NCBI RefSeq assembly: GCF_014635085.1
Contig: NZ_BMCH01000003.1
Span: 1-64,000 of the forward strand
DNA from: Asaia siamensis
GTDB taxonomy: Bacteria; Pseudomonadota; Alphaproteobacteria; Acetobacterales; Acetobacteraceae
Length of the DNA: 64,000 bases
Direction of reading: 5' to 3'
In this document: in pieces, positions 1 through 64,000 of the stretch
How the letters are laid out: each line of letters opens with the position of its first letter
How positions within the stretch are numbered: the first letter of the stretch is position 1
The notes under the pieces: generated by a model
The model's database searches: none
What the model saw: only the letters and a program-made list of their open reading frames with translations
Told to the model about the DNA's origin: nothing
Position numbers and translations under genes: made by a program

Positions 1-43
1 AACCTTACCCTAACTCACTGATATCACTCAGTTCCCAAGGCAG

Positions 44-80
44 TCACCGCGGCGTGTTCCGCTGCGGTGAACGGGCTTTT
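44..80 (+). terminator. Possible hairpin terminator of an upstream gene
   Basis: TCACCGC (44-50) and GCGGTGA (64-70) form a 7-bp stem, followed after six bases by TTTT at 77-80. The T-run is short and not directly abutting, so this is a weak terminator candidate. It would serve a plus-strand gene lying off the left edge. Confidence 0.3.
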
Positions 81-308
81 AGACCCCACACCCACACCCG
101 TCAATCACAAAATTTCAAAAAAATGAAAAAACCGCCCCTCATCCTTCTTTGCAAAGATGCGTCATAAATTGTGTATTGTGCGGCAGCGCGTCGCTCTCCT
201 TATAGATGGCCATGACAGCGCGATGCGTTATCCCGCCCTTCAAAGCTCTCAGCCTGCCAATGAAGCTGATCGCAATAATGGCTCCGGGTTTCCATCGATT
301 GCGAAAAA

Positions 309-337
309 TTAAGCTCTCCCAGCATCACGTTTATAAT
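309..337 (+). promoter_or_regulatory. Candidate sigma-70 promoter before the sphingolipid gene block
   Basis: A perfect TATAAT lies at 332-337. TTAAGC at 309-314 sits 17 bases upstream as a poor -35 (3 of 6 matches). A second possibility is TTGTGC (176-181) with TTATAG (200-205), 18 bases apart. Assignment is by inspection only. Confidence 0.3.
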
Positions 338-505
338 ACCTTGCCTTGTAACTTGCTGGGGAAAGCACAAAAAACAGCCTCAGGACGATACCGGATGCGT
401 GTTTCTCCAAGTGACGGCGACATCAGGCGATTGGCACAGATCGAGGCACAGGATTTGAGGATACTTTCGATGACCATGCAGCGTATCGGTAATTGACCCT
501 CAACC

Positions 506-1639
506 ATGATGAAGATTGCATTTCCCTATATCGCGCAGCCTCACCAGACGCTGCACTCCTTGCCCATCGCCATGGAAATCGCCTCGCGGCACGCCGATAC
601 AGAGGTGCACGTCGCCTGCACGACGGAAGCCCATCTGGATTATGCGAAGACACTCAGCGCGCTTTACCCCCAGGCGCGGGCACGCTTCGATCTCTTGAAA
701 ATGCCCGAGATGCTCAGACGTCGTATCGAGCAATCCGGGCCAGGTGTTCTGGGCAAGATGGCCAGCCTGTTTTTCAACCGTGAGTATTTTTCACGTTTCG
801 AGGCGATTGTGGTGCCGGAGCGTACCTCACTCTATCTGCGGCGGATGGGCATTCGCAAACCCCGGCTCATCTGGACGCGTCACGGTGCGGGAGATCGCGC
901 CATCGGTTTTGCGCGCGACGTCAAGGAATTCGATTTCGTGCTGCTCTCAGGCAAGAAGATCGAAGAGCGGCTTCTCTCGCAGGGCGCGATCAGCCCCGGG
1001 CGCTATTATCGCGGTTCTTATGCGAAATTCGATATCGTGAGAAAAATGGCGCGCGCGCGCCCTGCCCTCTTCGACAACGGCAAGCCAATCGTTCTCTACA
1101 ACCCGCATTTCTCGTCAAAGCTCTCTTCGTGGCCACTCATGGGCGAGCAGATCCTTCAGTATTTCGCCAATCAGGACAAATACAATCTGATATTTGCCCC
1201 CCATTATCGCCTGTTCGACAAACATCGGCAGGAAGGCGAGCAACTCGTCGCCCGGTTCGCCCACCATGATCATCTTCTGATCGATCCCGGTAGCCCGCGC
1301 AGTATCGACATGACCTACACCATGGCAGCAGATTTCTATCTGGGCGATGTGAGTTCGCAGGTTGCAGAGTTTCTTGTCCGCCCGAGACCTTGCGTCTTTC
1401 TCAATGCACACCACGTTCCGTGGCAGTCAGACAGGAATTACCACTTCTGGAATCTCGGCCAGGTGCTCGACAGCGCGGACGGGCTTTCCTTGGCTCTCGA
1501 TGCTGCGGTAACAAAGCATGACGATTTTCTTGAGGCGCAGCGCCAATATATACTAGAGACCTTCGAATTCACCGGTGACGGCCCGACTGCCCCCGGAGCG
1601 GCAGACGCCATTGTCGATTATCTACGTAGCGCAGCCTAA
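506..1639 (+). CDS. CDP-glycerol glycerophosphotransferase (TagB/TagF)-like protein
   Basis: A 377-residue cytoplasmic or peripheral protein with a GT-B-like fold. The pattern resembles the TagB/TagF teichoic-acid glycerophosphotransferase family. HGAGDR lies near residue 125, followed by a GSYAKFD segment (family: GYxKxD), then YNPHFSSKLSS and APHYRLF. A late DVSSQVAEFLVRPRPCVFLN segment matches the family's D-x-SS donor-site region. There are two adjacent ATGs (506 and 509). It sits about 80 bases upstream of an acyl-ACP ligase, ACP and serine palmitoyltransferase on the same strand. I infer a role in adding a polar headgroup to sphingolipid or another envelope lipid. The substrate is unknown, and a UDP-GlcNAc 2-epimerase-like fold protein is the alternative. 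Confidence 0.6.
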   Translation: MMKIAFPYIAQPHQTLHSLPIAMEIASRHADTEVHVACTTEAHLDYAKTLSALYPQARARFDLLKMPEMLRRRIEQSGPGVLGKMASLFFNREYFSRFEAIVVPERTSLYLRRMGIRKPRLIWTRHGAGDRAIGFARDVKEFDFVLLSGKKIEERLLSQGAISPGRYYRGSYAKFDIVRKMARARPALFDNGKPIVLYNPHFSSKLSSWPLMGEQILQYFANQDKYNLIFAPHYRLFDKHRQEGEQLVARFAHHDHLLIDPGSPRSIDMTYTMAADFYLGDVSSQVAEFLVRPRPCVFLNAHHVPWQSDRNYHFWNLGQVLDSADGLSLALDAAVTKHDDFLEAQRQYILETFEFTGDGPTAPGAADAIVDYLRSAA

Positions 1640-1720
1640 CCCATTACGCAGGGACGTGGCCGGGGTTTCTCCGGATTTCGCGGTCCATGACAGATTGAAA
1701 AGCAGAGCAGACCTATCAAC

Positions 1721-3454
1721 ATGACGCCTAACCAAACGCCCGTCCCCACTGCATCGAACCAGAAGCGCCGTCACGGTGACTTTCCGACGTTCAGCGCTGC
1801 CCTGGACTACGCGGCGCGGGGAACGGCGGGCTTCAATATCTATAATGGTCGAGGTCAGCTTCTCGAGGCGCTGCCCTATAAGCTTCTGCGCGAGCAGTCG
1901 CTTGAGACGGCCCGGCGTCTGCTCGGTGCGGGTCTCTCGGTCGGTGACCGTGTCGCCATCGTTGCCGAAAGCGACGGCGATTTCGCTCGCATCTTCTTTG
2001 GCTGTCAATATGCCGGGCTCGTACCCGCGCCATTGCCCCTGCCAATCGCGTTCGGTGGCCGGGAAGCCTATATTTCCACGCTGCGTGGCATGGTCTCGGC
2101 TTCGGGCGCCCGCGCTGTCGTCGTGCCGGAACTGATCGGATCATGGACAGCAGATATTGTTGCCGGACTTGATCTCGCTTTCGGCGGTTCGCCTGCCGAG
2201 TTGCTGGCCCTTGCCCCATCCGACCAGCCCCTCCCGTCGATTGGCGCTGAAGACCTCTCTTATCTTCAATTCTCATCAGGCAGCACGCGCTTTCCGATGG
2301 GGGTTGCCGTCACTCAATCGGCAGGCATGGCCAATGCTCGGGCAATCGCGCGTGACGGCCTCAAGGTCAGAGAGACCGGGGATCGTTGCGTCTCCTGGCT
2401 GCCGCTCTATCACGATATGGGGCTCGTCGGGTTCTTCCTGACGCCCATGACCTGTCAGCTGACGGTAGATCTTCTTCCGACGCGCGAATTCGCCCGACGC
2501 CCGCATGTGTGGCTCGATCTGATCAGCCGCAATCGCGGCACGATCGCCTATAGCCCCTCATTCGGATACGAACTCTGCGCGCGTCGCCCTGTTTCGGGCG
2601 ATCTCGACCTATCCTGCTGGCGCATCGCCGGAATCGGCGGTGACATGATCCGCCACCATATCCTCGAGACCTTTGCCGAGCGCTTTGCCGCCTATGGTTT
2701 TGATGGCCGCGCCTTTGTGGCGAGCTACGGAATGGCGGAAGCCACGCTCGCGATCAGCTTTGCTCCGCTTGATACAGGCATCGTCACCGATACAATCGAC
2801 CTGCGCAAGCTTGAGACCGACGGTGTTGCGATCGCCTCGAATGACCCCTCTCATGCGCTGCGCACCTTCGTCCTTTGCGGCGTCGCTCTTCCGGAGCATG
2901 ACGTGCAGGTGCGCAATGCCGATGGCGCCCTTATGCCGGAGCGCCATGTGGGCATGGTTTATGTTCGTGGCCCCAGCCTGATGCGCGGCTATTTCGGCCG
3001 CAGCTCCGAGACTGACGAGGTGCTGGACAGCAAGGGCTGGCTGAATACGGGCGATCTTGGTTACATGCTTGACGGTCAGGTGGTCATCACCGGGCGCGCC
3101 AAGGACCTTATCATCATCAACGGTCGCAATATCTGGCCGCAGGATCTCGAATGGTCTGCCGAGCATGAAATTGCTTCGCTGCGCTCACGTGACGTCGCCG
3201 TATTTGCCGTCGAAGGCAGCGAGGGTGAGCGCGTTGTGGCGCTGGTGCAGTGCCGCGCCACCAATGACGATGATCGCGCAAAACTGCGCGAGGAAACCAT
3301 GGGTCTGTTCCGCCGTCAGCATGGCATCGACGTTGATGTCATTCTGGTGCCGCCGCATACCTTGCCGCAGACATCGTCAGGCAAGCTGACACGCGCCCGG
3401 GCCAAGGCAATGCTTCTGGCAGGTCAGTTCGAAACCAGCCAGACCGCCGCCTGA
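1721..3454 (+). CDS. aasR: Fatty acyl-AMP ligase / acyl-ACP synthetase of sphingolipid synthesis
   Basis: A 577-residue member of the ANL adenylating superfamily. The phosphate-binding loop SSGSTRFPMG lies near residue 187 and YHDMGLVG is typical of fatty acyl-AMP ligases. SYGMAEATL lies near residue 335. The C-terminal hinge has TGDLGY then GRAKDLIIINGRNIWPQDLE, and SSGKLTR carries the catalytic Lys region. The expected reaction is ATP-dependent loading of a fatty acid onto the dedicated ACP encoded just downstream, feeding serine palmitoyltransferase. The Caulobacter equivalent is called AasR; the symbol is used by analogy of context. Length fits the family. Confidence 0.8.
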   Translation: MTPNQTPVPTASNQKRRHGDFPTFSAALDYAARGTAGFNIYNGRGQLLEALPYKLLREQSLETARRLLGAGLSVGDRVAIVAESDGDFARIFFGCQYAGLVPAPLPLPIAFGGREAYISTLRGMVSASGARAVVVPELIGSWTADIVAGLDLAFGGSPAELLALAPSDQPLPSIGAEDLSYLQFSSGSTRFPMGVAVTQSAGMANARAIARDGLKVRETGDRCVSWLPLYHDMGLVGFFLTPMTCQLTVDLLPTREFARRPHVWLDLISRNRGTIAYSPSFGYELCARRPVSGDLDLSCWRIAGIGGDMIRHHILETFAERFAAYGFDGRAFVASYGMAEATLAISFAPLDTGIVTDTIDLRKLETDGVAIASNDPSHALRTFVLCGVALPEHDVQVRNADGALMPERHVGMVYVRGPSLMRGYFGRSSETDEVLDSKGWLNTGDLGYMLDGQVVITGRAKDLIIINGRNIWPQDLEWSAEHEIASLRSRDVAVFAVEGSEGERVVALVQCRATNDDDRAKLREETMGLFRRQHGIDVDVILVPPHTLPQTSSGKLTRARAKAMLLAGQFETSQTAA

Positions 3455-3583
3455 TGCTCGCGGGAGGGACGGCCGTGACGAACTGCTTCCTTCCCTGGTT
3501 TCCCGACAGACCCGCATGAGAAGCAGCCGAAGGGTCGCCCTCTGGCCATAAGGCCCACGCTGTCGCATAAGACCCACCATCAC

Positions 3584-3600
3584 GGGGCGCCCGGCGCCCC
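3584..3600 (+). promoter_or_regulatory. Very GC-rich perfect hairpin before the dedicated ACP gene
   Basis: GGGGCGCC and GGCGCCCC flank a single C, giving a 17-base near-palindrome. It lies 13 bases upstream of the ribosome binding site (GGAG at 3614-3617) of the ACP gene, in the 171-base gap after the ligase gene. No T-run follows, so it is not a simple terminator. It could be an mRNA processing or stability element that separates ligase and ACP expression. Confidence 0.35.
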
Positions 3601-3625
3601 AATGCCTCTACTCGGAGACCTTGAA

Positions 3626-3883
3626 ATGGCCGATACGGTCGCCTCCATCGCCTCGATGATCATCGACAAATTGCTTGCTAATCCGAAAGTCCCCCGCGAC
3701 ATCACCGGTGAAAGTAAGATTGTGGAAGATCTCGCCTTCGACTCACTCGCCGTCATGAATTTCGTGATGGAGATCGAAGACGAACTCGATGTCTCCGTAC
3801 CTCTCGACAAGCTGGCCGACATCCGCACGATCAACGATCTTGCAGCCTGTCTCGCGTCTCTCAAAGCCGGTACCGCCTCGTGA
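3626..3883 (+). CDS. acpR: Dedicated acyl carrier protein for sphingolipid synthesis
   Basis: An 85-residue acidic four-helix carrier protein. Ser40 in the DSLAVMNF motif is the phosphopantetheine attachment site. I chose ATG 3626 because GGAG at 3614-3617 is 8 bases upstream; an in-frame ATG at 3602 would add eight residues with no good binding site. It differs from the housekeeping AcpP at 18229-18468, which has [10 protein letters not shown]. Its stop overlaps the GTG start of the serine palmitoyltransferase gene (GTGA), implying translational coupling. Its likely job is to present an acyl chain to Spt after loading by the upstream ligase, as AcpR does in Caulobacter. Confidence 0.82.
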   Translation: MADTVASIASMIIDKLLANPKVPRDITGESKIVEDLAFDSLAVMNFVMEIEDELDVSVPLDKLADIRTINDLAACLASLKAGTAS

Positions 3884-5073
3884 CCGATATCTTCGCCAAA
3901 TATGCGGGCCTCAAGACGGCAGCAGCCGGACTGACGGCGCATTCGCCCCGCAATCCGTTCGGGGTGGTGATCGATCATCCGGTTTCGGCCACGGTCGGTC
4001 TGATCGAGGGACGTGAAACCCTTCTTTTCGGCACGAACAATTATCTCGGCCTCAGCCAGTCGACAGCTGCCGCCGAGGCAGCCATCGGGACCGTGCGCCG
4101 CGAAGGTGTTGGCACAACGGGCTCGCGCATCGCCAACGGCACCTACGCGCTTCATCGCAAGCTCGAAACCCGTCTGGCTGAAGTCCTCCGCCGCCGTCAC
4201 TGCATGATCTTCTCGACGGGGTATCAGGCCAATCTCGGGGCAATTTCCGCCCTGGCCGGCAAGGATGACGTGCTGCTGCTCGATGCAGACAGCCATGCCA
4301 GCATCTATGACGCAAGCCGTCTGGGCTATGCTCAGGTCATCCGCTTCCGCCATAACGACCCGGCCGATCTCGATCGTCGCCTGTCCCGGCTGAAGGATCA
4401 TCAGGGTGCCAAGCTGATCGTCGTTGAAGGCATCTATTCAATGACCGGCAACGTCGCACCGATGCGCGAATTTGCCGAGGTCAAGAAGAAGCATGGCGCT
4501 TATCTCCTCGCCGATGAGGCGCATTCCTTTGGCGTTCTGGGCGAGAACGGCCGCGGTCTGGCCGAGCGCGACGGCTGTGAGGACGATGTCGATTTCGTCG
4601 TTGGCACATTCTCCAAAAGCCTCGGTACGGTTGGTGGATATTGCGCCTCCAACCTTGATGGGCTCGAACTGATCCGCCTCTGCTCACGCCCGTATATGTT
4701 CACCGCATCGCTGCCACCGGAAATCATTGCCGCGACGCTGGCTGCACTTGATGAGATGATCGCACGTCCCGAGCTTCGCACGCAGCTCTACGCCAATGCA
4801 AAGCAGCTCAACCATGGCCTGCATGCGCTGGGTCTGAAGACGAGTGCGCATGTCAGCCCGGTTGTGGCCGTCACGCTCGACAATGTCGAGCAGGCTCTTG
4901 CTTTCTGGAATCGCCTGCTGGAACTCGGCGTTTACGTCAATCTGTCGCTCCCGCCTGCAACACCTGACGAACACCCGCTGCTGCGCTGCTCTGTCATGGC
5001 AGTGCACACGCCGGAAGAAATCGACCGTGCTCTGGGCATTTTCGCCCAGGTGAAGAAGGACGTTCTGGGGTAA
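3880..5073 (+). CDS. spt: Serine palmitoyltransferase (alpha-oxoamine synthase family)
   Basis: A 397-residue PLP enzyme condensing L-serine with a palmitoyl thioester to 3-ketosphinganine, the first step of sphingolipid synthesis. Visible family motifs are GTNNYLGL, GTTGSRIANGT, DADSHASIYD, DEAHSFGVLG (Asp212 and His215) and TFSKSLGTVGG, with Lys246 as the PLP Schiff-base lysine. The start is GTG, overlapping the ACP stop. KBL and BioF are close relatives. The immediate ACP and acyl-ligase neighbours, with a lipid kinase nearby, favour Spt over 8-amino-7-oxononanoate synthase, and no biotin gene lies within 20 kb. A strong terminator follows. Confidence 0.87.
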   Translation: MTDIFAKYAGLKTAAAGLTAHSPRNPFGVVIDHPVSATVGLIEGRETLLFGTNNYLGLSQSTAAAEAAIGTVRREGVGTTGSRIANGTYALHRKLETRLAEVLRRRHCMIFSTGYQANLGAISALAGKDDVLLLDADSHASIYDASRLGYAQVIRFRHNDPADLDRRLSRLKDHQGAKLIVVEGIYSMTGNVAPMREFAEVKKKHGAYLLADEAHSFGVLGENGRGLAERDGCEDDVDFVVGTFSKSLGTVGGYCASNLDGLELIRLCSRPYMFTASLPPEIIAATLAALDEMIARPELRTQLYANAKQLNHGLHALGLKTSAHVSPVVAVTLDNVEQALAFWNRLLELGVYVNLSLPPATPDEHPLLRCSVMAVHTPEEIDRALGIFAQVKKDVLG

Positions 5074-5094
5074 TCAGCCGGTCAGCGACCACAG

Positions 5095-5131
5095 AAAAGG
5101 CGAGAGGTTCTCCGAACCCTCGCCTTTTTTT
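5095..5131 (+). terminator. Rho-independent terminator after spt
   Basis: AAAAGGCGAG...GGTTC pairs with GAACC..CTCGCCTTTTTTT, giving a GC-rich stem with one mismatch region and a seven-T tail. It lies between convergent genes. The A-run on the left arm means it may also work for the minus-strand gene ending at 5143. Confidence 0.85.
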
Positions 5132-5142
5132 ATGCCTGTTTC

Positions 5143-6087
5143 TTAGCCCTGCATCCCGCTGAGAAAGATCCTGCGGGCTCGCCAGAGCAGTCTCGGCAGG
5201 CAGATCAATGGATGTCGCGCCTCAAAGGGAGAGAGCTTCAACACGAAGCCACTATGGCGTTCGATTTTCCAGGCAAGATAGGCAGCCCCATTCTTGAAGG
5301 TGAAGGCTGCCTTGATAAGCCGGGCAACGTTGCGCCACCGCCCCTTGCGAGCCATGCGTTCCCATCGACGCTCTGCCCGCAGGCGCTGGGCTGTCGACAG
5401 CCTCGGGGCCACACAGCCGCCCGTCTCATCAAAAGCAAGGCCTGCACTTTGCCATGCCGGGCGGGTAAGCGCGGCGTAACGCGCGTCTTGACCCTGCATG
5501 ATTACAGAACCTCGTGCCGATTGCTCGACACGCAATTCGGCGCGATAGGTACGCCTGAAAAGTGCCTCCCACCATTTTTCGGGGGGATGCGCTCCCTCTT
5601 CCAGACGTGCCGCCCAGCCAGCCGCTGTCGTCACGCAAGAGCGGATGATCGAGAGAAGGGTATCCGCAGCTTCAGGGTTTCTCACCCAGACGAGGCGCAC
5701 CGGCTGGCAGAACCGTGCCCACAGCGTTGTGTCGGCCGAGCGCGGAGACGCCCCGGCACGAAGCTGCTGCATAGTCAGTACGGCAATTTTTGCCCGTAGA
5801 ACCTGCCCGTCGATTTCATGCTCGGCATAAAAGACATTGGGGGGCAACAGATGATTGGCCAGCATCGCTGCGGGCGACGCCGGCCAGTCGGACAGACGCT
5901 CGAGCACGATATAAAAATCGAAAAGCCCTTCGGGGTCGAATTGTCTCAGACCGGAGCCGTAGAAAAGCACACCAAGTGGTCGGGCAATGCCAAGAATCTG
6001 CGTGACCAGCGTATGCAAACGCGGGTCGACCGGTGTCGTCAGTTCACCGATCAGGATCTGATCAAGCGCAGAGTCGGCCTCAGTCAT
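5143..6087 (-). CDS. Tam41/Mmp37-like CTP-dependent lipid cytidylyltransferase
   Basis: A 314-residue protein resembling mitochondrial phosphatidate cytidylyltransferase Tam41. FYGSGLRQF (GSG at residues 44-46) is the nucleotidyltransferase loop, with Asp57 in GLFDFYIVL as a likely metal ligand. An NVFYAEHEIDGQVLRAKI segment corresponds to the family's 'NVYFNP..NG..IKYGV' region. The C-terminal part has RLIKAAFTFKNGAAYLAWK then IERHSG, a strong Tam41 signature. I chose ATG 6087 because it overlaps the upstream kinase stop (ATGACTGA); the longer frame to 6156 would overlap it by 77 bases. Tam41 makes CDP-diacylglycerol from phosphatidate. Beside a DAGK-like kinase in a sphingolipid locus, ceramide-1-phosphate is a plausible substrate (inference). 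Confidence 0.72.
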   Translation of the reverse strand: MTEADSALDQILIGELTTPVDPRLHTLVTQILGIARPLGVLFYGSGLRQFDPEGLFDFYIVLERLSDWPASPAAMLANHLLPPNVFYAEHEIDGQVLRAKIAVLTMQQLRAGASPRSADTTLWARFCQPVRLVWVRNPEAADTLLSIIRSCVTTAAGWAARLEEGAHPPEKWWEALFRRTYRAELRVEQSARGSVIMQGQDARYAALTRPAWQSAGLAFDETGGCVAPRLSTAQRLRAERRWERMARKGRWRNVARLIKAAFTFKNGAAYLAWKIERHSGFVLKLSPFEARHPLICLPRLLWRARRIFLSGMQG

Positions 6088-7039
6088 GCACAAAACCGAA
6101 TTCCGGCCCTTCGGAAAGCACAATGCGATGGCTGGCGCCCGGCGAGAAGCGTTCACCGTCCAGCACGAAATCGCCTTGGCAGGTCAGGACGAGCTCACTC
6201 GCCTTGCCGCTCGTATAATCGGGACTCTCACGCAGCCAGGCCGGCGCACGACCACGGAGCAGCGCCCAGGTCGCCTGCAGCAGCTTTCTGGGATGATCGG
6301 CAACGCGCAGGAAATGCAGGTCGCCGGTTCTCACCTTGCCGGTGTTCCAGAATGGCCAGATACCGAGATTGAGCTTCTGCAATGCGGTGGAGAGAAAAAG
6401 AAAACTCAGTCCATCGACCAGCGGCGTGCCATCCACCTCAAGGGTAAGGCGATCTCCCGCCAGCCAGGTCTCGCGCTGTCGTCGCCAGAGCAGGCTGCCA
6501 AAAGCACCAACCAGAGTCGCAGCTACCGCCAGATTATGCGGCGCGTAGCGCAGCACATGCGGCGAATGGGCTATGGCAATGGCGCGTGCGTAACCCGAAC
6601 TGCCCTGAAACATGCCAAGACGCGTCTCATGCTCACCCTCAGGCCAGGAAATCTTGAGAGGACGGCGGGTCTTGCGCGGCAGAACCGCACTGTTTCGATA
6701 CAGAAGCTTGAGCGCCTCGATACCGCGTGTGGAAAAACCGATATCCTGGGCAATCAGATTGGTATTGCCTGAAGGAAAGATCGCGATATCGGGCAGCGCA
6801 TCCTCGGGATAGATACGCGCAATGGCGGTCATGACATCGCTGACCGTACCATCGCCGCCGTTGATGGCGACCAGCGGGACATTGCGCCGGGCGAGTTCCG
6901 TCACCATCTCCTGCATCTCGTCATGAGAAGAAGGCACGAGAAACCCGTCACCAAGAAGGTCACTCGCCTGGCGCGCGAATTTTCTGCCATCCCGACGGTT
7001 CTTACGACTACGCGGGTTATGGATCAGGGCTAGGCGCAC
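6080..7039 (-). CDS. Diacylglycerol-kinase-family lipid kinase, probable ceramide kinase
   Basis: A 319-residue soluble or peripheral kinase. The DAGK catalytic domain has GGDGT at residues 61-65 (ATP binding) and FPSGNTN at 88-94. The N-terminal IHNPRSRKNRR is the usual start of the fold. The family transfers the ATP gamma-phosphate to a lipid hydroxyl. Caulobacter CpgB, a ceramide kinase, belongs to this superfamily and also lies in the sphingolipid locus. The gene overlaps the start of the Tam41-like gene by 8 bases, so the two are likely made together. It is divergent from the operon starting at 7207. Diacylglycerol or a long-chain base remain alternative substrates. Confidence 0.75.
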   Translation of the reverse strand: MRLALIHNPRSRKNRRDGRKFARQASDLLGDGFLVPSSHDEMQEMVTELARRNVPLVAINGGDGTVSDVMTAIARIYPEDALPDIAIFPSGNTNLIAQDIGFSTRGIEALKLLYRNSAVLPRKTRRPLKISWPEGEHETRLGMFQGSSGYARAIAIAHSPHVLRYAPHNLAVAATLVGAFGSLLWRRQRETWLAGDRLTLEVDGTPLVDGLSFLFLSTALQKLNLGIWPFWNTGKVRTGDLHFLRVADHPRKLLQATWALLRGRAPAWLRESPDYTSGKASELVLTCQGDFVLDGERFSPGASHRIVLSEGPEFGFVHD

Positions 7040-7206
7040 GGCAGTATCATTTATGTTACGGTAATCCCTTCAGCCCGACGGAACATCGGGGGTCCGCCTT
7101 GCGCGGCGCCATAGCATGACTTAGGCAGCGGGACCAGAAACCGATTGGTCATTTTTAACTTTTGCCGTTACCGGCCTTTGACCTGTCGCTAGGAAGAGAA
7201 AGGTTG

Positions 7207-8109
7207 ATGACCCTGACCGAAACCCCCTCTGTGGTTCTGGCGCATCTTTCCGACGTGCATCTTCCACCCCCTGCTTCCCTGCCCTCGTGGCGCCATTTCA
7301 CCAATAAGCGGGCCCTCAGCGTCGCCTCATGGAAGCGCCATCGCGTCCATCATCACCTGCCCGCGCTTTCGGATGCTGTCCGCGATGACATGCATGCCGC
7401 CCGGCCCGATCTGATCCTCAATACCGGCGACCTGACGAATTTCGGCCTGCGGGAAGAATTTTCGAATGCTGCCTCCTGGCTTGGGACCATGGCGGCCCCC
7501 TGCCTCGTGGTGCCGGGCAATCATGACGCCATGGTACGCGAACCATGGCACGACACCGCAGCCAAATGGGCGGACTGGACGGAAAAGACGGCCGAGGGCG
7601 CCTTTCCCTATCAGCGCGAAGAAGGCGATCTCGCCATTATCGGCGTAAACAGCGCCATACCGACCCCGCCCTTCATGGCCTGCGGGCGTGTCGGCGCAGC
7701 GCAACGCGCGCGTCTGGCCGAAATTCTGGATACGACACGAGACAAATGCCGCGTGGTCATGATCCATCATCCCCCACGCGCCGGACTTGTTCCTTGGCGA
7801 AAATCCCTGCTCGATCTCAAGGCAGTCGCTGCCATTATCGCGCAGCACGGTGCCGCCTTGGTGCTGCATGGCCATTCGCATGACGCCACACTCTCGACGA
7901 TTCCAGGCACATCCATTCCGCTTATCGGCGTGCCATCGGCCTCTTTGCAATCATCCAGACCTTGGCGCCATAGTGGCTGGAACCGGATAGCGATTGCCCG
8001 CCAGAGTGCCGGATGGGAGATCGACCTGACGACACGCCAATTCACTCAGGCAGAGGGGTGGCGCTGCAGCCGTCATCGCAACTGGCTCATTCGGGATGGA
8101 CAAGGCTGA
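7207..8109 (+). CDS. Calcineurin-like metallophosphoesterase
   Basis: A 300-residue protein with the complete metallophosphoesterase motif set: HLSDVHL near residue 12, NTGDLTNFG near 76, VPGNHDAM near 104, MIHHPP near 185 and LHGHSHDA near 220. The family uses a dinuclear metal centre to hydrolyse phosphomono- or diesters; the substrate is not predictable here. ATG 7207 is preferred over a TTG at 7162, with AGGA at 7191 upstream. Its stop shares one base with the lptF start, so it heads the six-gene operon running to 13039. A lipid-phosphate or nucleotide-lipid substrate such as a CDP-lipid is possible by context only. Confidence 0.8.
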   Translation: MTLTETPSVVLAHLSDVHLPPPASLPSWRHFTNKRALSVASWKRHRVHHHLPALSDAVRDDMHAARPDLILNTGDLTNFGLREEFSNAASWLGTMAAPCLVVPGNHDAMVREPWHDTAAKWADWTEKTAEGAFPYQREEGDLAIIGVNSAIPTPPFMACGRVGAAQRARLAEILDTTRDKCRVVMIHHPPRAGLVPWRKSLLDLKAVAAIIAQHGAALVLHGHSHDATLSTIPGTSIPLIGVPSASLQSSRPWRHSGWNRIAIARQSAGWEIDLTTRQFTQAEGWRCSRHRNWLIRDGQG

Positions 8110-9299
8110 TGCGTCTTCCCCATTTTCCGACGCTGGACCGCTATCTTCTTGCCCAGCTTCTTCCCCCCTTCGTCGTCTCGCTGGCTGCCGTTCTGGCGGC
8201 CCTTCTGCTGGAACGCCTGCTCGTCCTGTTCGACGATCTCGCCGCAGAGGGGAGCTCACTGGCCACTTTCGTCTCGCTGCTGACCGACCTGTTGCCGCAT
8301 TATCTTGGCCTGGCGCTGCCCGCGGCTCTTTGCGTCAGCGTTTTCCTGATCATCCGGCGAATGAGCGACAATAACGAGATCGACGCGCTTATGGCGAGCG
8401 GCGTCTCGCTGCTTCGTATCGCCCGGCCTTATATGTGGTCAGGTGTGGTGCTGGGGCTCGGCAGCATCCTGCTCTATGGCTATATCCAGCCCGTAGCGCG
8501 TTACGATTTCCGATCCGGATTTTACTATGCCGCCCATTCGGGCTGGGCACCTCATCTGCAGGCTGGCATGTTCGCCACGACGTCAGGCGACTCGATGCTC
8601 ACAGCCGACCGCGTCTCGCGCAACGGGACGGTGTTGCATGAGGTCTTCATCCGGCAGCGTGAACCCGACGGCGCGGTCCGGATCATCACTGCGCATCGTG
8701 GGCTGATTACTGCCGTCCCCTCTCTCAAGCAGACCCGCCTCGATCTGTGGGATGGGCTGATCGTCTATGATCCGCGCGACGAGAGCAACAAGGCCAATCA
8801 GACCCGCTTCGAGCACAGCATGCGCACTTTCGATCAGAGCCATGATACGGCGGCGTTCCGCTCCCGCGGGATCGACGAACGCGAACTGACACTGGTGGAG
8901 CTGGCAACCCGTCTCGAAGCCTCTCATCAATCGGATGCGCCTGCCGGCGACGGCGTCATTACCCGCTCCAGCCTGCGTGCAGAACTCGATTTCCGCCTGG
9001 CACGCGCACTCGCCATTCCCTTCATACCGCCCCTTGCCGTGGCACTAGCCATTGGCGCCAAACGACGTCGCCCGATCATGGGTCTCATCGCGCTCGCGCT
9101 CGTGCTGGTGGGCTTTGACCACACACTGCAATTCGGTCACGGCCTGATCGCGACCGGCAGGATGAAGGGTCTTTATGCCATCTGGCTGCCTGAAATCCTT
9201 TTCTGCACGATCTGCATGGCGTCCATCTTCAGACGCTCACGCGGGTCGTGGCGCCGACGTCAGGCGATCCCCCTCAACAAGGCGAGGCGCCCGGCATGA
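8109..9299 (+). CDS. LptF/YjgP-family permease
   Basis: A 396-residue inner-membrane protein of the LptF/LptG (YjgP/YjgQ) family. It has transmembrane helices near residues 15-40, 50-80 and 100-125, a large periplasmic beta-jellyroll segment (about 140-300), and three C-terminal helices. RRMSDNNEIDALMASGVS is the typical cytoplasmic coupling loop that contacts LptB. I chose ATG 8109 because it overlaps the preceding stop (TGATG) and starts just before the first helix; an upstream in-frame start would lack support. LptFG with LptB extract LPS from the inner membrane. This pair lies among sphingolipid genes, so a dedicated sphingolipid cargo is possible. Confidence 0.85.
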   Translation: MRLPHFPTLDRYLLAQLLPPFVVSLAAVLAALLLERLLVLFDDLAAEGSSLATFVSLLTDLLPHYLGLALPAALCVSVFLIIRRMSDNNEIDALMASGVSLLRIARPYMWSGVVLGLGSILLYGYIQPVARYDFRSGFYYAAHSGWAPHLQAGMFATTSGDSMLTADRVSRNGTVLHEVFIRQREPDGAVRIITAHRGLITAVPSLKQTRLDLWDGLIVYDPRDESNKANQTRFEHSMRTFDQSHDTAAFRSRGIDERELTLVELATRLEASHQSDAPAGDGVITRSSLRAELDFRLARALAIPFIPPLAVALAIGAKRRRPIMGLIALALVLVGFDHTLQFGHGLIATGRMKGLYAIWLPEILFCTICMASIFRRSRGSWRRRQAIPLNKARRPA

Positions 9300-10390
9300 G
9301 CGAGACCCAGGCATCACGCGCGGTGCTGCGCACCCATCTGACACGCTCATTTCTGAGCCGGACCCTGATCTGTGGGGCAATTCTGGTGTCAATGATGGAA
9401 ATTCTGGGCCTGCTCGAAATGACCACGCCCATACTCGAGCGCCATCTCGGTGCCATGGGCATGGTGCGCTACGCCCTGCTCAGACTGCCAAGCCTCATTT
9501 ATCAGACGCTCCCTCTGAGCACGCTGATCGGCGCGCTTTTTCTGCTCATGCAGATGACGCTCAACAGCGAGACAGCAAGCCTGCGTGCCGCCGGGCTCTC
9601 GACAAGACGACTGCTTCTGCTGCTCCTGCCTGCAATCGGGATCATCAGCCTGGTCGGCATCGCGACGCAGGAAGTCGTTGCTCCACGCGCCGAACTGGCT
9701 CTCGCCAAATGGTGGAACAGAACCGACCCTCACGCCGCAGGCAGCGGCCACGGCTTCTGGTTTCACGCGGCGGGTGACGTCGTGCATATCGACAGCTTCA
9801 GCGATGGCGGGCGGCGTATCACGAAGGTTGCCGTCTATCACCGCATCCCTGGCGGCGATCTGGTCGCCGCCGATACGGCGCCGGAGCTGCTCTACGACCC
9901 GAAGACCGGATGGCAGGCAACCCATGTGCGCAGCCTTGCGCTCAGAAGTAACCGTGTCGACATCGACCAGCGCAGCAACATCACGCTTCTGCCTGCGAGT
10001 GTGACACCCGATACGCTGATCCAGCTTTCGCAGAATTATCCGGTGCTGTCTTTCTGGTCACTCTGGAGCATCCTGCATCGTGGTGGGGCCTCAAGCCTGC
10101 CGAAAGCGACGTATCGCATGGCGCTTTTTGCGCCGTTCACTTTGCCGGTCTCACTCTGCGCAATGCTGTTCCTGGCCTTGCCGGTCATCTATATTCCCCC
10201 GCGCACAGGGACGCGCAGCCTGCTGCCGATTGCGGCGCTGGCTGCCGGTTTTGGTTTCATAGTGCTTCAAGGCCTGATACAGGCACTGGGCAATGCGGGA
10301 ACCCTGCCTGCGTTAATTGCCGTCACGGCGCCTCCCGCCCTGGCATTCCTCCTCGGAGGGGCATGGATAGTGAAGATGGAAGAAAAATGA
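9296..10390 (+). CDS. LptG/YjgQ-family permease
   Basis: A 364-residue partner of the preceding LptF-like protein with the same layout: three N-terminal helices, a periplasmic domain (about 130-260) and three C-terminal helices. The cytoplasmic loop reads QMTLNSETASLRAAGLS, the family's coupling-helix pattern. ATG 9296 overlaps the lptF stop (ATGA), and its own stop overlaps the hydroxylase start (ATGA). The canonical role is LPS export as half of the LptF-LptG channel. Whether this is the only pair in the genome cannot be seen; a second lptFG beside lptD would make this one a paralogue. Confidence 0.85.
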   Translation: MSETQASRAVLRTHLTRSFLSRTLICGAILVSMMEILGLLEMTTPILERHLGAMGMVRYALLRLPSLIYQTLPLSTLIGALFLLMQMTLNSETASLRAAGLSTRRLLLLLLPAIGIISLVGIATQEVVAPRAELALAKWWNRTDPHAAGSGHGFWFHAAGDVVHIDSFSDGGRRITKVAVYHRIPGGDLVAADTAPELLYDPKTGWQATHVRSLALRSNRVDIDQRSNITLLPASVTPDTLIQLSQNYPVLSFWSLWSILHRGGASSLPKATYRMALFAPFTLPVSLCAMLFLALPVIYIPPRTGTRSLLPIAALAAGFGFIVLQGLIQALGNAGTLPALIAVTAPPALAFLLGGAWIVKMEEK

Positions 10391-11214
10391 GCACGTTCAG
10401 TGGTGAACAGGCCGAAGGCTTCTGGAAAGCCTTCTGGAATGCCCGGAAAAACCAAGGCTCCCTTCGCACCGGCAGAAGCTTCGACCTTGGCAAGATGAGC
10501 CTGCCGCAGCTCTGGATGGCCTATCTCACCTACCCGACCATTCTGTTCTATTTCACCCTGATCGCAATCTCGACCGGGGTCGCCCTGGCTCTCGCGCCGA
10601 AGCTCGGGCCGACCCTGATCACTATCCTGCTGGTGGTGGGGATCTATCCCTTCGCCTGGTACGCCATCCATCGCTTCATTCTTCATGGCCGCTGGCTCTA
10701 TCGTAACCCGGTCACGGCCTCGCTGTGGAAGCGCGTCCATTTCGACCACCATCAGGACCCGCATCTGCTCGACGTGCTGTTCGGCTCGCCGCTCAATACG
10801 CTTCCGACAATCGCAATTATTGTCATGCCTATCGGATGGGGCATCGGCGGGGCCAGCACGGCTTTTGCCGCACTGGCGACAGGCCTGGTCATGACCTGCA
10901 TCTATGAATTTTTCCACTGCATCCAGCATCTGGCCTACAAGCCACGCTGGGCATGGGTCAGCAAGATCAAGCAGTTGCATGTGCTGCATCACTTCCATGA
11001 CGAGGACGGTAATTACGGCATCACCAATTATGCTGCCGACCGTCTTTTCGGCAGCTTCTACAAAGATGCCCGCGCCCGCGCCCGCAGCGCCCATGTCTTC
11101 GATCTCGGCTATGATCTCGACGAGGCAAAGCGCTATCCCTGGGTCATGAAACGCACAGGGGCACCGCCCAAGCAGCGTCCGGACGGCGCGAGAAGTGGCA
11201 GCAGCGCACGGTGA
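10387..11214 (+). CDS. Fatty acid hydroxylase / sterol desaturase family protein (candidate ceramide hydroxylase)
   Basis: A 275-residue membrane di-iron enzyme. Histidine clusters are HRFILHGRWLY near residue 99, HFDHHQD near 118, EFFHCIQH near 175 and HVLHHFHDEDGNYGITNY near 198. The last, with NYGITNYAADRLFGS, resembles eukaryotic fatty acid 2-hydroxylase (FA2H/Scs7). Two hydrophobic segments span about residues 45-85 and one about 140-175. Acetic acid bacteria are known to contain ceramides with a 2-hydroxy acyl chain. Together with the operon context this suggests O2-dependent 2-hydroxylation of the ceramide acyl chain. Sphinganine C4-hydroxylation is the main alternative. Confidence 0.75.
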   Translation: MSTFSGEQAEGFWKAFWNARKNQGSLRTGRSFDLGKMSLPQLWMAYLTYPTILFYFTLIAISTGVALALAPKLGPTLITILLVVGIYPFAWYAIHRFILHGRWLYRNPVTASLWKRVHFDHHQDPHLLDVLFGSPLNTLPTIAIIVMPIGWGIGGASTAFAALATGLVMTCIYEFFHCIQHLAYKPRWAWVSKIKQLHVLHHFHDEDGNYGITNYAADRLFGSFYKDARARARSAHVFDLGYDLDEAKRYPWVMKRTGAPPKQRPDGARSGSSAR

Positions 11215-11969
11215 GTCTTCCCGTTCTGGTTCTTGCCGGGTCACGCGACGGCGCGCAGGACCCGCTGGCCCGCCATGGAAACGTTGCTCATAAGGCCCTT
11301 CTCCCTGTCGCAGGCCGGCCCATGATCGATCGCGTTCTTGAGACGCTTTCTGCAACGCCGAGTCTTGGCCCTGTCTACGTCAGTATCGAGACACCCGAAG
11401 CGCTTGATGCGCTCGACAGGGCGTTTACCTGCGTCCCCACGGCCAAAGGCCCGAGCGGCAGCGTTGCCCTTGCGCTTGACCGTATCGGCGCACCCCTACT
11501 GATAACGACGGCGGATCACCCGCTTCTTCAGCCGGTCTGGATCACCGACTTCCTTCGCGATGCCGACTTGTCAGGTTGCGACCTGGCGGTGGGCGTTGCC
11601 TTGCGTGCCGTCATAGAACGCGACGTGAAGGGAACGAAGCGCACCTATATCCCGCTGAGCGACATGAGTTTCTCGGGCTGCAATCTCTTCCTGCTGCGCA
11701 CCGATCGTGCCCGCGCCGTCATCGAGCTGTGGCAGAAGCTCGAACGCGACCGCAAGCATCCACTCAGAATGGCCCGCACTCTGGGCTTTGGCACCCTGCT
11801 GCGGGCATTGTTCAGGCGCCTCGACAGCGCGACACTCACGTCACGCATTCATGCCCTGACCGGTGCCCGCGTCAGCCTCGTGCCCATGGCCCACGGACGG
11901 GCGGCGGTCGATGTCGACAAGCCAGAGGACTTGGCTCTGGTGGAAAAGCTTTTGGCTGAAGCGCCATGA
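11211..11969 (+). CDS. MobA-like NTP-transferase domain protein
   Basis: A 252-residue protein with a single Rossmann-like nucleotidyltransferase domain. The N-terminal LVLAGSRDG is followed by HKALLPVAGRPMIDRVLE, and TTADHPLLQP supplies the metal-binding acidic motif. The start is GTG overlapping the hydroxylase stop (GTGA), and the stop overlaps the glycosyltransferase start (ATGA). Length and the C-terminal helical extension argue against MobA itself. It probably activates a sugar or alcohol phosphate as an NDP derivative. By context the product may feed headgroup decoration of the lipid made by this locus (inference). Confidence 0.7.
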   Translation: MSLPVLVLAGSRDGAQDPLARHGNVAHKALLPVAGRPMIDRVLETLSATPSLGPVYVSIETPEALDALDRAFTCVPTAKGPSGSVALALDRIGAPLLITTADHPLLQPVWITDFLRDADLSGCDLAVGVALRAVIERDVKGTKRTYIPLSDMSFSGCNLFLLRTDRARAVIELWQKLERDRKHPLRMARTLGFGTLLRALFRRLDSATLTSRIHALTGARVSLVPMAHGRAAVDVDKPEDLALVEKLLAEAP

Positions 11970-13039
11970 AAATTGCCTATGTGATCAACTCGGTTGAAGG
12001 CGGTGGTGCCGCCCTTCCCGTGCCCGCCATCACGCAGGTCATGCGTGAAAACGGTCATGAAGTGATTGTACTCGCCCTGACACGCCGCGATGGACGCGCC
12101 ATCAAGCCCATGCTGCAGGCCGGACTGACCGTGCATGTGCGCGAGGGCAGCAAGACAGATCATCTGGCAGCCCTACTCTGGCTCAATCGGGAAATAGGCG
12201 AGCAGAAGCCCGATCTGATCTGGACCTCACTGACGCGCGCCACCCTTCTCGGACAATTGGTCGGTCTTCGACGCCGGCTGCCGGTGGTAAGCTGGCAGCA
12301 TTCTGCCCGCCTCAAACCCGCCAATGCCAGACTGTTGCGCCTTATGCGCAGTCTTTCGAAGCTCTGGATTGCCGATTCCACCTGTGTGGAGCAGGAAACA
12401 GAGCGCAAGCTTGGCCTGAGTGGCGATAAACTGACCTGCTGGCCGATCTTTCGCGCCAGTGACAGCTTTCCTGTGGCCGTCCCCGGGTCTGAGGCCGCAC
12501 CGATCCGTATCGGCAGTCTGGGGAGACTGCATCCGGTCAAGGGATATGACACGCTGTGCGAGGCGGTGCGTCTTCTTGGCAAAATCGCGAATCTGCCGGG
12601 ATACGAGTTCCATATCGCTGGCGAGGGCGAGGAACGTGACCGTCTGGCGGCACTGATCGCTCGCGACAAGCTGCCGATCGTTCTCGATGGCTATAACGCC
12701 GAGCCACGACAGTTTCTCTCGACGCTGCAGATCTACGTCCAGCCTTCGCATTGGGAAGGGCTTTGCCTGGCCGCTCATGAGGCCTTGCTCTGCGGCGTTC
12801 CTGTGATCGCGTCAGAGGCAGGAGAACTGCCTCATACGATCACCGAGGCCTGCGGCCGTATCGTGCCCCCCAAAGACCCCGAGGCTCTGGCGCTCGCTCT
12901 GGCAGACCTGCTGCGTCAGCCAGAACGCCTTGCCACAATGGGTCAGATCGGGCGCAACCGCGTTCTTTCACGCTTCGACGCCGCATCCTTCGACCGGCGG
13001 GGCGCAGAAATCCTAGCGCGCCTCGAAAGAACTCTCTGA
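11966..13039 (+). CDS. GT4-family glycosyltransferase
   Basis: A 357-residue GT-B enzyme. The N-terminal MKIAYVINSVEGGGAALPVP is the usual start of the acceptor domain. The donor domain contains GRLHPVKGYDTLCEAV near residue 184, HIAGEGEERDRL near 220, then PSHWEGLCLAAHEALLCGVPVIAS with the E-x7-E signature. It transfers a sugar from an NDP-sugar to an acceptor at the cytoplasmic membrane face. As last gene of the overlapping operon with lptF/lptG-like and hydroxylase genes, it may glycosylate a ceramide or a lipid-linked acceptor. Its 3' end overlaps a convergent small membrane protein gene by 27 bases. Confidence 0.8.
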   Translation: MKIAYVINSVEGGGAALPVPAITQVMRENGHEVIVLALTRRDGRAIKPMLQAGLTVHVREGSKTDHLAALLWLNREIGEQKPDLIWTSLTRATLLGQLVGLRRRLPVVSWQHSARLKPANARLLRLMRSLSKLWIADSTCVEQETERKLGLSGDKLTCWPIFRASDSFPVAVPGSEAAPIRIGSLGRLHPVKGYDTLCEAVRLLGKIANLPGYEFHIAGEGEERDRLAALIARDKLPIVLDGYNAEPRQFLSTLQIYVQPSHWEGLCLAAHEALLCGVPVIASEAGELPHTITEACGRIVPPKDPEALALALADLLRQPERLATMGQIGRNRVLSRFDAASFDRRGAEILARLERTL

Positions 13040-13306
13040 ACGGGTCTGGGTCAGGTGGCTCGAGAGACGAAAATCCATCTGCGCAAAAACGACTGACGCC
13101 GCCAGAAGCAGTATCCAGACCATGCGCGCCGCTGCCTGATGCTCAAGCCAGGCAGCAGCACCGAAAGCGATGACGGCAAGCATGTCGAGCCCGAAATGCA
13201 GTCGCTCATCGAGATGACCGCACAGAAACCCGATCAGAAACAGAACAATTCCGAAAATGGCGCAACTCAGAGCCTTTTCCCGACGCATCCAGTCAAGAAC
13301 AGGCAT
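13013..13306 (-). CDS. Small membrane protein of unknown function
   Basis: About 97 residues with three hydrophobic segments (roughly residues 12-30, 38-55 and 62-76) and a charged C-terminus. No family is recognised. The start is uncertain: ATG 13306 or ATG 13288, neither with a strong ribosome binding site, and the open frame continues further upstream into the mmcB region. It is convergent with the glycosyltransferase and overlaps its 3' end. Confidence 0.45.
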   Translation of the reverse strand: MPVLDWMRREKALSCAIFGIVLFLIGFLCGHLDERLHFGLDMLAVIAFGAAAWLEHQAAARMVWILLLAASVVFAQMDFRLSSHLTQTRSESSFEAR

Positions 13307-13428
13307 AACCCGATCGGTTGTGTCGCGTTTGTCAGACAAGAGTTTCTCCAGACAGGTGAAAGCAGGGTGCCTTCGATGAGTAACCACAAGTGAGCGACAG
13401 GCAAAGTTACGAAGACGACAAGCGGGGC

Positions 13429-13941
13429 ATGACCGATGCGACACCCCCGCCTCTGAGCCTGCCGGAAAACCAGTTTGCCATCAGGCGCGCCATGCTCGGT
13501 CTGGCCCGGAATCTCAACTGGGCATGTCTGAACGAGTTCTCCCTGCCCGCTGCCGGTCGCCGGGCCGATATCATGGCCCTTGGCGCCGATGGGCAGTTGC
13601 ACTGCATCGAGATCAAGTCAGGACCACGCGATTTTCTGACAGATCGCAAATGGCCGGAATACCGCGACTGGTGCGACAGGCTGTATTTCGCAGTCGATCA
13701 GCATTTCCCTCAGGCCCTCATTCCGGACGATGTTGGGCTCTTCGTCGCGCATGTGATGGAAAGCCCCTCAACCATCGTGCCGGAATGTGCCATGATCCGC
13801 GAAAGCCCGCTTGCCAAGCTGGCAACGGCCCGCAGAAAGACCCTGATGCAGCTTTTCGGCCATAACGCCGCGCTGCGTCTCATGGCTCTGGAAGACCCTG
13901 CCATGACAGCGTCTCTCCGTGCGGCCCGACGTGTCGAATAA
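13429..13941 (+). CDS. mmcB: MmcB-family DNA repair protein
   Basis: A 170-residue protein of the alphaproteobacterial MmcB family (formerly DUF1052), with a nuclease-like fold. RRADIMALGADGQLHCIEIKSG carries the PD-(D/E)XK-type D...E-x-K arrangement, followed by WPEYRDWCDRLYFAV. In Caulobacter MmcB is DNA-damage induced and thought to supply substrates for the ImuBC translesion pathway. I chose ATG 13429, preceded by GGGG; a GTG at 13390 would add 13 residues. It sits 11 bases upstream of the inositol-monophosphatase-family gene. Confidence 0.8.
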   Translation: MTDATPPPLSLPENQFAIRRAMLGLARNLNWACLNEFSLPAAGRRADIMALGADGQLHCIEIKSGPRDFLTDRKWPEYRDWCDRLYFAVDQHFPQALIPDDVGLFVAHVMESPSTIVPECAMIRESPLAKLATARRKTLMQLFGHNAALRLMALEDPAMTASLRAARRVE

Positions 13942-13952
13942 GGAGTGTCTGC

Positions 13953-14747
13953 ATGACCGATCAACGTCTCATCGCCCAACGCCTGGAGGTTGCCCGCGCC
14001 GTCGTCGCCGATGCCGCCGCCCTGGCTATGGCAATGAGGCCGCCGCCGGGTGGACCGGTCGGCAGCATGAAAGGCGTGCAGGATTATGTCACTGAAGCCG
14101 ATATGGCAGTCGAGGCCCTTGTCTCGAAACGGATCGAGGCCCTTTTCCCTGAAGATGGCTTTATGGGCGAAGAGGGAGGACGCCAGCGTGAGGGTGGGCT
14201 GACCTGGGTTATTGACCCGATCGACGGCACATCGAACTACGCTCGCGGACGCGAGCGCTGGTGCGTCTCACTTGGCCTGATGGATGGCGCAGTGCCAGCT
14301 GCGGGTGTGATCAATGCCCCGGCTCTGGGCGAGGTCTATACGGCCCAGCGCGGCGTGGGTGCCTGGCTCAATGGCAGGAAGCTTACCGCCTCCCCCGTCA
14401 CAGACCCGAAAAATGCCATGGTGGAAACGGGATGGAGCGCGAAAGTGTCGCCGGAAACCTATGCCAGCCGTGCGAAGGCGTTTCTGGAGCTCGGTATTGC
14501 GCCGCGAACAGGCGCCTGTGGCGCTCTGGCTCTTGCTGACGTCGCCTCGGGTCGCAGTGACGGCTATCTCGAAATCGCCATCAATCTCTGGGATGTTGCC
14601 GCCGCCCTCGTCATGATTGAGGAAAGTGGCGCGCGCGTCTCACCGTTCCTGCAGGATGGCGGGCTGACCGGATGCATTTCCATTCTCGCAGCAGCACCGG
14701 GTGTCGCCGAGCCAATCGCTGCGGCTGCCGGAATGCGCCTTCTCTGA
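13953..14747 (+). CDS. Inositol monophosphatase family phosphatase
   Basis: A 264-residue Mg-dependent, Li-sensitive-type phosphatase. The motifs are GEEGG near residue 72 (metal ligand Glu), DPIDGTSNYARG near 88 (metal ligands) and NLWDVAAALVMIEESG near 212. GGAG lies 8 bases before ATG 13953. Members hydrolyse inositol phosphate, histidinol phosphate (HisN) or 3'-phosphoadenosine 5'-phosphate (CysQ). The sequence alone does not decide among these. Located after mmcB on the same strand. Confidence 0.85.
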   Translation: MTDQRLIAQRLEVARAVVADAAALAMAMRPPPGGPVGSMKGVQDYVTEADMAVEALVSKRIEALFPEDGFMGEEGGRQREGGLTWVIDPIDGTSNYARGRERWCVSLGLMDGAVPAAGVINAPALGEVYTAQRGVGAWLNGRKLTASPVTDPKNAMVETGWSAKVSPETYASRAKAFLELGIAPRTGACGALALADVASGRSDGYLEIAINLWDVAAALVMIEESGARVSPFLQDGGLTGCISILAAAPGVAEPIAAAAGMRLL

Positions 14748-14851
14748 CATCCGGTCCGGTTGCCTGATGACAACCATTCTCACGCCATAATTTCCCGTCA
14801 GGGCTGGCAGCTCCTGCCCCCTGACGGTTCACGATACGAGGCCCCTCATCC

Positions 14852-15706
14852 ATGGTTTCTCTCTCACGCCGACTCGTCGCTTCCACGGTCTTGCTGGCCG
14901 CAGGTCTGACGGCTGTGCCTGCCATGGCGACGCCAAAACAACAGGCTCTGGTCGACCGGGCGACGCTCGCGGTTCAGGATATCTTCCAGGGTACGACACC
15001 GAATTCGCGCGCCCAGCGTTACCTGGCCAAGGCGCGCGCCGTGATGGTGTGCCCCTCGGTCTTTCGCATGTCGATCGTTTTTGGTGGCGCAGGAGGCGGC
15101 TGCCTTCTGCTGTCACGCGATGCCCGCGGCTCGTGGTCAGACCCGGCCTTCTATACGCTGAGCTCTGCCTCAATGGGACTTCAGCTCGGCGTTGAAAGCT
15201 CTGAGCTGATGTTTTTCGTCATGTCCGATCGTGGTCTTCAGGCCCTGCTCGACAGCCAGTTCAAGTTCAGCGCCGGGGCTTCGGCTTCATTCGCCAATAT
15301 GGGGAGCGGTATCGAAAGCGGCTCTGCCGGTGCCTCAAACACCGATATTCTCGCGCTTCAGAAATCATCCGGACTTTTTGCCGGCGCCTCGCTCGGTGGT
15401 TCCAAGCTGACTATCGACAGCGCCTCCAATCGCGCCTTTTACAATCAGCCCGTCGGCCCGGAAGATATCGTTATCTCGATGCGCGTGAACAATACTGGCG
15501 CTGACCCGCTGCGACGCGTCCTGATGCAGGTCGTGCAGCAGCAAAGCGCAACACCGGCCCAATCAGCCATCACGGGCGCTGCAACCTCCGCCGCAAGCGG
15601 AACGGTAGGCAACAGCCCCTATCCGGCAAATTACGACAGCAGCAAATCATTCACCAGCCAGTCGCATGGCGCCGTGAAGAGCGAAACACTCTCGGCACCG
15701 AAGTAA
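14852..15706 (+). CDS. Exported SYLF (Ysc84) domain lipid-binding protein
   Basis: A 284-residue protein with a signal peptide (hydrophobic core about residues 8-24, likely cleavage after AMA). The SYLF/Ysc84 domain fills about residues 60-210. It shows the glycine-rich VFGGAGGGCLLLS, MFFVMSDRGLQALL, FSAGASASFANMGSG, then SSGLFAGASLGG and NRAFYNQPV. SYLF domains bind phosphoinositide or other anionic lipids; bacterial members are periplasmic with unclear roles. The C-terminal 70 residues are low-complexity (A, S, T, Q). It stands alone after the phosphatase gene. Confidence 0.8.
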   Translation: MVSLSRRLVASTVLLAAGLTAVPAMATPKQQALVDRATLAVQDIFQGTTPNSRAQRYLAKARAVMVCPSVFRMSIVFGGAGGGCLLLSRDARGSWSDPAFYTLSSASMGLQLGVESSELMFFVMSDRGLQALLDSQFKFSAGASASFANMGSGIESGSAGASNTDILALQKSSGLFAGASLGGSKLTIDSASNRAFYNQPVGPEDIVISMRVNNTGADPLRRVLMQVVQQQSATPAQSAITGAATSAASGTVGNSPYPANYDSSKSFTSQSHGAVKSETLSAPK

Positions 15707-15758
15707 GACGCAAGCGCCAGGGCGGATTTCCTGCCGTCCTGAGCCTGGCCTGTTGACC

Positions 15759-16766
15759 TCAGGGATGATGGGAGGGGGTCTTGCCCTGGCCAGTTTGCCC
15801 CGCCCTGAGGGCTCTCAGAGCCTCGATCCGCGTGTTATGCTCATGCAGATCATGTGAAAATCCGTGCTTGCCTGTACCGTCAGCCACGAAATACAGCATG
15901 TCTCCGGTGGCAGGATGCGCAACCGCATTCAGGGCAGCAAGGCCGGGGGAACAGATAGGGCCTGGCGGCAGAGCCGCAATCTCATAGGTATTATGCGGGC
16001 CTGCCACATGCAGGTCATCATGGGTCACCGGATGATCCAGCACACCCAGCCCCTCGCTCAGATCGTAGATCGCTGTTGGATCTGATTGCAGCTTCATGCC
16101 GAGCGCCAGACGATTGAGGAAGACGCGCGCCACTTGCGGCCGCTCGGCGTCGTCACCTGTTTCCCGCTCGACAATCGAGGCCAGAACCAGCAGATCCCTC
16201 GGTGTGTTCAAGACAGGGTCAGGCTCCCTGCCAGCCCAGACGCGGGCGAGAGCCTGCGTCATGAGCGCTTCGAGACGATGCACGATCTGCGCACGCGGCT
16301 CACCACGCTCATAGGCAATAGTCTGGGGAAGCAGCGCGCCTTCCTCAATCGCGGGCATGGGACCGGTAAGCAGCGGGTCCTGCGCGATGAGCGTCGCAAT
16401 CTGCCGCGCCGTGCGTCCTTCGGGAATGGTGAGATGATGGCTGACTGGCGTACCGTGACGCAGCACATCAAGAACATCGAGTATAGAGGCGCCCGTAGCA
16501 AAATGCAGTTCTGCAGCATGGAGGGCACCATGCGATCTTGTCAGCCTGGCTATGAGCCTGAACTGACGTTCAGACATTGAACCACCTGGGATAATCCCGG
16601 CAGAGGCCAGATCATGGGCGATCATGACGGTGCTGCCGTGAGGCACGACATGATCGACAGGGTTCTGGAGAGGCCCGGGGCGATGTGCGAACAGCCACAG
16701 CGCCGCAGCCCCCCCTGCCCCTGCAAGGACAAGAAGCAGGAAAAGGGCAAGAAAGACGCGCTTCAT
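15759..16766 (-). CDS. mltG: Endolytic murein transglycosylase MltG
   Basis: A 335-residue YceG-family protein with one N-terminal membrane anchor (residues 4-26) and a periplasmic lytic domain. The catalytic Glu is in LASIVERETG, followed by RVFLNRLALGMKLQSDPTAIY and the GPHNTYEIAALPPGPICSPGLAA signature. It cleaves nascent glycan strands within the chain, setting their length. It follows fabF by 30 bases on the same strand, the conserved fabF-mltG order of many proteobacteria. AAGGGGCGGG precedes ATG 16766. Confidence 0.92.
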   Translation of the reverse strand: MKRVFLALFLLLVLAGAGGAAALWLFAHRPGPLQNPVDHVVPHGSTVMIAHDLASAGIIPGGSMSERQFRLIARLTRSHGALHAAELHFATGASILDVLDVLRHGTPVSHHLTIPEGRTARQIATLIAQDPLLTGPMPAIEEGALLPQTIAYERGEPRAQIVHRLEALMTQALARVWAGREPDPVLNTPRDLLVLASIVERETGDDAERPQVARVFLNRLALGMKLQSDPTAIYDLSEGLGVLDHPVTHDDLHVAGPHNTYEIAALPPGPICSPGLAALNAVAHPATGDMLYFVADGTGKHGFSHDLHEHNTRIEALRALRAGQTGQGKTPSHHP

Positions 16767-16796
16767 GCCCGCCCCTTCATGATTTCAGGGCGTGGA

Positions 16797-18080
16797 TCAG
16801 ACGCCCTTGACGATCAGGCTGGCATTGGTGCCGCCAAAGCCGAAGCTGTTGGAAAGCGCAATGTTGATCTTGCGCTGCTGGGCTTCATGCGCCACGCGAT
16901 CAATCACGCTCTCACGTGCGGGATTGTCGAGATTGAGCGTCGGCGGAGCGACATTGTCACGGATCGCCAGCATCGAGAACATGGCTTCGACCGAACCCGC
17001 CGCGCCGAGCAGATGGCCCGTGGCAGACTTGGTTGAAGACATGGCGACACGTTTGGCGTCATCACCGAAGAAACGCTCAACCGCATCAAGCTCGAGGTCA
17101 TCGGCCATGGTCGAGGTGCCATGCGCGTTGACGTAATCGATATCGGCCGGGGTGATGCCCGCCGAGCGCAGGGCGGCCTTCATGGCGCGGAACGCCCCTT
17201 CATGACCCTCTGCAGGGGCCGTGATGTGATGCGCATCGCCCGAGAGCCCATAACCGATGATCTCGCCATAGATCTTCGCACCACGTGCCTTAGCGTGCTC
17301 GTATTCCTCAAGCACGACAATACCCGAGCCTTCGCCCATGACGAAGCCGTCACGGTCGCGATCCCAGGGGCGCGACGCTTTTTCGGGAGTATCATTGAAG
17401 CCGGTGGAGAGCGCACGAGCGGAGGAGAACCCTGCAATGCCCAGCGGGCAGACAGCGGCCTCGGCTCCACCTGCAATCATCACATCGGCATCGCCCAGCA
17501 TGATGAGACGCGTGGCATCGCCAATGGCATGCACACCTGTCGCACAGGCGGTCACGGCCGAGTGGTTCGGCCCCTTGAAGCCATAGCGAATCGACACATG
17601 GCCCGAAATCAGGTTGATCAGGGCGGAGGGAATGAAGAAGGGCGACAGGCGACGGGCCTTGCCGCTCGCGACTGTCAGAGAGGCATCATAGATGGTCTGA
17701 AGACCACCAATGCCCGAGCCGATCATCACGCCGGTCGCGCAACGGTCTTCCTCGGATTCCGGCTTCCAGCCTGAATCCTCGACGGCCTGAATGGCAGCCG
17801 CCATGCCGAGATGGATGAAACGATCCATCTTCTTCTGGTCCTTCGTCGGAACCCAGTCCGAGAGCGTCAGGCCGCCTTCTGCTGTCGGGCCTTCAGGCAC
17901 CTCACCCGCCACATGGGCAGGAAGATCGCTCGGGTCGAAGCAGGTGATGCGGCCAATGCCGGTCTGTCCGGCAATCAGACGCTGCCAGGTCTGGTCCACG
18001 CCCACCGCCAGTGGCGTGACAAGCCCCATACCGGTGACGACGACGCGTCTTTCTTTCATTGCCGATAGGTTTGCCATCAT
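16797..18080 (-). CDS. fabF: 3-oxoacyl-ACP synthase II
   Basis: A 427-residue KAS II condensing enzyme elongating acyl-ACP with malonyl-ACP. The catalytic Cys is in TACATGVHAIGDA, with the His residues in NAHGTSTMADD and TGHLLGAAGS. The C-terminal NSFGFGGTNAS is characteristic. The start is ambiguous: ATG 18080 has GGAG 12 bases upstream, ATG 18077 follows directly, and ATG 18059 (MKERRVVVTG) matches the usual family N-terminus but has no clear binding site. It is part of fabD-fabG-acpP-fabF. Confidence 0.93.
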   Translation of the reverse strand: MMANLSAMKERRVVVTGMGLVTPLAVGVDQTWQRLIAGQTGIGRITCFDPSDLPAHVAGEVPEGPTAEGGLTLSDWVPTKDQKKMDRFIHLGMAAAIQAVEDSGWKPESEEDRCATGVMIGSGIGGLQTIYDASLTVASGKARRLSPFFIPSALINLISGHVSIRYGFKGPNHSAVTACATGVHAIGDATRLIMLGDADVMIAGGAEAAVCPLGIAGFSSARALSTGFNDTPEKASRPWDRDRDGFVMGEGSGIVVLEEYEHAKARGAKIYGEIIGYGLSGDAHHITAPAEGHEGAFRAMKAALRSAGITPADIDYVNAHGTSTMADDLELDAVERFFGDDAKRVAMSSTKSATGHLLGAAGSVEAMFSMLAIRDNVAPPTLNLDNPARESVIDRVAHEAQQRKINIALSNSFGFGGTNASLIVKGV

Positions 18081-18228
18081 GGGCGGACGAAGCTCCAGTC
18101 ATAAAGGCCAGCTCCCGGCGGGCTGCCATGAGGGAGCGGCTGTAAATCTCGTCGTATGCTCCGGCTCCACTGAAACGGGAGCCGGAGAAAGATCAATGCA
18201 TCAGGCCGAATGGCCCAATGCAGCCGGA

Positions 18229-18468
18229 TCAGGCGGCCTTCTGCTTTTCGATGTAGTCGATGGCGTCCTTGACGGTCGCGATCTTCTCGGCTGCATCTTC
18301 AGGAATTTCGACGCTGAAGGCTTCTTCGAAAGCCATGACCAGCTCGACCGTGTCGAGGCTGTCGGCGCCGAGATCGTCGATGAAGGAAGCGTCAGGGGTT
18401 ACCTTGCTCTCTTCAACGCCGAGATGCTCAACAACGATTTTCTTAACCTTATCGGCGATTTCGCTCAT
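18229..18468 (-). CDS. acpP: Housekeeping acyl carrier protein
   Basis: A 79-residue acidic ACP. The [12 protein letters not shown] motif holds the phosphopantetheinylated Ser. I chose ATG 18468, preceded by AGGAAG; the longer open frame to 18522 has no support. It lies between fabG and fabF, the canonical alphaproteobacterial order, and carries acyl intermediates for fatty acid and lipid A synthesis. It is distinct from the sphingolipid ACP at 3626-3883. Confidence 0.95.
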
Positions 18469-18708
18469 CTGTTCTGGCTTCCTGTGTGCCCTTATTCGGG
18501 CGGTTCGAATCTGTTTTACCATCCGTCTGGTCGCCCAGTCGGTCCCCGTCTTTACTTCAGAGACGGCCTATACTGCCAGTACCCTGAATCGCGGACCGAA
18601 GTTCGGACCCCGGCGGGCCTGGACGCCCACGCTTCGGACGAAGCAGCGGGCGCTTAGCATGGTTTACCCTCCCACGCCAAGCTTTGCGTGTCGAAGGCGC
18701 TTTTGCCC

Positions 18709-19449
18709 TCAGGGCATGGCCATCCCGCCATTGACGTTCATGGTCATGCCGGTCACCCAGCCTGCCTCTTCAGAGGCGAGATAGACGACGGCTGCAGCAA
18801 TATCCTCGGGCTTGCCCATGCGACCGAGCGGGATGGAACCCAGCAGCTTGTCACGCTGCGCATCCGGCAGCACGGCTGTCATGGCAGTCTCGACAAAGCC
18901 AGGCGCGATCACGTTGACCGTGACGCCGCGCGAGCCGACTTCCTGAGCCAGCGACTTGGTCATACCGATCATGCCGGCTTTGGCTGCGGAATAATTGGCC
19001 TGCCCGCCATTGCCCGTCACACCGACAATCGAGGCGATATTGATGATGCGGCCGCCGCGACGACGCAGCATGCCCTTGAGAGCGGCACGACACAGACGGA
19101 AGGGCGATTCCAGATCAACCGTCATGACCTGTGACCAGTCTTCATCCTTCATGCGAATGATGAGGCCATCGCGCGTGAGCCCGGCATTATTGACGAGAAT
19201 ATCGAGCGGCTTGCCAAGCAGGGCCTCAGCCTTGCCCACGAGCGCATCGGCTTCCTCACCGCTTGAGAGATTGGCGGCGCAGACATGCACGCGCTCGCCA
19301 AGGCTCGCCGCCACTTCAGCCAGAGCCGGTTCACGCGTGCCGGAAAGCACGAGCTCGGCACCCTGGGCATGAAGGGCGCGTGCGATGGCAGCGCCCAGAC
19401 CGCCCGAAGCGCCCGTCACGAGCGCCGTCTTGCCTTGCAGATTGAACAT
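18709..19449 (-). CDS. fabG: 3-oxoacyl-ACP reductase
   Basis: A 246-residue short-chain dehydrogenase: NADPH-dependent reduction of 3-ketoacyl-ACP. TGASGGLGAAIA near residue 14 is the cofactor loop, NNAGLTRD is the structural motif, and NIASIVG plus YSAAKAG supply the Ser-Tyr-Lys catalytic residues. GGAG lies 9 bases before ATG 19449. It sits 19 bases after fabD and upstream of acpP. Confidence 0.94.
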   Translation of the reverse strand: MFNLQGKTALVTGASGGLGAAIARALHAQGAELVLSGTREPALAEVAASLGERVHVCAANLSSGEEADALVGKAEALLGKPLDILVNNAGLTRDGLIIRMKDEDWSQVMTVDLESPFRLCRAALKGMLRRRGGRIINIASIVGVTGNGGQANYSAAKAGMIGMTKSLAQEVGSRGVTVNVIAPGFVETAMTAVLPDAQRDKLLGSIPLGRMGKPEDIAAAVVYLASEEAGWVTGMTMNVNGGMAMP

Positions 19450-19468
19450 TGTCGTTTTCTCCAGGTTT

Positions 19469-20440
19469 TCAGAGGTCGCGAAGCAGCGCCTCGATTTCTT
19501 CCGGGGTACCCGCGTTGCGCGCCGTCATGTCAGGCACGATGCGACGCACCAGGCCTGTCAGCACCTTGCCCGCACCCAGTTCGATCTGTGATGTCACACC
19601 CATGGCCGCCATCGCCAGTACGCTCTCGCGCCAGCGCACCGAACCGGTCACCTGCTGCACCAGCAGATCGGCAATGCGGGTTGCGTCCGTATTCTTGCCT
19701 GCCGTGACGTTTGTGATGACGGGGATAGCCGGCACCTTGATCTCGGCGCGTTCCAGAGCCTCTGCCATCCTCTCGGCTGCCGATGCCATCAGCGACGAAT
19801 GAAAAGGCGCAGAGACGGGCAGCAGCACAGCGCGCTTCACACCCTTGGTCTTGGCGAGCGCAATGGCACGCTCAACGGCTGCGAGACGACCCGAGATTAC
19901 AATCTGCCCGCCGCCATTGTCATTGGCGAGTTCAAGCGTCTCATGAACGAGATCGCCACCCTCGCTTTCGAGACGCGCGGCTTCACGGCAGATTTCATGG
20001 GCCAGTTCAGTCTCGACACCGAGCAGGGCCGCCATGCCGCCCTCGCCTGCGGGAACGGCCTCCTGCATAGCCAGACCGCGCAGACGCAGCAGGCGTGCCG
20101 TCTGGGCAATGCCCAGCGCGCCCGAAGCCGCCAGAGCGGAATACTCGCCAAGCGAGTGACCAGCCACAACCGTAGCCTTGTCAGAAAGGGCAAAACCGCC
20201 TTCGGTTTCGAGCACACGCACCGTCGCAAGCGAGACGGCCATCAAGGCGGGCTGCGCGTTTTCGGTGCGCGTCAGCTCGCCGGCATCACCCGTGAAAATG
20301 AGCTTCGACAGATGCTCATCGAGCGCATCATCGACTTCCTGAAATACTTCGCGCGCAGCAGGGAACGCTTCGTAAAGCCCCTGCCCCATTCCGACAGACT
20401 GGCTGCCCTGGCCCGGAAACACGAATGCATGCACTGACAT
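19469..20440 (-). CDS. fabD: Malonyl-CoA:ACP transacylase
   Basis: A 323-residue alpha/beta hydrolase-like acyltransferase. FPGQGSQSVGMG lies at the N-terminus, VVAGHSLGEYSALAA holds the catalytic Ser, and PVSAPFHSSLM contains the catalytic His. It transfers malonyl from CoA to ACP to start the fatty acid cycle. It is the first gene of fabD-fabG-acpP-fabF-mltG on the minus strand. Confidence 0.94.
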   Translation of the reverse strand: MSVHAFVFPGQGSQSVGMGQGLYEAFPAAREVFQEVDDALDEHLSKLIFTGDAGELTRTENAQPALMAVSLATVRVLETEGGFALSDKATVVAGHSLGEYSALAASGALGIAQTARLLRLRGLAMQEAVPAGEGGMAALLGVETELAHEICREAARLESEGGDLVHETLELANDNGGGQIVISGRLAAVERAIALAKTKGVKRAVLLPVSAPFHSSLMASAAERMAEALERAEIKVPAIPVITNVTAGKNTDATRIADLLVQQVTGSVRWRESVLAMAAMGVTSQIELGAGKVLTGLVRRIVPDMTARNAGTPEEIEALLRDL

Positions 20441-20514
20441 CAGTTCTTTCTCACCCTAAGCTTTGAGCAATTCCGGGTGGGTGATGGCGGAGGCCATGCA
20501 TCGCTGTCAAATTG

Positions 20515-21276
20515 TTACTTTCGCTCAAGGGCACCATGCAGCGGAAAAGGCAGATCGAGGACGATGCGGGCCAAGGGCTTGCTCGCCTGAAAAACCGCAT
20601 CACGTGGATAATCCTGCGGCCGGAAAACAAAGCGATAGGGCGTGCCCCCCTGATTGACGACCAGCGGGTGCATCGTGCCGTTCTCGACCACCTCGAACCG
20701 GCTGTTCGGGGCAATCTCGACGGTCAGCTTGTGCGTGTCAGGCAAAAGCAGGGCTATCAGAAAACCGCCTTCATCTTCGATGCATCGGTCAAGCTGGTTC
20801 AGCCAGTGCTTCGCCTCGCCCTGAGTAAAGCGCGTGGGATCTGCAGGCGTGACGGTAAAGAAAAACCCCACGCTCACCGTCTCTCCCGGGCGCAGCCTTG
20901 CGTAAAGCGGGGGATTTGCGTCCCATAATCCTGCGTCACGTGGGAAGACGATCTCGTTTCCGGGCTCGGGAATCAGCCTGATCATTTCATCGCCATTGCG
21001 CAGCATCAGACCTGAGCCATAGCCGGGACGATCCCCCGGCTGGATCGTCGCCTTGAGATGCAAGGTGAGACCGCTTCTGTCGGCAGCAGGATAGGAATCA
21101 AAGCGCCGGAAAACACGCTCAAGCCGCTGATAGCGTTTCGAGAGAACCACAAAGGGCTGACCGGTAACCTCAATGGTCTCGTCAGAGGCATGGTTTGGCG
21201 GCTGCGCCTGTGCCCTTGCCAATCCGACGGCGGAAACGAAAGCGATGACCGCTGCCAGCAGAACTCTGTTTTTCAT
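20515..21276 (-). CDS. Exported protein of unknown function
   Basis: A 253-residue protein with a clear signal peptide (hydrophobic residues 5-20, probable cleavage after ARAQA). The mature part is rich in beta-type sequence with several GE/PG turns; I recognise no family. ATG 21276 is chosen because it shares a base with the stop of the upstream methyltransferase (TGATG) and begins the signal sequence. The two genes are therefore probably co-expressed. Its role is unknown. Confidence 0.7.
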   Translation of the reverse strand: MKNRVLLAAVIAFVSAVGLARAQAQPPNHASDETIEVTGQPFVVLSKRYQRLERVFRRFDSYPAADRSGLTLHLKATIQPGDRPGYGSGLMLRNGDEMIRLIPEPGNEIVFPRDAGLWDANPPLYARLRPGETVSVGFFFTVTPADPTRFTQGEAKHWLNQLDRCIEDEGGFLIALLLPDTHKLTVEIAPNSRFEVVENGTMHPLVVNQGGTPYRFVFRPQDYPRDAVFQASKPLARIVLDLPFPLHGALERK

Positions 21277-22154
21277 CACGCGACCTTCTGCAACACAATG
21301 AAGACCTGGGGCACACGGGTCGGATCGTCCAGAAACTCGATCACCCTGAACAGCTGCCCCCATTTCTGGACAATATACGCGCGCGGGATGATTGCCTCGC
21401 CATAATGCGCCCCCGGATGCGGACGCCTGACAGACGAGGCATGCAGGAAGCGCCCGGCATCATAGCGGGCATTGGCACGCGCTTCATCCGTGAAACTGTC
21501 GGCGCAGGCCTCATGCCATCCATGCTCAAGCCTTATCCCGGAGGCACGGCGCAAACGCTGTTCGGCACAAAAAGCGATAAACCGCCTGCTCTGGGTCGTG
21601 ATGACCGCAAGCCCGCCCGGACGCAGAAGACGGTGAAACTCGTTGATCCATAACCCAGCGATGAATTCATCCAGATGGGAGAATACCGAAAACGAGACAA
21701 TGAGATCGAAGGTGCCCGCACCGATCAGGGTCGGCGGTGCCAGTCTGGTATCAAGGAAACACAGCGCCGGGTTGCAACGACGCGCCTCCATCAGAAACCG
21801 CGATGTCGAATCGATTCCGAAAAGATTTTCCGGGCGGATGTCCTTCATGAAGAGACGCAGGATACGCCCCCAGCCACAGCCGAAATCGAGCACTCTCGTT
21901 TCCGCAGAGAGCGGTCTGCCGACATAGCGGCAATAAGCCTTGATCTCCCGAAAGAACATGGAGGCCTCGTGAAGCGACACCTCGCCCGAATGTCCGTGAA
22001 TTTCACTTTGAAGCGACGGAGCGGGAAAATCGGGCATTCTCACGCCCTCGATTTCGGGAAGCTGGAGTGAAGCGACCAGTATCTGCAGCCAGGCCTCATC
22101 GCTGCAATGCCTGAATTTTTCGTAAAGATCTGACGCTTCTGGATAAGAAGACAT
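21276..22154 (-). CDS. Class I SAM-dependent methyltransferase
   Basis: A 292-residue protein. VLDFGCGWGRILR is the SAM-binding motif I near residue 90, FGIDST is motif II, FDLIVSFSVFSHL is motif post-II/III, and LRPGGLAVITTQS is the post-III strand. An N-terminal 80-residue helical extension precedes the Rossmann core. The acceptor is not predictable. It is coupled to the downstream exported protein by a one-base overlap. An AT-rich leader lies upstream (22155-22260). Confidence 0.8.
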   Translation of the reverse strand: MSSYPEASDLYEKFRHCSDEAWLQILVASLQLPEIEGVRMPDFPAPSLQSEIHGHSGEVSLHEASMFFREIKAYCRYVGRPLSAETRVLDFGCGWGRILRLFMKDIRPENLFGIDSTSRFLMEARRCNPALCFLDTRLAPPTLIGAGTFDLIVSFSVFSHLDEFIAGLWINEFHRLLRPGGLAVITTQSRRFIAFCAEQRLRRASGIRLEHGWHEACADSFTDEARANARYDAGRFLHASSVRRPHPGAHYGEAIIPRAYIVQKWGQLFRVIEFLDDPTRVPQVFIVLQKVA

Positions 22155-22358
22155 GCGCTGCCTGCAAAAAATAGCGAATTCATGTCTATAATATAGATTA
22201 ACGATTTATGAAAACATCATCGCCCACAGATCGTATTTACAAGAATAAAAGTGCCGGACGATCTCTTTTCCGTTCAAACCTGCAACTCTGTTCAGGGCAT
22301 GGGACAGAAAACCACCTTGCATTGCCTCCACCCGCCAAGCGCGAAGAGTGCCCCATAT

Positions 22359-22390
22359 GCCGCCTTGCCGCAGAAAAGCGACAAGGCGGC
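22359..22390. other. Strong hairpin downstream of the OpuAC-like gene
   Basis: GCCGCCTTGCCGC (from 22359) and GCGACAAGGCGGC (to 22390) pair around AGAAAA with one mismatch. On the plus strand it is followed by AAAAAA. On the minus strand the T-run precedes it, so it is not a standard terminator for the gene ending at 22400. It may instead stabilise the 3' end. Confidence 0.4.
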
Positions 22391-22399
22391 AAAAAAGCC

Positions 22400-23119
22400 T
22401 TATCGCGCCACCAGACGCCCGCGCTGCCATGCCTCGGCTGCCTCTTCAGGGTCCATATTATCGACCTGAATGGCATATTCGAGAGCGCTCATCACCTTGT
22501 TGCCCAACGTCATCTCGGACAATTCATCGAGCATATCCTGATCGGCACAGGCAGCGACAGACTCACGCACAAGCAGCGCCGCTTCCATCTCTTCCGAAAA
22601 ACGCGGATCGCTCACCGGCTGGAATGCCTCGTCGTGAAAAAGCGCATGGGGTTGCGCCAGGAACACGACAAATTTCCTGCCAGCTTCGCGCGCGCCCTGC
22701 ACCGTGCCGAAAAGGACCTCATCTTCACAAATTGTCGGCGTCAGACCCGACAGGTTGGGCGCCTGAGCCAGAACCTGCTGCAATTTCTCCGCATCAGAGC
22801 GGGCAACGAACAGGGCTTCCAGCGTGTCGCCAGACAGCTCGGCCGCTGACGACACAGCCTCATAGCTGCCCCAGCAATAATAGGGGCGATAGATTGTGCC
22901 CAGAACGCGCATGCCATGCTGGACCAGATCTGCATCACGCGGCAGCCAGGCCGAAACAAGCAGATCGATCGCGCCTTCATCAAGCAGACCAGGCAGCTCC
23001 CCCGGATCGGCATCGACGAACTCGACCTCGGCCTCATGGGCATCGAGAACGCGTGCGACCGCGCTCGCACAGCCAGCGTGCAGGGCATTACGCAGATAGC
23101 CCAGAGAGATCGTGGTCAT
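22400..23119 (-). CDS. OpuAC-like substrate-binding-domain protein without a signal peptide
   Basis: A 239-residue protein resembling the glycine-betaine/choline-binding domain (OpuAC/ProX type). ISLGYLRN begins the first strand, followed by EFVDADPGELPGLLDEGAIDLLVSAWLP and YRPYYCWGSYEAV. No signal peptide or lipobox precedes the domain: ATG 23119 with AAGGA upstream starts directly at the first strand. No permease or ATPase gene adjoins. It could be a cytosolic ligand sensor or scavenger rather than a transporter component. Family assignment is moderate. Confidence 0.6.
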   Translation of the reverse strand: MTTISLGYLRNALHAGCASAVARVLDAHEAEVEFVDADPGELPGLLDEGAIDLLVSAWLPRDADLVQHGMRVLGTIYRPYYCWGSYEAVSSAAELSGDTLEALFVARSDAEKLQQVLAQAPNLSGLTPTICEDEVLFGTVQGAREAGRKFVVFLAQPHALFHDEAFQPVSDPRFSEEMEAALLVRESVAACADQDMLDELSEMTLGNKVMSALEYAIQVDNMDPEEAAEAWQRGRLVAR

Positions 23120-23263
23120 GGCGTATCCTTCAGCAAACGAATATCAGGCGAATTGCCTGTGTTCGATCACTTCAGGGCAGGAATGGCAAGAGGATAGTCC
23201 GGGTTTGACGCTTTTGGAGCCTCTTCCGGCCATCAACATTTTCATCCCCTGCCCTCATCTCCC

Positions 23264-25168
23264 TCAATTGCTCTGCGCCTGACGCAACGGAAGGGTAAAG
23301 AGCGCATCGCACCCCGTCTCGGGATAGGCTACGGCTGCCGAGCCCTGATGACCGAACCCGGCCTGAAGCAGCCTCGACCCGAACCCTTTCGATTGAGGGG
23401 CCGCAACAGGTGGTCCCCCTTCCTCCCGCCAATGCAGGGAGAGGTTTCGACGCGCCTCTTCGTTCACGACCGACCAGACGAGGCTCACCCGCCCCGCCTC
23501 GGCGCTGAGTGCCCCGTATTTGGCTGCGTTGGTCCCGAGCTCATGCAGCATCAGACCAAGCGTGGTCGCTGTATTGGGCCCGAGCGAGACCGGGGGGCCC
23601 GCCAGATGAAAGCGTTCAATCGGCGCGATGCGGGCCAGCACCTCACGAGCAAGCGTTTCAAGATCACCGCTGCGCCATGCCTGACGCATCAGCAGGTCAT
23701 GCGCCGACCCCAGGGCCACGAGGCGCTTTTCAAAGGCCTTTACCGCATCGCGATTATCGACCCCGCGCAGACTCTGATTGGCCAGAGCCTGAACCAGAGC
23801 CAGCGTGTTCTTGAGACGGTGGGCAAGCTCCTGATGCATTGTCTGCTGGTGGGCGCGTGCTTCAAGAGACGCCGCTGCCACCTGGGCACGGTCAGAGACG
23901 GCCCTCAGAAAGGCAAGCTCCTGATCGGTCCAGTCGCGCGGCGTGCAGCACTGGATATAGAGACAATGCGTCAGATGCCCCTGGCTCAGAACCGGCATCA
24001 GAAGCTGCGACCTGATCTGGTCTTTGTAGCCATGCTCGGGGACAAGGCAGGGCAGCCAGACATTCTCATGCGCATCGCGCACCGAGAACAACACCCCCTG
24101 CTCGAGCATATTAAGGGCAACGCTGTAATCGGACCGGTCGTATGTCCCAGCCGCGCTTGGCAAACCGGCACTGTGCCAGTCCTGCACGATGCGAAAATGG
24201 GTCTCGTCACTGGCCTCGAACAGGGCCCAGCCCGCCCGATCGGCACCGAGCGCATCGGCCAACGCTGAAGCCGCCGCGTGATAGGCTTCCGCGGGCGTGT
24301 CCACCTTGCGCAAGGCATCACCAAGAATGACCATTGCCGAAAGCCGGTTGGTTGCCACCCTGTCTCGCGTGATATCCTCGAGCGTACCGATGAGGCGCCA
24401 GGGTGTTCCTCTTTCATCGGCCTCGATCTCTGCCCTGCGCCTTACCCAGCTTCTGGTCTGGTCTGTCAGGTTCTCAATCGCAAAATCCGTCTCCGGAAAC
24501 TGGATTTCGTCGCTGATACCCTCTGCAAAATGCAGCAGATCGGTATCCGGCACCGGCATGCAGTTCTGGAACACTTCTATCGGGCATTGCGTGCCGGTCG
24601 GCACACCGGTCAGGCGCATCAACTCGGCAGAAAGCGAAATGAGATTGCTCCCGAACCTGATCTCGAACGTGCCGATCCCGGGGAGATCCTCAATCGAGGG
24701 CAGCGCCGACGGCGTTTCGGCCCGTCGCGAGCGCCCTCCCCTCGGGGCTGGAGCCGTGACTGGGCTTTCCTCCGGACTGTCATCATCCGGTCTGGACAGG
24801 ACGAGCGCAATCTGCCGCTTCAGGGCGTCCATTCCTTCCCGGAACGAGATGGAATCAGGGTCCAGAAACCCATGTGTCAGGAAACAGAGCGTCCCTGCTT
24901 CCTGCTCCCGGACGAGCGGAACAGGGACGCGTATCTGAAACACGTAACGCCAGGGGGCCTGCGCCAGCTCGTTCAGCGGTGGCAGCAATTCCTGAACCAG
25001 GGGCTGCTGCGGTGCCTTTAGCGGCACTGAAAGACGTGTAGGGAGCGGGCCATAACTGGCCGCCACACTCTGCCGACCGCGATCGGGGAGAGTCACATAG
25101 GCGGCAGGGGCCCGCACCAGAGCGGCCGCGACCGTCAAAAGGTCGTGGAGATCGTGCTGGCGCCTCAT
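23264..25168 (-). CDS. HWE-family sensor histidine kinase with GAF domains
   Basis: A 634-residue soluble kinase with no membrane segments. A GAF-like region spans about 1-135, a PAS-like region with PAC-type end about 165-260, and a second GAF about 280-435 (ALADALGADRAGWALFE). The phospho-acceptor is HRLKNTLALVQALANQSLRG near residue 455. The ATPase domain has LMLHELGTNAAKYGALS near 550 and the HWREEGGPPV motif that names the family. No response regulator adjoins. HWE/HisKA_2 kinases in alphaproteobacteria often sense light or feed the general stress response; here the signal is unknown. Confidence 0.85.
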   Translation of the reverse strand: MRRQHDLHDLLTVAAALVRAPAAYVTLPDRGRQSVAASYGPLPTRLSVPLKAPQQPLVQELLPPLNELAQAPWRYVFQIRVPVPLVREQEAGTLCFLTHGFLDPDSISFREGMDALKRQIALVLSRPDDDSPEESPVTAPAPRGGRSRRAETPSALPSIEDLPGIGTFEIRFGSNLISLSAELMRLTGVPTGTQCPIEVFQNCMPVPDTDLLHFAEGISDEIQFPETDFAIENLTDQTRSWVRRRAEIEADERGTPWRLIGTLEDITRDRVATNRLSAMVILGDALRKVDTPAEAYHAAASALADALGADRAGWALFEASDETHFRIVQDWHSAGLPSAAGTYDRSDYSVALNMLEQGVLFSVRDAHENVWLPCLVPEHGYKDQIRSQLLMPVLSQGHLTHCLYIQCCTPRDWTDQELAFLRAVSDRAQVAAASLEARAHQQTMHQELAHRLKNTLALVQALANQSLRGVDNRDAVKAFEKRLVALGSAHDLLMRQAWRSGDLETLAREVLARIAPIERFHLAGPPVSLGPNTATTLGLMLHELGTNAAKYGALSAEAGRVSLVWSVVNEEARRNLSLHWREEGGPPVAAPQSKGFGSRLLQAGFGHQGSAAVAYPETGCDALFTLPLRQAQSN

Positions 25169-25347
25169 GAGGCGCCAGGCTTGCAGAAGGTGAACGGATC
25201 GGTCGTCTCTTCTGTCGGAGACTGTTCCCTCGCCGTTCCTTGAACGTACATGAAGTTTATTGCACCTTTCGGGCCGTTCGCGGCTGCGTCATGGCGACGC
25301 AGACCAAAAAACGGCATCAGGGATATTTAACGAACAACGCGAAAAAA

Positions 25348-27444
25348 TCACCATATTTTAACGCGATCCTGCGGGGCGAGGTAGAGTTTGTCGCCCGGCT
25401 TGACGCCAAAGGCCGCATACCACGCATCGATGTTATGCATCGGCAGATTGACGCGGGCTTCCGGTGCCGAATGCGGGTCTGTCACGGCGCGATTACGAAT
25501 GGAATCCTCACGCAGCTTCTGACGCCAGACCTGAGCCCAGCCCAGGAACACGCGCTGATCGCCGGTCAGACCATGCACGACAGGGGCGGGCTTGCCATGC
25601 AGCGAGGCATGATAGGCGTCGAGTGCAAGCGTCAGACCACCGAGATCGGCGATGTTTTCGCCCATCGTCAGCTTGCCATTGAGATGCACGCCGGGCAGCA
25701 CCTCAAACGCATCATACTGCTTGCCGTAACGATCGGCGAGCGCCTGGAAACGCTTGACGTCATCTGGCGTCCACCACTGGTGCAGACGGCCATGCTCGTC
25801 ATACTGACGCCCCTCATCGTCGAAGGAATGGGTCATTTCATGACCGATCACCCCGCCGATTGCGCCGTAATTGACTGCTGAATCACCATTCGGATCAAAG
25901 AAGGGCGGCTGCAGAATAGCTGCCGGGAAGACGATCTCAACCTGGTTGGGATCATTATACGCATTGACCGTCTGCGGGGTCATGAACCACTCGTTGCGGT
26001 CGACCTTCGTGTCGAGATGGCCAAGGTTGTACTGCCACTCAAAGGCGATGGCGCGCGCACCGTTGCCATAGAGGTCACCCGGCTTGATCGTCAGCCCTGC
26101 ATAGTCGCGCCATTTGTTGGGATAGCCAACCTGGATCTCAAAATTCTGCAGCTTGCGACCTGCTGCCTCTCGGGTGGCAGGCGCCATCCAGGTATTATGG
26201 GCCAGACGATTGGCAAACGCTGCCTTGACGTCCTGCGTGAGCCCCGTGATGCGTGCCTTGGCTGCGGGCGGGAAATAACGCTCGACATAGATCTTGCCGA
26301 TCGCCCAGCCCATCGCGTCTTCCGTATGGCTGACGGCCTGCTTCCAGCGAACGGGAAGCTGCGGGGAACCCTCGAGCTCATGATCGTAGAAATCGAAGGC
26401 CGCCTGCACAAAGCCCTGGCTCAGATAGGAAGAGGCATCGCTGGCAAGATGGAAGGCAAGCCAGGAGCGGATCGTCCCGTAATCTGCGGTCGACAGCACC
26501 TTGGCCATTCCCGCAAGCGCTGTCGGCTCACCCACAATAATGCGGCGGTTTTCGAGGTTCGACGCAGGGATACCGGCTGATGTCAGGAACCCGGCCCAAT
26601 CGATACCCGGTGCTTTTTTGGCTAGCTCAGCCACGGTCATCGGGTTGTAGACCTTCACGGGGTCACGCATTTCCGTGCGCGACCACTCAACCTTCGCGAG
26701 TTCGGTCTCGAGCGCCACGATCTTTGCGGCTTCCTGCTCGGCACCCGCCCAGTCGATCATGGTCAGGGTCTTGGCGATATAGGCCTGATACGCCTTCTTC
26801 TTGGCTGCGAAATCGGGCTTGAGGTAGTAATCGCGATCCGGAAGACCGAGCTTGCCCTGATGCAGGAGCAGCGCATATTCGCCGGGATTATTGTCATCCG
26901 CGTTGATGATCAGAGAAAAAGGAGCGTACTGAAAGCCGAATGCTGCCTGGCCGAACAGATGTGCCAGCGATGCAGCGTCTTTCACGCCCCGCACGGTGTC
27001 GAGATCAGCCTTGAGCGGGGTCGCACCCAGCTTGTCTGCCTGAGCCGTATCAAGAAAAGTCGCATAGAATGCGCCGAGCTTTTCCTCGGTTGTTTTCGGA
27101 TCGGCGGCAGGATGCTTGCCCGCCTCGCTCAGGATCTTCTGCACGCGCTCACGCGCCGTCTCAGCAAGAATGATGAACGGACCGAAAGAGGCACGATCTG
27201 CCGGAATGACGATGTTCTTCAGATACGTGCCATTGGCATACTGAAAGAAATTGTCGCCCGGTCGTACCGCCTTGTCCATGCCAGCCATGTTGAAGCCCCA
27301 GCTCGGATCGTAAGGCTTGACGCTGGCGTCATCGGCCTTGGCTTTTGGAGCGGTCGTCTGGGCCGAAGCAGACTGCACGGTCAGAGCAAGAACGCTGACA
27401 GCACCGAGCCAGAGCGAGGAAGCGCGTTTCATTTTTCTGGTCAC
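25348..27444 (-). CDS. M13-family (neprilysin/PepO-like) zinc metallopeptidase, exported
   Basis: A 698-residue protein with a signal peptide (hydrophobic residues 10-24, cleavage after ASA). The zinc site is VIGHEMTHSFDDEGRQYD near residue 530 with HExxH, and GENIADLGGL gives the third ligand. FPAAILQPPFFDP and the C-terminal NIDAWYAAFGVKPGDKLYL are M13 hallmarks. I prefer GTG 27444, with GGAAAAGG 7 bases upstream; ATG 27432 is possible and keeps the signal sequence. It degrades oligopeptides in the periplasm or at the surface. Confidence 0.9.
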   Translation of the reverse strand: MTRKMKRASSLWLGAVSVLALTVQSASAQTTAPKAKADDASVKPYDPSWGFNMAGMDKAVRPGDNFFQYANGTYLKNIVIPADRASFGPFIILAETARERVQKILSEAGKHPAADPKTTEEKLGAFYATFLDTAQADKLGATPLKADLDTVRGVKDAASLAHLFGQAAFGFQYAPFSLIINADDNNPGEYALLLHQGKLGLPDRDYYLKPDFAAKKKAYQAYIAKTLTMIDWAGAEQEAAKIVALETELAKVEWSRTEMRDPVKVYNPMTVAELAKKAPGIDWAGFLTSAGIPASNLENRRIIVGEPTALAGMAKVLSTADYGTIRSWLAFHLASDASSYLSQGFVQAAFDFYDHELEGSPQLPVRWKQAVSHTEDAMGWAIGKIYVERYFPPAAKARITGLTQDVKAAFANRLAHNTWMAPATREAAGRKLQNFEIQVGYPNKWRDYAGLTIKPGDLYGNGARAIAFEWQYNLGHLDTKVDRNEWFMTPQTVNAYNDPNQVEIVFPAAILQPPFFDPNGDSAVNYGAIGGVIGHEMTHSFDDEGRQYDEHGRLHQWWTPDDVKRFQALADRYGKQYDAFEVLPGVHLNGKLTMGENIADLGGLTLALDAYHASLHGKPAPVVHGLTGDQRVFLGWAQVWRQKLREDSIRNRAVTDPHSAPEARVNLPMHNIDAWYAAFGVKPGDKLYLAPQDRVKIW

Positions 27445-27528
27445 TAGGCAGCCTTTTCCACAAATAAGCTTCAGGTCCCGCCTTCCCGTAAGGCGGGACA
27501 CATTATGCAACGTTATGACAGTTTTTGT

Positions 27529-28176
27529 TCAACGGCGAGTCTGGCTGCCAGCCTTGTGCGACGTGCCCTTGTGCCCGCTCGGCTCGAGACTGGCCGTGGC
27601 CAGAACATTGAAATCGAACACCACCACCTTCTCCAGAGCCGGGGCTGCAAATGTCTTGAACGCCTCATGCGCCGGATCGAACCAGGCCGGATCCATGATC
27701 ACGGGTTTGCCGACATAGAAGTTGCGATCACCCTCGGAGGCAAAGGTCACGATAAAGGCCTGCTGCAACCCGGCATCGACCCCCTCGCCGCTGTTCTGCA
27801 CGCCCATCTCGATCGACTTGACCGGATGCGTACCATCGGGGCGACGTGAGTCCTGCACGAGCCTCAGGAAACGCGATGTCACCTCGGCGCGCATGGCGGC
27901 CGTCGCGCTCGATTTATAGCGGAACATCACGATATGGCGCACCAGACCGGGGCGCCAGCTTGGCGAAGTAAACTGCGGCAGACCGACCTGCGCAGCGAGG
28001 CCGCGTGCGGCCATTGTGCCGCCATCGGCGACAGGAGGCAGGGCAACCGGCCCCGATGAGGCGATCGGCAGGGAATATGGGTCTGCCATGACAGGCGTTG
28101 CTGCGAGCGTCAGCACGCCACCGGAAATGATCGCCCCCATAAGGGTAAGGCGTGAAAGATGAGACAGCACAGCCAT
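27529..28176 (-). CDS. Exported Dabb (stress-responsive A/B barrel) domain protein
   Basis: A 215-residue protein with an N-terminal signal peptide (hydrophobic residues 8-28, cleavage after VMA). The Dabb-type ferredoxin-like barrel spans about residues 80-190. It starts VRHIVMFRYKSS and includes SIEMGVQNSGEG, AFIVTFASEGDRNFYV and HEAFKTF, ending with a VVVFDFNVL strand. GGAG precedes ATG 28176. Dabb proteins form dimeric barrels of varied function. Secretion is unusual for the family. The final 25 residues are polar and low-complexity. Confidence 0.75.
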   Translation of the reverse strand: MAVLSHLSRLTLMGAIISGGVLTLAATPVMADPYSLPIASSGPVALPPVADGGTMAARGLAAQVGLPQFTSPSWRPGLVRHIVMFRYKSSATAAMRAEVTSRFLRLVQDSRRPDGTHPVKSIEMGVQNSGEGVDAGLQQAFIVTFASEGDRNFYVGKPVIMDPAWFDPAHEAFKTFAAPALEKVVVFDFNVLATASLEPSGHKGTSHKAGSQTRR

Positions 28177-28265
28177 AACGCTCCACGGTGTTGGTTCTGA
28201 TCCATCTTAGAGCAGGAACGCACCGTGACAGGGCTTAATTTGTCGTAGGACATAAAACGCTTTCG

Positions 28266-29090
28266 TTATGAAGCGGCCAGAGACCGCCTGAAACGCTTCG
28301 CCTTGAACTGGATCAGCTGATACATCGCCTTGGCAACCAGCACCTGAACCTTCGAATGCGGTGTAAAGCCGATGGTCTTGAAGATCATGCTGGTCACGCG
28401 GTTGATATGCTTGAGCTGATAGCACCCCATTGCCCGCGCCATATAGGCGGCGATGCATTTCTTGTGATCATAGGGCGTGTTGGCTGACATATTGGTGGTG
28501 TAATAAGCCGTCGCCAGCTCGTCATCCTCACTCTCGGTCACACGACCAAGCGCGATCTTCGTGCGCTGCCATACGCTCAGCTTCTCGCGCTTCAGATAGC
28601 GATGCATGTGGTCGTAGAAGAGCTTGAAATGCCGGTATTCATCGGCAGCGATCTGCTTGCAGATCGCCTTGAGAACCGGCTCATCTGTTGCATCGGCCAT
28701 GGCGGTATAGAAAGACGATGTCCCTGTCTCGACCATGCAGCGCGCGATCAGCTCGCCCGTGCGCGACCCACGGATTGAGGCATCGACATCCTGCTCGATA
28801 TGATACGTGCCGCGATAGCGTTCGAACGCCTTCATGTAGTCCCAGCTCGGGTCAGCGAGCATGGCCCATTTGCCAAGCGCATCGCCGTGCTGCACCTCTT
28901 CGACCGCCCAGTTATCCGCTGCCTGACGGAAATCCGGGTCGCCCACGAAGACGTTGCCGAGATAGACCGCATAATCGAGCCCGTTCCGCTCGACCACAGC
29001 CGCCGCCTTGATGACCGGAATGATGTCCGGGTCCACGCGGGATGCATCGAAAGCATCCCAATCCATCTGATCGATGCGCCAATGTTTCAT
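28266..29090 (-). CDS. Ferritin-like di-iron protein, acyl-ACP-desaturase-like fold
   Basis: A 274-residue helical protein. Paired di-iron ligands are visible: EEVQHGD near residue 65 and ADEYRHFKLFYDHMHRY near 150, with METGTSSFYTAMAD between. This E-x2-H repeat resembles the ferritin/acyl-ACP desaturase superfamily, but I cannot name a specific enzyme. ATG 29090 is chosen because the longer frame overlaps the divergent bioB leader. It is divergent from bioB. A role in fatty acid oxidation or oxygen-dependent chemistry is speculative. Confidence 0.65.
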   Translation of the reverse strand: MKHWRIDQMDWDAFDASRVDPDIIPVIKAAAVVERNGLDYAVYLGNVFVGDPDFRQAADNWAVEEVQHGDALGKWAMLADPSWDYMKAFERYRGTYHIEQDVDASIRGSRTGELIARCMVETGTSSFYTAMADATDEPVLKAICKQIAADEYRHFKLFYDHMHRYLKREKLSVWQRTKIALGRVTESEDDELATAYYTTNMSANTPYDHKKCIAAYMARAMGCYQLKHINRVTSMIFKTIGFTPHSKVQVLVAKAMYQLIQFKAKRFRRSLAAS

Positions 29091-29218
29091 GACGCAGTGA
29101 TGACATGAATGCGCCATTTTGGGTAGACATCTCGCGCAGATGGGTGACAAGCGCCCCCTTGCTGTGGCATCGCTGCCGGAGCTTTTTCATTTTCAAATAT
29201 TTTGGAGCCATGCCCCGC

Positions 29219-30241
29219 ATGTCCCTCGATACGCTGACCCGTGATCCGGTCCTTCCCCGCGAAATCCGCACCCAGGCAAGCTGGAAACCCGAGATCAGGC
29301 ATGACTGGACACGCGACGAAGTGGCGGCCCTGATCGACCTGCCTTTTCCGGAGCTGATCTTTCGCGCCCAGATGGCGCATCGCGCCTATTTCGACCCGAC
29401 GCGCGTGCAGATCTCGACCCTGCTTTCAATCAAGACGGGCGGCTGCCCTGAAGACTGCGCCTATTGCCCGCAAAGCGCCCTGCACGAAAAGAGCGTGAAG
29501 GCCGAGCGTCTGATGGCCGTGGAAAAGGTGCTGACGGAAGCACGTGCCGCCAAGGCTGCGGGTGCCGGTCGCTTCTGCATGGGCGCCGCATGGCGCTCGC
29601 CCAAGGAACGTGACCTCGATACGGTCTGCGCCATGATCGAAGGCGTGAAATCGCTTGGTCTCGAGACCTGCGTCACGCTCGGCATGCTCGATGGCGACCA
29701 ATCACGCCGTCTGAAGGAGGCCGGTCTCGATTATTACAACCATAACCTCGACACCTCGCCCGAGTATTATGACAAGATCATCACAACCCGCACCTATCAG
29801 GATCGTCTCGACACGCTCTCGAATGTGCGCGAAGCTGGCATCAATGTCTGCTGTGGCGGCATCGTCGGTATGGGTGAGGATGAGAGCGACCGCGCTGGCC
29901 TGATCGCCACACTGGCTTCCCTGCCCCAGCATCCTGAGAGCGTGCCCATCAACCTGCTCGTACGCGTCGAGGGCACGCCACTCGCCGAAGCCGAGGCTGT
30001 CGATCCCATCACATTCGCCCGCATCGTGGCAGCTGCGCGTATCACCATGCCCGCCAGCCATGTGCGTCTGGCGGCAGGACGCGAACTGATGAGCGACGAA
30101 GCCCATGCTCTGGTGTTTCTCGCCGGCGCCAATTCGATCTTCTGTGGTGACAAGCTGCTGACCACCCCCAACCCTGCAGAGCACCGCGACCGCAAGCTTC
30201 TGGCCAATCTCGGCATGAAGCCGATGACCGAAGGGCACTAA
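29219..30241 (+). CDS. bioB: Biotin synthase
   Basis: A radical-SAM enzyme of 340 residues that inserts sulfur into dethiobiotin. [11 protein letters not shown] carries the three-Cys [4Fe-4S] cluster motif near residue 55. [19 protein letters not shown] and [12 protein letters not shown] with the auxiliary-cluster Cys follow, and [12 protein letters not shown] is near the end. Start candidates are ATG 29210 (GGAG only 2 bases away) and ATG 29219 (11 bases away); I prefer 29219. The other bio genes are not in the window. Confidence 0.93.
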
Positions 30242-30265
30242 GCGCCTTCGCTTGATAGAGACAGG

Positions 30266-30296
30266 AAAGGCCGGCTCCGAGACGGACTGGCCTTTT
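30266..30296 (+). terminator. Terminator after bioB
   Basis: AAAGGCC (30266-30272) pairs with GGCCTTT near 30289-30295, ending in a five-T run. The intervening 16 bases include extra pairing. It lies 25 bases after the bioB stop. Confidence 0.65.
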
Positions 30297-30610
30297 TCAT
30301 GCCTCATCTCCGACTGATCGGCACGGATCACGGAAGGAAATTGTCCCTTCCCTGATCATCCCGCGCCTTATGGCCTGTATGGGTGCTGTTATTTGCCTGC
30401 CATGTTTGCGGGAAGAGTGCGCACTGCAATCGCCAGAGTGAGCCACCAGCGCAGGTCAAATCGTGCCCCCAGGGTTTCTGCTATCCTGCCTCAAAAGGCC
30501 TCCCCCCCTAGGCCGCTTTGTCCATGACCGCGAGGCACCCGATTTCTCTAGCCCGCCCTGCCCCCTCCCCGCCCGGGAAGGAGGGGCACAAGGCGGCACA
30601 AAACAAAAAA

Positions 30611-30630
30611 GCCAACCTAAAGGTTGGCTT
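30611..30630 (-). terminator. Terminator after the TonB receptor gene
   Basis: AGCCAACC and GGTTGGCT pair around TAAA. On the minus strand the stem is followed by TTTTTT (complement of 30605-30610). It lies about 75 bases after the stop of the receptor gene ending at 30705. Confidence 0.85.
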
Positions 30631-30704
30631 TTCGACAAACGGAAGACCTGTAGCGCCTTAGTAAAAACGAGAAGTGCATCAACACCCCTCTCGTCTTCCG
30701 TGGC

Positions 30705-32963
30705 TCAGAAATCGGCCGTGACAGAGAATTTGAACGTGCGCGGCAGGCCCTGAAGCAGATAGCCACCGAAAGCACTCTCCCAATAGCGCGTATTGGCAAG
30801 GTTATCGACACCAAGACGGGTCGTGATGGCCTTGTGCTCGACCACGAAGCTGTAACGTGCCCCGACATCGAAGCGTGTCCAGTTCGGTACGCGCAGCTTG
30901 TTGAGGTTGTCGGCATATTGGTGACCGGTCTGGATCACACGCCCGGTAAGCGTCGCGCCACGAATGAACGGCAGATCATATTCAAGATTGCCGTTGATCG
31001 TATAGCCCGGCACGCCGATGGAGCGATTGCCGTCATAAAGCCCCCCCGATGTGCGGCGCTGGCTGGCATCAATGATCGACGTGCCACCATTGAAGCGCAG
31101 ACCCTTCATGATCTCGCCATTGACGGTGAATTCGATACCCCGGTTACGCTGCAATCCGTTGACCGAGAAAATGCTGTTGCTGGTGCCTGCAATGGCAGAG
31201 GTATAGGCATTGGGCTGATCGATCTGGAAAATCGACACAGCGGTCGAGAACCGGCCGATATCGTATTTTGCCCCGAGTTCGTACTGTACCGTCTGATAGG
31301 GCGGGAAGATCTGACCGAGATTGACGACCTGACCGGTGGCCTGCGGGCCGGGGGCCAGCCCTTCGATACGGTTGAAATAGATTGAGGTCTGTCGCGTGGG
31401 ATGCACCACAAGACCGACAACCGGCGTGAACGCGCCCTGATCGTAAGACGTCGTGCTGGCACCGTAATTATAGGCAACCGTCTTGATTGCCTGATAGCGG
31501 AAGCCCGCCGTCAGCGCCACGCGGTCATGAAAAGCAGAGACGGTGTCAGAGAAGAAAAGGCTCCAGAGCCGCACCCGGTTGTTCAATTGGGGATTGTCGA
31601 TATTTCCGCCAATCCATGTCTCAGGCTGTGCCGTGGCATGACGTATCGGATTATAGATATTATTGGCCTGATTGGTGAGGGCGAAAGCGTATGCAGTCGC
31701 TGTATCTTCCCACAGGCCCGAACCACCAGCATTGACTTCATGCTTGATGCCACCAGTGTTGAAATGCGCGCGCAGCCCGGCCTGTGTGCTCTTGTTGGTC
31801 TGCACATAGGGCACATACATCGCCCCGTTATAGCCTGCGCCGGTCTGGCTGTTGGTTACGTAGGTGCTGCCGTAATTGCCCTTTTCGTTGCCACCCAGAC
31901 CACCGAACTGCGCATACGCGGTCAGGTATTTGCTGAAATCATGCTCGACCTTGAGCTTGCCATAGATGTAGTTGAGCTCGGTATAGGTCCAGGGCTGACC
32001 ATAATTCGTCCCTGCGCCCGGGACCTTCGGTACCGAGGTGACGCCGCTCAGAAACACGCCACCGCGACCGCCATTCACGCCCTGGTTCTCATAGGCCATG
32101 TCGATGGTCACCCGCGTGCGGTCGGCACGATCATGCCAGTCGAAACCACCACCTACGGCCACCTGATGCCGCTTTTCACGGTCAATGGCCGTAACACCGC
32201 TGCGACCAGCCACATTGATGCGCACGCCGAACTGCTTGTCCTGACCGAAACGGCGCCCCACATCGACGGCACCGCCGCCCATCGACGAGCTCGTATAGTC
32301 GCCCGTGACACGCGTCAGAGGCGTATCGCCCGCATGCTTGAATTCGAGATTGATGTTGCCGCCCTGCGCCGTGCCACCAGGCGCCGCACCGTTCAGGAAG
32401 GCACTGGCACCGTTGAGAACCTGAACCTGCTCATAAAGCTGGGGGGAGACAAGCTGGCGCGGCGTGATGCCATACAGCCCGTCAATCGCGACATCATCGC
32501 CGTAAACGGGAAATCCACGGATGACAAACTGTTCCGAGAAATTGCCATAACCCAGCGTCGTGCGCACGGTCGGGTCGTTCATCAGCACTTCACCCAGCGT
32601 CTGTGACTGCTGGTTCAGGATCAGGGCTGAGGTATAGCTGCGTACGTTGAAGGGCACATCGAGCCCCTTCTTGTTACCCAGTGCACCGAGATTACCGCCA
32701 GACTTCACTTCCATGCGGTTCTGGCGCTGTGCCTTCACCTCGATCTGCTCATCCGACGAAAGCTCTCTACCCCCGGATGATGCGGCGGCCTGTTTCTGGG
32801 CGGGTTTACCTTGTTTTTGTTGTGCCTGTGCTTGAACATTCGTCTGATCCTGTGCGCGCGCCTCGCAGGCAAGAGCGGCAGACATCATCAGAAGGGCAGA
32901 AAATGCGATGCGCTGTGAGCGCTTACGCAGAGGATTGACGGTAATCAGGGCCGAACTGTTCAA
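30705..32963 (-). CDS. TonB-dependent siderophore receptor
   Basis: A 752-residue outer-membrane receptor. The signal peptide is RKRSQRIAFSALLMMSAALACEARA. A Gln/Ala-rich linker precedes the plug domain (about residues 95-205), which has EQFVIRGFPVYGDDVAIDGLYG and AFLNGAAPGGTAQGGNINLEFK. A 22-strand barrel follows, ending in the C-terminal aromatic SVTADF. The open frame begins with TTG at 32963; no in-frame ATG or GTG upstream of the signal sequence is apparent. It imports a ferric siderophore using TonB energy. It is divergent from the DUF3649-PepSY-DUF3325 genes, a common iron-uptake arrangement. I saw no clear Fur box in the 130-base divergent gap. Confidence 0.9.
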   Translation of the reverse strand: MNSSALITVNPLRKRSQRIAFSALLMMSAALACEARAQDQTNVQAQAQQKQGKPAQKQAAASSGGRELSSDEQIEVKAQRQNRMEVKSGGNLGALGNKKGLDVPFNVRSYTSALILNQQSQTLGEVLMNDPTVRTTLGYGNFSEQFVIRGFPVYGDDVAIDGLYGITPRQLVSPQLYEQVQVLNGASAFLNGAAPGGTAQGGNINLEFKHAGDTPLTRVTGDYTSSSMGGGAVDVGRRFGQDKQFGVRINVAGRSGVTAIDREKRHQVAVGGGFDWHDRADRTRVTIDMAYENQGVNGGRGGVFLSGVTSVPKVPGAGTNYGQPWTYTELNYIYGKLKVEHDFSKYLTAYAQFGGLGGNEKGNYGSTYVTNSQTGAGYNGAMYVPYVQTNKSTQAGLRAHFNTGGIKHEVNAGGSGLWEDTATAYAFALTNQANNIYNPIRHATAQPETWIGGNIDNPQLNNRVRLWSLFFSDTVSAFHDRVALTAGFRYQAIKTVAYNYGASTTSYDQGAFTPVVGLVVHPTRQTSIYFNRIEGLAPGPQATGQVVNLGQIFPPYQTVQYELGAKYDIGRFSTAVSIFQIDQPNAYTSAIAGTSNSIFSVNGLQRNRGIEFTVNGEIMKGLRFNGGTSIIDASQRRTSGGLYDGNRSIGVPGYTINGNLEYDLPFIRGATLTGRVIQTGHQYADNLNKLRVPNWTRFDVGARYSFVVEHKAITTRLGVDNLANTRYWESAFGGYLLQGLPRTFKFSVTADF

Positions 32964-33094
32964 GAGGGTGATCTCATTGACAAGGGGTAAATGACGCGGT
33001 CAAATAGACGCGATTAAGAAACGCTCGCAACTAAACTTTGGCCCTTCCGACGGTCTTTCGTCAGGAAAAGCAGGCCCTGTTGCACAGGAACCAC

Positions 33095-33373
33095 ATGCGA
33101 AAGAGTCTCAAAAAAAAACATGACCGAAAGCTGATCCGTGCCTGGACCCTGCGGCTCATACTGGGCACCGCGTTCGTCTATATTGCGGGTATCGGTATGC
33201 TCTCTCTCTTTCGCCGCATGGGCGGAGAGCCTTTCTTGAATGTCGGGTTTCTGTGCGCCTTTGCCCTCATGCCCGCCCTGCTACTCGTGATTTTCTCAAT
33301 CCCGCCCCGCCGAAAGCGTAATATCGTGCCCAGCCTGGCCCTGCTCGCCCCCTGTCTCGGATGGCTCTTCTGA
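33095..33373 (+). CDS. Small DUF3649-like membrane protein of an iron-uptake module
   Basis: 92 residues: a strongly basic N-terminus (RKSLKKKHDRK), then three hydrophobic segments (about 15-32, 45-65 and 76-91). AGGAA lies 4 bases before ATG 33095. Its stop shares one base with the next ATG (TGATG). Small proteins of this type occur with PepSY and DUF3325 genes beside siderophore receptors. The function is unknown, possibly helping ferric-siderophore reduction or export across the inner membrane. Confidence 0.65.
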   Translation: MRKSLKKKHDRKLIRAWTLRLILGTAFVYIAGIGMLSLFRRMGGEPFLNVGFLCAFALMPALLLVIFSIPPRRKRNIVPSLALLAPCLGWLF

Positions 33374-34851
33374 TGCGAGACACGCTTCGCATCCGCATGG
33401 GATGGCTTCATGAATGGGTTGGGTTCATCGGCGGGCTTATTCTGGTTGTCGTCTTCACCGGGGGCTCACTGGCTCTGTTCGATACCGAACTGACCCACTG
33501 GATGCAGCCGGAACTCTCCCGCTATCAACCGTCCCCCCTAAGCGATGACGCGCTCAACCGGATCGGCAGACTGGCGCAGGATCTGCGCAGCCAGGGTCAG
33601 AACGCTTTCATCACCCTGCCGACGCCACGCGACCCCATGCTGCGCGTCCAGTATTTCAACGGCCACGCCTTTATCGGCACAGTCTATAATCCGGCGGACG
33701 GCTTTCCCATTCTCACGCGTGAGACTGGCGGCGGGCAGCTCTTTTTCGACCTGCATCACTCCCTCTATTACGGCCCCTTCTGGGGGAACATGCTCACCGA
33801 AATCGCTGCAATCGGCCTTCTTGTGGCCGTCGTTTCAGGGATCATCATCCATTTCCGCAGCATTCTGACCGATCTCCTGCTGTTCCGACCCTTCGCCTCG
33901 AAAACGCGCGCCTGGATGGATGCGCATATTCTGGCAGGTCTGCTGTTTCTGCCTTTCATGGCGATGATGGCCTATACCGGCGCCGTCATTCACGCCCCGC
34001 GCCTCTTTCCGATGTTCGGCATGGGGCATCATGGCAGGCCGGGCCACGAGCGACCGGCACATCCTCAGGGCGGCAGGGCACCCGGGAACGGGCAGAACGC
34101 TCCTGCCCTCGCGCCCCTCGCACCGATGCTGCACAAGGCCGAAGCCGTTCTTGGAGCCGATACAGTCGGTCTGATCCTGTTCGAACGGGGCACGGTATCG
34201 ATGACAAAAGCCGATTCCGCGTCTTTCGCCCTGTCACGCGATCACGTGACCTTTTCCGAGAAAGACGGCAGCCAGATCGCCGTCGTCCAGATACCGGATA
34301 ATCTTCACCGCATCGGCGGCGTGCTGCGGGGTCTGCATTTCATTCGCTGGGCATCCTTGCCCATGCGCTGGCTCTATTTCATTTCCGGTCTCGTCGGCAG
34401 CATCATGATGTCTGGCGGCCTGATCCTGTTCCTGATGAAACACCGCCCCAAAAAGGCACGGAGCTTTCTGTTCCGCCTGGCCGAGACGCTGACCATTGCC
34501 GTAACGACGGGCCTGCCACTTGCCTGTCTTTCCTATCTCTGGGCCAATCGTCTTTTCTGGTCGGATCTGCCTGCTCGCGGCGCCTTAGAGATCCGGACCT
34601 TCTTTATTGTCTGGGCTCTGGCCCTCATTCATGCTGCCTTACGCAGCTTCAGTGCAAAACCGAGACGAGGCTGGAACGAGCAATGCGCAGTTTTTGCGGC
34701 TTTCGCGCTGACGCTTTTCCCGCTCGATCTGCTGACGCGCAGCGCAAACGGTTTTCTCAACGGTTTCGATGTTTATAAATCTGTCGATCTGACGGTTTTC
34801 TGCTTCGGTCTTGCAGCGCTTTTCATCCATCGCAGGCTTGTCGCCCTATGA
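33373..34851 (+). CDS. PepSY-associated transmembrane protein (siderophore/iron reductase-like)
   Basis: A 492-residue inner-membrane protein. The first helix has LHEWVGFIGGLILVVVFTGGSLALFD with the typical His. A periplasmic PepSY region follows, then FDLHHSLYYGPFWGNMLTEIAAIGLL and DAHILAGLLFLPFMAMMAYTGAVI. Four further helices lie in the C-terminal half. A His/Gly/Pro-rich loop (about 225-245) separates the halves. Conserved His in the helices suggest heme or metal binding; homologues are proposed to reduce ferric siderophores. ATG 33373 overlaps the previous stop, and its stop overlaps the DUF3325 start (ATGA). Confidence 0.85.
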   Translation: MRDTLRIRMGWLHEWVGFIGGLILVVVFTGGSLALFDTELTHWMQPELSRYQPSPLSDDALNRIGRLAQDLRSQGQNAFITLPTPRDPMLRVQYFNGHAFIGTVYNPADGFPILTRETGGGQLFFDLHHSLYYGPFWGNMLTEIAAIGLLVAVVSGIIIHFRSILTDLLLFRPFASKTRAWMDAHILAGLLFLPFMAMMAYTGAVIHAPRLFPMFGMGHHGRPGHERPAHPQGGRAPGNGQNAPALAPLAPMLHKAEAVLGADTVGLILFERGTVSMTKADSASFALSRDHVTFSEKDGSQIAVVQIPDNLHRIGGVLRGLHFIRWASLPMRWLYFISGLVGSIMMSGGLILFLMKHRPKKARSFLFRLAETLTIAVTTGLPLACLSYLWANRLFWSDLPARGALEIRTFFIVWALALIHAALRSFSAKPRRGWNEQCAVFAAFALTLFPLDLLTRSANGFLNGFDVYKSVDLTVFCFGLAALFIHRRLVAL

Positions 34852-35156
34852 TCATCATCATCATCGCCACATCCTTCTGGGCCGTTGCCCTCTTTGCCCA
34901 TGCGATGCTGCAACCCAAATTCCTGCGGGTGCAGGGCATCGCGCCGGTGCCCCGCCTTCCCCTGCATCTCTGCCGGATTGTCCTGCCCGTTCTGGCTGCC
35001 TTCCTGTGCTGCCAGCTTGACCTGATTTCCGGCGTGCTCGTGTGGTTTGGCTCTGCCTCTATCGCCGGGCTTTTTGCCTCTGCCTTTCTGACGATCATGT
35101 CCGTCAGGGCCATGAAACGCCCGACACTGACGAATCAGCCAACGAAGATTGCCTGA
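34848..35156 (+). CDS. DUF3325-like small membrane protein
   Basis: 102 residues with three hydrophobic helices (about 1-18, 40-58 and 62-85) and a polar tail. The start overlaps the PepSY gene's stop (ATGA). It completes the DUF3649-PepSY-DUF3325 trio seen near TonB siderophore receptors. The molecular role is unknown. Confidence 0.7.
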   Translation: MIIIIIATSFWAVALFAHAMLQPKFLRVQGIAPVPRLPLHLCRIVLPVLAAFLCCQLDLISGVLVWFGSASIAGLFASAFLTIMSVRAMKRPTLTNQPTKIA

Positions 35157-35157
35157 A

Positions 35158-35192
35158 ACCGGGTCCGTCCGCCTTTGGCGGACGCTACCGGT
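35158..35192. other. Long hairpin between convergent operons
   Basis: GTCCGCC and GGCGGAC (35167-35183) pair around TTT, nested inside ACCGG and CCGGT arms. It lies just after the DUF3325 stop and 40 bases before the lipoprotein stop. No T-run follows on either strand, so it may be a shared 3'-end barrier rather than an intrinsic terminator. Confidence 0.45.
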
Positions 35193-35230
35193 TCAACAGG
35201 GCGTCCCAACAGGACCGCACGAGACCGGCC

Positions 35231-36034
35231 TCAGGGCTTCTTTTCTGCCTGAGCCCGGCTTTCTGCAGCACGCTGGGCATAGGAAGCAGCCTTGTTCAAC
35301 TGACCTGCCCCTCTTGCTGCATTGGCTGCGCAGTCGAGACCGCGCGCCATACCGCGATAATCCAGAATATCCCGACGCAGGGTTACAGCCTTCAATGCCT
35401 CGTTCTCGGCCACGTCATAGGCTCCCTGACGCAGCGCCAGGCGAGACTCGATTTCAGCGCGATCGGCCTGTTCGAGCAAAGGAGGTTTGGCAGAATGCGG
35501 CAGGGCATCGCGCGCGCTGGCGAGAGTTTTCACATCCCCCAGCCCATCTGCGGCAAGCCCCGTAAGGAAGGCGCGCCGCTCACCCAATGCCGGATCGCTG
35601 GTCTGGATACGCCCGCCAGCGTCAAGGGCAGCCTGATACTGACCGAGGCGACAATAGGCCGCCATCGCAACAAGCTCCAGCTCTGCGCCAGCCGTCGCCC
35701 CACGCAGATTCAGGGCACGATGCGTCTGCGCAACGGTGCCCAGAGCCGCCTGAGGGTCGCCCATTCCGAGCTGCGCCACGGCCAGATTATAGCCTGCATC
35801 GTCGATCGCCACGGCATCGTCACGCAGCAGGGCACGATCATAAGCCGTCTGGAACTGCGCCCGGGCCTGTTCGGCTCGGGTCATGTCGAACGCTTCGCGC
35901 CCGACATCCATGGCATTGGCGTAGTCCTGATCGGTGCGTACCCCGCCATGATCGCCCGCGCCGCCGCAGGCGGTCAGGCCAGCAAGAGCGCTGACCGCGA
36001 CAAGAGCCCGATATCTCCGGGTTTGGGATCTCAT
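35231..36034 (-). CDS. TPR-like lipoprotein of the MCE operon
   Basis: A 267-residue protein with a lipoprotein signal: hydrophobic residues 10-21 ending LTAC at the lipobox. The mature part is almost entirely alpha-helical with tetratricopeptide-like repeats (A/L/Y-rich, e.g. QARAQFQTAYDRAL, AELELVAMAAYCRLGQYQAAL). I chose ATG 36034 because it overlaps the mlaD-like stop (ATGA). As last gene of the MCE operon it may take the place of an outer-membrane or periplasmic partner such as PqiC or MlaA (inference). Confidence 0.75.
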   Translation of the reverse strand: MRSQTRRYRALVAVSALAGLTACGGAGDHGGVRTDQDYANAMDVGREAFDMTRAEQARAQFQTAYDRALLRDDAVAIDDAGYNLAVAQLGMGDPQAALGTVAQTHRALNLRGATAGAELELVAMAAYCRLGQYQAALDAGGRIQTSDPALGERRAFLTGLAADGLGDVKTLASARDALPHSAKPPLLEQADRAEIESRLALRQGAYDVAENEALKAVTLRRDILDYRGMARGLDCAANAARGAGQLNKAASYAQRAAESRAQAEKKP

Positions 36035-36999
36035 GGCTTGATATCTCCGGCGCGCAATTTGCGTGGCGTTGCCTTGCCTGAGCTGCCTCCAAGAATCCAA
36101 AGGCTGCGCAATTGGTCGGTCAGTTTCTTCAGGCTGTTCGCCGTTGCCTGGGCCTGGGTTAGCAGAGCGGGAAGCTGGGCGCTCGCCTCATTCATATGCG
36201 CCATCGTCTCCTTGAGTTGCGGCGTGGCCTTCTTCACGTCATTGCTGCTCGAGCGCAGATTACTCATTGTGCCTTCGGTCTGCTTCAGCACGCCCGAAAC
36301 CTGTGCCTCGATGGGCTTCAGACGCTCGATTGAGTCCTGCAGCGACTTGAGAACGTCAACGGCATGGTTGAGCAGCTTGTCATCCATGATGATCCCGCCA
36401 ACCGATCCCTTCCCTGCACGAATGGCGTTCGTGACCGTTGCCAGATCAGCCATGATCCTATCGGCATTATGCAGGCTGGGCATCATACCAGCGCGGATAT
36501 CAGCAATGGTCTTGGTGATCATATCGGCAGGGTTGGGCTCGACCGTAGCCTCCAGCTCGGCAAACTCCCAGTCCATTGCCGGCCCCTTGCTGCGCTCCAG
36601 CTCGATATAGCTCGCGCCGGCGACGACAAAGCGATGACGGATGATCGCGCGACTATCCTTGCGAATATAGGGCTCAAACTGCGGATCAATATCGGCAATC
36701 GCATACATGTTGCCATGAGGATTGATCTTCACCGAGCGGATAGACCCGATACGAATGCCCATGAGCTCGATATCGTTACCGACAGCGAGCCCGGCGATGC
36801 CACTTTCAGGCAGGTTGAAATGCAGCTTGCCGGAAGGCGTCAGCCAGTCGCGCAGCACACCCGCCTCGATGATCGCGAAAATGAACAGACCGAATGTCGC
36901 CATCACGAGAATGCCGACCCATTCATCTGCGTAACGGATACGCATCAGCGGTCGTGAACGGCCATCGGCCTCGGAATTGGAGCGTACGCGAAACATCAC
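36031..36999 (-). CDS. MlaD-like MCE-domain protein
   Basis: A 322-residue protein with a membrane anchor at about residues 29-47. A single MCE domain spans about 55-135 (FNLPESGIAGLAVGNDIELMGIRIGSIRSV, then AIIRHRFVVAGASYIELER). A long helical C-terminal region with coiled-coil character follows (about 160-305). MCE proteins form hexameric rings or tubes that carry lipids between inner and outer membranes. The C-terminal helix is longer than that of E. coli MlaD and is closer to the periplasm-spanning LetB/PqiB-type or organelle TGD2-type proteins. Overlaps of four bases on both sides indicate co-translation with neighbours. Confidence 0.85.
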   Translation of the reverse strand: MMFRVRSNSEADGRSRPLMRIRYADEWVGILVMATFGLFIFAIIEAGVLRDWLTPSGKLHFNLPESGIAGLAVGNDIELMGIRIGSIRSVKINPHGNMYAIADIDPQFEPYIRKDSRAIIRHRFVVAGASYIELERSKGPAMDWEFAELEATVEPNPADMITKTIADIRAGMMPSLHNADRIMADLATVTNAIRAGKGSVGGIIMDDKLLNHAVDVLKSLQDSIERLKPIEAQVSGVLKQTEGTMSNLRSSSNDVKKATPQLKETMAHMNEASAQLPALLTQAQATANSLKKLTDQLRSLWILGGSSGKATPRKLRAGDIKP

Positions 37000-37697
37000 A
37001 CCACCTGCTTCATTGGCATCAGACCTTCATCCAGCAATCTGAAACGCTGCGTGCCCATGGCATTGTAGCCATGCCAGAGTTCCGGCTCCCGCGAGAACCA
37101 GATGACACCACAACCGCGTTCCCGTGCTGCGGTCAGTTCGGCAAGAAAGGCCGTCATCATATCGGCATTCTCCTGTTCGACAGGGTCTTCCAGCAGGAGC
37201 AGGCGTGGCTCCCCCAGAAAGGCCCTGACGCAGGCAGCCTTTGCCCGGTCAGCCTTGCTCAGCCTGCCGGGCGCCAGGCTTGGCAAACCCGGAAGTCCGA
37301 AGCGTCGGGCCAGAGCCGTCGCTTCATCAACGAGATCCTGCGTCGGCGTGCGCGTGTGATGCAGCTGCTGGACAAGGATATTCAGATCGGTCCCGAAGAG
37401 ATCGATCCATGCCCCCTGCTGCATCACCCGCCCGATCCTGCCACGCAACGCCCAGGCGCGCGTCTCGGCGAGCTTCTCCCAATCAAGGCCCAGACACAGT
37501 GCATGACCCGACACGAGTGGCGTCAATCCGCTACACAGATCGGCAAAGCGCGTCGCCCGCAGCGGATCGCGGCAGGCGATCAACAGGCAATCGCCGGGCA
37601 TGAGACGCAAAGAATAAGGAATGGACGCCAGTCCGCTTTCTTCAAAAACCGGCAGGGCTTCTCTCAATTCCAGCACAGCAGAAAGATCATCGCTCAT
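36996..37697 (-). CDS. Degenerate ABC ATPase (MlaF-like pseudo-ATPase)
   Basis: A 233-residue protein with the order of an ABC ATPase but eroded motifs. The Walker A position (41-49) reads ACRDPLRAT with no glycine loop and Arg in place of Lys. The Q-loop VMQQ (91-94) is kept. The signature position (146-150) reads LSKAD instead of LSGGQ. Walker B is LLLLEDP (167-172, acidic residues swapped to E-D). The H-loop position reads WFSRE with no His. ATG 37697 overlaps the mlaE-like stop (ATGA). It probably retains the MlaF fold and MlaE contact, but ATP hydrolysis is doubtful. The reading frame is intact, so it is not simply a decayed gene. Confidence 0.75.
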   Translation of the reverse strand: MSDDLSAVLELREALPVFEESGLASIPYSLRLMPGDCLLIACRDPLRATRFADLCSGLTPLVSGHALCLGLDWEKLAETRAWALRGRIGRVMQQGAWIDLFGTDLNILVQQLHHTRTPTQDLVDEATALARRFGLPGLPSLAPGRLSKADRAKAACVRAFLGEPRLLLLEDPVEQENADMMTAFLAELTAARERGCGVIWFSREPELWHGYNAMGTQRFRLLDEGLMPMKQVV

Positions 37698-38500
37698 GCG
37701 ACAGCCACCCCGAGAACGACATTCACGATCATGATCACCATAATGCCACGGGCAAAGCCACGCGGCAGCAGCGTTGCCAGCGTATCGCTGCGCGTGGCGT
37801 CGAGACCGGTCAGCTGGGTAGCCAGGCTGAGCAGAAATCCGCTGAGAACCAGTTTGAGCGGAATGCCGATATAATCGATCGGCTTCATGGCGCCGACGAT
37901 GTCGTAAAGAAACGTCCAGAGTGGCATCGTGATGATGGCGTGCAGTCTGCATACGCCATAACCCACTGAAAGCGCGATAACACTGAACACAACGCCAAGT
38001 GTGAACGAAGCGAGCATTGTCGCCAGAGCGCGCGGCATTACCAGAGTCAGAAACGGATCGATGCCCTGAGCCTGGAGTGCACGAAGCTCTCCTCCGATCG
38101 TCAACTGCCCAAGCTGTGTCAAGCTGAGCATGGCGCTCCGGCCGAGAAGGATGATGCCGACCAAAACAGGCGCGATTTCACGCACCAGAACCGTCGCAAG
38201 GAGGGAATCCGTCGTATCCGCCATTCCCGCAATGCCGAGCCAGTAGATAGCTTGCGCCACAATGCCGAACCCCGTCAGCGCTGCCGTAAAGAGCGTGCTG
38301 AAAAGCCCGCCTCCTGCCGACTGACGCAGCGTGCTCTTGAACTCGTAGATGACGGTGCGACGCCATGAGGTGGGGCGAGAAGCTTCTCGCACAACCCCCC
38401 AGCTTGCGCCGACGAGCATGAGTGTGAAGCGAAGCTGTCGTCGCGTCAGCCCGCCCAGACGGTGCAGAAAGCGCCGATAAAAAGGTAGCTCTTCTCTCAC
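37694..38500 (-). CDS. MlaE-like permease of the MCE lipid transport operon
   Basis: A 268-residue integral membrane protein with five to six helices. The MlaE family core includes TGFGIVAQAIYWLGIAG, then LVREIAPVLVGIILLGRSAMLSLTQLGQ (family: 'RE.GPVLT.L.vaGR.g......LG'). GELRALQAQGIDP follows (family: 'EIdAL...G.dP....v.PR'). The match is good although LGQLTIGGEL departs from the usual 'GtM.vteEi'. MlaE dimers pass phospholipid to or from the MCE ring. Its start overlaps the stop of the upstream receptor gene (ATGA). Confidence 0.87.
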   Translation of the reverse strand: MREELPFYRRFLHRLGGLTRRQLRFTLMLVGASWGVVREASRPTSWRRTVIYEFKSTLRQSAGGGLFSTLFTAALTGFGIVAQAIYWLGIAGMADTTDSLLATVLVREIAPVLVGIILLGRSAMLSLTQLGQLTIGGELRALQAQGIDPFLTLVMPRALATMLASFTLGVVFSVIALSVGYGVCRLHAIITMPLWTFLYDIVGAMKPIDYIGIPLKLVLSGFLLSLATQLTGLDATRSDTLATLLPRGFARGIMVIMIVNVVLGVAVA

Positions 38501-40803
38501 CGCCGCGCCGCCAGCACATAAGTATTGGTGATACCTAAGGCAGGCAGATAAAACATGCCGCGCGGTCGGAAGAGATAAAAATCGCGCAGCAGCGCATGGG
38601 CCGCTTCCGATACCTGGATAGTGCCCGCATCGGGTGCGCTGACTGCCAGAAGCTCGGACGTTTGCGGCGCCTCTCCCCAGACGTTGAACACCTCCGGCTC
38701 CTTGCCGAGAGTTGCTCCGAAGGCACGGCCGACATCAAGGCCGATCCGGAAATTGGGCGTCAGATCGGCATCGGACAAAGTGATCAGAGCCAGCTCGCGC
38801 AACGCAAGAAGCGCATCGGCCACACGACGCGCGGCCTCTGGATCAGGCTCCTGCGAACACCCGCCGATCAGAACGAGGCGGCTCCCCAGAACCTGAGCGG
38901 AAAACAGATTCTGCTGCTGGACCACCTCCTGAAATTTTTCGACGAGATCCTGCACGATCGGAATCAGGGCAACGTCGCTTTCGGTCGTGGAGTCCTGAAA
39001 CAGCACCGTTGCGACAGGCACCATGGCGTATTGACCCGAGGCAAGCTCACCGGCACCCCGCCTCTCTGGCGCAGCGATAAACCCCTCGCTCAGGCGCGCT
39101 TTAATGCTCGCGGATTCCTCACGGCGTTGCGGGGCCGGCTTTGCGGTACTGCTTTCATCTTCGCGCATGGCCGCAAACCGTATGGCCGCGACCTCAGCAA
39201 CAATGGCGATGATATGCGACACTGCGTGGGGCCGGATCGCATCTTCAAGCACGACCATACCGATAACAAGGCCGCGCGCGAGGATGGGCTGGATATAGAC
39301 CGATTTTGAGCCGATCTGCGCCATGACCATGCGCTGGAACGTACGCAGGCCTTCCTGACTTGCGGCATGATCGCTCTCGATCACTTCGCCTGCCATCAAT
39401 TGGGTAAAGAAGTTCTTCAGATCGCTATGCGACAACTCCATGCCAGCACTATGCGCTTCGGTAGCACTGTCATAGGAATCCTCGCAAAGCAGCCGTTCAT
39501 CGTCACCGACGGAGCGCCAGAACCCCACACGTCTTGCCTTTGCGAGTTCAGCCAGTCTCTGGGTGAGCAAGGGGGCGTCCTGCGTCGGATCGAGAAGATG
39601 AGGTGTCCCCGCCATCGCATTGAGAGCCCGGCTCTCGGCTTTCACCTGCGCACGCTCAAAGCCGATCTGCCGGCGCAGACGCTCGGTCCTGCGATTCTGA
39701 CGCACCAGAAAACCCGCCAGAAGCGCGGCAAGCACAACAATCACAAGCGAAAAGAGAAGTCCCTGTCGTCCAGCGGCCGCCGCAAAGGCGGCAAAATCGT
39801 CTTCGGGCGCATTCAGCAGCAAGACCCAACCCGGCCTTATCTTGTGCAGCGAGGCCATGATGGTGACATACTGCGTGTCATGCGCCTTGATGAGGTGTAC
39901 CCCCGCGCCATAAATGTGGAACAGGGAGAGCGCTCTGGTGAAGACGGGTTGCGTCTGCGGATCGAGCAGCATCTTGTCGAACTGCCAATCGGCCTTGCGT
40001 GCCACATCCAGCAGATTATTGCCCGCTATCATGCGGCCTTCCTTGTCGACCACGACCGCCTTGCCGCTTTTTCCGATCTTGATGGCCGCAAGGAAATCAG
40101 TCAGCCGGTTAAGGGAAATATTGATCGCAAAAACTGCCTGATGACCGTCAGATGTATGGAGAACGCTCGCTGCAGTAACAATCAGCTGCTCGGTCGCGAC
40201 GGTCGGATAAGGATCGGACCAGTTCAGATCGGGATGCTCGAAGGCCCCTTTGTACCAAGGGCGCTGACGCGGGTCATAATCCTTTCCCGGCGTATCCATG
40301 ACGCGAACGAGCTTGCCGCCCTTGTCGTAATACCAGTGTCGGAAAACGTTCTTGTCGCGCAGCAGATGCACCCATTCCATACCATCGCTGATTGCCTCTG
40401 GTGCGCGATCAATAAACCAGAAGGACCCGCGATCATCAGCCAGATAAAAGCTTTCAACCTGGGTGACATTGCGTAGCATGGAGGCGCCATACGCCAGGAA
40501 GACCCGGGGAGGTTCATCGGTAACAGGGTCGGTCAGCAGATCACGTGCCACAATGGCGGTTGCCGGAGCTGGCGCGAGATAATCCGACACTTCTTGCGTG
40601 ATGTTTTTCTGTTCTTCGCTGAGCAGGTCCTGGGAAAGCGAGATCACGCCATTGCGTGTCTTGTGGTAGGAGTGCAGCGTGACGATGACGATCACCACAA
40701 TAACGAGCACAACCCCAAGAATGGGGGCGACGAGCTCGATCAAACGGCGCCTTCTTGTTTCGGCTTCCGGATCAGCCGGATCTATAATCTCGGAAACAGG
40801 CAA
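38497..40803 (-). CDS. dCache receptor with GAF and degenerate class III cyclase-like domain
   Basis: A 768-residue membrane sensor. TM1 lies at about residues 22-44 and a periplasmic double-Cache domain at about 50-345 (DPRQRPWYKGA and WSDPYPTVATEQLIVTAASV are Cache hallmarks). TM2 is at about 350-372. A GAF-like region spans about 395-555 and a C-terminal nucleotide-cyclase-like domain about 600-768. The last has VATVLFQDST (one metal-Asp position kept), NVWGEAPQTSELL and a matching GTIQVSEAAHALL tail. The second metal Asp is replaced (LGSRLVLIGG), so catalysis is unlikely. It is the first gene of the MCE operon, coupled to the permease by ATGA. It may gate or localise lipid transport in response to a ligand. 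Confidence 0.7.
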   Translation of the reverse strand: MPVSEIIDPADPEAETRRRRLIELVAPILGVVLVIVVIVIVTLHSYHKTRNGVISLSQDLLSEEQKNITQEVSDYLAPAPATAIVARDLLTDPVTDEPPRVFLAYGASMLRNVTQVESFYLADDRGSFWFIDRAPEAISDGMEWVHLLRDKNVFRHWYYDKGGKLVRVMDTPGKDYDPRQRPWYKGAFEHPDLNWSDPYPTVATEQLIVTAASVLHTSDGHQAVFAINISLNRLTDFLAAIKIGKSGKAVVVDKEGRMIAGNNLLDVARKADWQFDKMLLDPQTQPVFTRALSLFHIYGAGVHLIKAHDTQYVTIMASLHKIRPGWVLLLNAPEDDFAAFAAAAGRQGLLFSLVIVVLAALLAGFLVRQNRRTERLRRQIGFERAQVKAESRALNAMAGTPHLLDPTQDAPLLTQRLAELAKARRVGFWRSVGDDERLLCEDSYDSATEAHSAGMELSHSDLKNFFTQLMAGEVIESDHAASQEGLRTFQRMVMAQIGSKSVYIQPILARGLVIGMVVLEDAIRPHAVSHIIAIVAEVAAIRFAAMREDESSTAKPAPQRREESASIKARLSEGFIAAPERRGAGELASGQYAMVPVATVLFQDSTTESDVALIPIVQDLVEKFQEVVQQQNLFSAQVLGSRLVLIGGCSQEPDPEAARRVADALLALRELALITLSDADLTPNFRIGLDVGRAFGATLGKEPEVFNVWGEAPQTSELLAVSAPDAGTIQVSEAAHALLRDFYLFRPRGMFYLPALGITNTYVLAARR

Positions 40804-40849
40804 GAATCACGCCTCCCAGGATCTCCCCTTCCGAGGGGAATGACTTGCG

Positions 40850-40880
40850 TTGACAACCTAACGTGCGAATAACCTATGCG
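40850..40880 (+). promoter_or_regulatory. Possible promoter before ygfZ-hisI
   Basis: TTGACA at 40850-40855 matches the -35 consensus exactly. The best -10 candidates (CCTATG at 40873 or TATGCG at 40875) are poor, at 17 to 19 bases spacing. The region is the divergent gap between the MCE operon and ygfZ. Confidence 0.35.
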
Positions 40881-40960
40881 TCGCGTTCACATCTTCTCTC
40901 TTGTTTCATGACGCTGCAATCCGCATCTCCTATCAATACTGTCCGAAATGGAGAACCTTA

Positions 40961-41758
40961 ATGGCAAGAGCATGGCTCACGGATCGCTCGGTCCTCTCCG
41001 TAAGCGGTCAGGACAGGGTGAGCTTTCTACAGGGGCTCGTCTCGAATGACGTAACCCTGGCTGATTCCGAAAAACTGGTCTGGTCAGGCTTCCTGACGCC
41101 GCAAGGGCGTTACCTCTCGGATTTCTTTATCTGGCATAGTGGCGATGTTCTTCACCTCGATGTCCCCGCAGATCACGCGGCCTTTCTCTGCACGCGGCTT
41201 TCGCGCTTCCGTCTGCGGGCCGATGTCCAGATCGAACAGACTACCCTTGCCGTCGAGGCGCTCTGGGACGGCGAAACCGCCAGCGATGCACGGCCTGATC
41301 CGAGGCTCGACACGGCCGGTTCTCGCCGTATTGCCCCGGCCGAGAGCGCAGGCAATGTCGAGGCCCTCGCCGCCTATCACAGCCACCGCCTGTCCCTCGG
41401 CCTGACCGATTCAAGCGATTGCGAGACTGAAAAGACCCTGTTGATCGAAGCCAATTTCGACTGGCTCAACGGCATTTCCTTCCAGAAAGGATGCTATATG
41501 GGTCAGGAGCTCACAGCGCGCACCCATTATCGCGGGCTGGTCAAGAAACGCCTTGTGCCCGTACGCAGCGATCACACCCTGCCGCCACCCGGTACGCTGC
41601 TGATGGAGGGTGATCGCGAGATCGGTCAGATGCGCAGCAGCATCGGCACGCACGGCCTCGCCCTCCTGCGGCGCGAAGTCTGGTCAAAAGACTTCCTGCA
41701 TGAGGGGCTGACCCTCACCCCCCAACGACCCGACTGGTTCAGAGAAGAGACACCATGA
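40961..41758 (+). CDS. ygfZ: Folate-binding YgfZ/GcvT-like protein for Fe-S cluster maintenance
   Basis: A 265-residue protein. The family signature KGCYMGQELTAR near residue 183 holds the conserved Cys, and GLVSNDVT lies near the N-terminus. YgfZ binds tetrahydrofolate and supports assembly or repair of certain [4Fe-4S] enzymes. ATG 40961 is chosen over an upstream in-frame ATG (40901) because MARAWLTDRS fits the family start. Its stop overlaps the hisI start (ATGA). Confidence 0.88.
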   Translation: MARAWLTDRSVLSVSGQDRVSFLQGLVSNDVTLADSEKLVWSGFLTPQGRYLSDFFIWHSGDVLHLDVPADHAAFLCTRLSRFRLRADVQIEQTTLAVEALWDGETASDARPDPRLDTAGSRRIAPAESAGNVEALAAYHSHRLSLGLTDSSDCETEKTLLIEANFDWLNGISFQKGCYMGQELTARTHYRGLVKKRLVPVRSDHTLPPPGTLLMEGDREIGQMRSSIGTHGLALLRREVWSKDFLHEGLTLTPQRPDWFREETP

Positions 41759-42177
41759 GCTACTCCCCCCCCGACCAGCAGACGCTGGAAGGCATCCTCG
41801 ATACGGTCAAATTCGACAAAGACGGGCTGATTGCTGCCATTGCCCAGTCTGCAGAGGCGCCGCATGAGATCCTGATGCTCGCCTGGATGAATCGCGAGGC
41901 TCTGGCTGAAACGCTGGCAACAGGGCGGGTCTGCTACTTCTCACGCAGCCGCAACGCGCTCTGGCGCAAGGGCGAGAGTTCGGGTCAGACGCAGCATCTC
42001 GTTTCTGCGCGTATCGACTGCGACCGCGATGCCGTGCTGGTGCTTGTTCAGCAGAAAGGCGTCGCCTGTCACACCGGACGCCGGAGCTGTTTCTATCACG
42101 AAGTCACGCCCGAGGGGCTGCGCGATACCACCGCCCCCGAAATCTCGGCCGAGGTGCTCTACGGCAAAAGCCACTAG
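41755..42177 (+). CDS. hisI: Phosphoribosyl-AMP cyclohydrolase
   Basis: A 140-residue zinc enzyme of histidine synthesis: hydrolyses phosphoribosyl-AMP. LMLAWMNREAL, YFSRSRNALWRKGESSGQTQ, RIDCDRDAVLV and CHTGRRSCFYHE carry the conserved Cys and Asp metal ligands. It is a single-domain form without the HisE pyrophosphohydrolase. ATG 41755 overlaps the ygfZ stop. Convergent with lpxB, 7 bases away. Confidence 0.93.
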   Translation: MSYSPPDQQTLEGILDTVKFDKDGLIAAIAQSAEAPHEILMLAWMNREALAETLATGRVCYFSRSRNALWRKGESSGQTQHLVSARIDCDRDAVLVLVQQKGVACHTGRRSCFYHEVTPEGLRDTTAPEISAEVLYGKSH

Positions 42178-42184
42178 GGGGGCG

Positions 42185-43405
42185 CTACTCCCGCTCTGCG
42201 GCTACGTCTTTGCCTGCGCTGCGTGACTTTTCGTTCAGAATTCGCAGTACAGCTTCCGCTGCAGCATCGGAAGGCGTTCCGTTGTGCTTGTCCGATTCCG
42301 TCGGTCTGAGTTGGGCCATGACGGCGTCGAACGCCGTTTTCTGCGCCTCGCCCAGAGCGGGATCAGTCAGAAGCGCATAGGCCGAATCGGCAAGATGCTC
42401 TGGCGTGCAGCGTTCCTGAAGCAGTTCAGGCACCACCTCGCGCCCGGCGAGCAGATTGACCATGGCGACATATTTCACCTTTATCATGCGGCGCGCCATG
42501 AATGCCGTCACCGGGTTTACGCGATAAGCGACCGCCATGGGCACATGAGCCAGAGCGAGCTCAAGCGTTGACGTGCCCGATTTCGTCAGCGCCGCCCCGG
42601 CTGCGGCAAAGGCATCATGCTTGTCATGCAGCTCGGTCACGATGATCGGCTTGACCGGCCATTTCGCAACAGCGGCCTTCACTGTCTGGGCGACGAGAGG
42701 AGAGAGCGGCAGCACCGGGCAGATATCCGGCAGGCGCTTCTTTAGCAGCGACAGCATACGGCCATAGACCGGCAAAAGGCGCGGTACTTCCGAGCGACGG
42801 CTACCCGGCATCAGGATCAGCACGGGCGCCTTATCGCTCAGCCCATGACGCAGCCTGAAACGCTTCGCATCGCCCTGATCGGCGCCGGATTGCAGAACGG
42901 GATGGCCTACGAAATCGACCGCCACCCCGCGCTGGGCAAACCACTCGACCTCAAAGGGCAGAAGGCAGAGCAGCCTGTCCCAGAGTTCGGGAAAACTATG
43001 AACGCGCTTTTCATGCCAGGCCCAGACCTGAGGGCCAACATAATGGATCTTCGGTACATTCTGATCGCGTAGCCGCTTGAGAAAGCGCAGGGCAAAACCG
43101 GGGGAGTCGATCGTGACGATCATGTCCGGTTGACGCAGCACCACATCATTCACCGCCTCATTGAGGCGCTGCGATAGCTGCCTGATTCGAGGCAGCACCT
43201 CGACCAGTCCCATGACGGCCAGATCACGCATGGGGAACAGGCTGTTGAGCCCCAGAGCCTCCATGCGTGGTCCGCCGATCCCGACAAAGATCAGATGCGG
43301 GTCGCGCGCGTGCAGCGCCTGCATAAGATGGGCCCCGAGCACATCGCCACTGGCCTCACCTGCCAGAAGCCAGATGACACGAGGGGCGATGAGCGAATGG
43401 GGCAT
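42185..43405 (-). CDS. lpxB: Lipid-A-disaccharide synthase
   Basis: A 406-residue GT19 glycosyltransferase joining UDP-2,3-diacylglucosamine and lipid X. WLLAGEASGDVLGAHLM near residue 13, FVGIGGPRMEALGL, IDSPGFALRFLK, YVGPQVWAWHEKR, FVGHPV and LMPGSRRSEV are all visible, as is ALTKSGTSTLELAL. The last six-base gap after pheT suggests co-transcription with pheST. The usual lpxA-fabZ-lpxD neighbours are absent. Confidence 0.95.
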   Translation of the reverse strand: MPHSLIAPRVIWLLAGEASGDVLGAHLMQALHARDPHLIFVGIGGPRMEALGLNSLFPMRDLAVMGLVEVLPRIRQLSQRLNEAVNDVVLRQPDMIVTIDSPGFALRFLKRLRDQNVPKIHYVGPQVWAWHEKRVHSFPELWDRLLCLLPFEVEWFAQRGVAVDFVGHPVLQSGADQGDAKRFRLRHGLSDKAPVLILMPGSRRSEVPRLLPVYGRMLSLLKKRLPDICPVLPLSPLVAQTVKAAVAKWPVKPIIVTELHDKHDAFAAAGAALTKSGTSTLELALAHVPMAVAYRVNPVTAFMARRMIKVKYVAMVNLLAGREVVPELLQERCTPEHLADSAYALLTDPALGEAQKTAFDAVMAQLRPTESDKHNGTPSDAAAEAVLRILNEKSRSAGKDVAAERE

Positions 43406-43411
43406 GAGCGT

Positions 43412-45874
43412 TCAGCGCCTCAGGGTTGCGCCGGTTGCCTTGGCAACAGCAGCGATGATTTTCTCGGACACGGCGTCGATCTCTTCATCAGTCAGGCTCG
43501 CCTTGACCGGCTGAAGGGTCACTTCGATGCCGAGGGAGCGATGACCGGCTTCGAGCGGCGCCCCTTCATAAACATCGAAGAGGCTGACATCGGTAATGAG
43601 CGCCCGCTCCGCCCCGCGCGCTGCCTTGAGCACAGCCTGCGCTTCGACACCGGGCGCCACGATGAAGGCGAAATCACGGCTGATCGGCTGGAAGGCAGAC
43701 AGAGAGGGTGCCTGACGACGCTTCACCTTCGGTAGCGGTACGGCATCGAGCCAGATCTCAAAGACAACGAGCGTGCCATCGATCCCCATCGCCCGGGTCA
43801 CCCGGGGATGCAGCTCGCCAAAACAACCGAGAGCCATTTTGGGCCCCTGACGCACGACGCCCGAACGGCCAGGGTGATAATAGCCCGGCGCATCCGTTGT
43901 GATGCTGAGCGCCTCGGCTGGGAGCTTCAGCGCGTCAAGCGCCGCCATCAGATCGGCCTTGGCATCCCAGAGCGTTCTGGCCTGAGCCCGCGCACCAGGG
44001 CGACGCGGCGTTTCACCACCACGAAGACCTGCCAGCACCAGTTTCTGACCATCGGCGTGGAAGGACGGTCCAATCTCGAAAAGGGCTGCATCGGCAAAAC
44101 CGCGCGCCGCATTGCGCTGCCAGGCACGCACCAGATTGACCAGAGGTGTCGGGCGCATCTGGTTGAGATCGGAGGCGATCGGGTTCAGCAGACGCAACCC
44201 TTCCGGAGCGCCACCGAACAGGAGCGCATCTTCATGCGAGACAAAAGAGAATCCGACCGTCTCGACAAGGCCGCGCATCGCGCAGAGGCGGCGCAGCTCG
44301 CCGAGACGCTTCTGTGCGGGCGTCAAGGCAGGGCCCGCAATGGCGGTCTTTTGCGGCAGGGCCTGTGGCGGAATCAGATCCAGACCATGGACACGCAGCA
44401 CTTCCTCGATCAGGTCGTTCTCTGCCTCGATGGCGTGAACAGAAGACGCTGCCGTCCGGGCCTGATCCGGGTCGAGATGCGGCGCCTGGTCGAGCATCAC
44501 CCCCATGGCCACATCGTTACGCCATGACGGCACGGCAAAGCAGGCACGTGCGTCGTCGCGCTCCTTCACCTCGAAGCCCAGATGCTCGAGAATGCGCACC
44601 GCCTCATCGGACTCGATCTGTGCGCCGCCCAGGCTTTCGAGACGCTCGAAACGCAGCCAGGCCTCGCGATGCCAGTCAGGAAGATTTCCGGCAGTGGTCA
44701 CTTCGCTCGCCTCGCCGCCGCAAAGCGACAGGATCAGCCGTGTTGCTGCCTCAAGCCCGGACAGCACCAGTGCCGGGTCAATTCCACGCTCGAAACGCTG
44801 ACGCGCATCCGTGTGCACAGCAAGACGGCGCCCGGTCAGAGCGATGCGCACGGGGTCGAAAAGAGCTGCTTCGATGAACACGTCGCAGGTTTCGTCTGAG
44901 ACGCCCGTCGATTCACCGCCGATCAATCCGGCGAGGGACTGAACACCAGCCTGATCAACAATGACGAGATCATCGGTGCCGAGCACCAGATCGCGTCCGT
45001 CGAGCGCGCGGAAAGTCTCACGCGCGGCGCGCGTCAGGGACAGACTCGTCCCGCTGATCTTTGCCGCATCGAAGACATGAAGCGGGCGTCCGAGATCGAA
45101 GGTAAGGAAATTGGTGATATCCACCAGCGCGCTGATGGGCTTCAGTCCGATCGACTCCAGCCTCTGACGCAGCCAGTCGGGGCTCGGGCCGTTCTTTACA
45201 CCGCGAACCAGTCGTCCTGCGATGAAAGGGCAAGCCGTTTCGTACTGAATATTCCATGAAATCGGGGAAGGAAAACGACCTTCGACCGTCTCCACAAGCC
45301 AGGGCTTGAGATGACCGATTCCGTAGGCTGCCAGATCGCGGGCAATGCCGCGCACACTCAGCGCATCACCACGATTAGGGGTGATGGAGATATCGATCAC
45401 CGGATCGTCCAGCTTTGCATAATCGGCATAGGCCTGACCCAGCACGACCGTCTCTGGCAGTTCGGCAATACCGTCTGACTCAGCGCCCAGACCCAGCTCA
45501 CGCAGCGAGCAGAGCATGCCGCCACTTTCTTGACCGCGAATCTTGCCAGCCTTGATGGTGATATCGCTTCCCGGAATATACGTGCCCGGCGGGGCAAAAA
45601 TCACATGCAGCCCGGTGCGTGCATTGGGAGCGCCGCAAACGACCTGCACTTTTTCATAATCGCCGCCAGCGGCCACGACGCAGACCTGAAGACGATCGGC
45701 ATCAGGGTGGCGATGCGCTTCGAGAATTTTCGCAACACGAAATCCGCGCAGGCTGTCAGCCGGATTTTCAACGCTTTCGACCTCAAGACCGATCGTATTG
45801 AGGGCGCTCAGGATCTCGTCGAGCGATGCGGTGAAATCGAGATGCTCACGCAGCCAGGAAAGAGTGAATTTCAT
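43412..45874 (-). CDS. pheT: Phenylalanyl-tRNA synthetase beta subunit
   Basis: 820 residues of normal bacterial length. The N-terminal anticodon/EMAP-like domain (about 40-150) has VVAAGGDYEKVQVVCGAPN and GMLCSLRELGLG. Following are the B3/B4 editing region, B5 (about 400-480), the catalytic-like core, and the C-terminal FDX-ACB domain (about 725-820, ISRDFAFIVAPGVE). It charges tRNA-Phe with PheS. It lies 4 bases after pheS and 6 bases before lpxB. Confidence 0.96.
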   Translation of the reverse strand: MKFTLSWLREHLDFTASLDEILSALNTIGLEVESVENPADSLRGFRVAKILEAHRHPDADRLQVCVVAAGGDYEKVQVVCGAPNARTGLHVIFAPPGTYIPGSDITIKAGKIRGQESGGMLCSLRELGLGAESDGIAELPETVVLGQAYADYAKLDDPVIDISITPNRGDALSVRGIARDLAAYGIGHLKPWLVETVEGRFPSPISWNIQYETACPFIAGRLVRGVKNGPSPDWLRQRLESIGLKPISALVDITNFLTFDLGRPLHVFDAAKISGTSLSLTRAARETFRALDGRDLVLGTDDLVIVDQAGVQSLAGLIGGESTGVSDETCDVFIEAALFDPVRIALTGRRLAVHTDARQRFERGIDPALVLSGLEAATRLILSLCGGEASEVTTAGNLPDWHREAWLRFERLESLGGAQIESDEAVRILEHLGFEVKERDDARACFAVPSWRNDVAMGVMLDQAPHLDPDQARTAASSVHAIEAENDLIEEVLRVHGLDLIPPQALPQKTAIAGPALTPAQKRLGELRRLCAMRGLVETVGFSFVSHEDALLFGGAPEGLRLLNPIASDLNQMRPTPLVNLVRAWQRNAARGFADAALFEIGPSFHADGQKLVLAGLRGGETPRRPGARAQARTLWDAKADLMAALDALKLPAEALSITTDAPGYYHPGRSGVVRQGPKMALGCFGELHPRVTRAMGIDGTLVVFEIWLDAVPLPKVKRRQAPSLSAFQPISRDFAFIVAPGVEAQAVLKAARGAERALITDVSLFDVYEGAPLEAGHRSLGIEVTLQPVKASLTDEEIDAVSEKIIAAVAKATGATLRR

Positions 45875-45878
45875 GGTC

Positions 45879-46949
45879 TCAGACTCCTTCTGCGAGGCTG
45901 GCGGAAGACAGGGAGGAGAAGCCGTAATGGCGCAGCCATCTCAGATCGCTCTCATAGAAGGAACGTAGATCGGGAATGCCGTTCTTGAGCATGGTCAGAC
46001 GCTCAATTCCCATTCCGAAGGCAAAGCCCTGCCAGATGGCTGGATCAAGGCCGCAATTGGCCAGAACACGCGGATGCACCATGCCCGACCCCAGAACCTC
46101 CAGCCAGTCCGTGCCACCGCCGATCTCGCCCGTCTGGCGCGACCAGCCGATATCGACCTCCATCGAGGGTTCGGTGAACGGGAAATACGACGCGCGAAAA
46201 CGCACCGGCAGATTCGGCTTGTCGAAGAAAACGCGAAGAAACTCGATCAGACAGCCCTTGAGATGACCAAGCGTGATGCCCTTGTCGATAACGAGCCCTT
46301 CGCACTGATGGAACATCGGCGAATGGGTGGCGTCATGATCGGCGCGATAGGTGCGGCCCGGCGCGATGATGCGTATGGGCGGTTCCTGGGTCAGCATGGT
46401 GCGAATCTGAACGCCAGATGTCTGGGTGCGCAGCACGCGCGCCGGAGCGTCTTCGTGCGTGGCGGGCAGATAGAACGTATCGTGCTCGGTGCGTGCCGGA
46501 TGATGGTCAGGCGTATTGAGCGCAGAGAAGTTATGCCACTGGGACTCGATATCCGGCCCTTCGGCAACGCTGAATCCCATCGCCCCGAAAATGGCCGTCA
46601 TTTCCTCAATGGTGCGGCTGATCGGATGGACAAGACCGAGCGGAGTCGCCGGTGCCGGCAGGGTCACATCGACCTGCTCGGATTTCAGACGCGATTCGAG
46701 GGCTGCCTCGGCAATTTCCTGGCCACGCTGCTCGACCGCAGTGTTGAGCGCATCACGCAGGCGGTTCAGCGCCTGACCGCGTTCCTTGCGCTCTTCCGGG
46801 CTCATCTTGCCCAGTTCCTTGAGCAGTCGTGTCAGGCGGCCGGATTTGCCCAGCACACCGACACGAATGGCATCCCAGGCGGCGTGATCCTGCGCCTGCG
46901 CCAACGCTTCGAGAGTTTCGCTTCTCAGCGCTTCCAGATCATCGCCCAT
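45879..46949 (-). CDS. pheS: Phenylalanyl-tRNA synthetase alpha subunit
   Basis: A 356-residue class II synthetase subunit. HPISRTIEEMTAIFGAMGF, WHNFSALNTPDHHPAR, RTQTSGVQIRTM (motif 2 region), and VLGSGMVHPRVL with FGMGIERLTML (motif 3) are all present. The N-terminal coiled coil (about 1-80) binds tRNA. I prefer ATG 46949 (MGDDLEAL, preceded by GGACAGG); the ATG at 46964 lacks a binding site. A strong hairpin with T-run separates it from rplT upstream. Confidence 0.95.
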   Translation of the reverse strand: MGDDLEALRSETLEALAQAQDHAAWDAIRVGVLGKSGRLTRLLKELGKMSPEERKERGQALNRLRDALNTAVEQRGQEIAEAALESRLKSEQVDVTLPAPATPLGLVHPISRTIEEMTAIFGAMGFSVAEGPDIESQWHNFSALNTPDHHPARTEHDTFYLPATHEDAPARVLRTQTSGVQIRTMLTQEPPIRIIAPGRTYRADHDATHSPMFHQCEGLVIDKGITLGHLKGCLIEFLRVFFDKPNLPVRFRASYFPFTEPSMEVDIGWSRQTGEIGGGTDWLEVLGSGMVHPRVLANCGLDPAIWQGFAFGMGIERLTMLKNGIPDLRSFYESDLRWLRHYGFSSLSSASLAEGV

Positions 46950-46988
46950 CACTGCCTGTCCCATCGTTCGTCTGGTGGTACCGTCAAA

Positions 46989-47030
46989 AAAGAAAACGGG
47001 CCGTCCTGATACAGGACGACCCGTTTTCTA
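46989..47030 (-). terminator. Strong terminator or attenuator between rplT and pheS
   Basis: AGAAAACGGG(T)CGTCCTG and CAGGACG(G)CCCGTTTTCT form a stem of about 18 bp with one mismatch and a short ATA-type loop, followed on the minus strand by TTTTTT. It lies 38 bases after the rplT stop and 40 bases before the pheS start. I found no Phe-rich leader peptide before it, so simple termination is likelier than classic pheST attenuation. Confidence 0.85.
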
Positions 47031-47067
47031 TCAAATCTGCAAATCGGCAAATCCGAAAAGCGGCAGA

Positions 47068-47454
47068 TCAGGCCTGAGCCGTCTGCTCCTGGGCAGGCTG
47101 CTCGAGAGCCATCTGCGCCAGCTTCACGATTTCGGCGAAGGTTGCTGCGTCATCGAATGCGATGGCGGCCAGAACCTTGCGGTCGATTTCGATGCCAGCC
47201 TTTGCAAGACCATTGATGAACTTGCTGTAGGTCAGGCCCTGCTCGCGAACGGCAGCGTTGATACGCTGGATCCACAGAGCGCGGAAATCGCGCTTCTTGT
47301 TGCGACGGTCGCGATAGGCATAACGAAGAGCCTTCTCGACGCGCTCAAGAGCGATACGATAGTTGGTGGAAGACCGGCCGCGGTAACCCTTGGCGAGATC
47401 CAGAACCTTCTTGTGACGGGCGTGCGTCGTTACGCCGCGCTTAACACGTGCCAT
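47068..47454 (-). CDS. rplT: 50S ribosomal protein L20
   Basis: A 128-residue basic protein with [47 protein letters not shown]-type rRNA-binding helix and a globular C-terminus. The extra Ala/Gln-rich tail (about 110-128) is slightly longer than in E. coli. It follows rpmI by 12 bases, the conserved rpmI-rplT pair. infC is not adjacent in this window. Confidence 0.97.
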
Positions 47455-47466
47455 TTATATTGCTCC

Positions 47467-47670
47467 TCAAGCCAGTCCGTAGGGGGCCCACTGCTTCACG
47501 GTCTTCGCATCCATGTCCGTCATGGTCTGCGGGCCGCGATTGGTGCGCTTCATTTTCTGCGGACGGTTGATGAGGCCGTGGCGCTTGTTGCCGGGACCGC
47601 ACATCACCTTGCCGGTCGCGGTGATCTTGAACCGCTTCTTGACCGACGACTTGGTCTTCATCTTGGGCAT
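47467..47670 (-). CDS. rpmI: 50S ribosomal protein L35
   Basis: 67 residues, [20 protein letters not shown] at the N-terminus with the typical [14 protein letters not shown] core. I chose ATG 47670, preceded by GAGAGGAGAACG-type purine-rich sequence; the longer frame to 47805 is spurious. First gene of the rpmI-rplT operon. Confidence 0.96.
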
Positions 47671-47872
47671 TTCGTTCTCCTCTCGACATATCAGGCAGCT
47701 TGTCGCAATCACTCGCAACCACCACCAAGCGGCCAGGCATGCCCTACCATCGCCTGGACGCGCGTTCGAAAGGGGGCACCTATAGGATATCCTGCCTTCG
47801 CACAACCCGTTTTAACGCGCATAAACATTTACTTTAGGTTAGACGGGACCTTAACCATGATGTGGGACGTTC

Positions 47873-47886
47873 TTGACGTAGATCAA
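47873..47886 (+). promoter_or_regulatory. FNR/CRP-family binding box upstream of gcd
   Basis: TTGACGTAGATCAA matches the FNR-type consensus TTGAT-N4-ATCAA at 9 of 10 half-site positions. It lies 72 bases before the gcd start, in the divergent gap with rpmI. By position it could regulate gcd (or rpmI) in response to oxygen or another signal. No experimental support is visible. Confidence 0.5.
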
Positions 47887-47957
47887 CATTTGCGCCTTTT
47901 ACCACGCGGTCTCTTTTCACAACGTTTCCGACCACGAAACCTCATATAGGACGACGC

Positions 47958-50378
47958 ATGAACACGGTTTCCCGGCCGCGGTTCTGGGCAGCCCTCACCG
48001 CCGTCATATTTGCCCTCGTTGGCATCTATCTGACACTCGGCGGTGTCTGGCTCCTGAGCTATGGCGACACCCCTTATTATGCAGTCTGCGGTATAGCCCT
48101 TCTGGCCACCGCGTATCTTGTCTGGACCGGCCGCCCTGCGGCTTTTTGGCTCTACACCCTTATCATCCTCGGCTCCCTTGCCTGGGCGATTGGCGAAATC
48201 GGCATCGATTTCTGGTCTCTCGTCCCCCGCGGTGACGTCATCGTCATCCTCGGCATCTGGCTGCTTCTGCCCTTCGTCAGCCGGCAGATCACCACGAGCC
48301 GCCTGGCCACCTTCCCCCTCGCCGGCAGCGTTCTTCTCGCCCTGATCGTCGTGATCGTCGCGTTCGTGCAGGACCCGGGCGACAAGGAAGGCAACCTGCC
48401 GACAGACAAGATCGCCGCTGCAGGCAGCGATGCGTCGCAGGTGCCCGATGGTGACTGGCATGCCTATGGCCGTACCCAGTATGGCGATCGTTTCTCGCCG
48501 CTGACGCAGATCAACTCGGACAATGTGAGCAAGCTCAAGGTTGCCTGGACCCTGCGCACGGGCGACCTGAAGGGGCCGAACGATCCGGGCGAAGCCACCA
48601 ACGAAGCCACACCGCTGGCAGTCGACGGCACGCTGTATTTCTGCTCGCTTCACCAGAAGCTCTGGGCTGTCGACGGTGCAACCGGCAAGACGAAATGGGT
48701 GTTTGACCCCCATCTCTACGTCAACCCCGGCTTCCAGCATCTCACCTGCCGTGGCGTGACCTATCACAAGTCCGACGCCAGCGCCGTGACGTCCGATGGG
48801 ACGCCCGCGCCGGATGAGTGCCATGAGCGCCTCTTCCTTCCGGTCAATGATGGTCGCATGTTTGCCGTCGACGCCCAGACAGGCAAGGCCTGCCCGAGCT
48901 TCGGCAAGAATGGCGAAATCGATCTGCGCACGCCCTTCATGCCGTATGACCATGTTGGCGGCTATGAGCCGACATCGCCTCCGGTCGTGACCGACAAGGT
49001 TGTCATCGTCTCCGGTGCCGTGACCGATAACGGATCCACCAAGGAGCCGTCAGGTGTCACACGCGCATTCGATCTGTTCACCGGCAAGCTGGTCTGGGTA
49101 TTCGACCCGTCCAACCCCGATCCGAACGAAATGCCGGCGGGTGACCACAAATACGTCGCCAACTCGCCCAATTCCTGGATCACCGCGTCCTATGACGCCA
49201 ATCTGGGTCTCGTCTACATCCCGACCGGTGTGCAGACGCCTGACCAGTGGGGCGGCAACCGTACGCCTGACGCAGAGCGTTATGCCTCGGCCATTCTCGC
49301 CCTTCATGCGGATACCGGCAAGCTGGCCTGGAGCTACCAGACCGTTCACCACGACCTGTGGGACATGGATCTGCCGGCCCAGATGAGCCTTGTGGACATC
49401 ACGCAGAAGGATGGCACCGTCATCCCGACCATCTACGCGCCGGCCAAGACGGGCAATGTGTTCGTGCTCGATCGTCGTGACGGCAAGCTGGTCGTGCCTG
49501 CTCCCGAACTTCCGGTTCCCCAGGACGTGGTCAAGGGCGATCACGTCGCACCGACCCAGCCCTTCTCTGACCTGACCCTTCGTCCCAAGGCCCTGCTGAC
49601 GGGCAAGGATATGTGGGGCGGCACCGTGTTCGACCAGCTGATCTGCCGCGTGGCATTCCATCAGCTCGACTACAAGGGCACGTTCACTGCCCCTTCAGAA
49701 CGCGGCTCGCTTATCTTCCCGGGCAATCTCGGTATCTTCGAGTGGGGTGGCCTTGCGGTCGATCCGCAGCGTCAGATCGCCATTTCCAACCCGATCGCCC
49801 TGCCCTTCGTGTCGAAGCTCGTTCCCCGTGGTCCGGGTAACCCGCTCTGGCCGGAAGATGGCAACAGAAAGGGTTCCGGTGGCGAGACCGGTCTACAGCA
49901 TAACTACGGCGCACCTTATGCCGTCATGCTCAGCCCGTTCCTGAACCCCATCACCACCAAGCTGGGTCTGCCCATCCCGTGCAAGCGTCCGCCGTGGGGC
50001 TACATGGCCGGTATCGACCTGCGCACCAACAAGGTCATCTGGCAGCACCGCAATGGCACGCTGCGTGACAGTCTTTACAGCAGCTCGCTGCCCGTGCAGC
50101 TTCCGCCGCTGAAGATCGGCGTGCCGAGCCTCGGTGGCCCGCTCACCACGGCTGGCAACGTCGCCTTCCTGACCTCGACGCTGGATTTCTACATCCGCGC
50201 CTATGACGTCACGACCGGCAAGACACTGTGGCAGGACCGTCTGCCCGCTGGTGGCCAGTCCACCCCGATGAGCTACTCTGTCAATGGCAAGCAGTACATC
50301 GTGACCTATGCTGGCGGCCATGGTTCGTTCGGCACCAAGATGGGCGATTACGTCATCGCCTACGCTCTGCCGAACTGA
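47958..50378 (+). CDS. gcd: Membrane-bound PQQ-dependent glucose dehydrogenase
   Basis: An 806-residue quinoprotein oxidising D-glucose to gluconolactone in the periplasm and reducing ubiquinone. Five N-terminal helices (about 10-140) anchor it. The eight-bladed PQQ propeller begins WHAYGRTQYGDRFSPLTQIN near residue 168. Typical segments are EATPLAVDGTLYFCS, GVQTPDQWGG, QTVHHDLWDMDLPAQ (the 'HDLWD' propeller motif) and GNIGIFEW-like LGIFEWGGLAVDPQ. The C-terminal AGGQSTPMSYSVNGKQYIV is the docking-type motif. Length equals E. coli Gcd. It is a hallmark of acetic acid bacteria. A terminator follows at 50400, and an FNR-type box lies upstream. Confidence 0.95.
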   Translation: MNTVSRPRFWAALTAVIFALVGIYLTLGGVWLLSYGDTPYYAVCGIALLATAYLVWTGRPAAFWLYTLIILGSLAWAIGEIGIDFWSLVPRGDVIVILGIWLLLPFVSRQITTSRLATFPLAGSVLLALIVVIVAFVQDPGDKEGNLPTDKIAAAGSDASQVPDGDWHAYGRTQYGDRFSPLTQINSDNVSKLKVAWTLRTGDLKGPNDPGEATNEATPLAVDGTLYFCSLHQKLWAVDGATGKTKWVFDPHLYVNPGFQHLTCRGVTYHKSDASAVTSDGTPAPDECHERLFLPVNDGRMFAVDAQTGKACPSFGKNGEIDLRTPFMPYDHVGGYEPTSPPVVTDKVVIVSGAVTDNGSTKEPSGVTRAFDLFTGKLVWVFDPSNPDPNEMPAGDHKYVANSPNSWITASYDANLGLVYIPTGVQTPDQWGGNRTPDAERYASAILALHADTGKLAWSYQTVHHDLWDMDLPAQMSLVDITQKDGTVIPTIYAPAKTGNVFVLDRRDGKLVVPAPELPVPQDVVKGDHVAPTQPFSDLTLRPKALLTGKDMWGGTVFDQLICRVAFHQLDYKGTFTAPSERGSLIFPGNLGIFEWGGLAVDPQRQIAISNPIALPFVSKLVPRGPGNPLWPEDGNRKGSGGETGLQHNYGAPYAVMLSPFLNPITTKLGLPIPCKRPPWGYMAGIDLRTNKVIWQHRNGTLRDSLYSSSLPVQLPPLKIGVPSLGGPLTTAGNVAFLTSTLDFYIRAYDVTTGKTLWQDRLPAGGQSTPMSYSVNGKQYIVTYAGGHGSFGTKMGDYVIAYALPN

Positions 50379-50399
50379 TCCGGTTCAGCAGACCAACGG

Positions 50400-50427
50400 A
50401 AAAACCCGCCTTCTGGCGGGTTTTTTT
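50400..50427 (+). terminator. Terminator after gcd
   Basis: AAAAACCCGCC and GGCGGGTTTTTTT flank a TTCT loop, 22 bases after the gcd stop. A textbook intrinsic terminator. Confidence 0.93.
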
Positions 50428-50497
50428 GTGTCTGCTCGTCGGGACGGAAGGGTTTTGTGACGCAGGCAAAAACCCTTGCACCTGCGCAAATAATGTC

Positions 50498-50515
50498 AGA
50501 GTGTTTCAACACTCT
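50498..50515. promoter_or_regulatory. Perfect 18-bp inverted repeat before the Cys-repeat protein gene
   Basis: AGAGTGTT and AACACTCT flank TC, with 8-base arms and no mismatch. It ends 19 bases before ATG 50535, next to the ribosome binding site AAGGAA. It may be an operator or an mRNA hairpin controlling the small secreted protein. Confidence 0.5.
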
Positions 50516-50534
50516 CAAACGAAGGAAATGAGCC

Positions 50535-50777
50535 ATGCTCCGTGGATTTCTCGCCCTGACCCTTCTGTGCGGCGCGATCGCTGCACCAGTCGCCTATGCC
50601 AAGCCCTGTCGTGACGCCACCACGGGCAAATTCACGAAATGCGAGAAGCCAAAGGCTGAGAAATGTCGTGACGCCAAAGGCAAGTTCACGAAGTGCAAGG
50701 CTGATACTGCCGCTAAGGACGATACCAAGGCGGCCCCGGCAGCAACGCCCGCCGATGGCGCGCCCGGCAAGAACTGA
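50535..50777 (+). CDS. Small secreted Cys-repeat protein
   Basis: 80 residues. The signal peptide (hydrophobic residues 5-17) is cleaved probably after AYA. The mature peptide starts with two tandem repeats, CRDATTGKFTKCEK and CRDAKGKFTKCK, each with two Cys spaced by about 10 residues. A charged and Ala/Pro-rich tail follows. Similar CRDAKGKF-type peptides occur in many proteobacteria with unknown function. The four Cys could form disulfides or bind metal. AAGGAA precedes ATG 50535. Confidence 0.75.
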   Translation: MLRGFLALTLLCGAIAAPVAYAKPCRDATTGKFTKCEKPKAEKCRDAKGKFTKCKADTAAKDDTKAAPAATPADGAPGKN

Positions 50778-50813
50778 CCCGGACGCGAAAGCGTCTTTAT
50801 CGGACCAAAAACA

Positions 50814-50840
50814 AAAAGACCCGGCAATGCCGGGTCTTTT
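50814..50840. terminator. Bidirectional terminator
   Basis: AAAAGACCCGGC and GCCGGGTCTTTT pair around AAT. It lies between the convergent Cys-repeat protein gene and sufE, with T on the right and A on the left, so it can serve both strands. Confidence 0.88.
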
Positions 50841-50845
50841 CTCGT

Positions 50846-51292
50846 TCAGGCACGGGCGCGGGCGCGTATCGCCTGCGCCATGGCTTCCACACCATTGCCC
50901 CTGTTTGTCGAGAGCGCTTTCACCAATCCCAGATCATGCAGGAATTTCGGATCTGTTGCCTCGATCTCGGCCTTGCTGCGTCCTGAATAGACACGCAGCA
51001 AAAGCGCAACGAGCCCGCTCACGATAGCGGCGTCCGAGGCTCCGGCAAAATACAGCCTGCCATCAGCCTCATGCGCCTCCAGCCATACCTGGCTCTGGCA
51101 ACCCGGCACGCGATGGGAGTCATTCTGCCACTCGGCAGGAAAACCCGGCAATCCGCGCCCCATCTCGATGATATATTCGTAACGATCCATCCAGTCGTCG
51201 AACATGGCCAGTTCGTCGCTGATCGCGGCAATGGCCTCTTCTGCCGACCCGTCGACCGGCTGCACCCACGGTGCCAGAACCGCGCCGCTCAC
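50846..51292 (-). CDS. sufE: SufE-family cysteine desulfurase sulfur acceptor
   Basis: A 148-residue protein. [16 protein letters not shown] is the N-terminal SufE motif, [14 protein letters not shown] holds the sulfur-accepting Cys, and [13 protein letters not shown] and [19 protein letters not shown] follow. It stimulates SufS and carries persulfide to the Fe-S scaffold. The start overlaps the hslU stop (ATGA), so here it is the last gene of hslV-hslU-sufE rather than a suf operon member. Confidence 0.92.
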
Positions 51293-52605
51293 AGGATGAA
51301 CCTGCTCAGATCGCCCTTGCTGGCAAGGGGAGCCACACGCTCCTGAACATCCTGCGCTGTGACGGTAATCGTTTCACCACCACAATCGGAAGCGCGGAAC
51401 GAGATATCTTCCAACAGGCGCTCCATCACCGTTGCCAGACGTCTGGCACCGATATTCTCGACGCGCTCATTGATGTCCGCAGCCAGCTCGGCCAGCGCTT
51501 CGACAGCGCCGTCCTCAAAAATCAGGGTTACCTTCTCGGTGCCCAGCAGCGACACATATTGCTTGAGCAGCGAGTGCTCCGGTTCGAGCAGGATACGCTT
51601 GAGATCATCACGGGTGAGACCCGCCAGCTCTACACGGATCGGCAGACGCCCCTGCAGTTCAGGCAGCAGATCGGAGGGCTTCGCCAGGTGGAACGCCCCG
51701 GAGGCGATAAAGAGGATATGATCCGTCTTGACCGGACCATATTTGGTGGTGACCGTCGTGCCCTCGATCAGCGGCAGCAGATCGCGCTGGACGCCTTCAC
51801 GAGAAATATCGCCACTGCGCCCCCCGCCCTCGCCGGAGCGGGCGCAGACCTTGTCGATTTCATCGAGAAAGACGATGCCGTGATCCTGCGCGTGGCGCAC
51901 GGCGTCCTGAGTCAGGGCGTCGCTGTCGACCAGCCGGTCGGCCTCCTCGCGGATCAGCAGCATACGCGCGGCCTCAATGGTCAGACGACGCTTCTGCGGC
52001 GAGCGATTCATCAGATTTTTCATCAGATCGCCGAAGGCCGCCGCATTCATGACGGTACCGCCTGCCATTTCCGGCATGTCGCCCGGGCCCGCCTCGCGAC
52101 CGACCTGAATCTCGATTTCCTTGTCCTCGAGTTTCCCATTGCGCAGCATCTGGCGGAACTTGGTCTTGGTGTCAGCCGAAGCACCCTCGCCCGTCATAGC
52201 ATCGATAAGGCGTGCCTCGGCAGCCAGTTCGGCCTTGGCATTCACATCCTTGCGCCGCGCTTCGCGCAGCATGGTCAGCGAGACTTCGACCAGATCGCGC
52301 ACGATCGATTCCACATCACGACCGACATAGCCGACCTCGGTGAATTTCGTGGCCTCGACCTTCAGAAAAGGCGATTGCGCGAGACGGGCCAGTCGGCGGG
52401 CAATTTCGGTCTTGCCGCAACCGGTCGGGCCGATCATCAGGATGTTTTTGGGCACGACCTCTTCACGCAGCCCGTCAGCAAGCTGCGCCCGGCGCCAGCG
52501 ATTACGCATGGCAATGGCCACGGCACGCTTGGCCTCGTTCTGCCCGATGATGAAGCGATCAAGCTCGGAAACGATCTCGCGCGGCGAGTAATTCGGAATT
52601 TCCAT
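51289..52605 (-). CDS. hslU: ATP-dependent protease ATPase subunit HslU
   Basis: A 438-residue AAA+ unfoldase. [21 protein letters not shown] near residue 18, Walker [17 protein letters not shown] near 55, the [18 protein letters not shown] pore loop and [11 protein letters not shown] (Walker B) are visible. The I domain fills about 110-240, and the C-terminal DLSRFIL inserts into HslV. It unfolds substrates for the HslV peptidase. The start shares a base with the hslV stop (TGATG). Confidence 0.96.
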
Positions 52606-53183
52606 CAGAGCGTCTCCCCGCCGAGCAGTTCCACCCGAACGGAGTGGTTGGTGTAAACACAGATATCGCCTGCAATTCTCATGGCCTTGCGCGCCACATC
52701 CTCAGCTGTCAGCCCCTCGATATCGATCAGGGCACGCGCCGCCGACAGGGCATAATTGCCCCCGGAGCCAATAGCGATGATGCCGTCTTCAGGCTCCAGA
52801 ACATCGCCATTGCCAGTAAGGGTGAAAGAGCGATGCGCATCAGCTACTGCCATCATGGCTTCAAGCCGACGCAGATAGCGATCGGTCCGCCAGTCCTTGG
52901 CCAGATCCACACAGGCGCGTTCGAGCTGGTCAGGATAACGCTCAAGCTTGGCTTCGAGACGTTCGAGCAGCGTGAAGGCATCGGCCGTCGCACCGGCGAA
53001 ACCAGCCAGAATGGCACCTTTCGGGCCAATACGCCGGACCTTGCGGGCATTGCCCTTGATGACAGTCTGGCCAAGCGTCACCTGCCCGTCACCCGCCATG
53101 GCCACCTGACCATCACGACGAACACAGAGGATGGTGGTGCCATGCCAGCCAACAGGGTCATGGGGAGAAGATGAGTTCTGCAT
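52605..53183 (-). CDS. hslV: ATP-dependent protease peptidase subunit HslV
   Basis: A 192-residue threonine peptidase of the proteasome beta type. The catalytic Thr is Thr16 in [26 protein letters not shown]. The first 15 residues form a propeptide that must be removed to free the Thr, unlike E. coli, where only Met is lost. [26 protein letters not shown] and [15 protein letters not shown] are typical. First gene of hslV-hslU-sufE. Confidence 0.95.
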
Positions 53184-53271
53184 GCTCCTTCACATAAGCC
53201 GTATGCGCCGTCAGACAAGATCGAAACCTCTTCTGACGGCACGACTGCACGGCGCTGTCAGATGCTACGCC

Positions 53272-55197
53272 TCAGCCTCGCTTGCGCATTGTCGTGCAGA
53301 TCGCCTCACGCAATTCCTGCGGGGTGAAAGGCTTGCCGAGCACGAAGGCCTGCGCAGGCAGATTCTGCGGATCGGCATAGCCACTGACATAAAGCACCGG
53401 CAGGTCAGGATAACGCGCCGCCACGATCAGCCCGCATTCCCGCCCACCCATGCCGGGCATGAGAAGATCGAGCACGACCAGATCGACTGGGTCACCCTTT
53501 TCGAGATAGCTGATCACGTCGGCGCCATCGGGCACGCTGACAACATGATGACCATCCTGTGTCAGGAACTGCGCGGTGACGAGTCGGACACCGGGCTCAT
53601 CATCCGCCAACAGAATACGCAAGGGCCTGGAGGGCTGCGTCTCTGCCCTGTCGGGAACGGCCCCATCCTCTCTTTCGGGCGCACAGACGGGCAGTGTCAC
53701 GATCATGCTCGTGCCACGATCGGGAACGCTTTCCACACGGATGTCGCCGCCACTGCGCTGCAGGAACCCATAGATGGTCGAGAGACCAAGACCCGTTCCG
53801 CTTCCAAGCCCCTTGGTGGTGAAGAAAGGCTCGAAGATACGACGCACGACTTCCGGCGGCATCCCGCAGCCCTGATCTTCCACCGTAAGGATGACGCATG
53901 GAGCCCCTGCCGCATTGGTCTCGCTGGCAAGGCGGATACTGATCGTCCCTCCCTTGGGCATCGCATCGCGCGCATTGATACACAGGTTGAGCAACGCCAT
54001 TTCCAGCTGCCCCGAATCGCTGAGCACGGGCGCAACTGGCAGATCACGCGGTACGGCATCGAGGTCCAGCGTGCACCGCCCCGTCTCGCCACGCAGGTCG
54101 CTGGGGCGGCTGAGGCTCTGCACGATCAGGTCGCGCATGCTCCAGATCAGCTCGACCAGATCCACAGGCTTGAGCGCCACCGGCTTGGGACGACCGAACT
54201 CCAGCAGGCGTCGAGTCAGCACGGTGCCCCGACGCGCCGAGTCGAGTGCATTATCGAAAAGTTTGGTCACCATCGGGTCGCTGGCAGGCGTCATATCCTG
54301 CAGCAATTCAAGCGATCCCAGCATGGCGGTCAGCAGATTGTTGAAATCATGCGCGATACCGCCAGCCAGAGTGCCAAGCGCATGCATCTTGTCATCCTGA
54401 CGCAGGCGCTCTTCCATGGCCAGACGCTCGGTCACGTCCCTGTCCAGGCTGAGCTGCCATCGTTGCGCCGAAGGATAGGGCACGCCTGAGGCATTGCGTG
54501 GCCAGGGTAGCGTCTGACGGGATATCTCGTGCCAGCGCACGCCTGCCGGTGTCGTCTCGGGTACGAGACGCATCACCTCGTCACGCTCCTTTGCCTCCTC
54601 GCGCATGGCCGATATCTCGGGGCGAAGCGCTTCATCGAAAAGCGTATCCTCCTCGATATCGCCCCGTGCGTTGACGGGGGCATCGACGTCGAAATTATGG
54701 CGCAGCACCGTGCCATCGGCTTCCGAAAACACGACATTCATAGGCACGGATTCCATCGCGCCATGCAGCAGCACGCGCTCGGTCATCAGCGCTCGCTCAA
54801 GCCTGTGATGAGCGGCCACCTCACGCACCATTGCGCGTAGCGAGTCGGACTCCCACGGCTTATGGGCGTAAAACTGGATGCGTCCCTGATTGAGGGCGGC
54901 AACGACCGCCGCCAGATCGGCGTAGCCGGTCAGAAGAATCCCGCGTGCGTCCGAAAATTCGCGCGCCTTGCTGAGCAGCACATCGCCCGTCATGTTCGGC
55001 ATGCGCTGATCGGAGACGATCACGGCAATATCGGGCGATTTCTGCAGAAAACTCAACGCTTCGACAGGATCCGTGCTCGACAGGATATCGAATTCGTCTT
55101 CCAGCAGGTCCGTCAGCGCCACGAGGATTTCCGCCTCGTCATCAACGATAAGAATACGGCTGCGCCCGTACGGGACAGACATCTCTGTGCGTTTCAT
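53272..55197 (-). CDS. Hybrid histidine kinase with N- and C-terminal receiver domains
   Basis: A 641-residue soluble protein. An N-terminal receiver domain (about 10-125: [20 protein letters not shown]) is followed by a PAS-like region (about 150-255). The dimerisation domain holds [25 protein letters not shown] near residue 280, with an HATPase domain to about 490 ([18 protein letters not shown]). The C-terminal receiver spans about 515-640 ([20 protein letters not shown]). I chose ATG 55197, with AGGA 8 bases upstream and a 4-base overlap with the preceding kinase stop. No DNA-binding output is seen, so it likely works in a phosphorelay with its neighbour. Confidence 0.85.
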
Positions 55198-57065
55198 GCG
55201 CTGCGTCCTATCGTAACCGGGCCGGTAGGGGTCAATCGCACAGGAACGGAAAGTGTGAAACACGCCCCTACTCCATGACCGCCATCGAGATTGGCATCTT
55301 CAATATCAATCGAGCCTCCATGAGCCTCGATAACGCCATAGGCAATTGCCAATCCGAGACCCGTCCCCATTCCTACCGGCTTGGTAGTAAAGAAAGGCTC
55401 AAAGACCCTGGCGCGCAAATCAGCCGGCACACCAGGGCCGTCATCCGCCACGCTGATCACGTAATTCGCGCCCTGTTCATTCTGCCTGAGCTCCGTCTCA
55501 ATCACGATCTTGCCGCTCGGCGCCCCGGGCTCGAGCCCTTCGACTTCGGCGCGTGACCGGATGGCATCGGCTGCATTACTCACGATATTCATAACGACCT
55601 GATGCAGCAGGGCTGGCTGACAGACCAGCATACGCGGCGCGGTCAAATGCCGCTCGACCGTAATTTCGCGTCCAAATTTATGGGCGAGTAGCGCCAGCGC
55701 CGTGTCGATTGCCTCGACCACATCCGTATCCTGAAACGCGCTCTCGTCGAGGCGGGAAAAGCGGCGCAGGCTAAGGACAAGATTCTGGATGCGCTGCAGG
55801 CCAAGACGCATCGCCCCGATACGATTGGCGCATTTTTCAAGCAAGGTGAGCTGGGACGGCTGAAGCGGTCCTTCCGTGTCGATCAGCTTGCGAAGGGCAC
55901 GCGCTATCGTCTCCTCATGCGCCAGCGTGAACGCGAGCGGGTTGTTGATCTCATGCGCGATACCGGCCACCAGTTCACCGAGCGACGCCATCTTGGCAGT
56001 CTGAACGAGCTTCGCCTGCGTTTCAATCAACCGTGCATTGGCATCGGCGAGCTCCGCATTGGCATGAGCCAGTGCCTCCGCCATGGCCGCTTTCGCCGCA
56101 ATGGCCCGTGCCTCGCTCTGGGCGGTCTGCAACGCGACCTCGCGCACCTGACGCTTGATTTCCTGCTGCCTGATCTCGTCCTGGGCAAGCTTCCGACGCA
56201 CCAGCACCCTGATACGCAAGGCGAGCACATCCGGCGCGATATCACTGGGCACAAGATCATCGAGCCCGGCATCGAACAGATCCGCCGCAGAATGACGCCG
56301 GAACCGATCCGCATCGACAATGCCAAGAATGCGAAAAGACGTTCCGCCGGCCTCAAGCACATCCTGACGACGCGCATCGAGACGCCGACAGAAATTGACC
56401 CCATCGAGCAGGCGCGAGGTGAGATCGAGCACGAGGCAATCGGGCCCCTCTTCTCCCCCAAGCCATGCCCCGTTGATCAGCTCGCTAGACGCTGTAACCG
56501 TGGTAACTGTATGTCCATCACGCCAGAGCAATTCACCAAGGGAAGCCCCTGCGGCATCGCGCGCCCAATTGGCGTTCTCGCTGGTTTCTTCCTCGCAATC
56601 GTCGCTTCGTGGACTGGTGACGATGACGATGCGCGCGCGCCTGAAACGCCCGGCCTCTTCCGCCTGCAGAAAATCGGATCCCTCGCGCAGCAGAGCCCTG
56701 ATGCGCAATACCAGCAAATCGGGATGGGCGGATTTCGAGATATAAGCATCCGCCCCGCTTTCGAGCCCCTCGCGCTCAAGACCCGGGGCCTCGTCTTCGG
56801 TGAGCATCAGGATCGGGATCGAACGTGTCTGGGCGTTCATGCGGAACTGCCGCGCCATCTGCCCGCCATTCATGCCCGGCAGATGATAATCGGAAACGAC
56901 CAGATCAGGCAGACCGCTATCGAGGCAGGAGAGCGCTTCTTCACCACTAGCCACGCGCCGGACGGCAAAACCTGCGTTGTCGAGCAACGAGATCAGAGCC
57001 TGTGCCTGGCTGTCGGATTCCTCGACAATAAGAATCAGGGGAAGTTGCGTGTCTGAAAGGGTCAT
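55194..57065 (-). CDS. Hybrid histidine kinase with two N-terminal receiver domains
   Basis: A 623-residue soluble protein. REC1 spans about 8-130 ([21 protein letters not shown] with phospho-Asp, AYISKSA Lys). REC2 at about 140-300 has [13 protein letters not shown] but lacks the conserved Lys, so it is probably degenerate. A coiled-coil linker spans about 300-365, with [19 protein letters not shown]. The phospho-acceptor is [20 protein letters not shown] near residue 375, and the HATPase domain runs to the end ([33 protein letters not shown]). Its stop overlaps the next kinase's start, so both are made together. Confidence 0.85.
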
Positions 57066-57269
57066 ACAGTATCGGGGTCCATCATATCATGCACGCCACA
57101 AGGAACGACTGTGACCGTGCAAGGTCTGGAATGGGTGATTGTCAGGATCGGCTTTTGCCAATCATTGCATTTCGGCGCGCCGACAGCTACCTCAACGACA
57201 GACAATGTAGCCAGCTTCGACTGGACGCCATATTTTCCCGTGCCCGTTACGACAAGCTGAAAGCGCCCC

Positions 57270-57680
57270 ATGGAAGCTCCGTCCCGCCCTTCCCTGTCAC
57301 GTCTGGCCCAGGCAAGCGAAGATCGTGAGACCCGCCGGTCCACGGGACTCGGCTTTATCCGCACGACATTCTGGGCAATCTGCCATTTTGTCTTCTACTT
57401 CGCCCAGCAGGTGGCTGAGGTTCTGGCACCGCTCTGCCTTGTGCTCGGCATTGGCTGGATGGCCCTCCCCCGTGCGCTCGCGGCCATCACCACGGGTAGC
57501 GCCTCAACCGATCCGCAGGCACAGGATGTCATGAATCATGTGGTCGGCAGCATTCCTGACCATCTGACAATCGGCAGCCATGTCATGACACCGGGTGGTC
57601 TGATTTTTGATGGTTTCCTGCTGATGGCCATCGCCGCAGTCGGCGCGACGATTTCCGCCGTCGCTGCCCGGAATATGTGA
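57270..57680 (+). CDS. Small membrane protein upstream of ftsE
   Basis: 136 residues with two clear helices (about 38-72 and 112-132) separated by a polar loop (TGSASTDPQAQDVMNHVVGS). No family is recognised. It ends 36 bases before ftsE on the same strand. The ribosome binding site is weak. A link with FtsEX in envelope work is possible by position only. Confidence 0.6.
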   Translation: MEAPSRPSLSRLAQASEDRETRRSTGLGFIRTTFWAICHFVFYFAQQVAEVLAPLCLVLGIGWMALPRALAAITTGSASTDPQAQDVMNHVVGSIPDHLTIGSHVMTPGGLIFDGFLLMAIAAVGATISAVAARNM

Positions 57681-57716
57681 TTTTCCACACGAGACGTTCA
57701 TGATCCAGGGCCGTTC

Positions 57717-58397
57717 ATGATCCGGTTTCGCAATGTGAGCTATCGGCATGAAAGAGGCCGCCGGGCCCAGGGGCGCCCGGTCCTGGAGGGGATAACCCTC
57801 GATATCCCCCAGGGCAGTTTCCATTGGCTGACCGGCCCATCCGGCGCCGGCAAGTCGAGCCTCCTGAGACTGATGCATCTGGAATCCCTGCCCTGTGAGG
57901 GGCACGCCGAGATACTGGGTGTCGATGTCAAAAGCGCCAAACGGCGACAACGCGCCCAGCTACGGCAGAAGATCGGCTTTATCCCGCAGGATCTCCGCCT
58001 TCTTTCAGAGCTGGATGTCTTCGACAATATTGCGCTTCCCCTGCGACTGGCAGGCGCCAGATTTGAGGCGATCGAAAGCGAGATCGTCTCCATTCTCGAC
58101 TGGCTTGGCCTGGGTGGCAAGAAAAGCAGCCTGCCTGACCAGCTCTCCGGCGGCGAGCGTCAACGTGTGGCCATTGCGCGTGCGCTTGTCATGCGGCCCT
58201 CTCTCCTTCTTGCCGACGAGCCCACAAACGCCCTTGCCGAAGAGCAGAGCTGGCAGCTTGTCGACGCTCTGCAGGCCCTGAGCCGGTCAGGCACAACCGT
58301 CATTGTCGCGACCCATAATGAAGCCCTGCTTCGTGCCGTGAACCACCCCTGCATCGCGCTGAAAAATGGCCGTCTTGCAGGAGTGGCGGCGCGATGA
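57717..58397 (+). CDS. ftsE: Cell-division ABC ATPase FtsE
   Basis: A 226-residue ABC ATPase. MIRFRNVSYRHE starts the domain, GPSGAGKSSLLRLM is Walker A near residue 42, GFIPQDLRLLSELDVFDNI the Q-loop, and LSGGERQRVAIARAL the signature. LLADEPTNAL is Walker B, and VIVATHNEALL the H-loop. All motifs are intact. Its stop overlaps the ftsX start (ATGA). With FtsX it activates septal peptidoglycan hydrolases. Confidence 0.88.
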   Translation: MIRFRNVSYRHERGRRAQGRPVLEGITLDIPQGSFHWLTGPSGAGKSSLLRLMHLESLPCEGHAEILGVDVKSAKRRQRAQLRQKIGFIPQDLRLLSELDVFDNIALPLRLAGARFEAIESEIVSILDWLGLGGKKSSLPDQLSGGERQRVAIARALVMRPSLLLADEPTNALAEEQSWQLVDALQALSRSGTTVIVATHNEALLRAVNHPCIALKNGRLAGVAAR

Positions 58398-59302
58398 GGC
58401 GCGTCCTCCCCGATGGCCTGCATCTCGGCAGGCGCGACCATGGGCTGATTCCGGTCATTGCGGCCGTTGCCGCCATTGCTGCCCTCGCGCTCGGTGGATG
58501 GAATGCCGCCCGCAGCCTCTCGCGAGAATGGGAAAATGGCGCAGCGCATCATGTCACGATCGAAATACCTGACTTTACGGGCGATGCCGGAGAAACGGCG
58601 AAAAAGCTGAGCGCCGTTTTACAGAGCGATCCGGGCATTGCGCTCGTCGAAACCCTGCCGGAAGCGCAGATTCGCGCCATTTTGCGCCCATGGCTTGGAG
58701 CAATGCAGGGTGAGCTGTCGGATCTGCCAGTCGTTTTGGCTGTCACGCGCAAGGACGGAGCGCCGGCCACCGACCTGCCTGCCATACTCGACACGGTCGC
58801 CCCTTCTGCCATTCTTGAGGAAAATGCCAAATGGGGCGAGAGGCTAACCCTTCTGGGCCATAGCCTTCAGGCCTGTGCCTGGCTGGCGGTGCTCCTTGCC
58901 GGCTTCGCCACAGCGGGGGTAACCACACTCTCGGTGCGCATGACACTGATCGCCAGACGCCGGACGATCGAGATCCTTCACGGCTTTGGTGCCCGTGACG
59001 GCCTGATTGCGCGGCGCATCGCCTGGCGCAGCGCGGGGCTTGGCCTTGCTGGCGGCGTGCTCGGCACGGTCCTGGGCGGTGCGACACTCGCGGTTCTGCA
59101 CCGGCTCATACTGCCCTTCATGGATCAGCACAGCATCGGGCTATCACTATGGCCTCAAGGCCTTTCTGAGTGGCTCTCCGTGTGGACCAACCTGCCGCAA
59201 CCGCTGTTCCAGTCTCTGGCCTGCGTACCGATTCTGGTCGCTCTACTGAGCTTCACCGTCGCTCATTCGACGGTTCGGCTGTGGTTGCGGAGGCTGCCGT
59301 GA
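58394..59302 (+). CDS. ftsX: FtsX-like permease
   Basis: A 302-residue membrane protein. One N-terminal helix (about 17-35) leads to a periplasmic extracellular domain (about 50-155). Three C-terminal helices lie near residues 158-185, 215-240 and 273-296. RRRTIEILHGFGARDGLIARR is the cytoplasmic coupling loop typical of FtsX ('ktEIevmkLvGAtd.fI..pF'). Starts by ATGA overlap with ftsE and ends by GTGA overlap with the YdcF-type gene. Confidence 0.86.
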   Translation: MRRVLPDGLHLGRRDHGLIPVIAAVAAIAALALGGWNAARSLSREWENGAAHHVTIEIPDFTGDAGETAKKLSAVLQSDPGIALVETLPEAQIRAILRPWLGAMQGELSDLPVVLAVTRKDGAPATDLPAILDTVAPSAILEENAKWGERLTLLGHSLQACAWLAVLLAGFATAGVTTLSVRMTLIARRRTIEILHGFGARDGLIARRIAWRSAGLGLAGGVLGTVLGGATLAVLHRLILPFMDQHSIGLSLWPQGLSEWLSVWTNLPQPLFQSLACVPILVALLSFTVAHSTVRLWLRRLP

Positions 59303-59889
59303 AGTTCTGGCTGGCGTTGCCGTTTCTGGTTCTCGTGCTTGCGCTCTCCTGGTGTGCGGGATTCGCCTGGTTCTGTGCTGACGCGCTTCACCCGTTATCC
59401 GAGCCGGTTCATTGCGACGGCATCGTCGCCCTGACAGGCGGGCGCGACCGGATAGAGGCGTCGCTTACACTGCTCGACAAGGGCATTGGCAGAAAGCTGC
59501 TCATTTCCGGTGTTGGCCCCCATGCCACGCTCGCTCAACTGGCCGAGCATGCCCCCATCACCCTCACCTCCGAGCTGGCCTCGCGAATCACACTGGGGCG
59601 CAGAGCGGTTTCGACAATCGGCAATGGCTCGGAAACGGCAGAATGGGCTGCCAGGAATGGTATCCATTCGCTGCTCGTGGTCACGGCGGGCTATCATATC
59701 CGGCGCGCCATGCTCGAACTGCATCGCGCTGCACCCGGTGTGGTGCTGCATCCTTTTCCGGTGCGCTCGCCCGCCCTCAGGCGTAGCCCCGACAGAGCGA
59801 CTTTCAGGCTTCTGTTTCATGAATACATGAAATGGATCGGCTCCCATCTCGGCCTCTCACGCGGGATCAACCTGACACCGCCAGCGTAA
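59299..59889 (+). CDS. YdcF-family (DUF218) envelope protein
   Basis: A 196-residue protein with one N-terminal helix (about 5-24) and a DUF218 domain. CDGIVALTGGRDRIEASLTLLDKGIGRKLLISGVG is the usual start. GSETAEWAARNGIHSLLVVTAGYHIRRAMLEL follows. The start is GTG 59299, with GGAGG upstream, overlapping the ftsX stop. The family includes ElyC and SanA, which affect envelope integrity and undecaprenyl-linked steps. Its precise role is unknown. Confidence 0.82.
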   Translation: MKFWLALPFLVLVLALSWCAGFAWFCADALHPLSEPVHCDGIVALTGGRDRIEASLTLLDKGIGRKLLISGVGPHATLAQLAEHAPITLTSELASRITLGRRAVSTIGNGSETAEWAARNGIHSLLVVTAGYHIRRAMLELHRAAPGVVLHPFPVRSPALRRSPDRATFRLLFHEYMKWIGSHLGLSRGINLTPPA

Positions 59890-60121
59890 GGCGACCAGTG
59901 ACACCCGAGGCGTGACCGTAAGGATTGCCTCTTTTTCGGCACGAGCGTCCCCGCACATAATTCCATCAGGGCGCCTGTTGCTCTAGAGCTTCTCGGATCG
60001 AACGGAATCGACCGACCGGATCGGGACGCCCATCCAGACCATGTGCGCCTGCCCCGCAAGCCAGCGCAGATGAGAAGGGCGCTGGTGACGATCGGATACA
60101 GAGCCGGCACTGGGAGAGGTC

Positions 60122-60865
60122 ATGAACCGGATACGCGCCCTTTTCTTCATCATCTATTTCGTGATCCTGACCCTGGTGATGGGGCTGGGCGCGCTGCCGA
60201 TACGCGCCCTCCGCCGTCAGGAGGCCGCGCTGCGCTATGCGCAGCTCTGGTCATCGCTCACACTCAAGGGGCTTAAATTCTTCTGTGGTGTCAGCGTACG
60301 CATCACAGGAGCAGAGAACCTGCCAGACGGCGCCTGCCTGATCGCATCCCAGCACCAGGCCTATTTTGACGGCTTCATCTGGATGGTTCTGGTTAGGCGC
60401 CCAGCCTATGTCATCAAGCAGGAACTCACCAGAATTCCCTTCATCGGTCCGATGCTGCTGCTCTCGGGCATGGTGCCTGTCGAGCGCGCAGCAGGTGCCA
60501 AGGCCCTGCGCGCCCTCATGAAGGCAACCCAGGCGCATTTCGACGAAGGGCGGCAGATCGTGATCTTTCCGGAAGGCACACGCACCCGCCCCGGCGAACG
60601 TGCTGCATTGCAGCCCGGGATCGTGGCGCTGGCCAAACAGGCCGCTGCTCCGGTGATCCCGGTAGCCACCAATTCCGGATTGCACTGGCCGCGCCGAGGC
60701 TGGGTCATGACCCCCGGCGAGATCGTCATCGCCATCGGCAAGCCTCTTCCCGCCAATGCCGGACGACTCTCGCTGATCGACTCGATCTACAAATCCTGGG
60801 ACGCCCTGTGTGTGGAAAACGGATTGCCACGCCCTGTGGATAACTCTGTGGACTCGCCTCGCTGA
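60122..60865 (+). CDS. plsC: 1-acylglycerol-3-phosphate acyltransferase (PlsC-type)
   Basis: A 247-residue membrane-associated acyltransferase with an N-terminal helix (about 3-28). Motif I is SQHQAYFDGF (H-x4-D), followed by the GMVPVERAAGAKALRAL segment. IVIFPEGTRTRPGER is motif III, and VIPVATNSG motif IV. It converts lysophosphatidate to phosphatidate. GGGAGAGG precedes ATG 60122. The 232-base gap after the YdcF gene holds nothing I can identify. Other acyltransferase substrates cannot be excluded. Confidence 0.88.
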   Translation: MNRIRALFFIIYFVILTLVMGLGALPIRALRRQEAALRYAQLWSSLTLKGLKFFCGVSVRITGAENLPDGACLIASQHQAYFDGFIWMVLVRRPAYVIKQELTRIPFIGPMLLLSGMVPVERAAGAKALRALMKATQAHFDEGRQIVIFPEGTRTRPGERAALQPGIVALAKQAAAPVIPVATNSGLHWPRRGWVMTPGEIVIAIGKPLPANAGRLSLIDSIYKSWDALCVENGLPRPVDNSVDSPR

Positions 60866-61195
60866 GCAGAGACTAACCTGTTAGGAAGCGGGGTATGGAT
60901 TGGGGAGAAAACGCCGCCTGCTCCATAAGTGCCTGATCTGGCGGGCCGGAAAGCGAGTCAAGGGACAATCGCCTTAAATGCTGGGTTTTGTCCCGATATT
61001 GTCCCGGCAGAGACGGGCGGAGGCGGCATCTAACACAGGCATTTGCGCTTTCATAGCCCCCAGTCGAAGAGTCTTTTCCTTTCTGTCACATCCTCTGTCT
61101 CACCTCTGGGGATAAATTGTGCTCTTTCTCGAAAGATGTGTGAAATCGGCCTGTGGAGATCCCGAGTTGCGCAGTAATCGCGGGGGTTTACTCGA
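60866..61195. other. Gene-free gap between plsC and the DUF2125 gene
   Basis: I see no gene here. The notable feature is a set of short repeats: GGGACAA at 60962-60968 is inverted relative to TTGTCCC at 60988-60994 and at 60999-61005. The last two are in tandem, 11 bases apart (one helical turn). This could be a repressor or activator site, but no neighbouring regulator is known. Confidence 0.4.
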
Positions 61196-62257
61196 GTGAG
61201 AAAACCCCTCTTCTTCGCCGCATTTTCTGTTGCGATCTTGCTGCTCGCCGCGATCGGTGCAGACACTTGGCGTCTTGTCAGGCTCGACCGCCAGCTCGCT
61301 GCCCTGCCCTCTGAGCTCGACTCCAGAGGGTGGCACCTCACCTGGCAGGAAAAGCGTGTCCTCTGGCGCCCCTGGGGCTCGCAGATCGTTTTCACGCGAC
61401 CGATCCTTGCAGGGCCGCAAAGCCGCCTCTGGGCAGGCGTGCAGCTCAGCATCGCAACCAGCCCGGTTCATCCCTTCTCGCTTTCCTTCACCGCGGAAGG
61501 AACGCAGATCGTCAGGTTGAGTGAAACCCTCTCGCTGACGACCGGGGCATTGCATGGTCGTTTCATCCCCTCGACGCGCATCGCAACCCTGGCTTCGGAA
61601 ACCGTCACGGTTACCGGGGTGCCCATTGAGGGGATCGAAGCGCTCTCGCTCCAGACCCTGACGGCGCGGCTGATCCCCGGCACGCAGAGCGGGCCGGGCA
61701 GTTCTGCCTGGGCTGTCGACCTGCGCGCGCAAACAGTGCTGCCCCAGTTTGCCCCTGACGTCGCGGCTCCCGACCAGACCCTGCCCGGTCACGCTCTGCC
61801 CGACGCGGCTGTGATCGCGTCACCGGGGCGTCTGAAGGCGCTTCTTGCGCTGCTGCCGCCCCCTCGCGACCTGCATCTCATCGTGACCGCGCTGAACGGC
61901 GATGATCCCGAGTCAGGGGCGCAATTGACCCATGATATGGGAAATGGACGCTATTTAATTCAGGCGGCGTCTTTCAGCCTCGGTCCACTGACGTGCATCG
62001 CCAGAGGGACACTCTCCCATGAGGGCGAAGGGACGCTTTGGGCCCAACTGACAGGCTTGCAGGGCTTTGTTCGTTACGGGATCGCCCACGCCCCGGAATC
62101 GCTCCGTATCGACCCGGAATATGCAAGGCTATTCAAGGCGCTCGATGAACAAACGGCAAGGATACCGGACCAGCTCGATCTGCCTTTTCCGGTGAGCCGC
62201 CATGACATTTCATTGCAAAATCACATCTTCGCGATATTAACAGGGCATTCTCGATGA
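61196..62257 (+). CDS. DUF2125-like membrane-anchored protein
   Basis: A 353-residue protein with an N-terminal signal anchor (about 5-22) and a beta-rich periplasmic body (e.g. LDSRGWHLTWQEKRVLWRPWGSQIVFT, repeated short strands). The layout matches alphaproteobacterial DUF2125 proteins of unknown function. The start is GTG 61196, with GGGGG 9 bases upstream. Located 84 bases before cioA. The function is unknown. Confidence 0.65.
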   Translation: MRKPLFFAAFSVAILLLAAIGADTWRLVRLDRQLAALPSELDSRGWHLTWQEKRVLWRPWGSQIVFTRPILAGPQSRLWAGVQLSIATSPVHPFSLSFTAEGTQIVRLSETLSLTTGALHGRFIPSTRIATLASETVTVTGVPIEGIEALSLQTLTARLIPGTQSGPGSSAWAVDLRAQTVLPQFAPDVAAPDQTLPGHALPDAAVIASPGRLKALLALLPPPRDLHLIVTALNGDDPESGAQLTHDMGNGRYLIQAASFSLGPLTCIARGTLSHEGEGTLWAQLTGLQGFVRYGIAHAPESLRIDPEYARLFKALDEQTARIPDQLDLPFPVSRHDISLQNHIFAILTGHSR

Positions 62258-62341
62258 ACCGGAGGGGAAGCTGACGCCTTATGGCGGATGCTGTTTCCAA
62301 TTCCCCTTCACGACTGGCCTTGATGGCCGCGGATCACTGCA

Positions 62342-63751
62342 ATGCCCGATTTGAGTGCCCTCTTCCTTGCACGATTGCAATTCGCGTTTACCGTCGGATT
62401 TCATATCGTCTTTCCCGCTTTTTCCATCGGTCTGGCCGCGTTTCTGGCTGTGCTAGAAGGCCTGTGGCTCAAGACGGACAAGCCCGTCTATCTCGACCTT
62501 TTCAAATACTGGCTGCGCGTCTTTTCGGTCGTTTTCGCCATGGGCGTCGTCTCGGGGCTGGTCATGTCCTACGAGTTCGGCACCAACTGGTCGCAATTCT
62601 CCCAGAAAGCGGGGCCAATCCTCGGCCCGATGCTTGCCTATGAGGTCATGACGGCTTTCTTCCTTGAAGCAGGCTTTCTTGGCGTGATGATGTTCGGCCT
62701 CAACCGCGTGGGCAAGCATCTGCATTTTGCTGCCACCTGCATGGTCTCGATCGGCACGCTGATCTCTATGAGCTGGATTCTGGCCTCGAATTCCTGGATG
62801 CAGACGCCGCAGGGCTACAAGATCGATGCTGCAACCGGTCGCTTCCTGCCGGCTGACTGGTTTGCCATCGTCTTCAACCCGTCCTTCCCGTTCCGCCTCG
62901 TGCACATGGCTCTGGCCGCATTCCTTTGCGTGGCCTTCATCGTTGGCGGCGTTGGTGCGTGGCATCTGCTCAAGGCCAAGCGCCAGAACCGCGCGCCGAC
63001 CGATGCGGTCAAGGTCATGTTCTCGATGGCCATGTGGATGGCCGCCATCGTGGCCCCGCTCCAGATTCTGGCTGGTGACGCCCATGGCCTGAACACGCTG
63101 AAATACCAGCCAGCCAAGATCGCGGCGATGGAAGGTGACTGGGAGTCCGAGAGCCGGGCCCCGGAGCTGCTTTTCGGCGTGCCGGACATGGAACACGAGG
63201 TCACACGCTACAAGATCGGCATTCCGCTCGTCGGCTCGCTGATTTTGACGCACAGCCTCGATGGCAAGGTGCCGGGCCTGAAGGACTTCCCCAAGGACCA
63301 GCGCGCGCCGATGTACGTCGTGTTCTACACCTTCCGCGTGATGGTGGCCCTTGGCAGCCTCATGGCGCTGCTCGGCTTCTTTTCGCTGTTTCTGCGCTGG
63401 AAAGGCGGGTTCTACACCAACCCGATCCTGCTGCGCGGTGCGCTGCTCATGACGCCGGCCGGGTTCATTGCGCTGCTGTGCGGCTGGGTGACCACGGAAG
63501 TCGGCCGTCAGCCTTTCACAATCTATGGCCTGCTCCGCACTGTCGACAGTGTTTCCCCCGTGACGCTGCCGAATATGGAAATATCGATGGTCGCCTTCGT
63601 GATCGTCTATTTCATCGTGTTTACCGCCGGTATCGGCATTCTGCTGCGCGACTTCGCCAAGGAGCCCAGCTCGGACGAGCACGAACCCCCGCGTGATCAG
63701 CCGCACCGTGCTGCAGGCATCACCCAAATTTCTCATCACCCGGCGGAGTAA
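62342..63751 (+). CDS. cioA: Cytochrome bd / cyanide-insensitive quinol oxidase subunit I
   Basis: A 469-residue membrane subunit with nine helices. The N-terminal LARLQFAFTVGFHIVFPAFSIG holds the His ligand region of heme b595/d. MSYEFGTNWSQFSQKAGPILG, GDAHGLNTLKYQPAKIAAMEGDWE, and GWVTTEVGRQPFTIYGLLRT are family hallmarks; the GRQPF form replaces GRQPW. The Q-loop is short, as in CioA. It oxidises ubiquinol and reduces O2 at the inner membrane. Acetic acid bacteria use such an oxidase for fast, uncoupled respiration with PQQ dehydrogenases. Confidence 0.92.
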   Translation: MPDLSALFLARLQFAFTVGFHIVFPAFSIGLAAFLAVLEGLWLKTDKPVYLDLFKYWLRVFSVVFAMGVVSGLVMSYEFGTNWSQFSQKAGPILGPMLAYEVMTAFFLEAGFLGVMMFGLNRVGKHLHFAATCMVSIGTLISMSWILASNSWMQTPQGYKIDAATGRFLPADWFAIVFNPSFPFRLVHMALAAFLCVAFIVGGVGAWHLLKAKRQNRAPTDAVKVMFSMAMWMAAIVAPLQILAGDAHGLNTLKYQPAKIAAMEGDWESESRAPELLFGVPDMEHEVTRYKIGIPLVGSLILTHSLDGKVPGLKDFPKDQRAPMYVVFYTFRVMVALGSLMALLGFFSLFLRWKGGFYTNPILLRGALLMTPAGFIALLCGWVTTEVGRQPFTIYGLLRTVDSVSPVTLPNMEISMVAFVIVYFIVFTAGIGILLRDFAKEPSSDEHEPPRDQPHRAAGITQISHHPAE

Positions 63752-63759
63752 GCGTCTCG

Positions 63760-64000
63760 ATGAACACCCTCGCCTATTGGTTGCCCATTATCTGGGCAAC
63801 CCTCGCCGCCCTCGCCATCTTCATCTATGTCTGCCTCGACGGGTTCGACCTGGGTATCGGCATCCTGTTTCTTGGTGAACATCGCAAGGATCACCGCGAT
63901 GTCATGGTCAACACCATCGCCCCTGTCTGGGACGGTAACGAGACCTGGATGATCTTCGGGGGCGCCACGCTCTATGGTGTCTTCCCGGTTGCCTATGGCA
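63760..64000 (+). CDS. cioB: Cytochrome bd / cyanide-insensitive oxidase subunit II (partial)
   Basis: The first 80 codons of subunit II, cut by the window end. ATG 63760 lies 8 bases after the cioA stop, with GGAG inside cioA's end. The predicted start MNTLAYWLPIIW, followed by a hydrophobic helix with CLDGFDLGIGILF, and APVWDGNETW are CydB/CioB signatures. The rest lies outside this sequence. Confidence 0.92.
   Translation, partial: MNTLAYWLPIIWATLAALAIFIYVCLDGFDLGIGILFLGEHRKDHRDVMVNTIAPVWDGNETWMIFGGATLYGVFPVAYG

Follow-up and report, generated by a model that had tools for sequence, protein, structure and literature searches.

A minus-strand gene at 36996..37697 of the Asaia siamensis window (the whole analysed stretch of 64,000 nucleotides) encodes a protein which has lost the catalytic motifs of an ABC ATPase, keeps ABC homology over nearly its full length and is conserved across the Acetobacteraceae. 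On balance, we favour its interpretation as the ABC subunit of a distinct Mce-type lipid transporter, fixed as a pseudo-ATPase that acts as a scaffold or gate; no experiment stands behind this reading. The protein almost certainly lacks canonical ATPase activity, an inference from motif loss, which predicts no hydrolysis. That it serves as a scaffold or gate is also inferred, and we hold it to be quite likely.

Results

Gene cluster of the pseudo-ATPase

The pseudo-ATPase is encoded by the third gene of a tight minus-strand cluster (Table 1), in which a gene for a Cache-GAF-cyclase sensor is followed by those for an MlaE-type permease, the pseudo-ATPase, an MCE protein and a putative lipoprotein. 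The MlaE and MCE genes thus flank it directly, and the presence of both domains at the locus marks membership of the Mce/Mla systems.

The reading frames of the cluster are interlocked. The GTG start of the MlaE gene shares four bases with the stop of the cyclase gene (GTGA), and the MlaE stop overlaps the start of the pseudo-ATPase gene, again by four bases (ATGA). The pseudo-ATPase stop shares one base with the MCE gene (TGATG) if the latter starts at the ATG at 36996 and not at the other candidate, the GTG at 36999, and the MCE and lipoprotein genes are joined by a further ATGA overlap. The mechanical open reading frame of the putative lipoprotein extends to 36100; after the ATG at 36034, a stretch LTAC can be read by eye as lipobox-like. 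Its product has a weak similarity to TPR_2 (17.1 bits, under the cut-off), and a comparable gene lies downstream of the cluster in most of the relatives fetched.

Promoter-like sites (two, with 1.9 obtained by shuffling) are at expectation, and terminator-like sites (seven, with 4.6 by shuffling, sd 2.3) are not clearly above it.

Table 1. Features of the cluster, in the order of transcription
Feature	Position	Strand	Details
Membrane sensor: Cache, GAF and degenerate class III cyclase domain	38497..40803	−	PF02743, PF01590 and PF00211 over cut-off
MlaE-type permease, 268 aa, divergent clade, GTG start	37694..38500	−	PF02405, 108.3 bits (cut-off 22.5)
Pseudo-ATPase: degenerate ABC nucleotide-binding subunit in MlaF position	36996..37697	−	233 aa + stop
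Degenerate Walker A, residues 41–50, ACRDPLRATR	37548..37577	−	Alignment to canonical MlaF
Newly conserved block preceding the former Q-loop, residues 83–91, ALRGRIGRV	37425..37451	−	Entropy comparison
Degenerate signature region, residues 146–151, LSKADR	37245..37262	−	Alignment to canonical MlaF
Degenerate Walker B, residues 166–172, LLLLEDP	37182..37202	−	Walker B Asp replaced by Glu, and catalytic Glu by Asp
MlaD/MCE-domain protein with long coiled-coil tail	36031..36999	−	PF02470, 46 bits (cut-off 25.1)
Putative lipoprotein	35231..36034 (probable)	−	In-frame ATG at 36034 overlapping the MCE stop

Loss of the catalytic motifs

An earlier note on this DNA had described, at the coordinates given above, an intact frame coupled at both ends and coding for an ATPase deprived of nearly all its catalytic motifs. 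The coordinates are right, the strand is minus, and the overlaps with the MlaE stop and the MCE gene bear out the coupling; the motif readings also hold. Residues 41–49 read ACRDPLRAT, with neither the Walker A lysine nor its glycines, LSKAD stands at 146–150, the acidic residues of Walker B are swapped (E170-D171 where canonical MlaF has Asp-Glu), and the H-loop histidine is replaced by R203. The D-loop is degraded as well.

The same genome has two intact MlaF genes beside MlaE genes on contigs C2 and C1, with the motifs GGSGSGKS/LSGGM/FFDEP/THD and GGSGCGKS/ISGGM/FFDEP/SHE. A deletion of the Walker A was considered and ruled out: since the stretch C-R-D-P-L-R-A-T aligns to both intact paralogues without a gap, the loop was mutated rather than deleted.

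A protein unrelated to the ABC superfamily was likewise ruled out, since the profile matches span almost the whole protein. The profile of 44 pseudo-ATPase members (A2) matched PDB chains with a best E of 2.3e-21 at profile positions 2–210; it gave 277 matches at E ≤ 1e-5, and the best 60 of these 277 were all ABC proteins. Aligned by hhalign with the canonical paralogue, the pseudo-ATPase gave a probability of 97.6% over 170 columns. The window protein alone reached 19.3 bits for PF00005, under the 25-bit cut-off, and this domain was reported in 25 of the 44 members at E ≤ 0.01.

The designation “MlaF-like”, also proposed in the earlier note, is supported only in part. In the PDB, the window sequence taken by itself matches MlaF best (E 2.7e-6), whereas the profile is equally near to FtsE, DevA and LolD, which together with MlaF form its nearest families, and the assignment to MlaF rests largely on the operon context. 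The NCBIfam equivalog model of MlaF, NF008809, gave the window protein 21 bits with a cut-off of 441; this is a weak test, as both canonical MlaF proteins of the genome also fail it (197 and 164 bits). The NF008809 search also missed an intact MlaF visible by eye in another genome (G061), so its silence is not evidence of absence.

With MlaF of the E. coli MlaFEDB complex (PDB 6xbd and others), the pseudo-ATPase has in common the ABC homology and the position between MlaE and MCE genes, but its Walker A, signature, Walker B and H-loop are all degenerate. The MlaF C-terminal extension of about 25 aa clasps the partner subunit. At 233 aa, the pseudo-ATPase is shorter than both the canonical paralogue (262 aa) and the MlaF chain of the PDB (269 aa), and it probably lacks this “handshake”, which is judged from length only and not from any structure. 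AlphaFold2 run on seven Asaia sequences gave a mean pLDDT of 42.9, and the fold, dimer and docking are therefore inferred from homology.

Conservation in the Acetobacteraceae

Orthologues were collected from relatives first and then by a profile search of 397 sampled Acetobacteraceae genomes at E ≤ 1e-20. The gene was found in 136 of them, representing 38 of 102 genera. Two carriers hold broken copies, with a frame break in G007 and the operon in pieces in G157; in the other carriers listed the frames are open, with no stops. The corresponding figure for the sample of the order, 185 of 200 genomes at E ≤ 1e-20, includes matches of ≤97 bits, presumed to be canonical ABC ATPases, and is not a count of carriers.

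The earlier note had inferred selection on a non-hydrolysing role, had proposed aligning relatives and measuring dN/dS as checks, and had named intact motifs in close relatives, meaning recent decay, as a refutation. No relative with intact motifs is present among the 66 orthologue rows aligned (64 genomes, 63 distinct sequences) together with the canonical pair, and the losses are fixed throughout: the Walker A lysine (position 48) and the glycine at 47 occur in no row, and the signature glycines 148 and 149 occur in one and five rows, never together. Position 170, the Walker B aspartate, is Glu in 65 rows and Asp in one, and the catalytic Glu at 171 is kept in 9/66, so that no row has the Asp-Glu pair. 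The Q-loop glutamine is retained in 21 rows and the H-loop histidine in two. Meanwhile R85, G89, G137, R158 and A159 are invariant, and E170, P139, P164 (65/66 each) and H114 (64/66) are nearly so.

The dN/dS values were 0.03–0.15 in the pairs for which dS was finite, 38 out of 45 (ten sequences, eight of them from the genus of the window). All finite pairs except one have dS above 1, near saturation, and these values are rough; the sole unsaturated pair (dS 0.157) gave 0.05. By these estimates the pseudo-ATPase is under strong purifying selection, which together with the losses common to all rows agrees with what the note had inferred.

In the tree, all 37 pseudo-ATPase sequences fall on one side of a single branch (100/100), the sister group being unresolved owing to long branches and unsettled bootstrap. 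Every motif is retained in the canonical MlaF proteins of 30 carrier genomes, so that the pseudo-ATPases are, judged from these alignments, a separate clade distinguished by invariant residues of its own. Within the family, G078, a congener of G157, has the longest branch, and this lineage shows the appearance of true decay.

Shifted constraint compared with canonical MlaF

As a control, the pseudo-ATPase was compared with canonical MlaF of the same genome in those 30 genomes, by mean entropy per stretch. The former ATP site is far more variable in the pseudo-ATPases: 2.22 bits against 0.10 in Walker A, 1.64 against 0.00 in the signature residues 146–151, 1.12 against 0.45 in Walker B and 0.73 against 0.21 in the signature helix. 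The helical stretch 105–141 gave 1.43 and 1.32 bits. Tighter conservation in the pseudo-ATPases than in canonical MlaF is confined to two of the ten stretches measured, namely residues 83–90 (ALRGRIGR; 0.26 against 1.47) and 133–139 (FGLPGLP; 0.14 against 0.53). The ATP site of the pseudo-ATPases is therefore under weaker constraint, and other stretches are under stronger constraint, than in canonical MlaF. The pseudo-ATPases evolve faster overall (mean pairwise identity 0.457, compared with 0.716 in canonical MlaF), and the distances within the two sets are correlated (r 0.76), which fits a mainly vertical descent of the pseudo-ATPase family.

Gene order and distribution

Among 41 loci, picked to cover the divergence of the family and not at random, the order cyclase–MlaE–pseudo-ATPase–MCE–lipoprotein on one strand occurs in 31, the window included, and the core MlaE–pseudo-ATPase–MCE in 39. 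Five loci, all of genus g119 and one truncated at a contig end, have no cyclase match. Three of these were read upstream: two start beside an apparent peptide-transporter gene, and in the third no cyclase-like gene was seen by eye. The sensor is thus a common but not an obligate neighbour. Five further loci miss one or two downstream genes; four of these lie at contig ends, and the remaining one (L075), which is not cut, has no MCE or lipoprotein match downstream.

Genomes as small as about 2 Mb have the system, and 28 small carriers (1.7–2.9 Mb) were picked. Both a canonical MlaE and the MlaE of the pseudo-ATPase system were found in 27 of them, and 11 have only those two, while in the last, G157, the MlaE matches are fragmentary. 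These genomes were picked as carriers, and hence they indicate that reduced genomes can keep the system but give no frequency.

Outside the family, a single genome of the class sample (G454) scored like a member (255 bits); it has the degenerate form and the whole five-gene cluster. The other non-family matches to the pseudo-ATPase profile did not exceed about 91 bits (289 class genomes). With the MlaE-clade profile, five of 337 class genomes exceeded 300 bits (G454 and four Acetobacteraceae), and the rest stayed at ≤104. Neither profile revealed, in these 289 and 337 genomes, a recognisable intermediate in which the same genes accompany an intact motor. The weaker matches (≤91 and ≤104 bits) were assumed to be canonical and were not read singly, so an intermediate could hide among them, and the genome searches as a whole are a loose first look which can miss genes.

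The upstream pseudo-cyclase

The degeneration of the upstream cyclase had been overlooked in the earlier note. The sensor is the sole PF00211 match of the genome at E ≤ 0.001 (42.5 bits, cut-off 21.9), and its best PDB match is the adenylate cyclase 7yzi (E 7.4e-12), which we take to be Cya of M. intracellulare; the residue roles are assumed to be those of Rv1625c. In the alignment with 7yzi, the substrate Asp is absent from all 36 sequences, 35 of which have Asn instead. The transition-state Asn and Arg occur in two sequences each, but no sequence has both; of the metal Asp pair, the first is kept in 25/36 and the second in 5/36. The sensor thus has domain homology in common with the class III adenylate cyclase Cya but neither the substrate Asp nor the Asn and Arg pair, and by its sequence the cyclase domain is dead.

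Discussion

As far as sequences alone can tell, the ABC homology, the motif loss, the single clade in the tree, the purifying selection, the shifted constraint and the linkage to a permease with a changed coupling helix are established. In E. coli, MlaF variants K47A and E170Q did not complement (PMC7367683), and a second source gives an ATPase activity about 80% lower for E170Q (PMC7784689). At the matching places the window protein has A48 and D171, and because of these two residues and the other losses the textbook cycle is very unlikely. Blocks that precede the Q-loop or belong to the helical subdomain face the permease in ABC proteins. The two tightened blocks lie in just these places, a pattern that fits a subunit still selected for contact and not for ATP, and a scaffold or gate is therefore favoured.

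We suppose that the pseudo-ATPase would still dimerise and dock on the coupling helix of MlaE, as homology suggests, and that the docked subunit would hold the permease in a working conformation or gate it without ATP hydrolysis. More speculatively, lipids may go down their own gradient via MlaE and the coiled-coil channel of the MCE protein toward an outer-membrane lipoprotein, and the Cache-GAF pseudo-cyclase may signal to the complex by protein contact and not by nucleotide production. Taken jointly, these two steps are speculative and we put them forward only tentatively. Still less can be claimed for an ATP-free “ABC” lipid transporter in its complete form, in which a periplasmic Cache sensor would act via the pseudo-cyclase on a pseudo-ATPase dimer opening or closing the MlaE–MCE conduit, both former enzyme folds having become signalling parts and the ABC fold nothing but a gate; we regard it as possible but rather unlikely. 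Passive, sensor-gated transport is an inference, and a borrowed ATPase or proton drive is not excluded.

Some observations are at variance with this picture. The pseudo-cyclase is missing in the g119 loci and is not an obligate partner everywhere; the uncut locus L075 shows neither an MCE nor a lipoprotein match downstream; the pseudo-ATPases are the more conserved in just two of ten stretches, with a looser signature helix and Walker B; two rows retain the H-loop histidine and nine a Glu at the catalytic position; and the Arg-Asp pair that recurs in the former Walker A could bind another ligand.

Hydrolysis could be supplied from elsewhere if an intact MlaF of one of the two canonical systems of the cell docked on this MlaE, either by itself or paired with the pseudo-ATPase in a heterodimer, which we consider improbable. 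A donor would be at hand, in view of the two intact MlaF genes of this genome and of canonical MlaF in 32 of 33 genomes chosen as carriers of the operon, and ABC exporter heterodimers with one degenerate site are known. Sharing has a parallel as well: MceG is thought to be shared between mycobacterial Mce systems (PMC9882608). All the intact MlaF genes checked (both of this genome and those of G061, G147 and G098) nevertheless adjoin their own MlaE. The permease has changed too: the coupling helix, which mediates contact with MlaF (PMC7790496), has Asp in both canonical MlaE proteins of the genome, whereas in the MlaE clade of the pseudo-ATPase system this residue is Arg in 29/42 and Asp in only 2/42. 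As to the heterodimer, each ATP site of an ABC dimer takes its Walker A from one subunit and its signature from the other. Since the pseudo-ATPase has neither, both half-sites being destroyed, a heterodimer with a real MlaF would be without a complete ATP site; an intact homodimer replacing the pseudo-ATPase is not excluded.

We consider it equally improbable that MlaE is driven by protons or energised otherwise, the permease itself coupling lipid movement to an ion gradient while the dead ABC subunit is only structural. PqiA and LetA, which have no ATPase domain, offer a precedent for Mce transport without an ATPase at the inner membrane (PMC12436622). Against this reading, PqiA and LetA are not known to be homologues of MlaE.

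Alternatively, the pocket that once took ATP could now serve regulation by binding some other ligand, such as a metabolite or a nucleotide second messenger, and the subunit would then be a ligand-controlled gate. Such a role would be in keeping with the pattern C-R-D-x-x-R-A recurring at the former Walker A (R43 in 45, D44 in 46 and R47 in 43 of the 66 rows), and the dead cyclase domain of the operon sensor may bind a ligand too. Many of the more divergent rows are however without the pattern, this loop varies as much as almost any stretch that was measured, and we give this possibility little weight. Ordinary decay, whether of an outgoing pseudogene or by sequencing error, is hardly credible in spite of the broken G157 and G007 copies and the long G078 branch, as open frames, losses shared by 64 genomes and dN/dS speak against it.

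A scaffold or gate without ATPase activity would set this transporter apart from the systems compared below; among the matches listed in a search limited to open-access literature, there was no report of such a pseudo-ATPase family. In the degenerate-site exporters (TAP, MRP1 and kin), as in the pseudo-ATPase, an ABC ATP site has lost catalytic residues. These exporters keep one competent site per dimer; the pseudo-ATPase, unlike them, has no competent half-site. The mycobacterial MceG/YrbE systems are also Mce transporters with an MlaE-type permease, but MceG is called an ATPase and is encoded elsewhere (PMC9882608), while the dead subunit of Asaia lies in the operon. PqiABC and LetAB also belong to the Mce systems, and their inner-membrane protein lacks an ATPase domain; an ABC subunit is altogether absent from them (PMC12436622), whereas the Asaia system keeps a dead one. 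The Mpc system of another alphaproteobacterium, Brucella (MpcEFDA), likewise has a set of MlaE, MlaF, long MCE and lipoprotein genes; in contrast, its MpcF is presented in the same paper as an ABC ATPase homologous to MlaF within a well-conserved ABC transporter, and its MpcE has an N-terminal STAS domain (PMC12436622).

The energising of Mce systems and the direction of lipid flow remain an open question in outer-membrane biology. The pseudo-ATPase clade represents a natural experiment in which scaffolding by an ABC subunit is set apart from its work as a motor, in bacteria that can be cultured and edited. Evolution made the MlaF-inactivating changes long ago, and purifying selection has kept the subunit, in most carriers alongside an Mla system that is intact. 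The transporter thus probably works by other than the textbook route, with the dead form inherited across dozens of genera. If its conduit is passive, this would mean that an MlaE–MCE channel can work without a motor.

The cluster sensor and its genomic surroundings

The Cache-GAF-cyclase sensor encoded in the five-gene cluster is the only protein in the window's genome that matches PF00211 (E ≤ 0.001). In a residue tally, the substrate Asp of its cyclase domain is gone and the Asn/Arg pair is never kept as a whole, which holds for all 36 of the 36 rows.

Of the canonical MlaE permeases that this genome encodes beside an intact MlaF, the second carries a long N-terminal extension. It recalls the STAS-fused MpcE of Brucella, but a STAS domain in it would be conjecture.

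The open frame antisense to the pseudo-ATPase gene resembles the mirror frames seen opposite G+C-rich coding sequence, and nothing supports it as a gene. Elsewhere in the window, a TonB-dependent siderophore-type receptor adjoins a PepSY-like membrane protein gene, as judged by reading of the translations.

Features of the window and of locus L070
Feature	Position	Strand	Remarks
Cache-GAF-cyclase sensor	38497-40803	minus	cyclase domain without catalytic residues
Second canonical MlaE	L070 (G000:C1:166000-178000), 5398-6651	minus	417 aa
Antisense open frame	36894-37874	plus	326 aa, opposite pseudo-ATPase gene
TonB-dependent siderophore-type receptor; adjoining PepSY-like membrane protein gene	30705-34851	minus; plus	by eye from translations

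Occurrence and decay of the operon

One genome of another alphaproteobacterial family (G454, locus L128) has all five genes of the cluster, the one for the degenerate subunit among them. Horizontal transfer is suggested because a profile search of the class sample gave no comparable pseudo-ATPase match in its two sampled congeners (G581 and G678).

Three loci of a single genus, g119 (L074, L077, and L078), have the four-gene core without an adjoining cyclase gene. Locus L075 of genome G418, which is not truncated by a contig end, possesses the permease and pseudo-ATPase genes, with no downstream match for the MCE protein or the lipoprotein.

In the pseudo-ATPase copy of G007 (locus L014), the reading frame is interrupted around residues 91-96; this genome is only 85% complete, and therefore the break may be an assembly error. 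In one genus the operon is being lost, since its genes lie in pieces in G157 (locus L129) and its pseudo-ATPase in G078 (locus L096) forms the longest branch of the family tree.
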